A stretch of 64,000 bases of DNA from Salinisphaera sp. (GTDB taxonomy: Bacteria > Pseudomonadota > Gammaproteobacteria > Nevskiales > Salinisphaeraceae): NCBI RefSeq assembly GCF_002729955.1, contig NZ_PBYA01000032.1, positions 1 through 64,000 on the forward strand. The letters are read 5' to 3'. Under the pieces are notes generated by a model that ran no database searches, was not told where the DNA came from, and saw only the letters and a list, made by a program, of their open reading frames with translations. Shown here piece after piece: positions 1 through 64,000 of this stretch. How positions within the stretch are numbered: the first letter of the stretch is position 1; every line of letters begins with the position of its first letter. The position numbers and the translations under genes were made by a program.

Positions 1-22
1 AATTCGATAAGCAGCTTCCTAG

Positions 23-1426
23 GTGAAAAGCATGGCTCTCGATCCGGAAATCCTGTCGCGAATACAGTTCGCGTTCGTGGTGTCGTTTCATATCCTGTTT
101 CCCGCATTCACCATCGGTCTGGCGAGCTGGCTGGCGATGTGCGAGGGCATGCACCTGTTCACCGGCCGCGATGTCTTTCGTCGGCTCTACCAGTTCTGGG
201 TGAAGATCTTCGCCGTGTCGTTCGGCATGGGCGTGGTCTCCGGCATCGTGATGAGCTTCCAGTTCGGCACCAACTGGTCGGTGTTCGCGGAAGCCACGGC
301 GCCGGTGCTCGGGCCGCTGTTCTCCTACGAGGTGCTCACCGCCTTTTTCCTGGAGGCGACCTTCCTCGGCATCATGCTGTTCGGCTGGAACAAGGTCGGC
401 CCCAGGCTGCATTTCTTCGCCACGGCCATGGTCGCGATCGGCACCATGCTTTCGGCGTTCTGGATTCTTTCCGCGAACTCCTGGATGCACACGCCCGACG
501 GTTACGAACTGCGCGACGGCATCTTCTACCCGGTGGACTGGTGGAAGATCGTGTTCAACCCGTCGTTTCCGTACCGGCTGGTGCATATGGTGCTGGCGGC
601 CTACCTGACCACCGCGTTCGTGATTCTCGGCGTCGGTGCCTGGTATCGGTTGAAGGGCACGGCCCACGAGGCCTCGCGGGTGATGCTGGTCATGGGGGTG
701 GCGTTCGTGTCGATCGTCACGCCGCTACAGATCGTCGCCGGTGATTTTCACGGCCTGAAGACGCTGGAATACCAGCCGGCGAAGATCGCGGCCATGGAAG
801 CCCACTGGGAGACCGAAGAGGGCGCGGCGCTGGCGCTGTTCGCCTGGCCGGATGCTGCCAACGAAACCAACCACTACGAGATCGCGGTGCCGAACCTGGC
901 CAGTCTCATTCTGACTCATGAGTGGAACGGCGAGCTGGTCGGTTTGAAGGACTTCCCGGAAAGTGAGCGCCCGCCGGTCGCGCCGATTTTCTTCTCGTTC
1001 CGCATAATGGTCGGGCTGGGCATTCTCATGCTCATCGCCGGCATGCTAGGCCTGTGGCTGGCGTTTCGCGGCCGGCTGTTCGATGCGCGCGCCTATCACC
1101 GCTATCTGGTGGCGATGATTCCCTCGGGCTTCATCGCGGTGCTGGCCGGCTGGATCACCACCGAGATCGGCCGCCAGCCCTATACCGTCTATGGCCTGCT
1201 GCGCACGTCGGATTCGCTGTCGCCGGTCGCAGCACCCAGTGTCGCGGCGACGCTGAGCACATTCGTGATCGTCTACGGCATTGTCTTCGGCGCCGGGCTC
1301 TACTACATCGTGCGCGTGGTGCGTACCGGGCCCGAAAAGGCGCCCGCGCATCCCGTGCCCGATCCCTATGCGACCTCGGCCCGGCCATTGTCGTACCCGA
1401 ACGAGCCGGTGGGAGAGAAGTCATGA
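23..1426 (+). CDS. cydA: cytochrome bd-type ubiquinol oxidase subunit I (cyanide-insensitive CioA-like)
   Basis: ORF with the MALDPEILSRIQFAFVVSFHILFPAFTIGLA N-terminus and other typical CydA/CioA segments; overlaps the CydB start (ATGA). Confidence 0.95.
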   Translation: MKSMALDPEILSRIQFAFVVSFHILFPAFTIGLASWLAMCEGMHLFTGRDVFRRLYQFWVKIFAVSFGMGVVSGIVMSFQFGTNWSVFAEATAPVLGPLFSYEVLTAFFLEATFLGIMLFGWNKVGPRLHFFATAMVAIGTMLSAFWILSANSWMHTPDGYELRDGIFYPVDWWKIVFNPSFPYRLVHMVLAAYLTTAFVILGVGAWYRLKGTAHEASRVMLVMGVAFVSIVTPLQIVAGDFHGLKTLEYQPAKIAAMEAHWETEEGAALALFAWPDAANETNHYEIAVPNLASLILTHEWNGELVGLKDFPESERPPVAPIFFSFRIMVGLGILMLIAGMLGLWLAFRGRLFDARAYHRYLVAMIPSGFIAVLAGWITTEIGRQPYTVYGLLRTSDSLSPVAAPSVAATLSTFVIVYGIVFGAGLYYIVRVVRTGPEKAPAHPVPDPYATSARPLSYPNEPVGEKS

Positions 1427-2430
1427 GCCTGGTCGAAATCCTGCCGCTGATCTGGTTCGGCATCATCGGCTTCGGCGTGATCATGTACGTACTGCTGGAC
1501 GGCTTCGTGCTGGGTATCGGCATCCTCTCCGGCGTAGCCTACGGCGAGGCCGAGCGCGACATCATGATGAACTCGGTCGCGCCAATCTGGGACGGCAACG
1601 AGACCTGGCTGGTGCTGGGCGGTGTGGCGCTGCTCGCGGCCTTCCCGCCGGCCTATACGGTGCTGCTGCCTGCGCTGTATCTGCCGCTGACGGCCATGCT
1701 GATCGCCCTGATCTTTCGCGGCGTGGCGTTCGAGTTCCGATTCAAGGCACGGCGCAAGTTCGGCTGGAACACGGCGTTCTTTCTCGGCTCGGTGGTGGCC
1801 ACCTTCTGTCAGGGCGTGACCCTGGGCGCGATCGTGCAAGGCATCGAGGCCGACGGCGCGCAGTATGTCGGCGGTGCCTTTGACTGGTTGTCACCGTTCA
1901 GTCTGCTTACCGGGGCCGCACTGGTCGCCGGCTACGCGCTGCTCGGGGCCACGTGGGTGGTCATGAAAACGGCGGGGCTGCTGCAGCAGCGGGCCTACGG
2001 CTGGAGCCGCATGTTGCTCACCGCCGTCATCGTGTTCATGGCGCTGGTCAGCATCTATGTGCCGTTTCTGGACGGCAACTATGCCGAGCGCTGGTTCGGC
2101 TTTCCGCATGCCTTGTTGCTTGTGCCGTTCCCGATCGCGGCGGCCGGGGTCTCCTATTTTCTGTATTGGAGCGTGATCAAACGTCACGAGTACTGGCCGT
2201 TTCTGCTCTCGCTGGCGATGTTCGTGGTCGGCTACGGCGGGCTGGCGGCGAGTTTCTGGCCGCATATCATTCCGCCGCATTTGACCATCTGGAACGCGGC
2301 CTCACCGCCGGAGACCCAGACGTTTCTGATCGTGGGCCTGGCGTTTCTGATGCCCTTCATCCTGTTCTATACGGCCTGGTCGTATTGGATCTTTCGCGGC
2401 AAGGTGGCCCGCGATATGGGCTATCACTAG
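1423..2430 (+). CDS. cydB: cytochrome bd-type ubiquinol oxidase subunit II
   Basis: ORF from ATG 1423 (MSLVEILPLIWFGIIGFGVIMYVLLDGFVLGIGIL...), CydB hallmark DGFVLGIG; the track's longer ORF start is not the real start. Confidence 0.95.
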   Translation: MSLVEILPLIWFGIIGFGVIMYVLLDGFVLGIGILSGVAYGEAERDIMMNSVAPIWDGNETWLVLGGVALLAAFPPAYTVLLPALYLPLTAMLIALIFRGVAFEFRFKARRKFGWNTAFFLGSVVATFCQGVTLGAIVQGIEADGAQYVGGAFDWLSPFSLLTGAALVAGYALLGATWVVMKTAGLLQQRAYGWSRMLLTAVIVFMALVSIYVPFLDGNYAERWFGFPHALLLVPFPIAAAGVSYFLYWSVIKRHEYWPFLLSLAMFVVGYGGLAASFWPHIIPPHLTIWNAASPPETQTFLIVGLAFLMPFILFYTAWSYWIFRGKVARDMGYH

Positions 2431-2445
2431 CTGCCGGGAGAGACG

Positions 2446-2565
2446 ATGCGCGAAACCGGACGCCGTCTGCTGTGGTTCGTGGGGCTCGGGGTCGCGAGCC
2501 TGCTGGTCTGTGCCAGCGCGGCCTTCGTCTTTCGCGAGGTGATCTTTTTCGTGCTCGAGCACTAG
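2446..2565 (+). CDS. 39-aa single-TM small protein, DUF2474/CydX-like bd-oxidase accessory subunit
   Basis: Immediately downstream of cydB: MRETGRRLLWFVGLGVASLLVCASAAFVFREVIFFVLEH, one TM segment, purine-rich RBS (ggagagacg); below the ORF-track size cutoff. Confidence 0.75.
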   Translation: MRETGRRLLWFVGLGVASLLVCASAAFVFREVIFFVLEH

Positions 2566-2916
2566 AACTACTGCCAGACTAGGAGGCCCAGCCTACTATT
2601 TCATGAGACCTAATTAGGTCCGCTATTGGCCGGATTCGGACATAACGGGCAAGTCAAAATAATGCGGTGGTTAGTCGCAGTGAGGCCAATCTTGATTACG
2701 GCGTCAACCAACGCAGGTACCTTTGAACATCAAGAGTCGCTAAAGCCTACAACGCACGAGACATATAGCTTTCAAAAATGCATGGGGTGCCATGCCAAGT
2801 AGGTTGATCGCGCCTATAGGCTGTATAAACTCCGCGTTTTCAGTTCTTTCGCATATCCCAAGCGGTCCGCTGTGCACGCTCGGGTCTGGCGGGTAGGTCG
2901 AAAACTAGCGTTTTGA

Positions 2917-3380
<464 letters not shown>

Positions 3381-3515
3381 CGATAGATACCTAATTTAGT
3401 CGCGAATTCCGTGCCGTATAGGCGACGGTTACACGAATGCGCTGACTGTCTATTTACAGCTGCGTCCGGAGCCTATAGTTGCTCATATCTTTTCAACGAC
3501 AAATTTCCTACATAC

Positions 3516-3938
3516 TCAACATGACTTAGAGCGCGACTCGTCCGCGCGGACTCCATCGGATAAATTATCTATTATCGGGCAGTCGGGCCGTTCATCACCT
3601 TGACAGTTTTCCGCAAGGTGTCGAAGTGTTTCGTGCATAGCCTGCAATGCCTCAATTTTTTCTTTTAAAGCCTCTATGTGCTCTACGGCTAGGGCTTTAA
3701 CGTCAGCGCTCGTGCGCCCGCGATCGCGCCATAAAGATAGAAGTTCATGCATTTTTTCGACTGAGAAGCCCAGATCCCGCGCTTTCTGGATGAATCTCAA
3801 GGTATAAACATCTTTTTCCGTGTAAACGCGATAACCAGAGTGCGTACGCGTGGCCTCTGGAATGAGGCCCACGCGCTCGTAATAGCGGATCATCTTAGCC
3901 GAGATGCCCGAGGCTTTCGCGGCTTGTCCTATATTCAT
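3516..3938 (-). CDS. cueR: MerR-family Cu(I)-responsive regulator CueR
   Basis: MNIGQAAKASGISAKMIRYYERVGLIPEATRTHSGYR..., C-terminal CQGDERPDCPII metal-binding loop. Confidence 0.9.
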   Translation of the reverse strand: MNIGQAAKASGISAKMIRYYERVGLIPEATRTHSGYRVYTEKDVYTLRFIQKARDLGFSVEKMHELLSLWRDRGRTSADVKALAVEHIEALKEKIEALQAMHETLRHLAENCQGDERPDCPIIDNLSDGVRADESRSKSC

Positions 3939-3970
3939 GGTCGCCTCCTAACGTGGCTCGGCGCGACGGC

Positions 3971-4981
3971 TTACGCCCGAACTGCCGCCTCCGATTCGGG
4001 CATAAAAAGCATATCGGCGTTCAGGCCGCGCTGCGTCAGCGTATCTTGCGCCGCGTCGACCATGGCGGGCGGCCCGGCGACGTAGGCTTTCCAGCCGTCG
4101 AGATCGTTCAGGTCCTCACCGATGGCGTCCGTCACCCAGCTGGTTCGCCAGCCATACATACCGCTCGCCTCGGAAAGCACTGGTGTAAGGGTTACATTAG
4201 CGTAGCGTTCACCGAAGGCTTCGAAGTGTGCTTTGAAATACATATCCCGCGGTGTGCGCACGCCGTGATAGACATGGATCGGCTGGCGCAGTCCGCGCAC
4301 GAGCGCTGTGTCCACGATCGACTTGATAGGCGTCAAGCCCGAGCCGCCGGCGATTACCACGATCGGCCCGGCATATTTCTCGCGTAGAAACGAGGCGCCG
4401 TACGGGCCGTCTACCGTCACCTCGTCGCCCAGCGAGAGTGCCATGGCCACCCGCTGGCTGGTCGCCCCGCCGCTGGTCCGGCGCACGTGAAATTCCAGCA
4501 CGCCGCTGTTGGGGCACGCGGCCATCGAGTAATCGCGGGTGGGCGCCTCAGGAAACGTGACCCGAACATACTGACCGGCGGAATACGCTAGCGGCGGGCC
4601 GTCGACCACCTCAAGAACGACGCTCTTGATATCGCGCGTTGCGTCCTCGAGCTGCGCGACCCGGCATCGCAGTGTCTGGCGCGGGTGTTCGGCGCTCTCG
4701 TCATCGCCGCCCAACCAGGCCACGCAGGCATCGGCTTGTCGTTGTGCCCGGCAGGCCAGAATCAAGCCGTTCGTCCGTTCTTCCGGCGACGGCGCGAACT
4801 TCGTGTGTTCGAGTAGTGCCACATCGCCGGGAATCAAGCGCGGCTTGCAGGCCTCGCACCGCCCGGAGCGACGGCCTTGCGGGTAATCGATGCCGGCATC
4901 CAAAGCCGTTCACAGGATGGTGTCGCCGGCCGGGACCGTGATTTCGGCGTCGGCAGATTGGATGGTGACGGTTCTCGACAT
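3971..4981 (-). pseudogene. 2Fe-2S ferredoxin / FAD-NAD(P) oxidoreductase (CDP-glucoseen reductase-like), in-frame TGA at codon 24
   Basis: From ATG 4981 reads MSRTVTIQSADAEITVPAGDTIL*TALDAGIDYPQGRRSGRCEACK...; reductase domain intact (RDYSMA, GPYG, GGSGLTPIKS). The TGA lies at 4912-4910. Confidence 0.7.
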
Positions 4982-5006
4982 GATAATCGCTCCCGATCGA
5001 TCGCGG

Positions 5007-7562
5007 TTATCGTGCCGCGGCGGCGGCTTCGGGCGCATGCTGCGGGGTTTCGTTTCCCAAGCCCATGAGCGGGGCGAACCGGCGCAGCCGCAGCGCGTTG
5101 CCCAGCACGAACACGCTGGACAGCGCCATCGCGGCTGCCGCGAAGATCGGCGATAGCAGCAGCCCGTAGAACGGGTATAGCAGGCCGGCTGCCACCGGAA
5201 TCAGGCTGGCGTTGTAAGCAAACGCCCAGAACAAGTTCTCCTTGATATTGCGGATGGTGGCCCGCGACAAGCCGATGGCGTTGGGCACGTTGCGCAAGTC
5301 GCCGGACATCAGCACCACGTCGGCGCTTTCGATCGCCACATCGGTACCCGTGCCGATAGCCAGGCCGACATCGGCCTCGGCGAGCGCCGGCGCATCGTTG
5401 ATGCCGTCGCCGACGAAGGCCAGCCGGCGGCCGCCCTCGCGCAGACGCTTGACCGCCTTGACCTTGCCATAGGGCAACACCTCGGCAATGACCTCGTCGA
5501 TCCCCAGCCGCCGGGCGATAGCCTCGGCCGTACGCTGGTTGTCGCCGGTGATCATGGCCACGCGCAGACCCAGGCGGTGCAGCGCCTCGATGGCGCTCGG
5601 CGTCGAGTCCTTGATCGGATCGGCCACGGCGATAATCGCCGCCAGGCGGCCGTCGATCGCGGCATAAAGCGGTGTCTTGCCTTCGTCGGCCAGACGGCTC
5701 GCACTCTCGGCGAAGACGGTTACATCCAGCCCGAGCTGGCGCATGAAACGGTCCGCGCCGATCCCGACGGTTCGGCCGTCGACGGCGGCCGACACGCCAT
5801 ATCCGGGGATCGCCTCGAAGTTTACGGCCTTCAGGCGCGATGCGCCGGATGCGCGCGCGGCGTCGACGATCGCCCCGGCTACCGGATGCTCGGAGTGCGC
5901 CTCGACCGCGGCGACAGTTTGCAGCACGTCGTCGCGTGCGAAGCCGTCGGCGGCCACCAGATCAGTCAATTCGGGGCGCCCCTTGGTAAGGGTGCCGGTC
6001 TTGTCGAGCGCGATGGTGTCGATATCGCGCAGGCTCTGCAGCGCCTCGCCCTTTCGGAACAGCACGCCCATCTCCGCGGCGCGGCCAGTGCCAACCATGA
6101 TCGAGGTCGGCGTGGCCAGCCCCATGGCGCACGGGCAGGCGATGATGAGCACGGCCACCGCGTTGACCAGCGCAAAGGTCAGCGCGGGCGTGGGCCCGAA
6201 AGCGAGCCACACCGCGAACGTCAACGCGGCCGCCGCGAGCACGGTCGGCACGAACACGCCCGTCACGCGATCAACCAGCGCCTGGATCGGCAGCTTGGCG
6301 CCCTGCGCGGCTTCCACCATCTTGATGATCTGCGCCAGCATGGTGTCACCGCCAACCTTGGTGGCGCGGAAACTGAAACTGCCGGTCTTGTTGATAGTGC
6401 CGCCCACGACCTCGGCCCCGGAATGCTTCTGCACCGGCACCGGTTCGCCCGTGATCATGGATTCGTCGACGTAAGACGTGCCTTCGGTCAACTCACCGTC
6501 CACCGGCACTCTCTCGCCCGGGCGCACCTGCACGATGTCGTCGACCTGAACGTCCTCGAGCGCGACCTCGACGGGCTCGCCGTCACGAATGACTCGCGCG
6601 GTTTTCGCCTGCAAGGTCATCAGACGTTTGATCGCCTCGCTGGTGCGGCCCTTGCTGAGCGCCTCCATGTAGCGCCCGATCAGGATCAGGGTCACGATCA
6701 TGGCCGAGGCCTCGTAGTAGACGTTGACCGTGCCCTGGGGCAATACACTCGGTAGGAAGGTCGCGACCAGCGAGTAGCCGTAGGCGGCACTGGTGCCCAG
6801 CATGACCAGCGAGTTCATGTCGGGCCCGCCGCGCACCAAGGCCGGCCAGCCTTTCTTGTAGAATCTCAGACCCGGGCCGAACTGCACCAGACTCGCGAGC
6901 ACGAAGAACAGATAGAATTTGCTCTGCTGGCCGAGTGTGGCCATCAGCCATTCGTGCAGGCCCACGAAGACATGACCGCCCATCTCGAGCACGAAGATCG
7001 GCAGGGTTGCCGCGCCGGCCAGCAGGATGCTGCGCTTGAGCGCGCTGATTTCCTCGGTTCGCGCCCGGGCCTGTTGATCGCCACTGGCGCTGTCCGCAAC
7101 CGCTCGGGCTGCATAGCCGGCATCGGCGACCGCGCCCGTCAGTCGATCGGCGTCGACCAGGCCGGCGACATGGCGCACCTGCGCTTTCTCGGTGGCGAGA
7201 TTTACGTGCACTGCCAACACCCCCGGCACGGCAGCCAGCGCTTTTTCGATGCGCGCCACGCAGGACGCGCAACTCATGCCTTCGATCGTCAGCTCGGTTG
7301 TCTCGTCGACGACCGTGTAACCGGCACCCTCCACAGCGTTCTGGATGGCTGTGGTGTCAGGCGCGGACGAGAAGGTGAGCTCGGCGCGCTCGGTCGCGAG
7401 GTTTACGTTCGCGGCCTCGACGTAATCGACACCGCGCAGCGCTTTTTCCACACGCCCGACACAGGACGCGCAGCTCATGCCGGCAATGCTGATGCTCAGC
7501 GTGCCACTGCTTGCGGGCGCGGCCGACACATCCCGATCATTCAACGGTTGGGTCGATGCCAT
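5007..7562 (-). CDS. copA: Cu(I)-exporting P1B-type ATPase with two N-terminal HMA domains
   Basis: GMSCASC twice, [29 protein letters not shown]. Confidence 0.97.
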
Positions 7563-7598
7563 GGTCGTTTCTCCGCTACTGGGACTGTACGTATGCGG

Positions 7599-7629
7599 AT
7601 TTTCAACCTTCCAACAATTGGAATGTCAA
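7599..7629 (-). promoter_or_regulatory. CueR-type promoter/operator of copA
   Basis: Minus strand TTGACATTCCAATTGTTGGAAGGTTGAAAAT; -35 TTGACA with a CATTCC-N7-GGAAGG dyad in an elongated spacer, closely resembling the E. coli copA CueR site. Confidence 0.8.
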
Positions 7630-8236
7630 GCGCCGGGTTTTGTTTCGTACTCGAGACGAACCCAAGAGGGTTTCAAGGGTTTTCGTCGAGCGTGTCCCAC
7701 GAATGAGCGTACAGTGGCCTGCAGCTGCATTGACGCGTTGGCTGGCATAGCATCACGAACCGTTTTTTTAAACGTTCGGTGCAAGCTGATCGTCGCTGGG
7801 GCGCTGCAGCCGCTTAAATCGGCACCCGAGGCACGCACACCCTGGCAGCGACTGGTTGCCAAGCGCGAGTCGTAACCCAGTTGTCTGAATCATCAGATCG
7901 CGTCAAAGCACCAGCGAGTGCCGGACGCTTGCATGTCGCTGATCACGGCTCGTGTCTGGCGCTTTGACCGGAGCCCATGGCACCCGCTTGACCTTACAAT
8001 GGTGGTAACGCGTAGCGTTGAGTCACTGAATATCTAATCATCGGGGCTTCGCGATGCACCACTTGTACTGGCGTTTTGGCAACGTCGGCCTTCGTTGGTC
8101 GACGGGCTGACTATCATGGATTCGGGTTTGACCGACGGGGGTGTCACGAAGCCGCAGCGACGACCTCCGCCTGGTCGCTGCGCTCCAGCGATGGAAAGTT
8201 TTGTGCACGCGCGTGCCAACGACGTCACCAAGCCCG

Positions 8237-8584
8237 AGGGTATCGACTCAGACGATCCGGCGTTCTACACAAGGTTCCACGGGTACGACAGCGCCTGCGT
8301 GACCGGCCACACGGCTCGAGGAAAAAGACCGACCCTGGATGGTGAACGCCCCCTGCGCCCCGAAGCTTGCAGTCCCGAATGTAGTGGACCGACAAGGGCC
8401 TGTTCTGGATCATCAAGAGCGGCATCAAGGGGACGGCCATGATCGGCCTGGTTCCACGCATACCGACAGAGACGTTTGCGGCGTTGCGGCATTCCTCCGG
8501 CAAGTGCCATCCATGAACCCACAGCGCCATCAGGAACTCGAGCACGGTGAAAAGACAAAGAAAGATCCCGCGGTGAACGATTGA
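8237..8584 (+). pseudogene. decayed c-type cytochrome (homologous to the cytochrome c at 27173)
   Basis: Three frames needed: YDSACVTGHTARGKRPTLDGE... (heme motif CxxCH changed to CVTGH), then DKGLFWIIKSGIKGTAM, then GSTHTDRDVCGVAAFLRQVPSMNPQRHQELEHG. Confidence 0.7.
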
Positions 8585-8655
8585 TATCGGCCTCGTTTGC
8601 CCGTTAGCAGAACCCAACTACTCGCGCCGCGCCACCGTTCTCAGCGAGGACTACC

Positions 8656-9123
8656 ATGGAAACAAAACTACCCATTCCCCCGTTCACCCTGGATGCGGCA
8701 AAGAAAAAAGTTCGGGCCGCCGAGAACGCTTGGAACACATGCGATCCGGAAAAAGTGTCCCTGGCCTATACGCCGGACAGCGTCTGGCACAACCGCTCGG
8801 ATTTTTTCGCCGGCCGCGAGGCCATCGTTCGATTTCTGACACAGAAATGGGAGCGCGAGCGCGGGTACCGGCTGATCAAGGAGCTCTGGGCCTACGGCGA
8901 GCGCCGCATCGCCGTACGGTTCCAGTACGAGTGCCAGGACGCGTCGGGTCAGTGGTTTCGCAGCTACGGCAACGAACAGTGGGAGTTCGACGACAACGGC
9001 CTGATGCGCCGCCGCGAGGCCAGCATCAACGACGTGCCGATCAAAGACGGCGATCGCCGCTTTCTTTGGCCACAAGGGCCACGCCCCGGGGGCCATCCAG
9101 GCCTGACGGACCTGGGCCTGTAG
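8656..9123 (+). CDS. DUF1348 / NTF2-like family protein
   Basis: [50 protein letters not shown]...EASINDVPI typical of DUF1348. Confidence 0.85.
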
Positions 9124-9140
9124 CCGAACGTCGTCGAAAT

Positions 9141-9830
9141 ATGTATGCACGTAGCGACGATGGCATCATCGATGCTTGGTCAGACCATGCGGACTGGTGG
9201 TCGCGCCTGGTTCGTGAGCGCAGGATCGAAAGTCGCCGGCTGGTCACGGATCAGGCGGTGTTACACACCGTACTCCGTCATCATCCCGCGCACGTGCTCG
9301 ATGTGGGTTGTGGCGAGGGCTGGCTGGCGCGCCAGCTCGCCTCCGCTGGCGTAACGGTTACCGGCACTGATGCTAGTCCGACGCTTATTCGCCATGCCCG
9401 AGAACTTGGCGGCGGAGAATTCCACATCGTAGCGCACGAGACGCTCGTAAACTTCACGTGCCCAAGTCCGCCGGATGTGATCGTCTGCAATTTCTCCCTA
9501 CTCGGCGAAACGTCAGTCGAAACCGTTTTCGCCGCAGCCAGATCTCTTTTGGCCTCGAAGAGCCATTTTATCGTGCAAACACTGCACCCGGTTGCCCTAT
9601 GTGCGAGCGGCCAAACCTACGAGGACGGCTGGCGCGCGAGCGGCCAAATCGCACCGGAGCGTAACCCACTGGAAGGTGCACCTTGGTATTTCCGCACCCT
9701 GGCCAACTGGTTAAACCTGTTTCGCGACCATCAACTAAAGCTACAAGAAGTGATAGAACCGATAGACACGCGCCACAACCGACCCGCCTCAATTATATTC
9801 GTCGCAAAACCGTTGCTTTCCGATCCTTGA
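9141..9830 (+). CDS. class I SAM-dependent methyltransferase
   Basis: ATG 9141 MYARSDDGIIDAWSDHADWW...VLDVGCGEGWLARQL; the track's longer ORF includes spurious upstream sequence. Confidence 0.85.
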   Translation: MYARSDDGIIDAWSDHADWWSRLVRERRIESRRLVTDQAVLHTVLRHHPAHVLDVGCGEGWLARQLASAGVTVTGTDASPTLIRHARELGGGEFHIVAHETLVNFTCPSPPDVIVCNFSLLGETSVETVFAAARSLLASKSHFIVQTLHPVALCASGQTYEDGWRASGQIAPERNPLEGAPWYFRTLANWLNLFRDHQLKLQEVIEPIDTRHNRPASIIFVAKPLLSDP

Positions 9831-9912
9831 GCACGCTAGAGCGTATCCCCGACGGTAGGCGGCAAAATGACCGTAGGTCGAACATAGTACGACCATCAAG
9901 CTAGCGACATAC

Positions 9913-9946
9913 TTGACATTCCAACCGTGGGAACCCAGACCTTAGA
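9913..9946 (+). promoter_or_regulatory. CueR-type promoter/operator upstream of copZ
   Basis: TTGACATTCCAACCGTGGGAACCCAGACCTTAGA; the same TTGACATTCC-N7-GGAA arrangement as the copA site. Confidence 0.7.
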
Positions 9947-9973
9947 CGCCTGTCTGTAAATCGGGAGTAACAA

Positions 9974-10174
9974 ATGAAACGTTTTTCAGTTGAAGACATG
10001 TCCTGTGAACACTGCGTCGGAACGATCACTCGCGTGATCGAAGACACTGACCCGGACGCGACTGTGAGCGTCGATCTGGCAGGCAAGGTGGTTGCAATCC
10101 AGAGTACCGTAAGTAACGAGCAACTGCGTCAGGCTATGGGTTCAGCCGGTTATGAAGCTGAGCCCCTCGCTTAA
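9974..10174 (+). CDS. copZ: HMA-domain copper chaperone CopZ
   Basis: MKRFSVEDMSCEHCVGTITRVIEDTDPDATVSVDL. Confidence 0.85.
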   Translation: MKRFSVEDMSCEHCVGTITRVIEDTDPDATVSVDLAGKVVAIQSTVSNEQLRQAMGSAGYEAEPLA

Positions 10175-10438
10175 CGTGTGACCTGTTGACGCGGCGTCTC
10201 GCCCCGGCGTTTTTCCCTCCGACGTGGGGCGAGCTTTTTGCGGCGTTTCCACGAATCGATGACGTCAACGCCACAACGAATAGATAGCGCTTAGTCGTAG
10301 CCATGGCCGACGTGACGATCGAGCCACCATCAAATGGTGTTATCAATATCAATCCGAGCCGTATGCGTGACGGCCCTACCATCCGCCGGGCGTTTAGACC
10401 ACAGGCAGCGTCGTGAACACATCCGCAGGCCCAACGAT

Positions 10439-10630
10439 CAACCCGGCGATTTGTCGATCCTCGTGGATGCTTCGAAAGGCGGCAGCCAACGCGCCAACAG
10501 CAAGCCCAATAGCAATACAGCGAAATCGGTCAGCCAGACCTGTTCACCGACCCAGAGCACGAAGCCGATGCAGCGGGCCAATCCAAGCCACGAAAACACG
10601 CTCGCATGAAGTCGAGCGGGCGCAATGTCC
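10439..10630 (-). pseudogene. remnant of a membrane protein, family unknown
   Basis: Minus strand decodes a hydrophobic segment ...FSWLGLARCIGFVLWVGEQVWLTDFAVLLLGLLLARWLPPFEAS... without an intact ORF. Confidence 0.3.
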
Positions 10631-10912
10631 TCCGAATCGTGGTCTCGTAGAAGATCAGGCTGGTTCGGCAGCCTGCAGCATCAGTAGAAATGAGGGATTC
10701 CCAACAACGGACTGCATTTCGCCCCGGCGACGCATTCGGGCCGAATGAGCCCATGCTGGCAACAACTTTACAAAACTACATAGCGCGCAGTGCCTGATGA
10801 GCTACGCTTAGTATCTAATCAGGTCGGCTGCTTGCGGAGTGGCAAACGAAGGCACTTCCCCCATATCATCAAGCTCTTGATCTTTCGCGTGATCGACTCT
10901 AGTTTTAACGGC

Positions 10913-11269
10913 ATGCGCGTCCTGTTCGCTATATCTATTCTACTGGTCACATTTGCCGCTCAGGCTAGCGGACTCACGCCGCCACCTGCTTCGACTCAGT
11001 TCGCCGGGACTCATGCGCAACTCACAACCGATCGAACCTCGTCAAGCACGCTACATGCTACCAATGAGGAGCTTCATGGCAGTAGTGAGAGCCACAAGCA
11101 CCACAAGTGCGCATCTGTAGGCCATTGCGCAGCCAGCGCGATAGGCGTTAGCAGCTTCTTATTTAAAACAAACTATTACTCGTCGCAAAGCCTCGCTGCC
11201 CTTTATCGGGCCGAGGTTGGCAGCGGATTTACATCACCGCCATATCGCCCTCCCGCCGCGGCACCCTAA
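10913..11269 (+). CDS. small secreted Cys/His protein with C-terminal PPYRPP (CutF-like candidate leader protein)
   Basis: Signal peptide MRVLFAISILLVTFAAQASG; SHKHHKCASVGHC; ends FTSPPYRPPAAAP. Confidence 0.6.
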   Translation: MRVLFAISILLVTFAAQASGLTPPPASTQFAGTHAQLTTDRTSSSTLHATNEELHGSSESHKHHKCASVGHCAASAIGVSSFLFKTNYYSSQSLAALYRAEVGSGFTSPPYRPPAAAP

Positions 11270-11454
11270 TCTCAATGTAGTTACAGCGACTACACGCTGA
11301 GGCCAGTTAAGGTTCTATTTAAACCTGATTGGGCCTTGCGCTCGCGTCGCACCCGCGCTCCTATGAACGTAGTTCGTGGCCCAAAGCTATCCAGGCTGGC
11401 CAACGCACGTTACGTTCCAGCCGATAGTCTGTATAGATCATAGGAATCAGAATT

Positions 11455-11817
11455 ATGCGTATCTCAAAAGCCAAATCGCGCGTGTTTATTGCTGCCTCTC
11501 TAGTCCTGGGTAGCTCGATATTTGCTTCAGCCAACGCTAGCCCAGGGCATGAAACTGAATCGAGTAGCTCTGCAGCTTCTGGGAAATCACACGGCGCTTC
11601 AGCGATCAATAGCGAGGCTAAGACAAGTAATCCTCCACGCTCGACAAGCTCCGGTCCTAGAAGTGCCGACGACTATGACGTGATCGACCACTCCACCAAA
11701 AGTGGGCACACGGTGAATAAAGGCTCTTCAAGTGAATCACAAAAGAAAAGCCTCGAAGGCCAGGATCACACTGATCCGCAGGCGCATATTCACGCCGGGC
11801 CTCATAATCGCGACTGA
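11455..11817 (+). CDS. secreted low-complexity Ser/His-rich hypothetical protein
   Basis: Signal peptide MRISKAKSRVFIAASLVLGSSIFASANA; His-containing tail QAHIHAGPHNRD. Confidence 0.5.
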   Translation: MRISKAKSRVFIAASLVLGSSIFASANASPGHETESSSSAASGKSHGASAINSEAKTSNPPRSTSSGPRSADDYDVIDHSTKSGHTVNKGSSSESQKKSLEGQDHTDPQAHIHAGPHNRD

Positions 11818-11854
11818 CTCTAGGTATTGAGACACCTATAAGGTCGCTTAATAA

Positions 11855-11881
11855 AAGGGGGCGGCTTTTGCCCGCCCCCTT
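11855..11881 (+). terminator. intrinsic terminator-like hairpin
   Basis: aagggggcgg-cttttgc-ccgccccctt, perfect 10-bp stem; weak U-tract. Confidence 0.6.
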
Positions 11882-12067
11882 CTCTACCTTCTCGCGCATC
11901 GCACACCAGCTGTCGGGTTAAGGCGGACATCCCCAGTGCGTTCAGAATTCAGTCTTGATTTCTGTCAAAACCCGAAAATCTAGACCGGAAGCATCACCCT
12001 CCCATCCTGTGAACACATATAGGCGGCGCGTTCGTTGGGTCGCCTCTGATCAATAAGGGGTATTCCT

Positions 12068-12463
12068 ATCTCCACCATTGGCAAAACCGCACGCATACTC
12101 GGCATGTCTGTCGACACGCTGCGCTATTACGAAAAAATTGGTCTGCTACCCCCTGTTGCACGGGATAGTCAAGGACGACGACATTTTGCAGCGCGAGACC
12201 TGCGGCGTCTGCGTTTCATCCAACGCGCCCAACGCTGTGATTTCTCTCTAGACGAAATCAGGGTCTTGCTCGAATCACGAAGCTGCCGCGACGCTGCCCG
12301 GCCTGAGGTTGCGCGTTTGACCCAGCAAAAACTAAGGGATGTCCAAGCTCGGATAGCCGAGTTGAATCTGCTTCAACAGGAACTCGGAAACCTATTGCAA
12401 CGATGCGAAGCCAGCGATCAGGGTTGCCCAATAATTGATCGGTTCGACGCTCCGACCAAGTAA
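12068..12463 (+). CDS. MerR-family heavy-metal-responsive regulator (ZntR/CadR/PbrR-like), apparently non-ATG start
   Basis: ISTIGKTARILGMSVDTLRYYEKIGLLPP...CRDAARPEV...QGCPIID; the first ATG (12104) falls inside the HTH. ATC 12068 or ATT 12062 follows an AAGGGG RBS-like run. Confidence 0.8.
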   Translation: MSTIGKTARILGMSVDTLRYYEKIGLLPPVARDSQGRRHFAARDLRRLRFIQRAQRCDFSLDEIRVLLESRSCRDAARPEVARLTQQKLRDVQARIAELNLLQQELGNLLQRCEASDQGCPIIDRFDAPTK

Positions 12464-12499
12464 TCCCAATAACAATAATTTTGAGGCGCTAAATAATTC

Positions 12500-12530
12500 T
12501 TGACCTGGAGTCAACTCCAGGTCCTACGCT
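12500..12530 (+). promoter_or_regulatory. MerR-type (ZntR/PbrR-like) promoter/operator
   Basis: TTGACCTGGAGTCAACTCCAGGTCCTACGCT: perfect 9-bp dyad ACCTGGAGT-CA-ACTCCAGGT in a 19-bp spacer between TTGACC and TACGCT. Confidence 0.85.
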
Positions 12531-12594
12531 CTTTCGCAATGGTTCTCTATGCACAGCCCACAACAGGCTGAGGGCCAAAGACAAGGAGCCGCCT

Positions 12595-12837
12595 ATGCAA
12601 ACCACTACGCTTAACATCATTGGCATGCATTGCGATGGTTGTGTGCAAATTGTGAAGACCGTTATCGAGCAGCAACCCGGCGTCAGAGGCTGCTCGGTTT
12701 CATTAGAAGTACACGAGGCGCGCGTGGCACACGACGCAGCGGAATCATCCTCCGATGCCATTGTGGAGGCCATACGAAAAGCTGGCTACACCGCCATATT
12801 GAATCACCCCGGGATTACCGGAGGCTCGTGGTTTTGA
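12595..12837 (+). CDS. HMA-domain metal-binding protein (MerP/CopZ-like), 3' end altered by IS insertion
   Basis: MQTTTLNIIGMHCDGCVQIVKTVIEQQPGVRGCSVSLEVHEARV...KAGYTA, then IS-derived ILNHPGITGGSWF. Confidence 0.85.
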   Translation: MQTTTLNIIGMHCDGCVQIVKTVIEQQPGVRGCSVSLEVHEARVAHDAAESSSDAIVEAIRKAGYTAILNHPGITGGSWF

Positions 12838-12838
12838 G

Positions 12839-13741
12839 TCACGCCGCTTTGGCGGACTCGGAAAGTGTGGCATAGAAGTCTTCTTCAGCCTCGGCCGGCG
12901 GGATATCGCCGATCGGCCCGAACAGGCGCTGCTGATTGAACCAGTCGATCCAGTCCAGTGTTGCGAACTCGACCGCTTCGAGATGACGCCACGGGCCCAT
13001 CCGGCGGATGACTTCCGTCTTGAACAGCCCGATTACGGTCTCGGCCAGGGCGTTGTCATACGAGCTACCAACGCGCCCGACCGAGGGCTTGATGCCGACC
13101 TCAGTCAGCCGCTCGCTGTAGCGAATCGACAGATATTGGACACCGCGGTCGGTATGTTGAATCAGGCCCTTGGCGGGTTGCCGATCATGGATGGCTTGCT
13201 CGAGCGCATCGAGTACGAGACTCGTGTTGGGCGCGCTCGATGCACGCCAGCCGACGATGCGTCGGGCGTACGCGTCGATGACAAAGGCGACGTAGACAAA
13301 GCCGCGCCACGTCGCAACGTACGTGAAATCCGCCACCCAGAGCTGGTTGGGCGCATCCGCCGTGAAGTCCCGACGGACGTGATCCTCGGGGACGGCCTGG
13401 CGCGGGTCAGCGCGCGTCGTGCGAGGCGCACACCCGCGGGTGACGCCCTGTAGGCCCATATCCTGCATCAGACGCTCGACCGTGCAGCGGGCGACCTGCC
13501 ATTGGTCTCGCTGTAGCTGGCGCCAGACCTTGCGCGCCCCGTAAACGCACTTGTTGGCCTCCCAGGTCTGCTGAATCGCCTCACGCATTCGGGCGTCGCG
13601 CTGTTGGCGAGCGGATCGGCGCTCCGGATTCGCTTGTCTCAATTTGGCGTCGTGGTACGTCGACGATGCGATCGGCAACACCGTGCAGATCGGCCCGACA
13701 CCGTAGACGTTGCGGTGATCATCGATGAAATCGATCATCAC
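12839..13741 (-). CDS. IS3-family transposase OrfB (DDE integrase core)
   Basis: [32 protein letters not shown]...HTDRGVQY...SYDNALAE. Confidence 0.95.
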
Positions 13742-14058
13742 TTGCCTCGGCGGTCGAGCTCCGCCTGGGCAAAATATGCGGATGCCTTGCGCAGGATCTC
13801 GTTGGCACGCTTGAGCTCGCGATTCTCGCGCTCGAGCGCCTTGACGCGCTCGCGCTCTTCGGTGGTCTGGCCATCGCGCAGACCGCGATCACGTTCGGCC
13901 TGGCGAACCCAATGGCGCAGCGTCTCAGGTGTGCAGCCGAACTTGCCGGCGATCGAGCCGATTGCGGCCCACTGCGAGGCGTACTCGCCCTGATGATCGA
14001 AGACCATCCGGATCGCGCGATGACGGACTTCCGGGGAATAACGTTTGCTCTGTTTCAT
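13738..14058 (-). CDS. IS3-family transposase OrfA (HTH + coiled coil)
   Basis: [59 protein letters not shown]. Confidence 0.93.
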
Positions 14059-14129
14059 GGCTCCAGTTTCTCAAGAGTTGGAGCCTCCGACGAACCCGGG
14101 GCGATTCAATATCCTCGACGTCATAAGCG

Positions 14130-14777
14130 ATGGCAGACCTGTCATTTCTCGCACTCGCTGCGAGCTTGGGCCTGCTTGGCTTCGTAGAGCCCTGCTCGGT
14201 TGGAAGCCATCTCCTTTTTTTAAAGTATTTAGATCGGCTACCAGTCCGCGAACAGCTGTATCAAACACTCCTATTCGCTCTGGTACGTGCCGCGTTAATG
14301 GCTGGACTCGGCGTACTCGCGGCGACGATCGGCGCGCAACTAGTAGCCTTTCAGCACGGCTTATGGATGGCTCTAGGTAGCCTTTACTTCCTACTAGGGC
14401 TAACTTACTTGGCTGGCGGTACGCCGTGGCTTACCCGCCAAAGCGACCGACTGCTGCCGCGCGTACCGACGACATCCAGTGGCGCCGCGCTCGGCGTGTT
14501 GTTCGGCTTCAATATCCCTGCTTGTGCTGCCCCGTTGCTCGCAGTCTTAATCGGCGGCGCCGCAGCTCAAGTCGCCTCCGGGGGCGGAATAGCCTATGGC
14601 GGCGTGTCCCTGTTCATCTTTGGACTCGCGTTGTCCAGCCCGCTTGTGCTCGCGGTGCTCACCCGACGTGGACGTCGGTTGTTGAATACGATCGCGCGAT
14701 TCGCTGCACGGATGCCCCGCATCACGGGCGCAGTGCTCGTTCTGCTCGGGGTCTGGTCTATCGGACTGGCGTTGTAA
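14130..14777 (+). CDS. CcdA/DsbD-like thiol-redox membrane protein
   Basis: MADLSFLALAASLGLLGFVEPCSVGSHLLFLKYLDRL...FGFNIPACAAPLLAVLIGGAAA: paired Pro-Cys TM motifs. Confidence 0.75.
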   Translation: MADLSFLALAASLGLLGFVEPCSVGSHLLFLKYLDRLPVREQLYQTLLFALVRAALMAGLGVLAATIGAQLVAFQHGLWMALGSLYFLLGLTYLAGGTPWLTRQSDRLLPRVPTTSSGAALGVLFGFNIPACAAPLLAVLIGGAAAQVASGGGIAYGGVSLFIFGLALSSPLVLAVLTRRGRRLLNTIARFAARMPRITGAVLVLLGVWSIGLAL

Positions 14778-14845
14778 GGACGTGTGTTGCGAGCGCCCAT
14801 CGATACGGCCCTCATTTCGACACGAAAATCGCCCGTGAAGCGCAT

Positions 14846-15111
14846 ATGCATACCGTGATTCTGGAAACCTCGTTGGTTAGTCCGGCCTGCGGACATCAGG
14901 CCCAGGAAACCGTGCCAGCCGCCGCCAGTCAGTACTTTTACGAGTGCGGCGGCTGTGCAGTGCATTGCTGCGTCCCGGAGCTGATAACTGTTGCGTGTAC
15001 TGCTCTTACGGACCGATGCCCTGTCTTACTAGTACGGCAGGCCGGCAACTGCTCACGCTGGGACGAACACGCGTCGGACCGCGCCATCTCCCTGAAGAGG
15101 TGATGCCATGA
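14846..15111 (+). pseudogene. GDCCVxC-domain-like small Cys protein, frameshifted
   Basis: MHTVILETSLVSPACGHQAQETVPAAASQYFYECGGC then a different frame: LRPGADNCCVYCSYGPMPC; expected Cys positions changed to Ser. Confidence 0.7.
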
Positions 15112-17531
15112 ACGAGGCAACCGCAAAATCCGACCAATTCCACCCACGGAGCGAGGAAACCGCCGGTGATTCCGGCATCCGCCGCGTACGCGCCCACATC
15201 GGCGGGCTGCATTGCTCGTTGTGTACCGGCACCATCGAGCGAGCGCTGAGGGCCAAGCGCGGCGTGCAACGGGTGGCTGTTAGCCTGACCCACGAGCAGG
15301 CGCTCGTGGAATACGACAGCGGCGAGACCGACGCCGCCACCCTTATGGGCACCCTCCAGCAGATCGGCTATACCCTGAGTGACCCGCGCAAGGTGGAACC
15401 CTTCGAGCGCCAAGAACAGGCGTTGGCGCTCGAACGCAACCGCTTCTTGGCAGCGCTGACACTGAGTCTGGCTGCGGTGGGTCTGATCGTCGATACCACC
15501 AGCGCTTGGACTCTGGGCCTGTCAGCGCTGGTCTACATCAGTTTGATCGGCTTTGGCTATGCCGTGCTGCGAGGCCGCGGCCACGCGATCGCGCTGGCCG
15601 GCAGCGCCGTTCTCGCCGCCGGCGGAATGATCCTGTTTGCGCTGCGCGTGAGCGGCATGCTGGCCGACTACGAGCCGATGCTGGTCGCGGCGCTCGCACT
15701 CGTCCTCATGTTCGGGCTGGCCCGGCATATGTTGGTCATGGCTGTTCAGGCGCTGCGCCGTGGCATCCTCAATCAGCACGTCCTCGTCGAAATCGGTGCT
15801 TTCGCTGGCTTAATAGGCGGCGCGATAGGGCTGGTAACACAACCGCCGGGTTATCCGACCGCAGCGTTTTTCGCGGTTTCGGTGATGGTGCTGACCTACC
15901 ATTTGTTTTCCGAATGGCTATCGCTGATCGTCAAAACGCGTAGCGCGCAGTCGGTCAAACGACTGCTGGATCTGCAGCCGGAAACCGCACAAGTGGTAAC
16001 CGAAGATGGCGAGCAAGAGCGACCGATCACGCAGGTTGAAGCGAACATGCAGGTCCGCGTGCGCCCAGGCGAGCGCATTCCGGTCGACGGCGAGGTAATC
16101 GACGGCAGTTCTGCAGTGGACGAATCGTTGATTACCGGCGAGCCGATGCCCGTGGAAAAAGCCGCCGGCGATCAAATCGTCGGGGGCGCCATCAACAATA
16201 ATGGAACCTTGCTGATCCGGGTTACTGCAGTCGGGGACGAGAGCTTTCTCCATCAAGTGATATCCAGCGTGGAAGACGCCCGTGCGCTCAAGCCGGGGTT
16301 GCTGCATATCGTCGATCGGGTGCTACAAGTTTATACGCCTACGGTACTCATGATTTCCGCACTCGCGTTTCTGGGCTGGATCCTCGGCCCGCTAGCCTTC
16401 GGCGTCGATGCCGAACTCCAGCGAGCTATATTCGCAGCACTCACAGTGCTGGTAATGGGCTACCCCTGCGCGGTCGGCATATCTGCGCCCCTGTCGATCG
16501 TGCGTGGCGCCGGTGAGGCCGCAGACAAGGGTGTCTTGATGCGTACCGGGGAGGCCTTCCAGGCCTTGCGCAAGATCGATACCGTGGTGTTCGACAAGAC
16601 CGGCACCCTAACCGAAGGCCGGCCGGCAGTGCGTTCGATTCACGGCATCAACGGCAATGACGACACCCTGCTGGCCTTCGCCGCTGCGGTGGAAGCTGCC
16701 TCGGAGCATCCGCTGGGCCGGGCAGTCGTGGAGGCCGCGCTCGAACGTGGGCTGGATTTTCCGGACGTCGAGGACTTCCACGCCGAGTCCGGCCGCGGTG
16801 TGACGGCGTGGGTTGACGGCGAGTCCGTGCGAGTCGGCAGCCCGGCCTTTCTAAGCAGCGCCGGGATTGCCTTGGACGTTTTGCAGGAACGTATCGACGC
16901 TGCCGAACAACAGGGCCACACAGTGGTCGTCGTAGCCCGCGGCGATCGGTTGCTTGGTGCAATCGCGCTCGGTGACGCGTTGCGCGCCGATACTGTCGAT
17001 ACCATAGCCCGGCTGCATGGCGTGGGCATTCGCACTGCGATGCTTACGGGCGACAATGAACGAACCGCACGGCATATCGGCCAGCGCGCCGGCATCGACG
17101 ACGTGTATGCAGGGGTCCTCCCCGATCAGAAGGCCGAGCGCTTACGCGCCATGCAGCGCAACGCACGTCTTGCGATGGTCGGCGATGGCATCAACGATGC
17201 ACCGGCGCTCATGCAGGCCGATATCGGTATCGCCATGGGCTCAGGCACCGACATCGCCATCGATGCGGCTGATATCATCATTTTGAACGGTCAGCTCGGG
17301 GCAGTGATCACCGCCTGGGAAATAAGCCGGTGGGGTTATCGCAAAATGCTGCAGAACGTGAGCTTGGCCTTTTTGTTCAATGGCATCGGCATTCCATTGG
17401 CCGCCACGGGCTTGATCTATCCAGTCTGGGCCATGGTGGCCATGGCTGCCAGTGTAACCGCGATCTTCGTCAATTCGCTTTGGCAGCGGCCGGCAATGTT
17501 CTTCGATGCCGTTGCGAGCGTAGACGCTTAG
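15108..17531 (+). CDS. heavy-metal P1B-type ATPase with HCSLC HMA domain and YPC (not CPC) membrane motif
   Basis: [62 protein letters not shown]. Confidence 0.93.
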
Positions 17532-17803
17532 CGACATCTGAACTCAGTAATGGGTCTCTATAAAAACGTAATATTAACCGGGCTTTGTCATATAGCTATG
17601 CGCAACCGCTAACTGACCTTCTATCGACGGCGGTTGGTGTCGGGCGCGCAAGGCGCGGAGTTCTGCAGGTTGGTATCGGCTGGTCGCGCTGATCACGGGC
17701 TTAGCGGCGACTGTCATCTGGATCGCCCGATCCAAGCTTTGATCACCCAGGCGAGCTTTGACTGCACACATCTGGAAACCGGCCACATAAAAGGATCGAA
17801 GCC

Positions 17804-17878
17804 ATGAGTTACATGTACGAGGGTCGGGCCATTTCCAATAGACGCCGTATTGCTCGCGCCGCTCGTCGCAAAAAATAA
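17804..17878 (+). CDS. 24-aa basic micro-ORF, coupled to the next ORF
   Basis: MSYMYEGRAISNRRRIARAARRKK*; AAAAGGATCG RBS-like run upstream; stop/start overlap TAATG with ORF 17878. Confidence 0.4.
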   Translation: MSYMYEGRAISNRRRIARAARRKK

Positions 17879-18267
17879 TGACCCCGTACCCCACTCCGGG
17901 TATTGTTTGCGGAAGAAGTGTGGCTTATATTCGCATTGTGAAAGTCCACTTGCTCCACGTGCTGATCGTGATGCTGGTATTCACCAGCGTGCTGGCCAGT
18001 CCAGCAGTTATGGCGTGGACAATGCCGGCTGAGGCTGCGGCAAGTGACTGCACGTTGTGTAAGGCTGACACCACCAATTCGCAGCATTCCACAGCAGCGA
18101 CTTCTACTTGCGCAATCGCCATCTGCGGCATGATGGCTGATGTCGGGCATGATCCTGCTGGGGTTACACCTCAGCCATCTGCGTTCCCCACGTTTCATAT
18201 CGAAACGCATCTGGGGCGCCAACTCGAAGGGCCCGACCCTTTCCCGCCTCGAGCTTTCCACGTTTGA
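17878..18267 (+). CDS. small membrane-targeted Cys protein with C-terminal FPPR (CutF-like candidate)
   Basis: Hydrophobic signal LLHVLIVMLVFTSVLASPAVMA; CTLC, CAIAIC; ends GPDPFPPRAFHV. Confidence 0.55.
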   Translation: MTPYPTPGIVCGRSVAYIRIVKVHLLHVLIVMLVFTSVLASPAVMAWTMPAEAAASDCTLCKADTTNSQHSTAATSTCAIAICGMMADVGHDPAGVTPQPSAFPTFHIETHLGRQLEGPDPFPPRAFHV

Positions 18268-18418
18268 TCTGATCGACGCCTGAGGGCGTCACGAATCTCG
18301 GCTGAGCCTGTACATTCCGCGCTCCTGCGGTCTGTTCTGGCGCGTCATGCGACCAACCCATTCTGTCGTATGCGCGCCAAACGGCTCTCCGGCTCTCTAG
18401 ATCCCGTGGAGTTATCCC

Positions 18419-18859
18419 ATGATCCAATCACGCAAAGCGAGCATGGCGCGCCTGACGCTTATGCTTGTCCTTTTTGTCTCGACCGGCGTGGCTATAGCAG
18501 CGCCTGTAACGGCCCGCCTCTACCACAACCCCGGCTGCATGTGCTGTGAGCAGTACGCCGACTATCTCGGTAACAAGGGGTATGACGTGGAAGTGCTCGA
18601 CACCGACGATATGGCGGCCCTGAACAGAAAGCACGACGTAGAACCAGCGTTGTCGTCCTGTCATACCACCCTCATCGGCGACTACGTCGTCGTCGGTCAC
18701 GTGCCCGAGCCGATCGTCGCCAAATTGCTGCGCGAAAAACCCGATATCCGCGGTATTACGCTGCCGGGGATGCCAAGCGGCTCGCCGGGCATGCCTGGCA
18801 AGAAGAGCGAACCGTTCGTCATCAAAACACTGGATGGAGACGTTTACACGACGTATTGA
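18419..18859 (+). CDS. DUF411 periplasmic metal-binding protein
   Basis: ARLYHNPGCMCCEQYADYLGNKGYDV...LSSCHTTLIGDYVVVGHVP...GITLPGMPSGSPGM. Confidence 0.92.
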   Translation: MIQSRKASMARLTLMLVLFVSTGVAIAAPVTARLYHNPGCMCCEQYADYLGNKGYDVEVLDTDDMAALNRKHDVEPALSSCHTTLIGDYVVVGHVPEPIVAKLLREKPDIRGITLPGMPSGSPGMPGKKSEPFVIKTLDGDVYTTY

Positions 18860-18892
18860 ACCTGTGTGCACAAATTACCGAGGTAAACAACG

Positions 18893-19222
18893 ATGAAAAG
18901 CTGTCATTCCGAAGAATCGACTTCGTCATCCGACTCCCGTCATTTGGCCAGACGATGGCTTGAGCCACGCAGCATCCTTGTGGGCGGCCTCGCCGCCGCG
19001 GCGCTCGGCCTCTTATTCAACTGGAACTGGGTGGTGGCTGTCGGAATCGCGCCGCTGCTGTTCACCCTGCCCTGCATGCTAATGATGGGCTGGATGATGT
19101 GGAGCATGCGGCCGAAGCCTACTGACGATGCAACGGCCCGGCAGGAGCCAAACAAGCAGACCCGTTATTTAGAGCAGACCGCGCCGTCGAGCGCCCCTTC
19201 TGCACAATCCAAAGAGGACTAA
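18893..19222 (+). CDS. small two-TM membrane protein (DUF2933-like), metal-island associated
   Basis: ILVGGLAAAALGLLFNWNWVVAVGIAPLLFTLPCMLMMGWMMWSM. Confidence 0.55.
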   Translation: MKSCHSEESTSSSDSRHLARRWLEPRSILVGGLAAAALGLLFNWNWVVAVGIAPLLFTLPCMLMMGWMMWSMRPKPTDDATARQEPNKQTRYLEQTAPSSAPSAQSKED

Positions 19223-19225
19223 CCC

Positions 19226-19516
19226 ATGCATACAAAAGTAAAAATAATTATCGCCGCCGCCCTGGTCGCGGCCGTACCAGCCGTATTCGCTGCCGCGCAA
19301 AGCGACGACAGCCAATCGGCGTCCGGGAACCATATGGGGCACATGATGCAAGGCCAGGACGGCAAGGGCCATGGCATGGGCATGATGGGGGATGGCGGCA
19401 TGCCCATGATGAAAATGATGGGTCAGATGAACGACATGATGGAAACCTGCAACAAGATGATGCAGAGCAAAATGGAGAACATGGACGGCCCGGACGGCTC
19501 GGCCGAGAAGGGCTAA
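19226..19516 (+). CDS. secreted Met/His-rich protein, likely Cu-binding
   Basis: Signal peptide, then HMGHMMQGQDGKGHGMGMMGDGGMPMMKMMGQMNDMMETCNKMMQSKM. Confidence 0.65.
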   Translation: MHTKVKIIIAAALVAAVPAVFAAAQSDDSQSASGNHMGHMMQGQDGKGHGMGMMGDGGMPMMKMMGQMNDMMETCNKMMQSKMENMDGPDGSAEKG

Positions 19517-19585
19517 ACACCAACACGCCGGCGGCCATCCGCTGTGAGGTCGCCGGCCTCTTCTTCATCGAACAGGAGTACGAAA

Positions 19586-20221
19586 ATGAGCCTACGCCTA
19601 GGCGATACCGCACCGAATTTCACCGCTGATACCACTGATGGCGAGATCGATTTCCACGAATGGCTGGGGGACGGCTGGGGCATGCTGATGTCACATCCGG
19701 CCGATTTCACGCCGGTGTGCACCACCGAGTTGGGTGCCGTCGGCGGCCTCAAGGAAAAGTTCGCCAAGCGCAACGTGAAAGCCATCGTGGTGTCGGTGGA
19801 TTCGGTGGCGGACCACAAGCGCTGGTCATCGGATATCGAGGAGACTCAGGGTCAGGCCGTGAATTTTCCGATCATCGGCGATTCCAACCGCCAAGTCGCG
19901 GAACTTTACGACATGATCCACCCGAACGCGGGCGACACCTCCACGGTGCGCAGCGTCTTCGTCATCGATCCGAACAAGAAGATCCGCATGACGCTGACCT
20001 ACCCGAAGAGCGCGGGCCGCAACTTCAACGAGATCCTGCGCGTGATCGATTCGCTGCAGCTGACCGACAACTACAAGGTCACCACGCCGGCGAACTGGCA
20101 GGACGGCGACGACGTGATCGTCTCGCCCGCGCTGTCCAACGAGGAAGCCGAAAAGCACTTCCCGGACGGCTGGAACGAGCTCAAGCCCTACCTGCGCATG
20201 ACCAAGCAGCCGAACAAGTAA
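19586..20221 (+). CDS. 1-Cys peroxiredoxin (AhpC/TSA, Prx6-like)
   Basis: MSLRLGDTAPNFTADTTDGEIDFHEWLGDGWGMLMSHPADFTPVCTTELGAV; ATG 19586. Confidence 0.93.
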   Translation: MSLRLGDTAPNFTADTTDGEIDFHEWLGDGWGMLMSHPADFTPVCTTELGAVGGLKEKFAKRNVKAIVVSVDSVADHKRWSSDIEETQGQAVNFPIIGDSNRQVAELYDMIHPNAGDTSTVRSVFVIDPNKKIRMTLTYPKSAGRNFNEILRVIDSLQLTDNYKVTTPANWQDGDDVIVSPALSNEEAEKHFPDGWNELKPYLRMTKQPNK

Positions 20222-20384
20222 GCGGCTAGCCCACCTCGCTGCCCCGGATACGCACGATTCGCCGTGTTCGGGGCTTTATCAGCCTGTCGGATGCAACCCG
20301 CAATATGCGCAAAGAAACTACGCAAACGCGCGCGTGGCCCGGTAATTGGCTAGATATTAGCGGTGGTTGCCAGGAGACAGAATT

Positions 20385-20636
20385 GTGAAAATATTCGCGA
20401 CTTTTTCGTCAATGCTGCTAGCGGTTTTCTTCTTCAACATCGCGAGTGCAGCGCAACAGTCCGGCCCCGGCCGAATGGGTGAGGGTGGAATGATGAGCAG
20501 CGGCTCAATGATGCAGTGCAGCATGATGGGCGGACCCATGATGATTTTCGGGTTGCTCTTCCTACTGCTCATCTTCGTGATGCTCGTGCTCGCTACCCTG
20601 TCACTTGTGAAATACCTGCGCAGCACACGCAATTAG
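20385..20636 (+). CDS. Met-rich single-TM small membrane protein
   Basis: GTG start; MGEGGMMSSGSMMQCSMMGGPMMIFGLLFLLLIFVMLVLATLS. Confidence 0.55.
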   Translation: MKIFATFSSMLLAVFFFNIASAAQQSGPGRMGEGGMMSSGSMMQCSMMGGPMMIFGLLFLLLIFVMLVLATLSLVKYLRSTRN

Positions 20637-20688
20637 ACCGGAAGTCCTTTGTTATTTGCCGCAGTGAATCATTGAATGGCCACTTCCC

Positions 20689-21543
20689 ATGTTTATAAAC
20701 CCGTCGATAAATCCGGTCGCGTTTTCCATCGGGCCTCTGGAAGTGCACTGGTACGGCCTGATGTATCTGCTGAGCTTTCACGTCGGCTGGGCTTTGGCTG
20801 TTCGCCGAACGAAAATGGCGCATATAAACTGGTCAAGCGAAGAGGTCGGTGACTTCCTAGTTTATGTTGTGCTCGGCGTCGTGCTGGGCGGTCGCCTCGG
20901 TTATGCGTTGTTTTATCAGCCAGGCTATTTTTTCGTCCATCCGCTACATGTGCTCTATGTCTGGGACGGCGGCATGTCGTTCCACGGCGGCATGCTCGGC
21001 GTGTTTGTTGCGTCTGGCTGGTTCGCTTGGCGTACCCAAAAGCATTTCTTCGATGTTACTGACTTCATCGCACCGATCGTGCCCATTGGGCTGTTCTTTG
21101 GGCGCATCGGCAACTTCATCAACGGCGAGCTGTACGGACGCGTCACAGATGTGCCGTGGGCGATGATTTATCCGTACGTCGACAGGTTGCCGCGTCACCC
21201 GTCGGAGCTTTACGAGGCGTCTCTTGAGGGGCTGGCGCTGTTCGTCATTCTTTGGATAGTTGCGCGCAAGCCACGCCCGCGCATGGCGATCTCAGGCGCG
21301 TTCCTACTGGGTTATGGCTGTTTTCGGTTCTTCAGCGAGTTCTTCCGGCAGCCGGATCCGTTTGCGGGCTTCGTGGCGTTCGGCTGGATGACGCTCGGAC
21401 AGGTCTATTCAGCGCCAATGATCGTTGCAGGTCTGATCCTGATTTCACTGCCTTATTTGCGACCCAGACGCGATTCGCACCACATGCCAGTTTCTAGCCC
21501 TCGGGGTATCGGCCAAGTCAGCACGACACATCATGATGAATAG
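20689..21543 (+). CDS. lgt: prolipoprotein diacylglyceryl transferase
   Basis: PLEVHWYGLMYLLSF, MSFHGGMLGV, PIGLFFGRIGNFINGELYGR. Confidence 0.95.
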   Translation: MFINPSINPVAFSIGPLEVHWYGLMYLLSFHVGWALAVRRTKMAHINWSSEEVGDFLVYVVLGVVLGGRLGYALFYQPGYFFVHPLHVLYVWDGGMSFHGGMLGVFVASGWFAWRTQKHFFDVTDFIAPIVPIGLFFGRIGNFINGELYGRVTDVPWAMIYPYVDRLPRHPSELYEASLEGLALFVILWIVARKPRPRMAISGAFLLGYGCFRFFSEFFRQPDPFAGFVAFGWMTLGQVYSAPMIVAGLILISLPYLRPRRDSHHMPVSSPRGIGQVSTTHHDE

Positions 21544-21558
21544 CCGAAACCGCGACCG

Positions 21559-23139
21559 ATGAGGAATCGCATGAAGCGTATCGATCAATCACGCCGAAGG
21601 CTTCTCGGCCGTATCGGCGGCCTCGCAGGCGTTTCGGCTCTATCACCCACGTTCTTGCTTGCCGGCTGCGACAATGAAACGATCGCAGGCAGCGACGTGC
21701 CTGCGTCGGCCCATCCTAACGTTGAACAGGGTCCGTTTGACGTCGACTTTCGGCTGAGCGCCCAATCGGGCACGGTGCCCATACTGCCCGGGACGCCCAG
21801 CGAGGTCTGGCATTACAGAGGGGCCTTGGCCAAAGGCCCGCCAGATACGCTCGCGTCCCTCGGCGAAAGCTATCCCGGACCGCTGATTCGGCTGCGCCGT
21901 GGCCAGCGTATTCGCGCCCGGCTGGAAAACCGACTTCCCGAAGACACCACAGTCCACTGGCACGGCCTGCACGTACCGCCGAATGTCGACGGCCAGCCGC
22001 GCCTGCCGATCAAGCCGGGCGAATCCGCGACCGTCGCCTTCGACGTGGACGACCGGGCGGGGTTGTACTGGTATCATCCGCACCCGCACGGACCCAACGG
22101 CGGGCGCGTCGGCTTTCAGAGCTATGCCGGGCTTGCCGGCCCCTTGATCATCGAGGACGAGACCGAACGCGCGCTCGATTTGCCCGTCGGCGAGCAGGAA
22201 ATGGTTCTGGTACTGCAGGACCGCAGTTTCGCCGGCGACAACGAACTGACCTTTGTTGGCGGCATGGGGTCGATGATGCGCGGTTTTTTAGGCAATCGTG
22301 TTCTCGTCAATGGCCGCCCGCCGGAAACCCGCGAAATCGGCCCCCAGCCTTATCGCCTGCGAATTCTCAATGGCTCAAACGCGCGTATCTACAAGCTGGC
22401 CTGGAGCGACGGCCGGCCGGTGACCGTCATCGGCACCGGCGGCGGGCTACTCGCTGCGCCGCAACGATACCCTTACGTGACCCTGGCCCCGGCGCAGCGG
22501 GTCGATCTGTGGGTGGACCTGTCCGAAGCCAGAGTCGGCGATCAACTCGCCCTTGTCAGCGATCAGTATCGCTCCGGGATGATGGGCGGCATGGGTGGCA
22601 TGGGCGGATCCGGGTTACCCGCCGGTGCTCGATTCGAACTGTTGCCCCTGCGAGTCACGCATCGCGCGCACGGTGGGCAGCCGCTGCCCGAGGTCTTGGA
22701 CAGCGGCCTGAAAACGCCGCCCGTCACCCCGGATACACCGATACGAACCTTTGATCTGACGATGAAAATGATGCGCGGCTTCGCCATCAACGGCCGCCAA
22801 TTCGAAGGCACGACCGTGGCCGATGAGGAAGTCGTAGCCTTGGGCGACACCGAAATCTGGGAGTTCGTCAACGCCAGCATGATGCCGCACCCCATGCATG
22901 TGCACGGTCTGCAATTCGCGGTTATCGAACGCAAACGGATCGACCGTCAGCGCGGCTGGTCGGGACTCGAGGCGGGGCTGGTGGACGCCGGCCAGCACGA
23001 TACCGTGCTGGTGCTCCCCGGCGAGCGGGTACGCATCGCGCTCACCTTCACCGATTTCGACGGTCTCTATCTCTATCACTGCCACAACATGGAGCACGAG
23101 GACAACGGCATGATGCGCTATTACCGAGTGCGCGCGTGA
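21559..23139 (+). CDS. multicopper oxidase with Tat signal and lipobox
   Basis: SRRRLLG...FLLAGC; HWHGLHVP, YWYHPHPHG, HPMHVHGLQF, HCHNMEHEDNGMM. Confidence 0.93.
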   Translation: MRNRMKRIDQSRRRLLGRIGGLAGVSALSPTFLLAGCDNETIAGSDVPASAHPNVEQGPFDVDFRLSAQSGTVPILPGTPSEVWHYRGALAKGPPDTLASLGESYPGPLIRLRRGQRIRARLENRLPEDTTVHWHGLHVPPNVDGQPRLPIKPGESATVAFDVDDRAGLYWYHPHPHGPNGGRVGFQSYAGLAGPLIIEDETERALDLPVGEQEMVLVLQDRSFAGDNELTFVGGMGSMMRGFLGNRVLVNGRPPETREIGPQPYRLRILNGSNARIYKLAWSDGRPVTVIGTGGGLLAAPQRYPYVTLAPAQRVDLWVDLSEARVGDQLALVSDQYRSGMMGGMGGMGGSGLPAGARFELLPLRVTHRAHGGQPLPEVLDSGLKTPPVTPDTPIRTFDLTMKMMRGFAINGRQFEGTTVADEEVVALGDTEIWEFVNASMMPHPMHVHGLQFAVIERKRIDRQRGWSGLEAGLVDAGQHDTVLVLPGERVRIALTFTDFDGLYLYHCHNMEHEDNGMMRYYRVRA

Positions 23140-23777
23140 CGGATTGCTCGCGAAACCCCGTCGTCGCCGAGTACGCTCGCCTCGCCGGCGGCTACGATGC
23201 GAAGTGGTCGTTCTATATTCAGGCGACTACGCGCGAGACACTCGCGCGTCTGGTTTTGCGTCCACAGGATCGCGTGCTCGATATCGGCTGCGGTACCGGC
23301 GCCCTGCTCCAGCGTCTTTGCGCGATCCACCCGGCCCCGCAACTCTGTGGCGTCGATCCGGTGTTCGAGATGCTGGCTATGGCGCGCCGCAAGCTATCGT
23401 CTGCCGTCGATTTACGTCAGGGGTGGGCCGAACGACTCCCCTTTGCCGATGCGCAATTCGACGTCGTCGTATCGTGCAGCGTGTTTCACTATCTCTACCG
23501 CCCTGACAAGGCACTGGCCGAGATCCACCGGGTTCTTCGGCCCGGTGGTCGACTGGTCATCACGGATTGGTGTGGCGACTACGTCATGTGTCGTTTGCTC
23601 GACCGATACCTGAAACTGACCGGCCGTACCCACGGCCAGGTTTATCGAGCGCAGGAGCACTTAGAACGGGTTGAAAGCGCCGGCTTCGCTACGGCCGACG
23701 TGCACCAATACAAAATCAACTGGTTATGGGGACTTATAACCGCTCGCTTTGCTCGAACGCGAGTTCAGTCCATATGA
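23136..23777 (+). CDS. class I SAM-dependent methyltransferase
   Basis: VLDIGCGTGALLQRL, RLPFADAQFDVVVSCSVFHYL, VLRPGGRLVITDW. Confidence 0.85.
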   Translation: MTDCSRNPVVAEYARLAGGYDAKWSFYIQATTRETLARLVLRPQDRVLDIGCGTGALLQRLCAIHPAPQLCGVDPVFEMLAMARRKLSSAVDLRQGWAERLPFADAQFDVVVSCSVFHYLYRPDKALAEIHRVLRPGGRLVITDWCGDYVMCRLLDRYLKLTGRTHGQVYRAQEHLERVESAGFATADVHQYKINWLWGLITARFARTRVQSI

Positions 23778-23778
23778 C

Positions 23779-24639
23779 ATGTCTCTATCGGATCATATGA
23801 ATATGGAAATGACCCAAAGTCTGCTCTGGCTTTGTCTGGCGCTGGCGGCGATCGGTCTGCTCGTGCTGGCCTTTGCGTTGCGGCGATTGGTGGCAGCCGC
23901 AAACAACCGTTCAGCATCGGGCGCTTGGCTGCTGGCGGCCGGCGGCGTACTGACCGCCGGCCTCTTCGTCATCGATAGTGTCATTCTGTGGTGTCTTATC
24001 GAATATAGCTTACTGGGGATCGATTTCAGCAGCGAGGGACTGCGCGCTCTGATGGCTCAGGCCGGGTTCTGGGCGCCGTTAGCCTCTATCGGCTTGATGG
24101 TACTTCATTCCTTTGTTCCGTTTCCGGCCGAAGTGATCGCTATCGCCAACGGCATCGCTTTCGGCCCTTGGCTCGGCGTGGCGATTACCTGGATTGGTGC
24201 AATGCTCGGCGCGATCGCGAGCTACGAACTCGCACGCGGTTTGGGCCCTGCCGCGCGGCAACGTCTTATCCCTATTCGTTACAGCGCTCGCCTGGATACG
24301 TTTGCATTGAACATCGGTATCGCGCCGCTGCTCATAGCGCGTGTTTTGCCTATCGTGTCGTTCAATCTGATCAACTACGCGGCAGGACTCGCCGGCGTGC
24401 CACGCTTGTTATTCATCGGGACGACCGGGCTCGGCATATTGCCGTTGACCGTGCTCAGCGTATTGGTTGGCAGTCAAGCGCTGGAGCTGCCTCTTTATAT
24501 ATGGATTGTTGGCAGTGTCGTCTTGCTGCTTTTGCTGGTAGCAGTCCGCTTTGCCCGGCGCGCGATTAAAAGGCACAACCCGAAACGACGGACCGGGACC
24601 TCAGCGCGATATGACGCGCGCAGCGACGCACCGCAATGA
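23779..24639 (+). CDS. TVP38/TMEM64 (DedA-related) membrane protein
   Basis: HSFVPFPAEVIAIANGIAFGPWLGVAITWIGAMLGAIASYELARGLG...RVLPIVSFNLINYAAGLAGV; ATG ~23779 (track start is upstream). Confidence 0.8.
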   Translation: MSLSDHMNMEMTQSLLWLCLALAAIGLLVLAFALRRLVAAANNRSASGAWLLAAGGVLTAGLFVIDSVILWCLIEYSLLGIDFSSEGLRALMAQAGFWAPLASIGLMVLHSFVPFPAEVIAIANGIAFGPWLGVAITWIGAMLGAIASYELARGLGPAARQRLIPIRYSARLDTFALNIGIAPLLIARVLPIVSFNLINYAAGLAGVPRLLFIGTTGLGILPLTVLSVLVGSQALELPLYIWIVGSVVLLLLLVAVRFARRAIKRHNPKRRTGTSARYDARSDAPQ

Positions 24640-25820
24640 CGATCTGGACGAATATACTGCTCGCCACGGCAGCCGGCGTGCTTCTCAATCTCACACCGTG
24701 CGTACTGCCAGCGCTGCCCATCAAGATACGCAGCATCGCGCGCGTGGTCGGCAACGGCGCTCGCCAACGCGCTTTGGCCGGCGCGGCATTGCTGGCCGGG
24801 ACGCTGACGTTCTTTGGCGGTCTGGCGCTGGCGACGGCGTGGCTGAATTGGACTTGGGGCACGCTGTTCCAAGCCACCTGGTTTCGTGCGGCCATGGCGT
24901 TCCTGCTCGCTTGCCTCGGGGTTTACAGCCTCGCGGGACGTGGCGTACAGCCGCCGCAATGGGTTTATCGACTCCAGGGCAACGGCTACGCAGAACCTTA
25001 CTTTGCCGGTTTCCTGGCTGCGGTCTTGTCTGCGCCCTGCACAGGGCCTTTCCTGGGCGGCGTCATGGCGTTTGCTCTCACTCAGGCGCCGAGCACGATT
25101 TTTGTGTTGTTCATCGCGGTGGGCGTTGGATTGGCCCTGCCCTATCTCGTTCTGTTGACACATCCTGGACTGCTTACACGAATACCGCGCGGCGGCGCGT
25201 GGTTATTGCGCGTGCAGCAGGTTATGGGTTTGATTCTTCTGGCCGGCGCAACTTTTTTCGCGACTACCGTGCTCGCGGAGCGTGTTAGCACCCTGCTATG
25301 GACGGCTTGGCTCGGTGCCGTGGCTTTCTGGTTGATCCGGTCATTGGTTGTTGGACCCGGATTTGGCGCGCGTTTGGTATCGGCGTTGGTCTTGGTGGCG
25401 GGCGTGGCCGGCGGCGTCACGCTCGGCCTTGAGGAAGAGGCCGGCGCGCGCCATGAGTTGCCTTGGCAGCCGCTAACAGAGCGCGCATTGATCGAGGCCC
25501 GCACGGCCGGCGCGCCGGTGCTTGTCGAGTTTACGGCGGACTGGTGCATCAACTGCAAGGTTCTGGAACAAACCGTGTACGCGGACATCGCGATCGCGCG
25601 AGCCGTCGATACAGCCGGCATGCACGTCCTCCGTGCCGATCTGACGCGGCCGGACGCTGCGCTGGACGCTTACCTGCGCTCCTTCGGTGGGGCCGGGCTG
25701 CCCTTCGCCGTCATCTTGGCCCCGGATGGCACCGTGCACCGACGCCTACCGGATTTATTTACCGTAAACACCTTGAAAACAGCCATTGAAACCAGTGGGG
25801 AGCAGACGCGTGTCGACTAG
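24636..25820 (+). CDS. DsbD/ScsB-like membrane protein with C-terminal thioredoxin domain
   Basis: LNLTPCVLPALPIKI, ...SAPCTGPFLGG..., FTADWCINCKVLEQTVY. Confidence 0.85.
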   Translation: MTIWTNILLATAAGVLLNLTPCVLPALPIKIRSIARVVGNGARQRALAGAALLAGTLTFFGGLALATAWLNWTWGTLFQATWFRAAMAFLLACLGVYSLAGRGVQPPQWVYRLQGNGYAEPYFAGFLAAVLSAPCTGPFLGGVMAFALTQAPSTIFVLFIAVGVGLALPYLVLLTHPGLLTRIPRGGAWLLRVQQVMGLILLAGATFFATTVLAERVSTLLWTAWLGAVAFWLIRSLVVGPGFGARLVSALVLVAGVAGGVTLGLEEEAGARHELPWQPLTERALIEARTAGAPVLVEFTADWCINCKVLEQTVYADIAIARAVDTAGMHVLRADLTRPDAALDAYLRSFGGAGLPFAVILAPDGTVHRRLPDLFTVNTLKTAIETSGEQTRVD

Positions 25821-26436
25821 CAAGACTTTCGTACTAACTTGGCTGTTGCCAACATTCATCGCGATCGTGATAAGCGGGTCTTTTCTTTTCTGGCAATGGA
25901 CTGTGCCGACGACGGAATCCGATGAGCAGTCACTGACCAGCCCTTCGGCTGCTGATAAACGGGATAGCAAACGAGACGTCGTTGACTTTTATGCCGCATC
26001 AGAATCATCGGTGGCCGCGCAATCGGACCCCGCTCGAACACGGCAATTTAGCGCGGCTCACGTGAATCTACAGGCATCACGCGAAGCCGATACGATCAAA
26101 ATAGAACTCGAAATCGATTCGGGATGGCACATCAACGCCAATCCTGCGTCTTTTGATTTCCTCATACCGACCGAGATTGAAGTACTTGCGGGTCGCAGGA
26201 TGTTATCTACTAAGTTTGCATACCCATCTGGCGATGAACTCGACGTTGGCCTTGAAGAACCGATTCGGGTGTATTCAGGCGACGTCGACTTGACAACCAC
26301 TCTGGAGGAAGCAGCGTCCGGATATAAACATACCGTTCAAGCCGTGGTACAAGCTTGTAATGACTCGGGGCTTTGCCTCCCACCCTCAACAATCACTACA
26401 TCAATTCCTGACACAATGGATTCATCGCTACCTTGA
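25810..26436 (+). CDS. DsbD N-terminal (alpha)-like domain protein
   Basis: KIELEIDSGWHINANPASFDFLIPTEIEV...VVQACNDSGLCLPPSTI; start overlaps the upstream DsbD-like gene. Confidence 0.65.
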   Translation: MSTSKTFVLTWLLPTFIAIVISGSFLFWQWTVPTTESDEQSLTSPSAADKRDSKRDVVDFYAASESSVAAQSDPARTRQFSAAHVNLQASREADTIKIELEIDSGWHINANPASFDFLIPTEIEVLAGRRMLSTKFAYPSGDELDVGLEEPIRVYSGDVDLTTTLEEAASGYKHTVQAVVQACNDSGLCLPPSTITTSIPDTMDSSLP

Positions 26437-26631
26437 GTCGGCTAGACAGCTCAAAAGCCATTGATGCTGGCAGCGCCAGCAACACGAGCCAAGATAGGCG
26501 CAAACCGGCATAAATCGTCTTGCGCCCTAGCGCCGCCTGAGTTGGCTGATATCGAAAACCAATATTTGCGCGAACAAAAATGTCAGCCAAAAACTGTTGT
26601 CAACGTAGGCTATTTTGATATAGTTCAATAC

Positions 26632-27003
26632 ATGCGTGCTTTCCTAGTTCTGGTTTTGCTGCTGCAGGCTCTGGTCGCCCAGGCGGGCGTGCCAGGTATA
26701 TCCTGTCTGCACAACTCTGAGCACGCGAGCGCGGGAAAATCCGCGTCTATTTCTACGAGCCCAGGTGTTACGGTCAGCGAGCACTCGCACGCGACAAAGC
26801 ACCAAACGGGCAGTGGCGACTCCCCATCCCATGATCGGTGCTGCTGCACCTTTATGGGTCACTGCTCGTCAAGTGCGGTTGACACCAGCTTCCCAACTGA
26901 TGCGCTGTCCCCCCCTGCGGCGCTCTTGGTAAGCCGTGCGCCTGTTTCGGCCACACCTGGGTTCGAATATCCCCCCTATCGCCCGCCGTCTATTAGCGTC
27001 TAA
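26632..27003 (+). CDS. small secreted Cys/His protein with C-terminal PPYRPP (CutF-like candidate)
   Basis: Signal peptide MRAFLVLVLLLQALVAQAG; HDRCCCTFMGHC; ends FEYPPYRPPSISV. Confidence 0.65.
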   Translation: MRAFLVLVLLLQALVAQAGVPGISCLHNSEHASAGKSASISTSPGVTVSEHSHATKHQTGSGDSPSHDRCCCTFMGHCSSSAVDTSFPTDALSPPAALLVSRAPVSATPGFEYPPYRPPSISV

Positions 27004-27172
27004 TTGAAGCTTCCGGTGCATTGGCCGTGCATCGAACATCAATAAAGACGGTGGTTGCAGCTTCTGCGAAGTTATCCACAAGGGTTTGTCGAGCGGCATT
27101 TAGAATGTTGCTGGGTCCGATATACACGCCCTAGGATATGTCGCTGCGTCACCGTTCCGACGGAGACGCAAA

Positions 27173-27904
27173 GTGCGAACTTTCAAAATTGTCGCCGCGA
27201 CATTAGCCGTGAGCTTGCTTATTGCAGGCGGCGCTGCGGCCGGAATCATTTATTCCGGCGCCTACAACGTCGCGGCCACCAGCGAACACTGGCCCATAAC
27301 GCGCTGGGCATTAAGCCAAACAGTTCATCGATCGATTGAACAGCAAGCGACTGGTATCGACGTCCCCGAGTTGGGCTCTGAAGAACAGCTGCTGGCCGGC
27401 GCGGCCAACTTCGACGCCATGTGCAGCGAGTGCCATGCCCCGCCCGGGCGTCGGCAATCCGTGGCGGCGCGAGGAATGTATCCCCGGCCGCCGGGGCTCA
27501 CCCATGCGGCCGAGGAAAAGAGTCCTGGCGAAATATTCTGGGTGATCAAGCACGGCATCAAGGCATCCGGCATGCCGGCCTGGGGTGGATCGCATAGCGA
27601 CGAAGACATGTGGGCCATGACCGCGTTCGTCGAGAAATTACCCGACCTGTCGGCATCCGACTACGACCGCCTTCTGGCCCGCGCCGAAGCCAGCGGCGTG
27701 GGGCATCACGCCGGCGGTGGCGGGCACGGTCACGATGACGGGCATCAGACGCACGAACTTGACGCAACCACCGGTTCTTCGAGCAAAGGTCACGACAACG
27801 CTAATGGCCATGGCTCGCGCGACGGTCATCACGACGGTGACCACGCGCCGGCCGAAGACGGCGTTGACACAACCGCCCATCGCGACGATGGACACGCACA
27901 CTAG
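27173..27904 (+). CDS. c-type cytochrome, one CxxCH, His-rich C-terminus
   Basis: FDAMCSECHAPPGRR...GEIFWVIKHGIKASGMPAWGGSHSDEDMWAMTAFVEKLP; tail HHAGGGGHGHDDGHQTH; GTG start. Confidence 0.85.
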   Translation: MRTFKIVAATLAVSLLIAGGAAAGIIYSGAYNVAATSEHWPITRWALSQTVHRSIEQQATGIDVPELGSEEQLLAGAANFDAMCSECHAPPGRRQSVAARGMYPRPPGLTHAAEEKSPGEIFWVIKHGIKASGMPAWGGSHSDEDMWAMTAFVEKLPDLSASDYDRLLARAEASGVGHHAGGGGHGHDDGHQTHELDATTGSSSKGHDNANGHGSRDGHHDGDHAPAEDGVDTTAHRDDGHAH

Positions 27905-27969
27905 CCGCGAAACCGTAAACATCGCTTACAAACGACTCCAGACAAACTGGATCAATGAGGCTATAGACA

Positions 27970-29955
27970 ATGACTCAGCATACATATGACAAAGACCGCC
28001 GCCGGCTGCTGCGCGCCATGGGCGCGACCGGCCTGCTGGCGGGCTTCAATGCGCTACTTCCCGCCTATGCCCGCGACGGCATGACACGCCACCTCAATAG
28101 CGCCGCCGCTCAGGTCCCGGGCGGGGCGGCCCGCGATGTCCTCATGGACGTGCATGTGCGCCGCGAGATGATCGATATCGCCGGCGGCCGTGCATCGGCC
28201 ATCACGCTGAACCACACCACGCCGGGCCCGATCGTGGAGCTTTGGGAAGGCCAGAACGCCCATCTGCGCGTGCATAACCACCTGGACGAGTCCACTTCGA
28301 TCCACTGGCACGGCATTCTGTTGCCGTTCCAGATGGACGGCGTACCCGGCGTGGCGTTTCCCGGCATCGACCCGGGCGAAACGTTCGAAGTCGATTTTCC
28401 CGTCCGCCAGGCCGGCACCTACTGGTATCACAGCCATTCCGGGCTGCAGGAGCAGGTCGGCCAAACCGGGCCGATCGTCATCCACTCGGCCGAGGACGAC
28501 GGCATCAACGCCGATCGCGAGTACGTGATCGTGCTCAACGACTGGACCTTCGAAGACCCGCACCGGCTGTTGGCAAAGCTCAAGGAGATGAGCGACTACT
28601 ACAACTTCAGCGAGCGCACGCTCGGCGATCTGGCCGAGGATTTCCGCAAGTCGGGCGTGGCCACCACGCTGAAAGATCGGCTGGCCTGGGGCGACATGCG
28701 CATGAGCCCGCGCGATATCGCCGACGTGACCGGCTATACCTACAGCTATCTCATGAACGGCGTACACCCGGACGCCAACTGGACCGGTCTATTCACGCCG
28801 GGCGAGCGGATCCGCCTGCGCGTGATCAATGCCTCCGCCATGACCTACTTCAACGTGCGCGTACCAGGTCTGCCCATGCAGGTGGTCGCGGCCGACGGCA
28901 AGGAGGTCCAGCCGGTCGAGACCGACGAATTCCAGATCGGCGTGGCCGAGACCTTCGACGTGGTGGTCCAGCCCAGGGCCGATCAGGCCTACACGATCAT
29001 GGCCGAAACCATGGACCGCAGCGGCTATGCCCGCGGCACCCTCGCGCCGCGCGCGGGCATGGTCGCGCCCGTGCCGGCGCTGCGCGAACAGCCGCAGCGC
29101 ACGATGGTGGATATGGGCATGGACATGAGCGAAATGGACATGGGCGGCATGACGATGCCGCACGAGAACGGCGCGAAGCCGATGGGTCATGGCCAGATGG
29201 CGATGGACCACGGCTCGATGAAGACGACGGACATGTCCAAAAAGGATGCCGGTATGGCCGGCATGTCGCATCAGGGCCACAAGATGGATGGCGCGAAGAT
29301 GTCGGACAAGATGGCCGGCATGGACCATGGCCACAAGAAGATGGCCCACGGCACCGGCCCGAACGCCGGCACCATGGGCACGGGCGCGATGATGGAACAG
29401 TCCGGCCCGGTCATCGCCAAGCATGGTCCCGACATGCACGGGGCGGGCAATATCAACGTTGCCAACGTCCAGCGCGATCGCCTGGGTGAACGTGGTACCG
29501 GGCTCGAGGACGTGAACCATCGCGTGCTCACCTACAGCCAGCTGCGCAATGTCGTGCCGATGCAGGATCGTCGCGAACCCTCGCGCACGATCGAGGTGCA
29601 CCTGACCGGCAACATGGACCGCTACATGTGGTCGTTCGACGGCGTGAAGTACTCGGACGCCACGCCGATCGAGTTTCCCTACGGCGAACGCATCCGGCTG
29701 GTGCTCGTCAACGACACCATGATGGAGCACCCGATCCATCTGCACGGCATGTTCATGGAGCTGGAGAACGGCCAGGGCGAGCATCTGCCGTTCAAGCACA
29801 CCCTGAGCGTGCTGCCCGGCTCACGGGCGTCGCTACTGATCACGGCAGACGAACCGGGCCGCTGGGCCTTTCACTGCCATCTGCTCTATCACATGGAAAT
29901 GGGCATGTTCCGCGTCGTGCGTGTGAGCGATCAATCGGGAGACCAGAATGCTTAA
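27970..29955 (+). CDS. copA: copper resistance multicopper oxidase CopA/PcoA
   Basis: Tat signal DRRRLLRAMGATG; IHWHGILLPFQMDGVPG; MDMSEMDMGGMTMP Met-rich repeats; HPIHLHGMF; FHCHLLYHMEMGMF. Confidence 0.95.
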   Translation: MTQHTYDKDRRRLLRAMGATGLLAGFNALLPAYARDGMTRHLNSAAAQVPGGAARDVLMDVHVRREMIDIAGGRASAITLNHTTPGPIVELWEGQNAHLRVHNHLDESTSIHWHGILLPFQMDGVPGVAFPGIDPGETFEVDFPVRQAGTYWYHSHSGLQEQVGQTGPIVIHSAEDDGINADREYVIVLNDWTFEDPHRLLAKLKEMSDYYNFSERTLGDLAEDFRKSGVATTLKDRLAWGDMRMSPRDIADVTGYTYSYLMNGVHPDANWTGLFTPGERIRLRVINASAMTYFNVRVPGLPMQVVAADGKEVQPVETDEFQIGVAETFDVVVQPRADQAYTIMAETMDRSGYARGTLAPRAGMVAPVPALREQPQRTMVDMGMDMSEMDMGGMTMPHENGAKPMGHGQMAMDHGSMKTTDMSKKDAGMAGMSHQGHKMDGAKMSDKMAGMDHGHKKMAHGTGPNAGTMGTGAMMEQSGPVIAKHGPDMHGAGNINVANVQRDRLGERGTGLEDVNHRVLTYSQLRNVVPMQDRREPSRTIEVHLTGNMDRYMWSFDGVKYSDATPIEFPYGERIRLVLVNDTMMEHPIHLHGMFMELENGQGEHLPFKHTLSVLPGSRASLLITADEPGRWAFHCHLLYHMEMGMFRVVRVSDQSGDQNA

Positions 29956-30757
29956 ACAGTCGATGACCACAACGATCGGTGTGACGGCCCTCGCCCTCGG
30001 GATGACCCTGCCGGCGCATGCCGGCTCAAACGGCAAGGCCGATCTGGATTCCGTCATACCGCAGGGGCCGGCGGATCCGAACAGCGGCGCGCCGCTGGCC
30101 TGGAAAAAGCCGATCCACGACCAGCAGATCCACAAGTTCTTTTTGATCGACCGGCTCGAATACGGGGACGTGGACGGCACCAACAACTATCTCTGGGACG
30201 CCCAGGGCTGGATCGGCGGCGATTACAACAAGCTGTGGCTCAAGACCGAAGGCGAGGGTCCGATGCGCGGCGGCTCGCCCGAAGATACCGAGTTCCAGGC
30301 GCTCTATACCCGCACGATCGCGCCGTTCTGGAGTGCCCAGGCCGGTGTGCGCTACGACGTCAATCCCAACCCGGACCGCGGCTTTGCCGTACTCGGCCTG
30401 CAGGGGCTGGCGCCGTACTGGTTCGAATCCGACACGGCGCTGTTCGTCAGCGAGGACGGGGACGTGAGTTTTCGCGGCGAATTCGAGTACGAGCTGCTGC
30501 TTACCCAGCGGCTGATCCTTCAGCCTCGGGCCGAGATCAATGCCTCGGCTCAGGAGGTGCCGGAATATGGCCTCGGCCAAGGTCTCAACAACACCGAAAT
30601 GGGCATCCGGTTGCGCTATGAGATGCAGCGCGAGTTCGCCCCCTACGTCGGGGTCCGCTGGGAGCAAACCTATGGCGAAACCAGGGATATCGCCCAGGCT
30701 GAAGGCGAAGAGACGTCGTCGACCGCCTTCGTGGTCGGTATCCGCGCCTGGTATTGA
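29948..30757 (+). CDS. copB: copper resistance outer-membrane protein CopB/PcoB
   Basis: LIDRLEYGDVDGTNNYLWDAQGWIGGDYNKLWLKTEGE...VGVRWEQTYG... Confidence 0.95.
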   Translation: MLKQSMTTTIGVTALALGMTLPAHAGSNGKADLDSVIPQGPADPNSGAPLAWKKPIHDQQIHKFFLIDRLEYGDVDGTNNYLWDAQGWIGGDYNKLWLKTEGEGPMRGGSPEDTEFQALYTRTIAPFWSAQAGVRYDVNPNPDRGFAVLGLQGLAPYWFESDTALFVSEDGDVSFRGEFEYELLLTQRLILQPRAEINASAQEVPEYGLGQGLNNTEMGIRLRYEMQREFAPYVGVRWEQTYGETRDIAQAEGEETSSTAFVVGIRAWY

Positions 30758-30983
30758 TTAGGCCTGCGCTGTAACTACTTCATCTAAAAGGAGGAAATTT
30801 ATTAAATTCTATCAATCCTTAGCCACTTTAATTGACACGAATTCTTAAGTGGGCGTTATTCGGCTATACCTTTGTCATCTAGTGAGAATTATTGGTTCTT
30901 GTAATTCTGAACTAGAAAGTTAGCAAGGCAACGATTCAGCCAATAACGCCCATAATTCAGCGACGTTACAGTTAGGTATCATT

Positions 30984-31340
30984 ATGCAGAAGAACACTAT
31001 TAAACAAAGCTTGCTTCTTTTACTTTTAGCCTCGGGCTCCTCCGCAGCCTTGGCTGAAGCGGACACTGCCATGGCCCCTGGGTTGCCAGACGGCGCTGTA
31101 GTAATAGCTCAAGCAAAAGCAGTCGATACTTTGAAAGAATATCAATCAATGTATGAAGGTCAGATGATGGATCGGCACACAATGCAGATGCTAGACGTGG
31201 ATGATAACGGTGAAATCTCACGTGAGGAGTTCATGCATGTGCATGAACTTATATTCGACACTGCCGATCAAAACAAAGATGGCAAACTCGAAAAAAGCGA
31301 AATGAAAAAGGGCAGTCTGCCGAAAATGGAAACCAGCTAG
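30984..31340 (+). CDS. secreted EF-hand domain protein
   Basis: Signal peptide; DVDDNGEISREEF and DQNKDGKLEKSEM. Confidence 0.8.
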   Translation: MQKNTIKQSLLLLLLASGSSAALAEADTAMAPGLPDGAVVIAQAKAVDTLKEYQSMYEGQMMDRHTMQMLDVDDNGEISREEFMHVHELIFDTADQNKDGKLEKSEMKKGSLPKMETS

Positions 31341-31350
31341 CATTTTATTT

Positions 31351-31390
31351 ATACGTCACCCTAGCTAGTTGTTATAGGGTGACGTATTTT
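31351..31390 (+). terminator. strong intrinsic terminator
   Basis: TACGTCACCCTA-gctagttgtta-TAGGGTGACGTA followed by TTTT; 12-bp perfect stem. Confidence 0.88.
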
Positions 31391-31562
31391 CCGACTCAAC
31401 ACGTCGCACAAACTGGTCGCCTACTTGCAAGCGGCCGGGATAAAGTGCTAGCACTTGCAGCAAGATTGAATTCTGGTTCTAAAAGATAAATCGGCGCCAA
31501 GCGAGACCGAAAAATGTTCTCAAAAACACTTTTATCTTACATGGCTATTTTCTACTAAAAAT

Positions 31563-31913
31563 ATGGCGTTAACTGGGCTTGTAATCATTTTCATAACTTT
31601 CTTCGCCGGGGCACTCATTGTCCAGAAGCTGCCCACTCGCGCCGATCACCATCAATTAGCCGAATCTCAAAAGGTGCCGTTTCTTGGTGGCTCGAGCCCC
31701 AACACCCATGCCTGGCAGCGATACCACATACGCTACTACTCGATGACTCTCCTATTCATCGCGTTCGAAATGGAGATGATGTTTATGTACCCGTGGGCCG
31801 TCGTGTATGTCACCGAAGGCGTCAAGGCCCTCGCTGAAATGGGCATGTTCCTCGCCATCCTCACGGTAGGCATTCTCTATGGGTGGCGCGAAGGTATCTT
31901 TAGATGGCAGTAA
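31563..31913 (+). CDS. nuoA: NADH-quinone oxidoreductase subunit A-like
   Basis: KVPFLGGSSPNTHAWQRYHIRYYSMTLLFIAFEMEMMFMYPWAVVY. Confidence 0.88.
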   Translation: MALTGLVIIFITFFAGALIVQKLPTRADHHQLAESQKVPFLGGSSPNTHAWQRYHIRYYSMTLLFIAFEMEMMFMYPWAVVYVTEGVKALAEMGMFLAILTVGILYGWREGIFRWQ

Positions 31914-33166
31914 CCATACTCGGGCGTCTTGCAGCGCGAGCTCCGGTTCCCGTTTTCGTGGCTATGGGGCGCGACGGCGCGCCTGCGATCGAGCACTTGC
32001 TCAAGAGTGGTGATATCGACTTCACCGCAACGCCCCGACACGCCAACATTTTATTGGTCGCGGGCCGCACTCGAGAGAGTGACCAACCCTATCTAGATCG
32101 CCTCCACGACCAAATGCCGCACCCACGTGCGACATTCTGGTGGGGAGACGCGCATTCGGACGACATAGATGAAGCACGGCGCTCCGCCTCAGCTGACGAT
32201 CCAGTCGCGCCACTGCGTGCGCTTTATCGCAAACTGATTGGCGGCTCCTATGCATCGGAAACCCACCGTCTGTCCGACGAGCCACCCGCCCCTTGGCGTG
32301 GCAGGGGCGATCACGGTCAAGGTGGAGAAGGGATGATGGGCGGCGTGCCTTACGGGCGCATGATGCCTATGCCCCCGACGCCAGACATTCGCGACGGGCT
32401 CGCGTTAGATGTCTACCGTACTCAGGTTGGCCCCTTCATGCCTTACTGGCCCGCTGGATTGATACTAGAGGTGACTTTTCAAGGCGACGTAATTCAATCA
32501 GCCGAAGTCGTTCAGCCACCCTATCCACCACGCGACATTGATCGTGAACCATTCGATCGCTTGCTGCACGAGCAGACGCCCCTGGCACAAATCGAGCGCA
32601 CACGCGCAACGCATCACTTGGCATGTATCGCCCGGGTATTGTCGCTTGTCGAATTACCGACGCTCAGCCGGCGGGCTCAGATCGTGGCAGCACGCATACG
32701 CGCGAACGAAACTGTTGCTATCGGTCCGCTGCGCAAAGCCGCCGCCCGCGCAGGTTTGATGGCCGCGATCAAGCCGGGGCTCGGTCGGATCGATGACGAT
32801 CTAGCGTGTGAACTCGGCGGCCCGGTGCGACGCGCTGCTGGACACGTGCTCGACAGTCGCAACGATGATCCGACCTACACGCGACTGGGCTTCACCCCTG
32901 TCACGCAAAAGCAAAGCGACTGTCAAGCGCGCGTGGCGCAGTGGTTCGACGAGGCCGAACAAGCGCTAGCTCTCGCGTCGGCCGCACCCCACATCCTGAT
33001 CGCCCAAGGCCAACTGGCCGAGCCACCCTGGGCTCTTCGGGCACCGCCGCTTGATTATCGCGTGACCGAGCTGCTCCCAGGACTCGAATGGAGTGAAGCG
33101 CTACTCGTGCTCAACAGTTTCGATAGCGCCGCGTTATGCCGAATGGCGCCATTGGAGACGCCGTGA
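31904..33166 (+). CDS. divergent NuoB-NuoD-like fusion with Met/Gly-rich linker
   Basis: NuoB-like HANILLVAGRTRESDQPYLDRLHDQMPHPRATFWWG; NuoD-like CELGGPVRRAAGHVLDSRNDDPTYTRLGF and THHLACIARVLSL; linker GGEGMMGGVPYGRMMPMPP; no NuoB CC motif. Confidence 0.6.
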   Translation: MAVTILGRLAARAPVPVFVAMGRDGAPAIEHLLKSGDIDFTATPRHANILLVAGRTRESDQPYLDRLHDQMPHPRATFWWGDAHSDDIDEARRSASADDPVAPLRALYRKLIGGSYASETHRLSDEPPAPWRGRGDHGQGGEGMMGGVPYGRMMPMPPTPDIRDGLALDVYRTQVGPFMPYWPAGLILEVTFQGDVIQSAEVVQPPYPPRDIDREPFDRLLHEQTPLAQIERTRATHHLACIARVLSLVELPTLSRRAQIVAARIRANETVAIGPLRKAAARAGLMAAIKPGLGRIDDDLACELGGPVRRAAGHVLDSRNDDPTYTRLGFTPVTQKQSDCQARVAQWFDEAEQALALASAAPHILIAQGQLAEPPWALRAPPLDYRVTELLPGLEWSEALLVLNSFDSAALCRMAPLETP

Positions 33167-34077
33167 CCCAGATCGCTCTAAGCACTGCCTGGCTTGCTTT
33201 CTTGCTTGGCATGGCATGGTATGTCGCTGTACTTGATGGGCTGTGGACCGCCGCTCGAGAACGGCGTTTACCACGCGCGCCTCTGGCCAATCCAATCTAC
33301 CGATGCGCCGCAGTTCTGCGTCAACAGTCCAACCTAACCGAAACGCCGGATTTGCTAAATTGGAGGTTGGCACCTGCGTTGTATGCTGCGCTCGCGGGTA
33401 GCGGTGTCGCGATCGTGCCATTCTCCAGCGCGAGCGTTCTTGCGGATCTCGAAGTGGGCATTGTCTGGTGGGGCGCAGTCGAGGCGCTAACAGTAGTGGT
33501 TGTATTCCTGCACGGTTGGTCAGCCAATGCTCAGTTCGGCCTGATCGGTGCCTACCGCTATGTCGCCATCGGGCTGCCGGTAATGCTGATCAGCATGTTC
33601 ATGCTGATCGCGGCAGCATTGCCCGCCGAGTCTTTGGCCCTCCCACAAATAGTCGAATCCCAGCGTGGCCTTTGGAACGTCATCCGCCAACCGTTAGGGC
33701 TACCGCTGTTTCTACTCCTCGGTCTGTCTCTAAGCTTCAGAGGTCCGTTCAACTACGCGGACTCGGCTGATATCGCAGGGGGAACCGCCGCTGAGGTATC
33801 CGGCGCGCCAAGGTTGGTCTGGGAGTTCGCGAGGCTCGCAATGCTTACGGCGGTGGCCGCAATGGCGGCCAGCGTCTTTCTAGGTGGCTACCTTGGCCCG
33901 TGGCTGCCCGGGCCGGCATGGTTGGTGCTCAAGACGGCTACCTTGCTTCTAGTCCTGGTATGCCTCACCGAGCAGCTGGCACGGATCTCCCCGAGCCGAA
34001 TGATGACGCTGATCTGGACAACGCTCCTGCCGCTATCGTTTTTGCATTTGGTATGGGCAGGAGTACTGGCACTATGA
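33163..34077 (+). CDS. nuoH: complex I subunit H-like (NuoH)
   Basis: PDLLNWRLAPALYAALAGSGVAIVPF...LVWEFARLAMLTAVAAMAASVFLGGYLGPW; GTG 33163. Confidence 0.8.
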   Translation: MTQIALSTAWLAFLLGMAWYVAVLDGLWTAARERRLPRAPLANPIYRCAAVLRQQSNLTETPDLLNWRLAPALYAALAGSGVAIVPFSSASVLADLEVGIVWWGAVEALTVVVVFLHGWSANAQFGLIGAYRYVAIGLPVMLISMFMLIAAALPAESLALPQIVESQRGLWNVIRQPLGLPLFLLLGLSLSFRGPFNYADSADIAGGTAAEVSGAPRLVWEFARLAMLTAVAAMAASVFLGGYLGPWLPGPAWLVLKTATLLLVLVCLTEQLARISPSRMMTLIWTTLLPLSFLHLVWAGVLAL

Positions 34078-34676
34078 ACGTAATCGATATCGCATTCTGG
34101 ATCTTCGCCGCTATCGCGGTGATAAGCGGTTGGCGTGTCTTCTGCACCGACTCGATGGTTCGCGCTTCGTTCCTCCTGTTGCTGTCATTTATCGCAGTTG
34201 GCTTGATCATGGTGTTGCTCAACGCGCCCTATCTCGGCATCGCGACCGTCTTCATGATGGCAGTGGAAATGATGGTAATGGCGCTGTTCATGGTCATGTT
34301 CATGATGAATCCGGCGGGCCTGAACCCGATGATGATGGTGCACCAGCACCGTTTTTCGATCGCGGCGGGCGTGTTTGTCTTCGCCACACTCACCGGCCTG
34401 ATCTGCGTTACACGCTTTACCTCCAACCCGGTCGATCCGGGCCTCGATTCCGTTGCGAGCCTAGGCAAGGAACTGCTCGGCAATTCAATGCTGATCTTTG
34501 AAACCGCTGGGGTCACGCTGCTGGCGACCATGGTGGCCAGCGTCATTCTATCGAGCCGCAGCGGACGCTTTGGCACGGCCGATACCGGCGCCGTACCGCC
34601 GCCACTCGAACCCGGCGGTGAGCCAGCAGGGCGGCAGCCCGAGCAGCACAGTGGACATGCTCATCACCATCATTGA
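34074..34676 (+). CDS. nuoJ: complex I subunit J-like (NuoJ), C-terminal HHHH
   Basis: MNVIDIAFWIFAAIAVISGWRVF...AVGLIMVLLNAPYLGIATVFMMAVEMMVMALFMVMFM; ends GHAHHHH. Confidence 0.85.
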   Translation: MNVIDIAFWIFAAIAVISGWRVFCTDSMVRASFLLLLSFIAVGLIMVLLNAPYLGIATVFMMAVEMMVMALFMVMFMMNPAGLNPMMMVHQHRFSIAAGVFVFATLTGLICVTRFTSNPVDPGLDSVASLGKELLGNSMLIFETAGVTLLATMVASVILSSRSGRFGTADTGAVPPPLEPGGEPAGRQPEQHSGHAHHHH

Positions 34677-34689
34677 TCGAGAAATAGCC

Positions 34690-34995
34690 ATGACACTCCC
34701 AGCGATATTGATCGTCGCCGCCGCCCTCATCGGCATTGGGCTCTACGGCACGTTGTCGCAGCAGTCATTCGTGATGCTGATGATGGGCCTCGAGTTGATG
34801 CTCAACGGCGTGATGCTGGCGGCTGTTGGCTTTTGGTCGCTTACGGCAGGTGGCCTGCCAACAGGGCAGCTGTTGGCCATCATCGTGATGGCGGTGATGG
34901 CAGTAGAGATGGCCGTCGGCTTCGCATTGATCACTGCGGTCTATCGCAGTCGCCAGGCGGATGTCACCGAAAGCCTGACAACACTGAAACATTGA
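34690..34995 (+). CDS. nuoK: complex I subunit K-like (NuoK)
   Basis: IGIGLYGTLSQQSFVMLMMGLELMLNGVMLAAVGFW. Confidence 0.9.
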   Translation: MTLPAILIVAAALIGIGLYGTLSQQSFVMLMMGLELMLNGVMLAAVGFWSLTAGGLPTGQLLAIIVMAVMAVEMAVGFALITAVYRSRQADVTESLTTLKH

Positions 34996-34997
34996 TA

Positions 34998-36821
34998 ATG
35001 CTCTGGCTTGTTGCCCTGTTCCCACTGCTCGCGGCTGTGATCGTTCACGCATCGCCGATGCGGAACCGCGCCACTCTAGGCGCTTCAGGCTGTGGTGTAT
35101 TGCTGGTCACACTCGTGCTCACGGTTTTCGCCGGCCTAGAGGGTTGGGTCGGACGAATTGCCTGGAGCATACCGCTGCAGTTCGAGGTGGCGTTGACAAC
35201 AAGCTCTGTCGTTATGGCTTTGCTGGTGTCGGTCATCGCCCTGCCCGTGCTCGCCTATGCCGCGGTCCACGAACGCCGGCGCGACTTGAACCGCTTGGTA
35301 TCGCTGCTCTTACTGTTCGTCGGCGCCATGCTGTTACTAGTAATCGCGGCGGACCTCATTACGCTGCTTATCGGCTGGGAACTGGTCGGCGCCTGCTCAT
35401 GGGCGCTGATCGGGCACGAACGACAACACGCATCCCGTGCGGCCTCGGCGCGCTATGCGTTCGTGATGACCCGTTTGGGCGATCTCGGGCTTTTCGTGGC
35501 GGCCATGGTTGCCTTCAGCGATCGCGGCACTTTCGCGTTCGCCGCGATCGAAACTCTCGGCGCACCGCAAAAGACTATTCTGGTGGCCGGATTATTGTTA
35601 AGCGCGGCCTCGAAATCCGGCCAGATTCCGTTCGCGCCATGGCTTTTCCGCGCCATGGACGGGCCAACATCGGTTTCGGCTTTGTTGCATTCCGCCACCA
35701 TGGTCGCCGCGGGAGCCTACCTGTTGATCCGGCTCGAGCCGACGCTCGCTCAGGTGCCGTGGTTTGGTCCTGCGGCAATTTGTATCGGTCTCGGCACCGC
35801 GCTTGCAGGCGGTCTGACCGCCATGCTGCAGCCTCACGCAAAGAAATTACTGGCAGCGTCCACCTCCGCACACTACGGCTTAATGTTCGTCGCGGTCGGC
35901 GCCGGCTACCCTGCCGTCGCGCTGACGCATCTCGTCGCGCATGCGTTTTTCAAGGCATTGCTGTTTCTCAGTGCAGGCGTCGCCGGCCGCGAAGCCGATA
36001 GCTTCTATCTGACAAAGATGGGATTCGGGCGCGTGCTGCCGATTACAGCCTCGGCAACCGCGGTCGGCGGGTTCGCATTGGCAGGCATACCTCCGCTGGG
36101 CGCAGCGTGGACAAAGGAAATGGTCGTAACAGCCGCAGGCCATTTCAGCCCATGGCTGGCATTCGTGGTCATGCTCGCCGGCGCCTTGAGTGCGGCCTAT
36201 GCCATGCGTTTCGTCTATAGCGCCTACGGCGTCGCCGTCAACGACACGAGCGCCACTACGAGAACGACAGAAACCATAGCGATCTCATCGCTAGCTGCCG
36301 CTTGTTTGGCGCTTTCCTTATATTGGCTGCCAGGCATACAGCAAACGCTGGGCGCTTGGCTCGCAACCTCGTTTCCGACGCCTCCACCCTGGGAGACCAT
36401 CGGTTCACTCCTGACTGTCGGCTTTGGCCTCTACACCGGGCTGTTGATCGCACGCAAACATCCCGCGCTGGGCGAAGACGGCCCTGTTTCAGCCTACGCT
36501 GACTGGTTGGGCTTGCCCTTTGCGATCAATCGCGTCGTCGAGCGTCCTTTTTCGGCGCTCACACAGCACTGTGCCACGTTCGACGATGCCGTGATTGATG
36601 GCACCGTACGCCGGGCCGGTGCCAGCGGACTCTTCGCCGCACGCGTTGCGTATCGAGGACTGGACAGACTGGCGGACGGGCTTCCGGAGGGCGTCACTCG
36701 TTGGCTTGCTCTTAGCGGCGAAGACAGCCGCCGTTTTCAAACCGGCCTTTCACACCATTATCTCGCCTTTATGGCCGCGGGTGCTGTGGTGTTGGCAATT
36801 ATTCTGTTTGCGGGGCGCTAA
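34998..36821 (+). CDS. nuoL: complex I antiporter-like subunit L (NuoL)
   Basis: IGWELVGACSWALIGHER, SKSGQIPFAPWLFRAMDGPTSVSALLHSATMVAAGAYL. Confidence 0.93.
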   Translation: MLWLVALFPLLAAVIVHASPMRNRATLGASGCGVLLVTLVLTVFAGLEGWVGRIAWSIPLQFEVALTTSSVVMALLVSVIALPVLAYAAVHERRRDLNRLVSLLLLFVGAMLLLVIAADLITLLIGWELVGACSWALIGHERQHASRAASARYAFVMTRLGDLGLFVAAMVAFSDRGTFAFAAIETLGAPQKTILVAGLLLSAASKSGQIPFAPWLFRAMDGPTSVSALLHSATMVAAGAYLLIRLEPTLAQVPWFGPAAICIGLGTALAGGLTAMLQPHAKKLLAASTSAHYGLMFVAVGAGYPAVALTHLVAHAFFKALLFLSAGVAGREADSFYLTKMGFGRVLPITASATAVGGFALAGIPPLGAAWTKEMVVTAAGHFSPWLAFVVMLAGALSAAYAMRFVYSAYGVAVNDTSATTRTTETIAISSLAAACLALSLYWLPGIQQTLGAWLATSFPTPPPWETIGSLLTVGFGLYTGLLIARKHPALGEDGPVSAYADWLGLPFAINRVVERPFSALTQHCATFDDAVIDGTVRRAGASGLFAARVAYRGLDRLADGLPEGVTRWLALSGEDSRRFQTGLSHHYLAFMAAGAVVLAIILFAGR

Positions 36822-36822
36822 A

Positions 36823-38307
36823 ATGCTCACGGCCACCATTCTCATGCCATTGCTGGGTGCGTTCGCGCTCGCTTGTACACGTCTAAAAGAACCGACATAC
36901 CGATGGCTCGCATGCAGCGTCGGCAGTGTGCCCTTGGTCCTACTCGTGGCGGTCTGGATCGGCTTCGATACCAGTACGGGCGCCTCCGCGTTTCAGTACG
37001 TCGTCGAATACCCTTGGATTCCGGCGCTTGGCATCGGCTGGCGTATGGGCGTCGACGGTATCGCGCTAACGGTGGCTACGATGAGCGCGCTGTTGTTCGT
37101 CGCTGCGATGGCATGGCCCGCCGACACACGGGGACGGGCACGAGAATACTACGCGTGGTTTCTCTTTCTCGAAGCTGTGTCGCTCGGCGTATTCCTGACT
37201 CTGGATCTCGCGCTGTTCTATGTCTTTTTCGACCTGAGCCTCGTCGGTCTGTTCTTTCTTATCGGGCGCTGGGGCCACGGCGATGCCGAGCGAGCCGCGA
37301 TAAAGTTTTTCGTCTATACCTTTGCCGGGTCGTTAGCCATTCTGCTGGCAATTATTGGTCTTGTTTTGGTGACCGACCCTCTTACCTTCGACATGCGTAC
37401 GCTAATCGCGGATCAGCCACTCGCGGGTATGGATCTGCGTGCGACGCTGGTTCTGGCCGGATTCATCATTGGCTTTGGTATCAAGACGCCGTTCGTACCC
37501 TTGCATACATGGCTGCCCCCAGCGCACGTGAATGCCCCTGGGCCGGCCTCAGCCGTGCTCGCCGGTGTGCTGCTTAAGATGGGCACTTACGGTTTGATTC
37601 GAATCCCCTATTCGATGCTCGGCGAGACCTTTGGACGCTATGCTTTCGCCCTGGCCGTTCTGGCGGTGATCTCGATTCTATGGGGCGCGTTGGTGTCGAT
37701 GGCGCAACGCGACCTCAAACGACGTATTGCTTACACCTCAGTGAATCACATGGGCTATGTGTTGCTGGGTATCGCGGCAGCCGCGACGATCGGCGGCGAG
37801 CAGGCCGCACGGCAGATGGCGTTGACAGGTGCCACCGTGGAAATGGTCGCCCACGGCCTGATCACCGGCGCGCTGTTCTTGATCTGTGGCGCGCTCTGGC
37901 AGCGCACTGGCGATTATAATCTCGAGCACTACGGCGGTCTGAGCCAGATCGCCCCGAATCTCACTCGCTTTACGATTCTCGCGTCATTCGCGAGCCTGGG
38001 TCTGCCCGGGCTCGCCGGTTTCGTGGCCGAGCTACAGATATTCGTTGGTGCTTTCAGCGTCTATCCGTGGCTGGCCGCCACCGCGCTCCTGGGTATTCTC
38101 ATTACCGCTGCGCTTTTCCTACAGATGCTGCAACAGCTGTTCTTCGGAGCGCTGCCCACAGATCGGGGGGATTTCAGGGACCTCGCGCGCGTCGAGATCA
38201 TCACCTTGGCGATACTCGTACTGCTGATCGTGATAATCGGAATATATCCGAATTGGCTGCTGACGCCCATCAACAGTGCAACTGGCCTATTGACGGGTGG
38301 GGTCTAG
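36823..38307 (+). CDS. nuoM: complex I antiporter-like subunit M (NuoM)
   Basis: GWRMGVDGIALTVATMSALLF, GIKTPFVPLHTWLPPAHVNAPGPASAVLAGVLLKMGTYGLIR. Confidence 0.93.
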   Translation: MLTATILMPLLGAFALACTRLKEPTYRWLACSVGSVPLVLLVAVWIGFDTSTGASAFQYVVEYPWIPALGIGWRMGVDGIALTVATMSALLFVAAMAWPADTRGRAREYYAWFLFLEAVSLGVFLTLDLALFYVFFDLSLVGLFFLIGRWGHGDAERAAIKFFVYTFAGSLAILLAIIGLVLVTDPLTFDMRTLIADQPLAGMDLRATLVLAGFIIGFGIKTPFVPLHTWLPPAHVNAPGPASAVLAGVLLKMGTYGLIRIPYSMLGETFGRYAFALAVLAVISILWGALVSMAQRDLKRRIAYTSVNHMGYVLLGIAAAATIGGEQAARQMALTGATVEMVAHGLITGALFLICGALWQRTGDYNLEHYGGLSQIAPNLTRFTILASFASLGLPGLAGFVAELQIFVGAFSVYPWLAATALLGILITAALFLQMLQQLFFGALPTDRGDFRDLARVEIITLAILVLLIVIIGIYPNWLLTPINSATGLLTGGV

Positions 38308-38308
38308 C

Positions 38309-39712
38309 ATGCCGGTTGGCGACGTTCTCCCCGAACTCAGCGTTTTAATCAGCGCGGTCACGTTGCTTTTGGCCGCAAGTTTCATGCGCGAGCGAGATCA
38401 GTGGTTGGCTGCGCCGGGCGCGCTCATTGGCCTTACGGTGGCATTCGCGTTTTGTGTTGCTCAACTGGGCGAAGCGCCGAAATTGACTTTCTCTGGAGTC
38501 TGGGCTCTGGACGGTGCCAGCATCTGGGCTCGCCTGATCATTTTGGTCGCTGCCGCCTTGAGCGTTCTGTTGACGCCCGAGTGGCTGCGCCAAGACCGTC
38601 GCCACGGTGAATACTATGCCGTCTTAATGCTTGGAACACTCGGGGCCATGCTGCTCGCCGGGGCGACAGACCTGATGCAGTTGATCATCGCCGTTCTGCT
38701 GTCCTCCGTCACGGGGTACACGTTAGCCGCTTATCATCGCAACTGGCCGCTGTCGGCTGAAGCCGGCATGAAATATTTCTTGGTCGGCGCGCTGGCCAAC
38801 GCCCTACTCGTGCTCGGTGTGACGCTGATGTTCGGGCTGTTTGCCACCACGGACTACGGCGAGCTGGCGTCGCGTACGAAAGACGGCGCCCAATCAATGA
38901 CGCTCGTCGCATTCAGCCTCGTCATTGTAGGTGTGGCATTTAAACTTGCAGCAGTACCGGCCCATACCTGGATGCCGGATGTCGCTGAGGGCGCCCCGCC
39001 GCCGGCGGCTGCCTTCCTCACTATTGCACCTAAAGTAGGCGCCGCCATTGCGCTTGCCCGCTTCGTCGATCTGTTCCCTCAAGACATCCCTTGGCGCACC
39101 GTGGTTGCCACGATCGCGATCGCGACCATGTCCGTAGGCAATTTGGGCGCACTCGGGCAGAACGATGTGCGGCGAATGCTGGGCTGGTCTTCGGTATCGC
39201 AATCTGGCTACGCGCTGATGGCGATCACTGTTCTCGGTCTGGATCCCTACGCGCTACCGGCCTTGCTGTTCTTTCTCGCAAGTTATGCGGTCGCGAATCT
39301 CGCAGCATTCGGTGTTGTGACACAGCTGCGCGGACGCACGAACCTAGACGACTATCGCGGCCTCGCGATCGCCCATCCACTACTCGCGGCCGCACTGATC
39401 CTTAGTTTTCTTTCGCTGGTGGGTATCCCACCGCTGGCAGGCTTTGTGGGCAAGCTGGCACTGTTCGTCACGACGATCGAATCGGGTTACGCATGGCTGG
39501 CTGTCGTGGCTCTGATCAACACCGTCGTATCACTAGTTTATTACTTACGTGTGCTTGCGCCCGTGTATTTCGCCGAGCCGGCGAGGCCCATGCATACGCT
39601 CGGCTACTCTGCCGCCGCCGCTGTGGTGCTATGCGCGTTCTTCACCGTCACTCTTGGTGGTTTGGCAGAGCCATTCTGGCGAATGCTCGCTGAGACGACT
39701 CTTCTCCCATAG
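38309..39712 (+). CDS. nuoN: complex I antiporter-like subunit N (NuoN)
   Basis: KYFLVGALANALLVLGVTLMFG, FKLAAVPAHTWMPDVAEGAPPPAAAFLTIAPKVGA. Confidence 0.93.
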   Translation: MPVGDVLPELSVLISAVTLLLAASFMRERDQWLAAPGALIGLTVAFAFCVAQLGEAPKLTFSGVWALDGASIWARLIILVAAALSVLLTPEWLRQDRRHGEYYAVLMLGTLGAMLLAGATDLMQLIIAVLLSSVTGYTLAAYHRNWPLSAEAGMKYFLVGALANALLVLGVTLMFGLFATTDYGELASRTKDGAQSMTLVAFSLVIVGVAFKLAAVPAHTWMPDVAEGAPPPAAAFLTIAPKVGAAIALARFVDLFPQDIPWRTVVATIAIATMSVGNLGALGQNDVRRMLGWSSVSQSGYALMAITVLGLDPYALPALLFFLASYAVANLAAFGVVTQLRGRTNLDDYRGLAIAHPLLAAALILSFLSLVGIPPLAGFVGKLALFVTTIESGYAWLAVVALINTVVSLVYYLRVLAPVYFAEPARPMHTLGYSAAAAVVLCAFFTVTLGGLAEPFWRMLAETTLLP

Positions 39713-40538
39713 GCTGCTTGCGAATCGGTGTTAGGTTGCAGCGCGACATAGCGCGTCAACGATAGCGTGTCCGATTCAGCACCTTTACCCCTTTTCCTAT
39801 GCGTGCTTTCGTAGAAGCGAATCTGATCTTCAATCGCGTCCCCGCAGACGCGCATGCCGAGATTCACATAGCAATGCCCGTCATTTGCTACTGAGGCTCA
39901 TGGCTATCTTACAGGCCGCGTCACGATCTAGGGATCCATGTCGGTGCTGCGCCTTTTGCGTAGCGTGACTCTAATTTGGTCATATCCGGTATGAAAGTGT
40001 TCGAATATATCTGCATTAGCCGGAAAACCTACTTCTCTCGTTACAGTTGCTCGTTGTCGAAATCGATCTAGAAATTTTCAGAGCGCTAAAATAGGGATCG
40101 GCTTCGAATTTGATACGCCAATCGTTGGCAGAGTTCGATTACTCCACGACCATCCCAATATCGAACAGTCGCCAATCTAAGGTTAGCGACCCATCTAGAA
40201 TTACAGCATCCTAGCTGAATAGAAGGTCGAGAGGGCTCGTCTCTAGCCGCTCAAAGCGGTTCGTCGCAAACTGCTTAGTACCAATCGAAAATTGAACGCA
40301 GCTACACAGTCGCCATTCAGTTCGCCCATTGCTGAGTGTCTGCAGCATTCCCGCGAGCGCACGTGAGTTCGGTGGTCTGCAACACCGCTCTTAGCGGGTC
40401 GCGGCAACTACGATTTCCGTAGTCCACGCCGCAAAGCAGCCGTGCTTAATGAACTAATGCACATGGTGATAAAGCGCAAGCCTCTGGCACCCAGTAAAAG
40501 CCTCAAGCGGCAAGCCATCTGACGCCGTTGCCAAGCAG

Positions 40539-40652
40539 TTGACGCGGCGCAAGCAGCCCGCCACGCTTAATCTGTTGGCGCTGATCGTTTGTCGCAAAAC
40601 AGATCTCCTATGCGCCGGCAGCGCCCGGGGTGTTTTCATTTCGCCCCGGGCG
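40539..40652 (+). repeat. direct repeat copy A flanking the GGDEF gene; includes GC hairpin
   Basis: TTGACGCGGCGCAAGCAGCCCGCCACGCTTAATCTGTTGGCGCTGATCG...GTCGCAAAACAGATCTCC...CGCCCGGGG...CCCCGGGCG. Confidence 0.8.
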
Positions 40653-40739
40653 TCCCTCCTTGGGTCTTGGCCGGCCCGGCAAGTATCCAAACGCCGTACG
40701 AGTACGTATGGTAGCGATTGCTTTTCAAGTTAAGTAGTT

Positions 40740-42191
40740 GTGAAACCCAGCGACGAAGCAGCGACCGGAACCCACACATTCCCGTACGACGGCGAGGCAT
40801 TGCAGACGGTGTTGGCCCATACGTTTGCCTTGATGCCGGAAGCGGTCCTGCTCGCCGACACAGACCGCCGGATCATCATGGTCAACGACGCGGCGGTGGC
40901 GCTGTTTCGCTACGCGCGCGAAGAGCTACTCGGCCGCACCACGCAAATGCTCTACGCGCATCGGGCCGACTTCCAGGAAACCGGCCGCACCCGCTATAAC
41001 CGGCGCGCCGCGCACCATACACAGACCTATCTCATGCGCTACCGGCGCAAGGACGGGAGCGAGTTCGACGGCGAAACGATTGGCGGGCCGATTCTGGGCG
41101 CCGAGGGCGATGGGCCCATGTTTCTCGGCATCATCCGTGACCAAAGCGCCCGGGTGGCGAATGAACATGCCCTGCACGGCCTGCATGCCATCACGTCAGA
41201 TCAGTCACTGAGCTTCGCCGATCGACGTCACGCCATCCTGGAGCTTGGATGTGAGCATTTTGGCATGCCCATCGGCATGGTCAGCCATATCGAAGACCAG
41301 GCATACCAGGTCGTTGATATCGTCGATGGCGTATCGGATATCAAGCCCGGCCAGGTGTTTCCGGTTTCGGAAACCTATTGCTGCCATACGATCGTTGCCG
41401 AGGGGCCGTTCGCCGTGGACCGGACCGGCGAGGGCGAGTTGTGCGAACACCCTTGTTATCAGCGTTTCGCGCTGGAGTCTTATATCGGCGCCCCGCTCAC
41501 GCTCGACGGCCAGATCGTGGGCACGCTGAATTTCTCCAGTACCGAGCCGACCGGCGAGTTCACCACCTACGATCTCGACCTCATCGGCATGTTCGCGCAG
41601 TGGCTGGATCACGAGATTGCCCGCGAGCGTGATCTACTCGCACTGCGCGGCGCCCAGGACGAACTGGCACGGCTGGCGCTCACCGATGAGCTCACCGGGA
41701 TATACAACCGGCGCGCGATCGGCGCCCGCATGCAGGAAGAATTGAACCGCGCCCAGCGCTACGCCCAGCCGGTAAGCGTGGCGCTGGTGGATTTCGACCG
41801 CTTCAAGCAGCTCAACGACCAACACGGGCATATCGCCGGCGATCGGGCGTTGCAGCTGTTCGCAGAACTGGCCACGAAACAGCTGCGTAATCTGGACAGC
41901 GTGGGTCGCTGGGGCGGCGAGGAATTCGTTTTGCTGCTCCCGAACACGGACGCAAACGCGGCGATGACGACCGCACAGCGGCTGCTGGAAACCATCCGAG
42001 GGGCAGGCTGCACGGTCGATGGCACCGCCGTACCGCTGACCGTCAGTGCCGGTCTCGCCACCACGCAGGGTGACGAGTCGATCGAAACCCTCATCGATCG
42101 GGCAGACCAGGCCCTGTACGAAGCGAAGGCAAACGGCCGCGATCAAGCGATCGCCGGCAGTGCATTGTCTGGCCCGAGCCGGTCTATTTGA
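40740..42191 (+). CDS. PAS-GAF-GGDEF sensor diguanylate cyclase
   Basis: PAS (EAVLLADTDRRIIMVNDAAVALFRYAREELLGR), GAF (CCHTIV...GTLNFSS), GGDEF (GRWGGEEFVLLLPNTDA). Confidence 0.92.
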   Translation: MKPSDEAATGTHTFPYDGEALQTVLAHTFALMPEAVLLADTDRRIIMVNDAAVALFRYAREELLGRTTQMLYAHRADFQETGRTRYNRRAAHHTQTYLMRYRRKDGSEFDGETIGGPILGAEGDGPMFLGIIRDQSARVANEHALHGLHAITSDQSLSFADRRHAILELGCEHFGMPIGMVSHIEDQAYQVVDIVDGVSDIKPGQVFPVSETYCCHTIVAEGPFAVDRTGEGELCEHPCYQRFALESYIGAPLTLDGQIVGTLNFSSTEPTGEFTTYDLDLIGMFAQWLDHEIARERDLLALRGAQDELARLALTDELTGIYNRRAIGARMQEELNRAQRYAQPVSVALVDFDRFKQLNDQHGHIAGDRALQLFAELATKQLRNLDSVGRWGGEEFVLLLPNTDANAAMTTAQRLLETIRGAGCTVDGTAVPLTVSAGLATTQGDESIETLIDRADQALYEAKANGRDQAIAGSALSGPSRSI

Positions 42192-42301
42192 CGCAACAGC
42201 GCCAACTGGCCACGCTCAGATGGTCGGCGCTGATCTTCGTTCGCAAAACAGATCTCCGTTGCGCCGACAGCTCCCGGGGTGTTCCAACAACACCCCGGGC
42301 C
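42188..42301 (+). repeat. direct repeat copy B; contains terminator-like hairpin
   Basis: TTGACGCAACAGCGCCAACTGGCCACGCTCAGATGGTCGGCGCTGATC...TCGCAAAACAGATCTCC...CCCGGGGTGTT-ccaac-AACACCCCGGG. Confidence 0.8.
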
Positions 42302-42303
42302 TT

Positions 42304-42720
42304 TTACCGCCAGAGCGACACGCGGCAGATCGCGCATCGTAGATGCGCCTGACCGTCCCGGCGCGCGCTGATGTCCGGGTGTGCATAGCCACACTTCGGG
42401 CAGCCGTCATCGATCGCGGCCACGCCTTCGAATAGATAGGCCGCCTCAATCTCGTCTGCCAACATCCGGTAGCCCCGCACCAGCTTGCCGAGTGCGTCCG
42501 CGACGCTGCGCCCGCGCCCAGTCGGCCCGGCGGTTTTCCAGCCCTCGTCCACCCGCCGCTGCAAGCGCACCGCGTACTCGTAGGATGTCGGGACGGACTC
42601 CAATGCAATCCGCCATCGGTCATCGACGAGCGGGTAGTAGGACGGCATCGGGCGGTGCTTGGGGTTCGGCATCCGCGAATGATTACTGTACGCGCATACA
42701 GTTCGCAAGGGCGACGGCAC
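42304..42720 (-). CDS. hypothetical protein with two CxxC zinc-ribbon motifs
   Basis: DDGCPKCGYAHPDISARRDGQAHLRCAICR; true start uncertain. Confidence 0.5.
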   Translation of the reverse strand: MPSPLRTVCAYSNHSRMPNPKHRPMPSYYPLVDDRWRIALESVPTSYEYAVRLQRRVDEGWKTAGPTGRGRSVADALGKLVRGYRMLADEIEAAYLFEGVAAIDDGCPKCGYAHPDISARRDGQAHLRCAICRVSLWR

Positions 42721-42737
42721 CGGGCTATGCTTCCACC

Positions 42738-43430
42738 ATGTGTGGACGCTACGGTCGATTCAGCGCCGTCGAGGCCTACGCGGCAATCATCAAGGCAATG
42801 GTGTCGCCGCGTTTTGAAGACAGCGCAGGCTATAACCGCCCGCCGGGCACGTTCCAGCTCATCGGCCTCGTCAATCCAGACGACGGCGCTGTCACGCTCG
42901 GGCCGGCCTGGTGGGGCTTCGTGCCCAACTGGGCGACCGATACGAAACTCGCGCCGATCAATGCGCGCTCTGAAACCGCCGACGAAAAGAAGCTCTTCGC
43001 CAAGGCGTTCGAGCAGCAGCGGTGCCTGGTCGCGGCCGACTACTGGATCGAGTGGCAACGCAACGGCGACAACAAGCAGCCGTATGCCATCCGCCCCAGC
43101 GCCGGCGAACCGTTCTTCTTCGCCGGCATCTGGAGCAAAGCATCACGGCTGCCCGAAAATCACGCCGCGGCCGGCCAGGTCACGTTCGCAATCCTGACGG
43201 GCCAGCCGAACGACGACATAGCCCACATCCACAACCGCCAACCCCAGGCGCTCACCGCCAAGGGCGCCCGCCACTGGATCGACCCGGATCTAGACGCAGC
43301 GCAGGCGCAGAAAGTGCTCGATGAACATCGGCACGGGCAATACGACGCCTGGCCAATTGACAAGCGCGTGGGCAGTCCGGCGAACGATGGGCCCGAGACC
43401 ATGGAACCGGTCGACGTTGGATCGGAATGA
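42738..43430 (+). CDS. yedK: SOS response-associated peptidase (SRAP/HMCES, YedK)
   Basis: MCGRYGRF with catalytic Cys2; NARSETADEKKLFAKAFEQQRCLVAADYWIEW; MP/QPLT-like core. Confidence 0.93.
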   Translation: MCGRYGRFSAVEAYAAIIKAMVSPRFEDSAGYNRPPGTFQLIGLVNPDDGAVTLGPAWWGFVPNWATDTKLAPINARSETADEKKLFAKAFEQQRCLVAADYWIEWQRNGDNKQPYAIRPSAGEPFFFAGIWSKASRLPENHAAAGQVTFAILTGQPNDDIAHIHNRQPQALTAKGARHWIDPDLDAAQAQKVLDEHRHGQYDAWPIDKRVGSPANDGPETMEPVDVGSE

Positions 43431-43556
43431 TGCCCGTTTCTCCGAGCGGGCCAGGGAGCTTGTAACGGGGGTTAGGTGCCCTTTTCGTCTCGCCGACCAT
43501 GCGCCGTGGACTCGCAAAGTAGCCGACTCGCTACACTTTTCTTCCTGCGTGGCCTG

Positions 43557-43649
43557 CTACTAAGAGTACGGGCGGTGATCGACTTCCTCGCCGAGCGTTT
43601 CGCGGATCAAGACTTCATGACAAGCGCCTGCGGCAATGAAGCACGTTGA
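43557..43649 (+). pseudogene. C-terminal remnant of a LysR-family regulator
   Basis: Decodes LLRVRAVIDFLAERFADQDFM..., resembling a LysR substrate-binding domain C-terminus; no upstream ORF. Confidence 0.45.
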
Positions 43650-43894
43650 TCTCGCACGCGATGCAGTCAAGGCCGTTGAGGAGAAAACGAATCAACCCGT
43701 CGAATCGATCCGTCGCGCGCCTGTACTCTAAACGAGAGCTGAACGTGGGCGCGTGTGGACACGCACTATACGGCTTTCGGCCTGGGGTGTAACGCTATCT
43801 ACTGTGACTATGGTGCTGCGCCTGTAGCCCGTTCCAGCAAAAGCGATACGCTCTTGCTTGGTAATATCCAGTGGTTATTACGATCGATAGCGAT

Positions 43895-44332
43895 ATGAAA
43901 AAGAACAGCTGCGCCTTAGCGCTCACGGTGCTCTCTACGCTAGTGGCAGGTTGCGCGAGTACACCTCAAGAAACATTCTCCGTCGACCGGGACACAGAAG
44001 CCGAAACCGTCGCCTCGCATATCTACACGATGGCACAGCGTTGTTGGAACAAAGACGATGGGTTCCTGGTTGAAGGGCGCGGCAGTCGTTCGCTGATCAC
44101 GCCGCGCGGTGACTATGCGGTCGAGCTGTTTTGGTATGCCGCCGATACGGGCGATCAGCGGCCTGTGATCGTCGCCGACGTTGTGAATACCGACCACGGC
44201 GCCCAGGTCAACATCGAGAAACAGGGATTCCCATTCTATGGCGCCCGCGGCAAAGTCGAGGCCACCGACGCCGGTGCACGTCGTGTTCGCGCGTGGGCAC
44301 GCGGTGAAACCGCATGCGGTGACAGCCTCTAG
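43895..44332 (+). CDS. putative lipoprotein
   Basis: MKKNSCALALTVLSTLVAGCAST lipobox. Confidence 0.65.
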   Translation: MKKNSCALALTVLSTLVAGCASTPQETFSVDRDTEAETVASHIYTMAQRCWNKDDGFLVEGRGSRSLITPRGDYAVELFWYAADTGDQRPVIVADVVNTDHGAQVNIEKQGFPFYGARGKVEATDAGARRVRAWARGETACGDSL

Positions 44333-44373
44333 GGATAGGGCATCTTTTCCCGCGGCCGATCAAATCGATCGTG

Positions 44374-44940
44374 TTACTCGAACGCGTCGCGTTGGTCGAG
44401 ATCGTAGACCAGGTTATTCGCGATCGAGACATACGCATTGCGTCGATAGCTCGCGTAATCGATAGGCAACCACTGCCACTCACTTGATTCACGCGTGTAC
44501 TGGAACATGTCCACGGGCTTGTTCCCCTTGAATAGGGTCACATTCGCGCTGTAAGTCTGGCTGTAATGCATCGGCAACGCGAAAAGCGTGGCGGCACCGA
44601 GCAGCATCTTGGTGAAACCCAGAAAGCCGCTATCGTGAAATACCGAGTCGGTTTCGATGACAAGCTTGTACGGCGCAAAGGCATTGTTCAGTTCGACGGT
44701 CTGGAACTTCCCACTACGCTGTAGCGTTTTCAGGAATCGCTCATGCACATCATCGCGCGTGGCGTAGCAGCCATATTGATGACAGGTCGTGCTCGTCGGC
44801 ACCTCGCCATTGTTCACCTGCAAACCCACGGAAGGCCAACGCCCATCTGGGTTCTTTGTGATCTCATACGTTGGATACGGACTGCTCACGGCGCAAGCCG
44901 AAAGCGACAGCGCGCCCCCTATAACAGACAACCGCTTCAT
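44374..44940 (-). CDS. putative lipoprotein
   Basis: MKRLSVIGGALSLSACAVSSPYPTYE lipobox-like signal. Confidence 0.65.
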   Translation of the reverse strand: MKRLSVIGGALSLSACAVSSPYPTYEITKNPDGRWPSVGLQVNNGEVPTSTTCHQYGCYATRDDVHERFLKTLQRSGKFQTVELNNAFAPYKLVIETDSVFHDSGFLGFTKMLLGAATLFALPMHYSQTYSANVTLFKGNKPVDMFQYTRESSEWQWLPIDYASYRRNAYVSIANNLVYDLDQRDAFE

Positions 44941-45112
44941 TCGATCCCCCTATGCGGACAACGCGTCCGCGCAGAATTAAACGAGGTTGCGGGTACCAGG
45001 TCAAGCGTTTTTTACAGGCTTGGATAAGGTGTCTCAGGTGATTGTATTTGCGGATCTTTTCGCCGCATAGCGGACGCACTGCTGATCCCTCATACAAACC
45101 TGTCTCGAAGAC

Positions 45113-46099
45113 TCACGCGTGCGTTTTCGGGGTCGAGCCTCTCAACCGTTTCGCATAGGTTTTCGCCAGCAACGCGCCCACCACGATCTGGATCTGGTTG
45201 TAGACCATGATGGGCAGCACGATCATGCCGAGTGCCGGGTTCCCGGCAAAAAGCACGTTCGCCATGGGCAGACCCGAGGCCAGACTTTTCTTCGAGCCGC
45301 AAAATACCGCGGCGGTTTCGTCCGCGAGGTCGAAGCCGAGTCGTCGCGAAAGCACCATCGCGATGCCGATCATGGCCGCGAGCAAGACCGCGCAAAGGCC
45401 GATTGCGAGTGCAATAGCCGTGACCGGCAAGTCCCGCCAGAGACCGCTGGCCACCGACTTCGAAAACGCGGCGTAGACAATCAGCAGGATTACCGCCTGA
45501 TCATACCGAGCAGACAGCGTGTGATGCCGGTCCATGAAGCCGGCCACCCACGGCCTGATCGCCTGGCCCGCGGCGAAAGGCATGAGCAATTGCAAGACGA
45601 TATCCCGCAAGGCATCGCCCACGGCGAACGCGTCACCGCCGGCCGTCTGGGCGAGAAGCATCAGCAGAAAAGGGGTCATCATCATGCCGAAGACATTCGA
45701 GGCCGCTGCACTGCAGACCGCCGCAGGCACATTGCCGCCGGCCATGGCCGTGAACGCGATCGACGAAGAAACAGCAGACGGCAAGGCACCAAGGTACAGA
45801 AAGCCGAGGGCCAGTTCGGGCGGTATCCAGACCGGCGCCAGCGCCGATGCGGGCAGCACAACGATCGGAAAGCAGACAAAGGTGATCGCAAAGATCAGCA
45901 GGTGCAGCCGCCAGTGTGCGGCGCCGGCGCGCACCGACGCGCGCGACAGCGCGGCACCGTGGATAAAGAACAACAGCGCGACTGCGACCTTCCCGGCGAA
46001 CCCAATCATGGCCGCGGCGTTGCCGTGCGCAGGCATGAGCGCAGCGAGCACAATCGCGCCCAGCAAAAGCATCGTGAACCCGTCGATATAGCGACGCAT
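45113..46099 (-). CDS. bile acid:sodium symporter (BASS/YfeH-like) transporter
   Basis: LALGFLYLGALPSAVSSSIAFTAMAGGNVPAAVCSAAASNVFGMMMTP; CGSKKSLASGLPMA. Confidence 0.88.
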   Translation of the reverse strand: MRRYIDGFTMLLLGAIVLAALMPAHGNAAAMIGFAGKVAVALLFFIHGAALSRASVRAGAAHWRLHLLIFAITFVCFPIVVLPASALAPVWIPPELALGFLYLGALPSAVSSSIAFTAMAGGNVPAAVCSAAASNVFGMMMTPFLLMLLAQTAGGDAFAVGDALRDIVLQLLMPFAAGQAIRPWVAGFMDRHHTLSARYDQAVILLIVYAAFSKSVASGLWRDLPVTAIALAIGLCAVLLAAMIGIAMVLSRRLGFDLADETAAVFCGSKKSLASGLPMANVLFAGNPALGMIVLPIMVYNQIQIVVGALLAKTYAKRLRGSTPKTHA

Positions 46100-46102
46100 C
46101 GC

Positions 46103-46792
46103 CTAACCCTCGGAGGTCAGCGCCGCGAGCGACGGCGCCAACAGCTGTCGAGCTGCGGACTCGGCGGCTTCGATGTCACCAGCGCTGATCGCATGCAGCA
46201 GCACTTCGTGATCGGCCTGTGTCGGCTCGGGCAGATCGAGGTCGATCTCCGTGCGTTCGATCGTGTTGCGGATCGCGCGGGCAAAGTAGGCGTAGAGATC
46301 GGCCAGCGCGCTGTTGTGTGCGCTGGCCACCACGGCATGATGAAATCGCTCGTCGTGATCGATGCGCTCACACAAGTCCATGCCGGCATCGCGTCGCGCA
46401 TCTAGCGAACGGCGCATTTCCTGCAAGTCGGAATCATCTCGTCGCGCGGCCGCCAGTCTTGCGGCCTCTACCTCCAGGGTCAGCCGTACTTCGATCCGAT
46501 CCCGCAACGCCGCTCGATCGATCCGGCGCAACGTCTCGCCCGGATCGTATTGAGCACGCACGTAGGTGCCATCGCCCTGCCTGACACGGAGCAAACCGAC
46601 ATGCGCCAGCACTCGCACGGCCTCTCGGACCGTATTCCGGCTCACCCCCAACTGCTCGGACAAAACCGACTCCGTTGGAATGCGTTCGTCGACGCGCCAC
46701 TGCTTCGTCTCGATCGCCTGCCTGATGCTGGCGATCACGGTTTCGACCAACGACCCACGCTGTACCGGTGCCAGACCCATAGCGATCTCCAA
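46103..46792 (-). CDS. GntR/FadR-family (FCD) transcriptional regulator
   Basis: IPTESVLSEQLGVSRNTVREAVRVLAHVGLLRVRQGDGTYV; FCD-type C-terminus. Confidence 0.9.
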   Translation of the reverse strand: MEIAMGLAPVQRGSLVETVIASIRQAIETKQWRVDERIPTESVLSEQLGVSRNTVREAVRVLAHVGLLRVRQGDGTYVRAQYDPGETLRRIDRAALRDRIEVRLTLEVEAARLAAARRDDSDLQEMRRSLDARRDAGMDLCERIDHDERFHHAVVASAHNSALADLYAYFARAIRNTIERTEIDLDLPEPTQADHEVLLHAISAGDIEAAESAARQLLAPSLAALTSEG

Positions 46793-47352
46793 TAAGCCTA
46801 TGAGCCAATCATCCTACCTTTAGATCGAAAACGCAACGGACTTTGGTCGTGGTGAGGCTGTCGAAACGTGCCGAGTGACTATGCGGCCAAGAAAAACACC
46901 GAATAGGCTTAATTTTCCTGACGTTCGGGCGCGTGCGCCCATGGCCGATTGCGACCCACAGCGGACTACATTGATTCCTTGGCCGACCCGACGCTTGACA
47001 CGATAGGCGGATCTGCGAGATATAGTTTGGCACCCCATGCCCGCTACCTGAATTCGGCGAATTGAGTAACGGCGGTCAGAGGCTTAAGAACGCTACCGAA
47101 AGCGCCCGGCTTGGTAGACACTACCGATCCTCTTATAGGGTGCGCCCTCTACCCACCAGCGCCTCAGCATCGACATCTTGAAGCGTGATTCGTGGTGTGT
47201 AAGTCGCCCGATCCCATCGACCCAGCCCAAAGCGGTGCAACCATGTGGATCAGCAGTGGCATTCGAGCCGCCGTGTCCCCACGCGGGCTTAGCCATCCTC
47301 GACGGCGCAATCGTAGTGATGCGACTTGAGTTCTCGGAACGTGGTCTGTTCC

Positions 47353-49614
47353 TCAATGTCGCTCAGTTGCGGCAAGCCCTTCTATAGTTCGTTCCTTCCA
47401 TTGAAGCACTAGGCGCAGCCCATCGTGGCCGCAGATCAATAGCACTCCAGGCATGAGGAAGGGCTGTCTGCGTTGTGCGATCCAAGTCAATAGGTCTAAA
47501 TCTTGATTGCTTGGATTGCTATTCGCGCCGGACGGATGAGTGTGCCATTCACCAAGGTAAGTGACATGACGCCTACTTACGCGCTCGGCCTCGCCGATTG
47601 AGTGTCGAACGCCTCGCACACCTCGGTCGAAATATGAGCGATCGGTCTTACTATCTGTTGGACTCAATAAGGCCACTGTAATGAAGAGTGTCCGGCGCGA
47701 TAAATCATAACTGCCCAAAAGTATTCCGCCAGTTTCAACCGCGCCATCCGCTCGAGCCGTCTCTACAGCAGCCCTTACACTTGATGAAACTAAGACTTTC
47801 CAGTCGCCGAGATCGAACCGATCGAATGGATGTATATGTTGGCGCTCAACCGTTACTGCCCCGGTAGCGTTTAGTGACCAGATCTTGATACTCGTCTCTT
47901 CTGATTCGTGTGTCGCAACGATGTCTTCAGCAGCAAGACCGGCAAAAATTGCCATGCGCGCTTGTGGAATCGTAACGCTAAGATTCCGACAACTACCGAG
48001 TTGAACCTGGCCAGGCGTGGCCAAGTGATCTTGCAGATTTTCGTTCTCGACAAGCATCGCGTAGTAAGCGGCCTCGATCTCACCGCCTCGGCCCCGTCTA
48101 CCAATTCCTTCATGCATTGCGACGAGTGCCGTCCCGCTCGGATTAACGAAGTAGGAACTGACGGGAGACTCGAAATCCGTACTGGCGGCAAGCCAACGCG
48201 CCGCACGAACTGACGCGCTGAAGTCGATGACTCGCTCTGCGGTCGACAGCGCCTCTAGCGCAGGCGGCGGCATATTTTCATAACCAACCGCTGCGTGAAA
48301 GCCGGTCGCGAGCTTGGTTTGAAACAGTTGACAGATCTCCTCGCCAACAACTTCTGCCTTCGAGTATCCGATCCAGCTACCCGACGCGGCATGCCGTGCG
48401 AGGTTGTGCGGCGCGATAAAGTCCTGATCGATCAATGAGCATGTCGATTGACCCATTCGCGCAAGGTTCATAACGGCTTGGGACCCGAGCGCACCAAGAC
48501 CGATCGCTGCCAAAGTCGGAGTTGGCGCTTCGGCGTACCCGCTCGTGCGGCGCGCCAGACTCGGCGAGAATCCATCGACAACATCGAGAGGCAAGACCTG
48601 TTGCGATTTTTGCAACTCGAAATCGGGCTGCTTTTGAAGCAGACGTGCTATCTCACCGCCGCCTTGGGCCACGAGGCCAAGCGACTTGGCGACATCGAGT
48701 AGCGTCAGCTTAGAATTGAGGAAAGCTCTTGTCGTGGTCGCGCCAGCTCTCCGTCCGGCATCGGTCAACGGCGTTGTAATTAAAAGTAAAAGGCTTTGCT
48801 GTATCAGCGTTCTAGCCTCTGGATCGGTTAAATCGGCTGGTAATATTTTCTCGATTTCACTGGTTAGGTCGACTCCAAGTTCCCCGTATATCTCGATCAA
48901 TTCGGACAAATTCGACGGCAGATCGATCATCGACCCATGCCTCGTCGACTTAGTGAGTATGTGGCTGCAGGCGTATTGAGGAATACCCGCATTCGGGGCG
49001 CAAGCCGAGGGACATAGAATAATCGGCGAATAAGGATGCTCAGTACGACGAAATGCGACGTATGAGCGGCTCGCTGCTCGATCGAAATCCGGCGGCAAGA
49101 ACAGTGTCAAGAATGACGGCGCCAATGCCGGATCGAGTGGCTGATCCTCGCCATGGAGCTCGCCGTAAGCACTCTTTTTCATCCACCATCGCACACGCTC
49201 GACTAGCATGGCAGGGTTATACAAGTGAGCGATATCTTCTGCCGGCGCGTCGAAGAGACAAAGAGATCGCCGCAGCCCGCGAAGGTTCAAGTTCAGATGC
49301 GGCAGTTGCTGCGGAAAGTCCGAACGAATCGGAAAGACTGACGGCATGGTTCGATGGCCGCCCGTGACCATTGCAACCGGTTCCCATTCACGCACATCGT
49401 TTAGGCATTCAGCTTGGCCAAGCTCGATGTAGACTTGGACGACGACAGCTTCTGCTGGGTCATCGGCACTTCGATAGCAACTGACTAAAGAACAGCCTTC
49501 ATAGCTTTCCAATGACGCCAATTCGACGAGCGCCCGCAAGCCGTCGTCCGACAGATCATCGGACGCAATTTCGCGAAAACTAGCGCCGGTTAGTCCAGAT
49601 AGATCAGTAGCCAT
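47353..49614 (-). CDS. E2-like / E1 (ThiF) / JAB (MPN) tri-domain fusion
   Basis: E2-like PHLNLNLRGLRRSLCLFD; ThiF IGLGALGSQAVMNLARMG; JAB GEWHTHPSGANSNPSNQDLDLL. Confidence 0.82.
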   Translation of the reverse strand: MATDLSGLTGASFREIASDDLSDDGLRALVELASLESYEGCSLVSCYRSADDPAEAVVVQVYIELGQAECLNDVREWEPVAMVTGGHRTMPSVFPIRSDFPQQLPHLNLNLRGLRRSLCLFDAPAEDIAHLYNPAMLVERVRWWMKKSAYGELHGEDQPLDPALAPSFLTLFLPPDFDRAASRSYVAFRRTEHPYSPIILCPSACAPNAGIPQYACSHILTKSTRHGSMIDLPSNLSELIEIYGELGVDLTSEIEKILPADLTDPEARTLIQQSLLLLITTPLTDAGRRAGATTTRAFLNSKLTLLDVAKSLGLVAQGGGEIARLLQKQPDFELQKSQQVLPLDVVDGFSPSLARRTSGYAEAPTPTLAAIGLGALGSQAVMNLARMGQSTCSLIDQDFIAPHNLARHAASGSWIGYSKAEVVGEEICQLFQTKLATGFHAAVGYENMPPPALEALSTAERVIDFSASVRAARWLAASTDFESPVSSYFVNPSGTALVAMHEGIGRRGRGGEIEAAYYAMLVENENLQDHLATPGQVQLGSCRNLSVTIPQARMAIFAGLAAEDIVATHESEETSIKIWSLNATGAVTVERQHIHPFDRFDLGDWKVLVSSSVRAAVETARADGAVETGGILLGSYDLSRRTLFITVALLSPTDSKTDRSYFDRGVRGVRHSIGEAERVSRRHVTYLGEWHTHPSGANSNPSNQDLDLLTWIAQRRQPFLMPGVLLICGHDGLRLVLQWKERTIEGLAATERH

Positions 49615-50734
49615 GTCCGGCTCGCGGTGCGACTTCGTCGCCCGCTATGCCTGAGGCCGGAACGCCAAGCGCCTTTTTCGAAGCCCCCTTCGAACCGATT
49701 TCTATTTCGATCGGCTTAGGCTCGCTGTTATTAGGGTGCTCCATCGTAACCAGCATATGCTCTCGCTTAACGACATCCTCTCGGTAGTAGTTGGCTGCCT
49801 GACGATGCGGGGGTTGATCATCGTCTGCTTCAGACCCTTCGGACGGAATCGGCCAGCTGGACGAGACTACGTAGCCATTCTTCTCGCCTTGGTCTTCGCA
49901 AAGCCAGCGGATTTGCTCGGTCGGCTCCGTCTTCCGAGTCCCTTTGTTCGGACCGATCGATAAGTAAGAACAATGGTGTGGTAGCTTGTATATATTCCAG
50001 TGCAAACGATTATCGTTTTCGTGGTGTTTCGTAATATCCACGATCTCGGCCAAGACTTCGTGCTTTACATCGGCAGCAAAAAGCACGTCGGTGTCATAGG
50101 AGCCTTCTCGGAATCGCATCTGGAATACAAGCGAATCACCATTGCGATCTTCGATCCCATTCTCGTCGCTACGCGTCGCGTGCGGCGAATGTGCGAAGGC
50201 TTCAACCGCATCCTGCGCGATCGTAAGACCAGGCACCCGCTTACCGGCATCGACGATACAGTCCTGACGATCTTCAACTGACAAACCGTTTTCCTCGAGC
50301 CAATCTCTCAGTCGCGCTGGCCTCGAGAAAACAACGATCCCTTCACCCTTTCTTAGACGGTGCCGAGCTTCTTGGCGAATTGCCCGAGCATCCCCGGCCA
50401 CGCCCTCTTCGGTTATAGCAGCTGCAGGAACCCAGAGCGTGCGAATTTTCTTCCGTCCTTCACCCTGATACTTCTTAGCGTGATCCAGCCAAAAGTATTC
50501 GGAAGAACGCTTGCAATGGTCCGTGTCGAGATGACTGAAGGCTACAATACGGTACTCCTCGACACCGGCTTCTTCGAAATCCTCTGACAAAAGCGAAGTC
50601 AGGTCGCAACGTTTATCGCTGTCGTCGCCTGTATCGGCCATATCCGCGAAATCGACGAGCATACGCTCTCCGCTTTGCAGCTCAATCAGACAAGTGTCTG
50701 CGCTCCCAACCGGGAAAAAAGTTAGCTTAGTCAT
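49604..50734 (-). CDS. metallo-beta-lactamase-fold hydrolase
   Basis: VAFSHLDTDHCKRS (HxDxDH), DVLFAADVKHE, LPHHCSYLS; overlaps the E2-E1-JAB gene by 11 nt. Confidence 0.82.
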   Translation of the reverse strand: MTKLTFFPVGSADTCLIELQSGERMLVDFADMADTGDDSDKRCDLTSLLSEDFEEAGVEEYRIVAFSHLDTDHCKRSSEYFWLDHAKKYQGEGRKKIRTLWVPAAAITEEGVAGDARAIRQEARHRLRKGEGIVVFSRPARLRDWLEENGLSVEDRQDCIVDAGKRVPGLTIAQDAVEAFAHSPHATRSDENGIEDRNGDSLVFQMRFREGSYDTDVLFAADVKHEVLAEIVDITKHHENDNRLHWNIYKLPHHCSYLSIGPNKGTRKTEPTEQIRWLCEDQGEKNGYVVSSSWPIPSEGSEADDDQPPHRQAANYYREDVVKREHMLVTMEHPNNSEPKPIEIEIGSKGASKKALGVPASGIAGDEVAPRAGHGY

Positions 50735-50792
50735 ACACTATCATTTTTATTTTCGGTCTTAATGCATGTTTTTGGGCATTGTTAGCCAATAT

Positions 50793-52013
50793 TCAAGACG
50801 AATTCCTTGGCTGGCCCCTATTTTCTACAAGTTCCGGATTGTGCTGACGCAAAACAGCTAGCGTCACTTGCTCGCCGCGCTTCGAAAGCCGATCGATCCA
50901 CACATCTGACATCGCATTGAAATTCGTAGGGTAGGCGTCAACTTCTTCGCGTTTCACCAGATCGGAAGGAGCATTTTCGAGTCGTTCGTCAGCTTGGCCG
51001 AGATACGGCAGAACGATGGCGGACAGCCTGCCGGCATCGCGTAAGTCGTAGAGGCGATTTAATGCCGCATTTTGAGCACGGTCGAACGTCGTATAAAAGC
51101 TTGAGATGATTCGGCCCCAGAACGTGACAGTCGGCGCCCCAAGCCGTAATCCGTAACCTGCGCGGCAGGCGATAATTATGTCGGGCTTCGGAATTGAAAC
51201 ACTGATTGCAGGATGGCGATCTGGCCATAGCGGTGCGAGGCCCAGATTGTCGTAAATTCCGCCGTCAGTCAGAGTCACTCGTTCAGTTCGCGAGCTGCCA
51301 TCACGACTATTGAATATGTAAGCGTCATCCAACGCCGGCAGCAGAAGCGGATAGGCAGCCGATGCAACCACTGCACGCGCAATTCGGATTCGGTCAGGAT
51401 TGACTTTGCCATAACGCCAGCAACCACTCTGTTCTGGGCTGAAATAGAACGCCGTACCCGTTCGCAGTTCAGTTGCGACGGCAACGAATTTCGGCTTTCG
51501 GTCAGAAATGTCTTTTAGTTCCTGGCCATGAAAGAGAAAACGGTCGAAGGTCTCTTCTAAGATCGTTGTTCGGCTCGCTGTTCGGCGCGGAACAGACCGT
51601 GGCATACGCTGTTCCTTCGCTAAGCCGATCAATGTGAACAGCCGAAAGGAAATCCAACTTAACGGCGCCATCGAGAGCCGGAGCAGGCTTCGTACCGCGA
51701 GTTCAAGCCGGCATAGCACAGCTTTGAGACCTTCACGTGACGTCAGCGCAATGCGAATAGAAGGCTTGACGAATCCGCGACGCAGAGTTCGTCTTACCTC
51801 ATTCTCGAAACTCTCGAAGGAGCCGTCGTGTGTGACGTAGATCGCTCCGATGACAGAACCGCCCGAAACGCAAGATAAAACATCCAGGTCCGTTAGCAGA
51901 CCACACTTATTCAACGCCCGTAGGCAGCCTAGATGGAAGGCCATCGCACGCGCGCCCCCGCCGGAGAGACTCACAGCGATGATTGGTTTCGATTCGGCGT
52001 TAGACGCGGTCAA
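50793..52013 (-). CDS. patatin-like phospholipase
   Basis: SLSGGGARAMAFHLG, SCVSGGS (GxSxG-like), TDGGIYDNLG catalytic Asp. Confidence 0.9.
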   Translation of the reverse strand: MTASNAESKPIIAVSLSGGGARAMAFHLGCLRALNKCGLLTDLDVLSCVSGGSVIGAIYVTHDGSFESFENEVRRTLRRGFVKPSIRIALTSREGLKAVLCRLELAVRSLLRLSMAPLSWISFRLFTLIGLAKEQRMPRSVPRRTASRTTILEETFDRFLFHGQELKDISDRKPKFVAVATELRTGTAFYFSPEQSGCWRYGKVNPDRIRIARAVVASAAYPLLLPALDDAYIFNSRDGSSRTERVTLTDGGIYDNLGLAPLWPDRHPAISVSIPKPDIIIACRAGYGLRLGAPTVTFWGRIISSFYTTFDRAQNAALNRLYDLRDAGRLSAIVLPYLGQADERLENAPSDLVKREEVDAYPTNFNAMSDVWIDRLSKRGEQVTLAVLRQHNPELVENRGQPRNSS

Positions 52014-52216
52014 AAGAACTCCCCCCTAGAATCAGTCGTTGTTGCCAACCGTCTCTCGGATTGCTAGCCGAGCAATCTCCTATCCCAGAACATTGGTACT
52101 ACTGATACAAATCAGGCTTTTGGGTTTTGGGCAAACTATCGAGGTTCAGACCCTAAGGGATCCCAACACAATCTTGCTAAATATGAAGCAGCAAGGTTTC
52201 TTAGTTGGACTTACCC

Positions 52217-53125
52217 CTATCCGTAAACAGTCACTTGAGTGAGATCGACCATCCGCATCGTGACACGCGCAGCCATCAAGGACTCTTGCGAGACCCCACC
52301 GCCGGCCTGACCCAGCCAGTCGATATACTCGAGAAGCGCTGGACAGGTGGATTGTGCGCGAGCATGCAGCCCATGGAATTGACGCATCTGGCGCAGCATC
52401 AGATCACGAGAAGGTGTGATCTCCGATCGACCGAGGGCGGCCAGGTCGGGCAACCAGGCGTGGTCAGCCTGCATCGAAATCAGATCAGAAAGACCCGCCG
52501 GATCGAAGTCGGGGGCATGGCGCAGTTTCACCTGAAACTCTGGCCGCATACGCGTCGCCCAGACCTGCCCATAAGGAAACGCTGGCGCACTGCGCAGCAC
52601 CAGAAGCCCGCGGCCAGACCGGGCCCCACCCAATTCAGCGTCATCTAGCGTTAAGGCAAGAAAGGGCTCGTAGTTCTCGACGAGGAGCAGCCAATCAGCG
52701 TCAAGCTCGCATGGCACCTCATTTCGCAGGACATGGAAACGACCGCCACCGCGACTGACGCCCTCCCCGTTCAGACGCGCTGTGCCGTCGCCGGCCGCCG
52801 CCACGGCCACCAGGCCCGAACTACGCGCGACTGGGCTCGCGCCGATCTTCTCGCGAACCAGGTGTCTTGCCGTCTGCGTGCGGGTGCCACCCGGCACCAT
52901 CTCGATCGCCCCGGAGGCGTCATGAGTCTGCCCATCCAGCCAGCGGCGTATGATCCGAATGTCTGTGTCGTCGAAGGTCACCGCTCGACCGGCAATGCTG
53001 CCGACTTTTGCGTTAGACACCAGCGCACGCGTACCGCCGCTATAGGGCACGCGTTGAGGCACACCGGCCTCGTGATCGCCAAGGATCTGTCGGGCGGCGT
53101 CGATCGCCTGGTGCAGGCGTGTCAT
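52217..53125 (-). CDS. JetD-like (Toprim/DUF2220-like) candidate nuclease of the SMC operon
   Basis: WLLLVENYEPFLAL and DFDPAGLSDLISMQ resemble JetD E and DxDPAG motifs; overlaps the upstream kleisin-like gene. Confidence 0.55.
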   Translation of the reverse strand: MTRLHQAIDAARQILGDHEAGVPQRVPYSGGTRALVSNAKVGSIAGRAVTFDDTDIRIIRRWLDGQTHDASGAIEMVPGGTRTQTARHLVREKIGASPVARSSGLVAVAAAGDGTARLNGEGVSRGGGRFHVLRNEVPCELDADWLLLVENYEPFLALTLDDAELGGARSGRGLLVLRSAPAFPYGQVWATRMRPEFQVKLRHAPDFDPAGLSDLISMQADHAWLPDLAALGRSEITPSRDLMLRQMRQFHGLHARAQSTCPALLEYIDWLGQAGGGVSQESLMAARVTMRMVDLTQVTVYG

Positions 53126-54504
53126 GCCGTGGCCCGCGCGCGCAGGGCCTGAAGCGCCGCGGTACGCATCTGCACGACAACATCGCTCACTCGCGGGGTA
53201 TGCAGCCCCTGTGCCCCATCCTGATCGTTTGCGCGCACCAGATCCATGGTGAAGCGCTCGAAAAAATCCTGATCACTGATGACGCGATTGTTCAACGCCA
53301 TGTTCACGATCTCGTTCAGCCAGCCGCGCGCCGTGGGCAGATCAAGGCCGATCTGCTTGTCGGAGGAATCGCTGGCCACGCGCCGACGCCAGTACGTCAT
53401 CGCAGACAGCCCCTCAGCATGGCCATCCAGCGCCAGGCGCGCGACCTGCTTGATGTAATCGTCCGCCCAGGCTTTCGAATTCCATCGTTTGGCGCGAGCA
53501 GCCAGTTGTTTTCGCTTCGCGGACGCCATGTCCGCAGCGGTGTCGCGCCGGGCCCCCGAGGCCGGTCGGCTGACCCGGCGCCCGAGCGATCTGGAGGCCT
53601 TGAAGCGCTTGACCACATCGCGCGCTATCTCGGCGGTCTGCTCGCGAACCACCGGGTCATTGAGATCCGGGAAGCCGGCGATCGGGATCGCGGGAAAACG
53701 ATACGCCGGCGCCAGCTCATCCGCGGCGGCCTCGGCCAGCGGGAAGTGCAGAGGCTGGGGTTGGCGCTGGAGCCAGCGAAGAAAAATGACGCTGCGGCGA
53801 GTCAGCTCCTGGCGCTGGCGCAACTGAGAAATGTACTGGTTCAGCTCCCCGATCAGGTTCGTCATGGACACGGCGTGGCGCTGGAACCGGACATTCATCC
53901 GGTTCGACATCCGGTAAAGGAACCACACCTTGCGGTACTCCTCGCCGCCGAGACGCCCCGTGAAGTCGCGCGCGGCGTCATGCAGCTCGTGGATTCGCGC
54001 CACGTAGGACCGGAATCGCTTGATATGCGTTTCGGCACGCTCGTCGAAGCCGTATTCGACCTTGATCTCGTACTGGACACGCTCGATCTTCTCGGCAAAC
54101 CAGTGCTCAGCATCCTCGAGCGCCTCCTCGGCCAGATCCCGGTACTCGGCAGCCTCATTATCGCGCCCCGCCGCGTCGTAGTCGTACCAACGCTCCAGGC
54201 TGGCATCGACGCTGCTAAACACCTCGTCAATATTGATGGACAGCCGTTCCAGGCGTGCGCGCTGGGAGTTCAGGCGACAGAACGCCTGGGTCGCCGTGGT
54301 CAGCCGAACGATCCGCCCGCCACGCTGAACCTCGGTGCGAACGATTCGCGCGCGCTTGAGGCGCTCGATTCGCGACATCATCTCCGTTTCTGAAGAGGCG
54401 ACGAACAGCTCACGATTCTCGAAGATCCGTTCCACGAGATCCGCGTTGTCGTGGAGCAGCTTGATCTGGCGTTTCAGGCCCTTGTCAGAGTCACGAGTTT
54501 TCAT
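53122..54504 (-). CDS. JetA/MksF-like kleisin subunit
   Basis: 460-aa helical protein, N-terminal wHTH-like and coiled-coil regions, inside the SMC operon; assigned mainly from context. Confidence 0.6.
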   Translation of the reverse strand: MKTRDSDKGLKRQIKLLHDNADLVERIFENRELFVASSETEMMSRIERLKRARIVRTEVQRGGRIVRLTTATQAFCRLNSQRARLERLSINIDEVFSSVDASLERWYDYDAAGRDNEAAEYRDLAEEALEDAEHWFAEKIERVQYEIKVEYGFDERAETHIKRFRSYVARIHELHDAARDFTGRLGGEEYRKVWFLYRMSNRMNVRFQRHAVSMTNLIGELNQYISQLRQRQELTRRSVIFLRWLQRQPQPLHFPLAEAAADELAPAYRFPAIPIAGFPDLNDPVVREQTAEIARDVVKRFKASRSLGRRVSRPASGARRDTAADMASAKRKQLAARAKRWNSKAWADDYIKQVARLALDGHAEGLSAMTYWRRRVASDSSDKQIGLDLPTARGWLNEIVNMALNNRVISDQDFFERFTMDLVRANDQDGAQGLHTPRVSDVVVQMRTAALQALRARATA

Positions 54505-54510
54505 GACGGC

Positions 54511-55242
54511 TTACTCGAGCAGGCTGGCCTGGGTGGCCCCAGGCGCCCCGGCGCCGTCGGCCGCCGGGGCCTCGTCACCGAGGCTGACGCCCTCGATGCT
54601 CATCACGAAATCGCGGAATGCGTCGAACAGCGCCAATTCGCCGGCAACGATATAGTGCTGGTTGTTGCCCGAACTCTCGACGAGATAACCCTCCGCGAGC
54701 AGCTCCTCGACCGCGCGCCGAAGCACCTTCTCTGGATTCGGGTTCTGGAAATTGGCCACACGGCTGACCGTGACAATCAGCCGCTCCGTCAGCTCGGCAC
54801 TGCTCATGATGGCGTCATTCACGCGAGAGAATTCGAACCGGTCGCCGGGTGCCAGTGCCTCGCCACCCCGGTGCGCCTCGCGCAGGATGTCGAAGAACTC
54901 GGCGATGAATGGTGCTTGCTTCGTGTACTCCGCAAAGCGCGCTCTGACCGCATCAGAGGCGCGGGCGTCGAGGCGCTCATAGACTGCGTAGAACACGCCA
55001 TCTGTTTCCGCCAGCCGGCGGCCCAAGGACTGAAGTAACGCTTCGGCGGCAACGCGATCATCACTGCGCCGGTCGATAGCCTCCTCTTCCTGCTCGGAGG
55101 TCTCATCAACCCGATCCACCCGGTCGCCCTGGGCCAGCAGCCGATAGAGGCCCGGACGGGAATGGCGACAGATCGCCTGCCCCGCCAGCAGTGTTTCAAC
55201 CAGCTCTGGATATTGTCCGGACACTTCGGTTTGGGTGCTCAT
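54511..55242 (-). CDS. JetB/MksE-like KITE subunit
   Basis: 243-aa acidic protein with wHTH-like PEKVLRRAVEELLAEGYLVESSGNNQHYIV; overlaps the SMC gene. Confidence 0.6.
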   Translation of the reverse strand: MSTQTEVSGQYPELVETLLAGQAICRHSRPGLYRLLAQGDRVDRVDETSEQEEEAIDRRSDDRVAAEALLQSLGRRLAETDGVFYAVYERLDARASDAVRARFAEYTKQAPFIAEFFDILREAHRGGEALAPGDRFEFSRVNDAIMSSAELTERLIVTVSRVANFQNPNPEKVLRRAVEELLAEGYLVESSGNNQHYIVAGELALFDAFRDFVMSIEGVSLGDEAPAADGAGAPGATQASLLE

Positions 55243-58200
55243 GCCTGATCCTCCACAGCCTGGGTATGTTCGGCTAGCGCAGCCATTACCGGGTCATCCT
55301 CGGACCGCGGGGCGTCGAGCTCGACGAGCAGGGCTTGTTCAAGCCTGCTGCCTTCGCGATCGACAGACTCGATCACATAGCGGCGGCTGAATGCCGTATC
55401 CAGGGCCGCGCCGACATCGGGCGATGTGCTGACCAGAAATATCTTCAACTGCTTCAGTGCGTCGGCAAGACCGCGCGTGTTGCGCTCATCGAGCTTGAGC
55501 AGCTCATCAAGCATCCAGGGCACTGCGATGGGCAGTTCACGACGGGACCCCTCGAGGAAACCGACCAGCACCGTCGCAGTGACGATCGCACGCTGGCCTT
55601 CGGAGAAGGCGTCCTTGAACGAGGCGCCGCGCAGGCAAACGATATCGGGCTGGTCCGGCTCGACCTTGACCCGGAATTCCAGGTGCAGTGCTTCGATGAG
55701 GCTGGCGGACGTCAGTCGCGGCCGCGACCGCAGGTTCTGCAGGAAACGCTCAGCGGAGCGGGCGAGCGAGTCTTGCGGCATCAGGCGCTGATCCGCGTTG
55801 ACCTGTCGATCCTCCTGGAATTGCAGGTACGCATCGTGGACCGCCTTGGTCGCCTGAAACCCTTCAAGCTCTGTGAAATCGAACTCCGCGGAGACTCTGA
55901 TGGACTGGAAACTGTCGAGATGCGCGATCACGCGCTGGCAGTTGCGGGACAGCATCGTGCTCTGTCGCGCGACCTGCTGTCGCAGGCTTTCCATCTGATT
56001 GACGTATTGCTCGATCGCCAATCCGAAGGTGGGCTCGCGCAGAGTCGATTCGTGGTCTTCCCCCAGCGACCCGAGCGGGAAAGCGCCTGTTGCGCTCACG
56101 TCCTCTTCCGGGCGTTCGCCGAAGAACCGGGCGGCAAAGCGACTGGCCGCCACCAAGTCACCGGCGTCATTACCCGAAACCAGCCGCGCCAAGCTCGACT
56201 GCAGTGCCGCCTCGCGCACCAAACGGCTCGACGAGGCGGCAAATTCACGCGAAATATTGCGCATTGCCACCTGCGTGGCCACCAGATGCGAGCGTCCCGA
56301 TCGGCGACACTCCTCGTTGTTTTCGATCAGCGCCGGTACCGACTGTTCGACCAATGCCGACACGGTGGCCTCGTCGAACGCTTCATTCGTAGGCATCTGA
56401 GGCGCAATCGACAGATGCTGCAAAAGCATCTCGTGGAACTTGGACGCACTGACCGCGCGGTCTCGTGCTGCGCTGAGCAGCGTACCGATGTCGGACATCT
56501 CGGCTAGATGCTTACGCTTGGTGCCCGACCACGCGCGCTCAATCGCATCGACGGTTTGGCTCGCCTCAGCGAACTCGGTTTGTTTCAGGTGATACTCAGC
56601 ATCGTAACGGCGGCGGAACACCTGGTATTCATCGACCAGATCTTGCGCATCGCGTGCTGAATCGAGGTTCAGTCGTGCGATCCGAAGGTTGGACTCGGCT
56701 TTGCTGACCTGGCGAGAATCGACGCCCTTTTCTTCAAGCCGCGCCTGACGCAGGCCCTCCAGGTCATCGAGATCCTTCTGGTATTGCGCCCTGAGGCCAC
56801 GCAGATCCGACCGGCACCGGTCCTTGATTTCCGACTCCCGCGATTGGAGTTCACCGCGCTCCGCGCGCTGCCGCTCGCCCAACGCCGAGAGCGATTGATT
56901 GCCCTCGGCCCTGCCCCGATCTAACGCCTGTTCGCCATGTGCCGCCCGATCTCGGGCGGCCTCGAGCTCAGCGTCGAATGCAGCCTTGCGACGCTCTTTG
57001 GAATCGATGATCTGATCGCCGATTTCACCCAGGGCGGTCTTGAGGCTGGCATACCGACCCTCGACCCGGCGGTACGCGGCAAGCGCTTTTCGCTCCGCCG
57101 TCTCAGCAGACTTGATCCGCTGCTTGTCGTCGGCGACCGCCTTTTCGTATCGGGAAGCCTCGCTCGCCCAGTGCCCGACGGCCCGAGCCAGCTCAGCGAG
57201 ATGCACCTTATCGGCCGACTCAACATCAACAGGACTCAACCGGCTGGTGTCGATCTGCACACCGAACAGGCCATGCTCGCCCGATTCCGAAAGGCGGGGA
57301 GACAGGTTGGTCTCATAGAGCAGGCCGCGGCCATTACTCAGCGTTGCAGCGATTGTGGACTGCCAGTCCGGCACATTCTCACGGACGAAGGCGAGCAGCG
57401 TGCCGGCGCGCTCCATCGCCTTGGCGAGCTGTTCGTGTTCATCGGTGGCGACCTTGTGTTCTCGCCTGGCGTCGCTGAGTGCGCGAGCGTTGCGGTCGGC
57501 GGCCATGCGCACGTCGCTAAGATGCTTCTCGGCGTCGGCATGCGCCTGGCGGAGCGCAGCAACCTCTTTCTCTGCATCGTCACGTTCCGCTGCGAGACGA
57601 TCTCGACGCCCCAGCAAGGCCGGGTCCGCATCCACCGCGCTTATTTGGCCCTGGATTTTCGATAGCGCGCTTTGTGCATCGACATGCGCCTTACCCAGGG
57701 CCTGCTGCTGTTCGGACAGTCGGGTATTGAGCGCGCCCCGCTCCTGTTCATGACGCTCGTCAACAGCCTGACGCTGTTGTTCAGCCTCAACGAGGGCAGC
57801 CCGTTCTGTTTCACGAACACGATCCTCGGCCGACTGGAGACGCGCAGCGGCATCGTTCTTCGACTCATCGAATTCGACGTCGATATCACGCGAAGCGCGC
57901 TTGATCAGAGCGGCCTGATTCTGAGCGCTTTCGAGAGCAGCCTTGCGAACCTCCAGCTCGCCCGCCTCTTCAAGTGCCGCTGCCACCCCTCGCTTGCGGA
58001 AGTCGCTTTCCTGGGACTCAAGCGCCTCGACGGCGTTTTTGAGATCACGTGCTGATTGGCGCGCCGCGCTGATCTCATCTTCGTATGCCCTTCGGGCCTC
58101 GGCATGCGTTTGATTCAACGCGTTGCCCTGGAGCTCGAGCTGACGCTGGTGATCAGCGGCGCCCTCCTTCTCCTCGAGCGCTTTCTCCGCCCGACGTTCC

Positions 58201-59273
58201 ATGGCCTCACGCAGGTTGACCTCGGAAACCGACAGGCGTGCGAGTTCATTGCCGGCCGTGATCGCTTGTGTGGCGTGCTTACGCAGCCCCCTGGCTTCTC
58301 GCATCCCGCGATAATCATCGACCCAGGCCAGAACCTTCTCCGGATCCAGGTCCGTTCCGGACAGGGAGTCGTCATCAATATCGGACATGCGCTGCGCCTG
58401 CTTGAGTAATAGCAGCTGCAGCAAACGCTCATCGACCTTGCTGTCGAGCGTCGCGGTCAACAGGTGGTGAACGTCGGTCATTGAGCGACCCGAGGACCCA
58501 CCATCTAGACCGACCAGGATGTTGAACCGAGCCAGCTCAGGCGAAGAGCCGCGCCGTCGCGCACCACCCCACACAATATCGACGTAGGCGCGAATGGTGC
58601 GGGCATCATGAACCTCATGGCCTGCCGCTCGGGCCCGCCGCACCAGGTCGTCCTTGTTCAGAAAATGGTTGTCCGAATCCAGGAATAGTTCTGGCGCAAA
58701 CGCGCCGCTGATCAAGATTGGACGCAAGGTGTCGCGTCGACCATCGGTGATGAACACCGCCATATTCAGCCCTTGGGCTGTGGCGTACTCGAACACCAGA
58801 TAGCTGCCATCGCCGGGCAGATAGAACCCCGAAAAGGATGTGTGATGCGAGCCGCTGTTGTTCCGCACCAGATGCCCAGGCTCGGCGCCGAAGAAAAGCG
58901 GGAGGATGCGGATCAACGATGTCTTTCCGGATGCATTTCGCCCGGTGACGCTGACATGGCCGTCGATCTTGAGCTCAGCACGGCAACGACGAATGTAGGA
59001 GTCGAGCAGGATGAGCCGCCGGAGCCCGAGGTGGTTGTTTTGTTGCGCCCCCGGTACCGAGACGCTCGCCTGCGAGTCGTCGGCAGCGCCCTGGCCTGAG
59101 CTCCCGAACCCGAAATCAACCGGCAGCGAATATGCGTCTCCGACAACACGCCCCCGAGACGAATCGAGGTCAGCATCTTCGGTAGCGGATGCTGGGGCCG
59201 ATGTGTTCTCGGCTTCGGACCCTCCGCGCCCGTGATCGTCGTCGCTCAAGGCGTTATTCTTCTGGTCTGACAT
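55239..59273 (-). CDS. SMC-like ATPase (JetC/MksB-like), 1344 aa
   Basis: Walker A GRNASGKTSLIRIL; long coiled coil; signature-like FSEGQRAIVTATVL; Walker B-like PWMLDELLKLDE. Confidence 0.85.
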   Translation of the reverse strand: MSDQKNNALSDDDHGRGGSEAENTSAPASATEDADLDSSRGRVVGDAYSLPVDFGFGSSGQGAADDSQASVSVPGAQQNNHLGLRRLILLDSYIRRCRAELKIDGHVSVTGRNASGKTSLIRILPLFFGAEPGHLVRNNSGSHHTSFSGFYLPGDGSYLVFEYATAQGLNMAVFITDGRRDTLRPILISGAFAPELFLDSDNHFLNKDDLVRRARAAGHEVHDARTIRAYVDIVWGGARRRGSSPELARFNILVGLDGGSSGRSMTDVHHLLTATLDSKVDERLLQLLLLKQAQRMSDIDDDSLSGTDLDPEKVLAWVDDYRGMREARGLRKHATQAITAGNELARLSVSEVNLREAMERRAEKALEEKEGAADHQRQLELQGNALNQTHAEARRAYEDEISAARQSARDLKNAVEALESQESDFRKRGVAAALEEAGELEVRKAALESAQNQAALIKRASRDIDVEFDESKNDAAARLQSAEDRVRETERAALVEAEQQRQAVDERHEQERGALNTRLSEQQQALGKAHVDAQSALSKIQGQISAVDADPALLGRRDRLAAERDDAEKEVAALRQAHADAEKHLSDVRMAADRNARALSDARREHKVATDEHEQLAKAMERAGTLLAFVRENVPDWQSTIAATLSNGRGLLYETNLSPRLSESGEHGLFGVQIDTSRLSPVDVESADKVHLAELARAVGHWASEASRYEKAVADDKQRIKSAETAERKALAAYRRVEGRYASLKTALGEIGDQIIDSKERRKAAFDAELEAARDRAAHGEQALDRGRAEGNQSLSALGERQRAERGELQSRESEIKDRCRSDLRGLRAQYQKDLDDLEGLRQARLEEKGVDSRQVSKAESNLRIARLNLDSARDAQDLVDEYQVFRRRYDAEYHLKQTEFAEASQTVDAIERAWSGTKRKHLAEMSDIGTLLSAARDRAVSASKFHEMLLQHLSIAPQMPTNEAFDEATVSALVEQSVPALIENNEECRRSGRSHLVATQVAMRNISREFAASSSRLVREAALQSSLARLVSGNDAGDLVAASRFAARFFGERPEEDVSATGAFPLGSLGEDHESTLREPTFGLAIEQYVNQMESLRQQVARQSTMLSRNCQRVIAHLDSFQSIRVSAEFDFTELEGFQATKAVHDAYLQFQEDRQVNADQRLMPQDSLARSAERFLQNLRSRPRLTSASLIEALHLEFRVKVEPDQPDIVCLRGASFKDAFSEGQRAIVTATVLVGFLEGSRRELPIAVPWMLDELLKLDERNTRGLADALKQLKIFLVSTSPDVGAALDTAFSRRYVIESVDREGSRLEQALLVELDAPRSEDDPVMAALAEHTQAVEDQA

Positions 59274-59354
59274 TGGCCGTCTCGGCAGCGAGCAATCCAG
59301 AGTATGGTCGCATGGTCAGTGTCCCGAGTAATCGTTGTACCGACATTGATCGTT

Positions 59355-59836
59355 TCACCCTCCACACCTATTACGGCATCGTGGTGAACTTCGACCTATG
59401 AGAAAATTCTGAATAGATAAACACATCCCCGTCCCGATCCGAGGAGAGTCCATCACTATCGAACGTCCGAGTGCGGCGATACGAACTAGGGTGTGATACG
59501 GGGATTCCAGGCTCGACCACAGTGTCGCGCCCAGAAACAGAAGGTCCTTGGCGGTGATCTCATCGTTTTCGAGGAGCAACACGTTCGGATACGAGGCGGC
59601 GGTTTCACGTGCAGCGTATACCAGCGTGGCGTAGTCTTACCCGTAGAACTCGTGGTTGCCGAGTACATAAAGCACGGGCGCTCGAAGGTATGCGCCGCCC
59701 AGTCGATACCCCGCGTTTCCACATGAATGTCGTCCGCCACTACGGCCACATCACAGTCGACATCGTCACGGATACCGACGCGCTCGGGCATGTCATAGAA
59801 CTCCGAATGCAGACCGGAGCGCACGCGTAGCCTCAT
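59355..59836 (-). pseudogene. calcineurin-like metallophosphoesterase, frameshift plus nonsense
   Basis: MRLRVRSGLHSEFYDMPERVGIRDDVDCDVAVVADDIHVETRGIDWAAHTFERP|VLYVLGNHEFYG*DYATLVYAARETAASYPNVLLLENDEITAKDLLFLGATLWSS. Confidence 0.75.
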
Positions 59837-60621
59837 CGCTGGCGCCAGTCAGTCGTCACTGTGAGGCAGTCCTCGGCGATCGACCAGACCTGACCCTCGC
59901 TGGCCAGTTCTGCGATAGATAGCGTGCCGTCCTTGGCTGCACCGGTATCGAGCCAGCGGGTGTTGGCGGCTCGCGTCGGGCGAGGAAGCGGCGTGTGGCC
60001 AAACCAGACGATATCGATATTGGCGACACCGACTACGTCCGATGTGGCGTTGCCGATCGCCATCAGCCGGGCATAGCGTTCGCGCGACCACAGCACGTGT
60101 TCGAGTGATTGCACGAAATCAGGGTCCGGGTCTGTCGGCTGGATGCGGTCACGTGTTACGCCCCAGTCGTCGGCGATGACATCGCCGTGGATCAAACCGT
60201 GCGTTATACCCTCGGCATCTTCCACTTCCAGCATGATCGGCAGCCGCGAAATGTCGAAATATGCCGCCTCCTGGTCCGGAATCGGCATCTGGAAGAACCA
60301 GCTGCCCGCATTGGAGAGCCATTGCTGAGCCGCGGCCATATCCACCGGCGCCTGTTCCACCGTATGCGCGCCCCGCAGCAGCATCCATTCGTGGTTGCCA
60401 CGGATGGCGTGGAACCAGGGCTGAAGGAGGAATTCGGAAACCCTTTCGCTTTCAGGCCCATGGTCGATGAGGTCGCCGAGCGAGAACAGGCGGTCGGTCT
60501 GTTCATCGAATTCGATGTGAGTCAGCAATGCTTCGAGCAGGTAGAAGCAGCCGTGTATGTCGCCAACGATGAAGTCGCGGCCGGTAGCGTTCGGCCCGAG
60601 CGATGTGATCAGAGCTCTCAT
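59833..60621 (-). CDS. serine/threonine-type metallophosphoesterase
   Basis: FIVGDIHGCFYLLEALL, FSLGDLIDHGPES, AIRGNHEWMLL, WFGHTPLPRPT. Confidence 0.9.
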   Translation of the reverse strand: MRALITSLGPNATGRDFIVGDIHGCFYLLEALLTHIEFDEQTDRLFSLGDLIDHGPESERVSEFLLQPWFHAIRGNHEWMLLRGAHTVEQAPVDMAAAQQWLSNAGSWFFQMPIPDQEAAYFDISRLPIMLEVEDAEGITHGLIHGDVIADDWGVTRDRIQPTDPDPDFVQSLEHVLWSRERYARLMAIGNATSDVVGVANIDIVWFGHTPLPRPTRAANTRWLDTGAAKDGTLSIAELASEGQVWSIAEDCLTVTTDWRQR

Positions 60622-60998
60622 TATTTACGATGCCTTGCTTAGCCGCGGGTACGGGATAATTGTCGATGATGGACCATGATATGGGTCAAGAAACGACCCA
60701 CCCTTGACGAAGGCGCGTTTAACTGACGGCTATGCTTGTCTTGTAATGAACAAGGTAACTTCGATCTCCCCGCTCGGCCGATAAGGGGCTGATACGATCA
60801 AACCGGAAAGGGAAAACTGGCAAGGCAGATACGTGTGCCGTCTTCCCTGACTTGTCACTTATGGCTCGCGTATAGCAGTTCCGAGTGCGAAATCCGAAAG
60901 CCTTATTCGTCGGACCTCAGCGACTGCGACGCCTCGGGTCAGTTTTCGAGGCGCTCTGCCCAACCTCTGCCACACTTTGGAGCGTTGAGCTCGTTCGG

Positions 60999-63740
60999 TT
61001 ATCGAGCGTCCGGTGTAGGCAACAATGCGAGCAACCTCGGTGCCAACCACCCCGAACGGGGCAACTGCCGCGTTACCCATTCCCTACGCTCTAACTCAGA
61101 TAAGAGCTCGGCATCGTGTTCCAAGATGCCAACGACATCGACCAGTGCCGAGTCAAACGGGTCTGTCCTATCGCTGAAACTATCGAAACCGAGTATGAGC
61201 GCACGTTTAAGGCTTCGACCAGAGCGGGCCGTCAGCATCTCCTTCGCTTTTTCAGGGAACACGTTCCAAACGAAAGGCACGATGATGCCGTATTTACCAT
61301 CGGCCTCGATCCATGGCACGAGCGCGTCGATCAAACCAGCGTGTACGGCGGGCGCGATGTGGAACCACCACCTATTCAGCTCCTTGGGATGGCTTTGCCA
61401 TTGCTCCAACAAGGCAAGCTGATAGTTCGTGGGCAGTGAGACGAAATTCCGACATATGAACGCATGCGCATCGGTCGAGATGGCGTCCCAAAACGCTGCC
61501 GCGTTCGATCGCTCGAAGAGCGTCTTTCGAAGCGCCGTGCCCCGCACCATCGCCAACCCTATGAACGAGCGCCGAGCCTGGGCATTCAACTCTTCATTTT
61601 TAGCCATACTAACGACGGCTTCCGTAAACGATACGAGCACGGATGTCAGATCACCCGAGACCTGGCCCATCCGATGCTCCACCATCTCGCTAGCCCACTC
61701 GTGATTCAAGACAAACGCCCACCAGTCGTCTGGCACTCTCGCTTCCTCGGTCACACAACGCACCAGCGCATCGGGAATCAATACGCCAGGCGCATCGACC
61801 TCCAATGGAGCCAATACATCAACCACTTGCTGTGCCTGTCGGACAAGTAATCGGTCCGAGGACGCCAACTCGGGAAGACTGCGGTCGGCGTCGAAAGAGG
61901 TCACTGCGAACGTCCAATCAGGCGCATCGATCTTCCGAAACCAACCAGGGAAATAGGCAGACCATTCCTCGGGTATCTCCGTAACTTGAGACGTAGTCAG
62001 GCCCCATGCCCAACACACCGCCTGCCAAGCAGATCGGTCAGTATTGATCGATGTCCAGGCCTGCGGCGGCATATACACATCGTCGCCGTTCAATCGCTCA
62101 ATAACCCGAGCGCCGAGGTTTTCAAGCACCTCCGCATCCGGCGGTGTGTCCGACATGGCGCGGAAACCGACCGCGCAAAATAAGGCCTCAGCCGCTCCGA
62201 TGCTCGCGGCATCACCCGACTCCGCCGTCAACAAGCGCCGACACACATCGTTCAACTCGCCGGCAGTCAGCAGTGCGAGTGCATCATCGACGACGGGGCG
62301 TCGGGTTGCATCGAAATACAGGTGGCCCCACGCCGTGTGTGGTTGTTGAATGATCTGCTGTACAAGTTCGTCCCGCGCGACCAGATGAGCGAGGAACCTC
62401 GGACGCAACTGCCACTCTGCCAAGTGATTCTGGTGCAAAAATTCTGTATCGCTTAGATCGGGACGCGGCGACTCACTCAATCGATGTTTTATCTGCTCAG
62501 CGAACATACGGCGCTTGTCGCCGTCCGCCTCCTGCGCGATCGCTTCGATGAGATCATCCGATTCGCCCGGGTGACGACTCGCGCTTGAAATTCCTCGCCA
62601 GGATCTTGCATCGATCGAGCGCCCCCACGGCACGTAGGCCGCCATGAGCCATTCGACGACGATCGCTTTGAAATCGGCGCGCCCGTCCGGCCTCGAATCA
62701 CCGATCAATTCGAGAAGCCGCCCGCCTGCGATACGCTCACTCATTCTCGGCAGATTGCGGCTGCCGAATCGGTGCGCGAAACGACAGATCGCGATCAGAT
62801 CGGCGGGCGTATCAATCAGGTTTTGGTCCCCCGATTCAGCCAGCCAGCGCTCGATGTGTTGCGGATCAAACCCTGGGCCCTGCTCTCCGAGTCGTCGATC
62901 AATCCACTGAAGCAGGCGCGAGCGCCAGTCAGCGTGCAACTGCCAACGGTATTGCTTGAGCGTCCCCTCGTCGACGAAGGGCCCGTACTGGGTCAGGCGC
63001 AATCTCGCGCGTTCATCGGTCGAGGCCGTTTGATAGGTCCAGCTGTATACGCTCTTCGATTCCCGGTCTTCCCGTTCCTGGAATTCGAAGGGCGCACATA
63101 CGAGTACGGCGCACTCCGGATGTTTGTGTGCCAGTGCCAAAGCGTCGCGCTCGCCCGCGGAATCGCTAACGTATAGGCACACGGCTTGCGCCTGCGCGAG
63201 CGGTTCGCGCGCGGAAGCTACAGTTGAAGCGGTTCGGCACGCGTACGGCGAGTGCCGTTTGAGACGCTCCCAGAAAAGGGTACGCCCGGTTCCCGACGGG
63301 ATATGCAGCCACGTAACGCCCGGCGCCAGCGCGCCAGTGCGTAATCCGCTCACAGGTGATCCGAACCAGCTTCGAATCTCTGTGTCGGGGTCGTCGCCAG
63401 CAGAGGTTGTCCAATACCCAATGTCGCACGGCGACTCCCGCGTAAGATCGAGCGGCCTGAGCTCTGGGAAATCGTCGAACGAATAGATCGCGCGGCCGCG
63501 GTCAGCCGCATGGAGCCCCAGGTCTTTCGATGAACACTCGAGAAAAGCAGTGAGCTTTTCGACAAAAGCATCACGCTTTAGCCACCAGTCAGTTCGACCA
63601 CGGTCGAGTTCGCCGAGCTTTACCCCCAACGAGCGTGGCTTGGGCCAATTCTGATCTGGAAACCGCTCGCATAGCTGCGCGCCTAGTTCATCGAACGACG
63701 CCACGTTGTGGTTCGCCATTGCCTGTCTGACTAATCCCAT
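60999..63740 (-). CDS. 913-aa uncharacterised protein, possible defence NTPase-like
   Basis: Long intact ORF; XRE-like N-terminal segment; degenerate P-loop-like PSGTGRTLFW; no family recognised. Confidence 0.7.
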   Translation of the reverse strand: MGLVRQAMANHNVASFDELGAQLCERFPDQNWPKPRSLGVKLGELDRGRTDWWLKRDAFVEKLTAFLECSSKDLGLHAADRGRAIYSFDDFPELRPLDLTRESPCDIGYWTTSAGDDPDTEIRSWFGSPVSGLRTGALAPGVTWLHIPSGTGRTLFWERLKRHSPYACRTASTVASAREPLAQAQAVCLYVSDSAGERDALALAHKHPECAVLVCAPFEFQEREDRESKSVYSWTYQTASTDERARLRLTQYGPFVDEGTLKQYRWQLHADWRSRLLQWIDRRLGEQGPGFDPQHIERWLAESGDQNLIDTPADLIAICRFAHRFGSRNLPRMSERIAGGRLLELIGDSRPDGRADFKAIVVEWLMAAYVPWGRSIDARSWRGISSASRHPGESDDLIEAIAQEADGDKRRMFAEQIKHRLSESPRPDLSDTEFLHQNHLAEWQLRPRFLAHLVARDELVQQIIQQPHTAWGHLYFDATRRPVVDDALALLTAGELNDVCRRLLTAESGDAASIGAAEALFCAVGFRAMSDTPPDAEVLENLGARVIERLNGDDVYMPPQAWTSINTDRSAWQAVCWAWGLTTSQVTEIPEEWSAYFPGWFRKIDAPDWTFAVTSFDADRSLPELASSDRLLVRQAQQVVDVLAPLEVDAPGVLIPDALVRCVTEEARVPDDWWAFVLNHEWASEMVEHRMGQVSGDLTSVLVSFTEAVVSMAKNEELNAQARRSFIGLAMVRGTALRKTLFERSNAAAFWDAISTDAHAFICRNFVSLPTNYQLALLEQWQSHPKELNRWWFHIAPAVHAGLIDALVPWIEADGKYGIIVPFVWNVFPEKAKEMLTARSGRSLKRALILGFDSFSDRTDPFDSALVDVVGILEHDAELLSELERREWVTRQLPRSGWLAPRLLALLPTPDAR

Positions 63741-63784
63741 AGCACCTCCCGGTTGCGCGTCGAACTATATCGTCGAAACGCCGA

Positions 63785-63840
63785 CAATGCATTGATTAAT
63801 GCACCGGTGCATTGCATTGCATATTAATTGCATTGTTGTA
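63785..63840. promoter_or_regulatory. palindromic operator-like region between divergent genes
   Basis: AATGCACCGGTGCATT 16-bp perfect palindrome (63798-63813) embedded in repeated TGCATT motifs. Confidence 0.55.
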
Positions 63841-63894
63841 GCGCGCATTCCAGAGTGCGATTGCGATCACGCACTACCAAAAAGGAACCACGCT

Positions 63895-64000
63895 ATGGAA
63901 ATTCAATTCTTAGGCCCGCTCGGCAAAGTCACGGGGTCCTGCGCCTGGATGCGCGACACTGCCAGGAACTGGAGCTTTCTTGTCGATTGCGGCATTCAGC
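63895..64000 (+). CDS. MBL-fold metallo-hydrolase (beta-CASP-like), truncated by window end
   Basis: MEIQFLGPLGKVTGSCAWMRDTARNWSFLVDCGIQ. Confidence 0.6.
   Translation, partial: MEIQFLGPLGKVTGSCAWMRDTARNWSFLVDCGIQ

Follow-up and report, generated by a model that had tools for sequence, protein, structure and literature searches.

The window is a stretch of 64,000 nucleotides from a Salinisphaera sp. contig. Its forward strand carries, at 31563-39712, a cluster of eight genes in the order nuoA, BD, nuoH, J, K, L, M and N, where BD is a NuoB-NuoD fusion. The features of the cluster and its upstream region are as follows.

27970..29955, +: copA/pcoA-type multicopper oxidase, an ORF for copper resistance; with copB, a recurring neighbour in relatives
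29948..30757, +: copB, outer-membrane copper resistance protein (PF05275, E 6e-90)
30984..31340, +: EF-hand protein, a neighbour (PF13202, E 6e-11)
31351..31387, +: terminator-like hairpin (-21 kcal/mol, z -6.38) followed by TTTT
31563..31913, +: NuoA-like (PF00507, E 9e-24)
31904..33166, +: BD, the NuoB-NuoD fusion (Complex1_49kDa and NuoB model matches, Foldseek, alignment)
31904..32257, +: NuoB-like domain of BD, without the Fe-S cysteines
32276..32401, +: BD linker (BD residues 125-166)
32402..33163, +: NuoD-like domain of BD, quinone-His loop replaced
33136..34077, +: NuoH-like (PF00146, E 7e-38)
34074..34676, +: NuoJ-like, with methionine stripe and His-rich C-terminus (PF00499, E 1e-18)
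34254..34307, +: NuoJ TM3 methionine stripe, MMAVEMMVMALFMVMFMM (NuoJ residues 61-78)
34644..34673, +: His-rich NuoJ tail, ...HSGHAHHHH
34690..34995, +: NuoK-like (PF00420, E 1e-17)
34998..36821, +: NuoL-like antiporter subunit (PF00361, E 1e-50)
36823..38307, +: NuoM-like antiporter subunit (TIGR01972, E 7e-143)
38309..39712, +: NuoN-like antiporter subunit, possible GTG start at 38297 (TIGR01770, E 2e-101)

NuoA, H, J, K, L, M and N were identified with Pfam and NCBIfam models (E = 1e-17 to 1e-143). BD, of 420 amino acids, is the sole hydrophilic subunit of the eight. Its residues 36-82 match NuoB models (E about 2e-5) and residues 293-360 match Complex1_49kDa (E 6e-6). In Foldseek an AlphaFold model of BD (pLDDT 86, pTM 0.84) hits NuoD/49-kDa as well as NuoB/PSST chains. 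An earlier note on this DNA had described seven complex I membrane subunits joined by a NuoB-NuoD fusion, and these results bear it out. It had also placed the cluster directly downstream of copper resistance genes. The link with copper holds, but the EF-hand gene and the hairpin intervene between copB and nuoA, and the hairpin marks off the nuo-like unit from the unit of cop and EF-hand genes. No inverted-repeat operator was found in 31380-31570. EF-hand genes also occur near relatives, as 4 of 141 immediate neighbours.

The electron path of complex I has gone from the cluster. As the earlier note had claimed, nuoC, E, F, G and I are missing from the operon, and they are equally absent from the clusters of its relatives. 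The fusion was also said to lack the Fe-S ligands of NuoB. In an alignment of BD with 58 relatives all four cysteines of the NuoB [4Fe-4S] N2 cluster (CC..C..C) are indeed missing, and the same is true of a second type of the family (type II, below). In the same alignment the NuoD loop GPQHPxxHG, with its quinone-ligand His, is replaced by GPFxPxxPxG in BD. Both CxxC NiFe ligand pairs and a NuoB-type Fe-S cluster are absent from the BD sequence. We have rejected a sequencing error masking the Fe-S ligands, because dozens of independent relatives likewise lack them. The earlier note had raised whether a second, complete nuo operon exists and whether redox subunits might be linked to this set elsewhere. 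A complete canonical nuo operon is present, separately, on contig C8. NuoC and NuoF domains occur just once each in the genome, and since both belong to that operon an unlinked redox partner elsewhere in the genome was rejected.

The conservation of gene order proposed for study in the earlier note was found. About 100 loci share the order of the eight genes; they fall into three types, and the cluster is therefore no chance assembly. In 78 loci (in Gamma- and Alphaproteobacteria and Actinomycetota) and on plasmids the order is the same and no redox subunit is present. All eight genes have dN/dS = 0.05-0.15, i.e. they are under purifying selection, and the Salinisphaera genome has a second copy of the cluster elsewhere. 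Given the low dN/dS, the second copy and the separate complete nuo operon, the cluster is no relic. A functionless complex I remnant, degenerate or horizontally passed, would fit the loss of the electron path and the one broken copy, on a plasmid of Vreelandella sulfidaeris (L093). Yet it is contradicted by the dN/dS values across all eight genes, by conservation across two phyla and by the co-expression of a similar cassette in Marinobacter atlanticus (PMC8233155), and we regard it as most improbable.

The ion path of the membrane arm is largely preserved. In the alignment of antiporter Lys and Glu residues that the earlier note had suggested, NuoL retains every key Lys, Glu and His, and NuoM retains K234, K265 and E407, with E144 changed to D. 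NuoN retains K217, K247 and K395, but its TM5 E133 is L. In NuoK E36 and E72 are retained and R25R26 is QQ. In NuoH (E. coli numbering) E228 is retained, D213/E216/E220 are N/D/D, and E157 is lost. All three types retain the residues of the proton pathway in NuoL/M and in NuoK. The coupling cannot equal that of complex I, because the TM5 Glu of NuoN and E157 of NuoH are lost. To judge from the sequences, the complex retains the full membrane arm and most proton-path residues, while the Fe-S, NADH/FMN and quinone ligands are gone.

What has been gained are predicted metal-binding elements, located in the NuoB-NuoD linker at the peripheral cap, in NuoJ TM3 and, in type I, also at the NuoJ C-terminus. 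Each type has its own predicted domain or sites within the complex, PF19335 in type II and sites rich in His and Met in the other two. In type I, to which the window belongs, the element comprises a Gly/Met BD linker and the His-rich NuoJ tail. The linker has the invariant sequence DEPPxPWxGxGxxGQGGxGMMGGxPYGRPMAM, and BD residues 138-166 are unstructured in the isolated AlphaFold model. H137 was rejected as an invariant metal ligand, since the position is H, F or Y in the alignment. Relatives of type II have HMBD repeats at this linker position, and those of type III a stretch rich in His and Met. The type II repeats, CPMHP...CPKCGM, are PF19335 heavy-metal-binding domains between the NuoB-like and NuoD-like parts (E 1e-39 to 1e-45), with one to five per BD in 17 of 19 loci. 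Type III proteins have 32-52 His in three cases out of four; the linker of M. avium pHP17a, MDHDAMNHGEHGD, is an example. HMBD and His/Met motifs are not specific to copper. At least three His residues lie within the last 20 of NuoJ in 56/74 type I loci, compared with 1/22 canonical ones (p 1e-9).

The second feature lies within the membrane. The NuoJ TM3 motif MMxxEMxxMxx[FYILV]M is found in 100 of 100 readable family loci and in none of 24 canonical ones; the stripe is present in all 19 type II loci. Met 62, 66, 69, 73 and 77 share one 80-degree arc, and homology with E. coli TM3 (Y59, I63, L66, V70) suggests that the stripe lines a channel. NuoA has the family motif A-F-[ED]-M-E-M-x-[FY]-M-Y-P-W-A-V-V at codons 67-81. 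Met accounts for 20 of 73 family-specific conserved residues in NuoA/J/K, against 6 of 149 in NuoH/L/M/N (p 1e-6).

These features bear on three readings in which metal is not the transported species. A conduit for H+ (or Na+/K+) might be gated by metal binding to BD and NuoJ, adjusting pmf or pH under metal stress. The sensor-like position of the metal modules on the peripheral cap and the mostly intact antiporter subunits would suit this, but it leaves unexplained why every type has kept a methionine stripe inside the membrane, and we think it rather unlikely. A decoupled antiporter, the alternative of the earlier note, is possible, though it would account for neither the methionine stripe nor the His-rich tails and HMBD repeats. 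The same holds if the cluster is an Mrp-like Na+/H+ antiporter that serves under salt or pH stress and travels on metal islands by chance. NuoL/M/N are related to Mrp and many hosts are marine or halophilic, but the cluster also occurs on plasmids of soil and mycobacterial isolates, MrpB/E/F/G are absent and NuoA, H and BD are retained, making this very unlikely. The main proposal of the earlier note was an ion-translocating machine with a different partner. The machine stands, but the partner is no redox enzyme; the metal-binding modules of BD and NuoJ fill the position of electron input.

The neighbourhood points to copper, and the eight genes often sit inside copper-resistance islands. Neighbouring genes around relatives were annotated by a codon-scored gene call. 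Copper genes lie within 14 kb of the cluster on 13 of 15 plasmids, a sample that contains close relatives, and near 1 of 7 control stretches from the same plasmids; two of the 15 have no copper gene nearby. Among type I loci copA is found in 21/78 and copB in 14/78, and most have no copA within 10 kb. Simple presence of copB is weakly informative because the gene is common in the group (33 of 61 genomes); its adjacency is informative. In Rubrobacter one strand reads CopA ATPase-CsoR-CopZ-nuoA-BD-H-J-K-L-M-N, and the cluster adjoins CueR in Roseivivax and CsoR in Pseudonocardia. Two other candidates were rejected: formate dehydrogenase as a partner, being near only a few loci, and EgtB/EgtD, which lie downstream in Halomonadaceae and are therefore outside the core. 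Papers on copper in Cupriavidus CH34 and Alteromonas make no mention of the eight-gene system. In Marinobacter atlanticus a nuoADHJKL cassette, ACP86_11540-11570, lies within a copper operon and is co-expressed with the copper genes by RNA-seq (Eddie et al. 2021, PMC8233155). Those authors proposed copper redox as an energy source (PMC8233155). Applied here, Cu(I) oxidation at the metal sites would power outward ion pumping. The metal sites occupy the former position of the redox module and the multicopper oxidase CopA often adjoins. There is, however, no electron acceptor, as Fe-S, flavin and quinone ligands have all gone; BD caps the cytosolic side whereas CopA is periplasmic; and Cu(I) is a scarce fuel. 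We consider this reading improbable.

There is strong support for a role in copper handling. The reading we somewhat favour is a complex I relative of eight subunits, without redox function, that acts in copper (soft-metal) handling by proton-driven metal/H+ antiport. We infer metal transport, its direction and its coupling to protons. The best reading of the sequences is a proton-coupled, redox-free heavy-metal translocator whose substrate is probably Cu(I). On the cytosolic side the BD linker and NuoJ tail would collect Cu(I), which would pass through the former quinone cavity and then along the stripe of methionines in what was the E-channel (NuoA/J/K). Proton entry along the NuoL/M/N-NuoK axis would drive it to the periplasm, where CopA would oxidise and CopB sequester the metal. 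This would be complex I coupling in reverse, giving antiport of metal against many protons. For CusA, itself an antiporter driven by protons, Cu(I) is proposed to move along a methionine ladder (review PMC7558416). The identical anatomy would suit a proton-coupled importer of copper or another metal, but the genes found beside the family serve detoxification (CopA/B, heavy-metal P-type ATPases, CusA, CueR/CsoR) and we find import quite unlikely.

For the family as a whole, we judge it about an even matter whether the whole membrane arm of complex I, redox-stripped and with copper-binding modules, works as a Cu(I) exporter powered by protons, and so forms a class of metal transporter not recognised before, in the copper-resistance islands of Proteobacteria and Actinomycetota. 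If so, bacterial copper resistance would gain a machine of a new kind, encoded by genes currently annotated as NADH dehydrogenase and spread by plasmids, including conjugative ones, among marine, soil and clinical isolates. How quinone-site chemistry couples to protons moved far off in the membrane arm is the central open question for complex I. A natural homologue with the full arm, no electrons and another ligand at the same end would allow coupling to be studied without redox.

Compared with respiratory complex I (NDH-1/Nuo, 14 subunits), the cluster shares NuoA, H, J, K, L, M and N in the same order, the B and D folds and the L/M/K proton-path residues. It differs in lacking C, E, F, G, I, Fe-S, flavin and the quinone His, and in having the B-D fusion, metal-binding modules and Met stripe. 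The 11-subunit complex I-like enzymes and F420H2 dehydrogenase (Fpo) share the membrane arm and the lack of an NADH module, but they retain NuoB, C, D and I with Fe-S clusters, a redox adaptor that is absent or dead in the cluster. Mrp (CPA3) Na+/H+ antiporters also move ions without redox chemistry and have subunits resembling NuoL/M/N and NuoK. They have MrpB/E/F/G, a set absent from the gene content of the roughly 100 loci, and no NuoA/H/B/D. Group 4 [NiFe] hydrogenases and the related Ehr likewise vary the substrate module attached to an arm like that of complex I. They retain the NuoB-type Fe-S cluster, and in Ehr only the NiFe ligands are lost, whereas BD has no Fe-S. No DabA/CupA carbonic-anhydrase-like partner of the DAB/CupA CO2 systems was found in the clusters or annotated flanks. 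The Marinobacter atlanticus cassette shares complex I-like genes co-expressed inside a copper operon, but as described by its authors has no nuoM/N and one extra gene (PMC8233155). CusA-type HME-RND transporters and P1B ATPases (CopA) share metal-binding domains and the same copper islands, and CusA a Met-lined Cu(I) path. Their folds are unrelated, and the driver here would be the complex I arm.

The cluster under study comprises eight overlapping or adjacent genes. The earlier note placed it directly downstream of copper-resistance genes. copA and copB do lie upstream, but an EF-hand gene and a hairpin intervene, so that the placement holds and the direct adjacency does not. The features are:

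27970-29955: copA, upstream of the nuo-like cluster
29948-30757: copB, upstream of the nuo-like cluster
30984-31340: EF-hand gene, upstream of the nuo-like cluster
31351-31387: strong terminator-like hairpin (z -6.4)
31563-39712, + strand: nuoA, BD (the NuoB-NuoD fusion), nuoH, J, K, L, M and N

The hairpin suggests a separate promoter for the nuo-like genes. EF-hand proteins adjoin the cluster in unrelated genera as well as in the window (loci L064, L069, L076, L077, L089, L098 and L155); several are Met/Gly-rich.

The predicted structure of BD retains both parental folds (AlphaFold pLDDT 86, pTM 0.84), and its Foldseek matches are NuoD/49-kDa and NuoB/PSST chains. The fusion had been read as lacking the Fe-S ligands of NuoB, and this is borne out, with all four NuoB cysteines absent across 58 relatives. 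In the same relatives the NuoD loop GPQHPxxHG has become GPFxPxxPxG. Judged from its sequence, the fusion is redox-dead. Its most conserved stretch is the linker joining the halves (GxGxxGQGGxGMMGGxPYGRPMAM, residues 133-156). Residues 138-166 form the sole segment with pLDDT below 50, as would be expected if this loop became ordered only on contact with the other subunits.

The window's genome (3.84 Mb, with Salinisphaera contigs as closest relatives in the scan of species genomes) also carries a canonical nuo operon in complete form, on contig C8; a check for such an operon had been proposed. Its single NuoC and single NuoF domains both lie there, leaving no additional electron entry of this type; no such homologue is linked elsewhere to the cluster, in keeping with the earlier note. 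A second copy of the entire cluster (L004, contig C5:553-8708, some bases masked as N) has a BD of 76% identity, with a copB fragment on its 5' side and CDF, NhaA-like and RND efflux genes on its 3' side.

A scan covering 84,980 species genomes yielded 78 loci, spanning Gammaproteobacteria (Salinisphaera, Halomonadaceae, Rhodanobacter, Bowmanella), Alphaproteobacteria (Aurantimonas, Fulvimarina, Rhodobacteraceae) and Actinomycetota. Conservation of gene order, another point put forward for checking, was found: A-BD-H-J-K-L-M-N is identical in every locus with a sufficiently long contig and an unambiguous reading. Every gene has dN/dS of 0.05-0.15 against Salinisphaera orenii. The cluster is a real, widespread and selected system. 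The window's form (type I) is complete in just 4 of 321 gammaproteobacterial genomes drawn, as an accessory element would be.

A broken copy (L093) on Vreelandella sulfidaeris plasmid AP019515.1 has several subunits split into two or three fragments. In Halomonadaceae egtB, often with egtD (ergothioneine synthesis), lies directly 3' of the cluster (L030, L034-L041, L045-L047, L051, L057, L151); this thiol pathway could be related to metal stress. Weak sub-threshold PF00499 (NuoJ-family) matches of ~190-260 aa, neither canonical nor of the BD-cluster family, occur in genomes G002, G005, G008, G009, G011, G012, G015, G018, G020, G024 and G030.

The residues of proton transfer (E. coli numbering) are mostly present. 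NuoL retains E144, D178, K229, H254, H338, K342 and K399; NuoM retains K234, K265, H322, H348 and E407, with D (type I) or E (type II) at position 144; NuoN retains K217, K247 and K395 and has lost E133; NuoK retains E36 and E72, and NuoA E81. At the quinone end NuoH has lost E157 and has related or polar residues for D213/E216/E220, NuoJ has Y59 to M and G61 to V, and NuoK has R25R26 to QQ. By these alignments the proton machinery is largely kept and the quinone end rebuilt. A metal-gated proton conduit is one main rival reading of such a complex.

Among family-conserved, non-canonical residues, Met occupies 20/73 positions in NuoA/J/K versus 6/149 in NuoH/L/M/N (Fisher p 1e-6). The NuoJ TM3 motif MMxxEMxxMxx[FYILV]M is present in 100/100 readable family loci (L004, the only exception, is masked at the motif) and 0/24 canonical loci. 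Met62, 66, 69, 73 and 77 share one helix face, within 80 degrees, that aligns with E. coli Y59/I63/L66/V70, which we take to lie beside the E-channel. This stripe is present in all three types; the metal-binding element differs. Type I has the Gly/Met BD linker plus a His-rich NuoJ tail (three or more His among the final 20 residues; 56/74 loci versus 1/22 canonical NuoJ). L155 and L153 have very long His-rich NuoJ C-termini, the whole proteins containing 19 and 35 His, respectively. Type II, exposed by a class-wide search, has identical eight-gene content and a long BD (~580-720 aa in most). In 17/19 loci, 1-5 tandem YTCPMHPEVV...CPKCGM repeats, matching Pfam HMBD (heavy metal binding domain; E 1e-39 to 1e-45), separate the NuoB-like and NuoD-like halves; the same protein matches Complex1_49kDa (E 1e-14 to 1e-16). 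Type III, on actinobacterial plasmids of M. avium, Arthrobacter FB24, Pseudonocardia and Rhodococcus, has a His/Met-rich linker in place of the repeats (clear in M. avium, Pseudonocardia and Rhodococcus, which have 32-52 His per protein). It is difficult to account for such repeated swapping if the complex does not handle metal.

Copper genes (heavy-metal P-type ATPase, CsoR/CueR, CopZ-like protein, multicopper oxidase, CopB/C/D or CusA) lie within 14 kb of the cluster in 13/15 plasmid loci, across all types, versus 1/7 control 30-kb stretches from seven of the same plasmids. In Rubrobacter tropicus a P-type ATPase, a CsoR-like regulator, a copper ion binding protein, nuoA and BD follow on one strand. 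In type I genomes a copA-like oxidase is near 21/78 loci and copB near 14/78; genes of these kinds are absent from the 10-kb flanks of most type I loci. These islands also repeatedly contain DUF305, DUF4396, DUF6629, TVP38/VTT and sulfocyanin-like genes (L150, L154, L158, L166, L167), which are possibly further copper genes. A nuoADHJKL cassette inside a Marinobacter atlanticus copper operon is co-expressed with it, and copper redox was proposed as the cassette's energy source (Eddie et al. 2021, PMC8233155); we found no other description of the system in the literature searched. A copper-fuelled pump is the other main rival.

The analysis establishes that the cap is redox-dead and carries metal-binding elements, that the proton subunits are largely intact and that NuoJ has a methionine stripe. 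Most likely the product works like a proton-coupled copper transporter, transport and direction being putative. The BD linker and NuoJ tail would bind Cu(I) on the cytosolic side, from where it could enter the former quinone cavity, travel along the methionines and exit to the periplasm, its release accompanied by proton entry via NuoL/M/N and NuoK. In CusA, an unrelated proton-driven exporter, a ladder of methionines has been proposed as the path (review PMC7558416). If transport is shown, the complex would represent a metal pump of a new class.

The cluster is homologous to respiratory complex I but is not itself a complex I, lacking the Fe-S ligands, the quinone-site motif and the NADH module. 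Nor is it an Mrp, a DAB or a group 4 hydrogenase. We rate it a new variant within the complex I superfamily.
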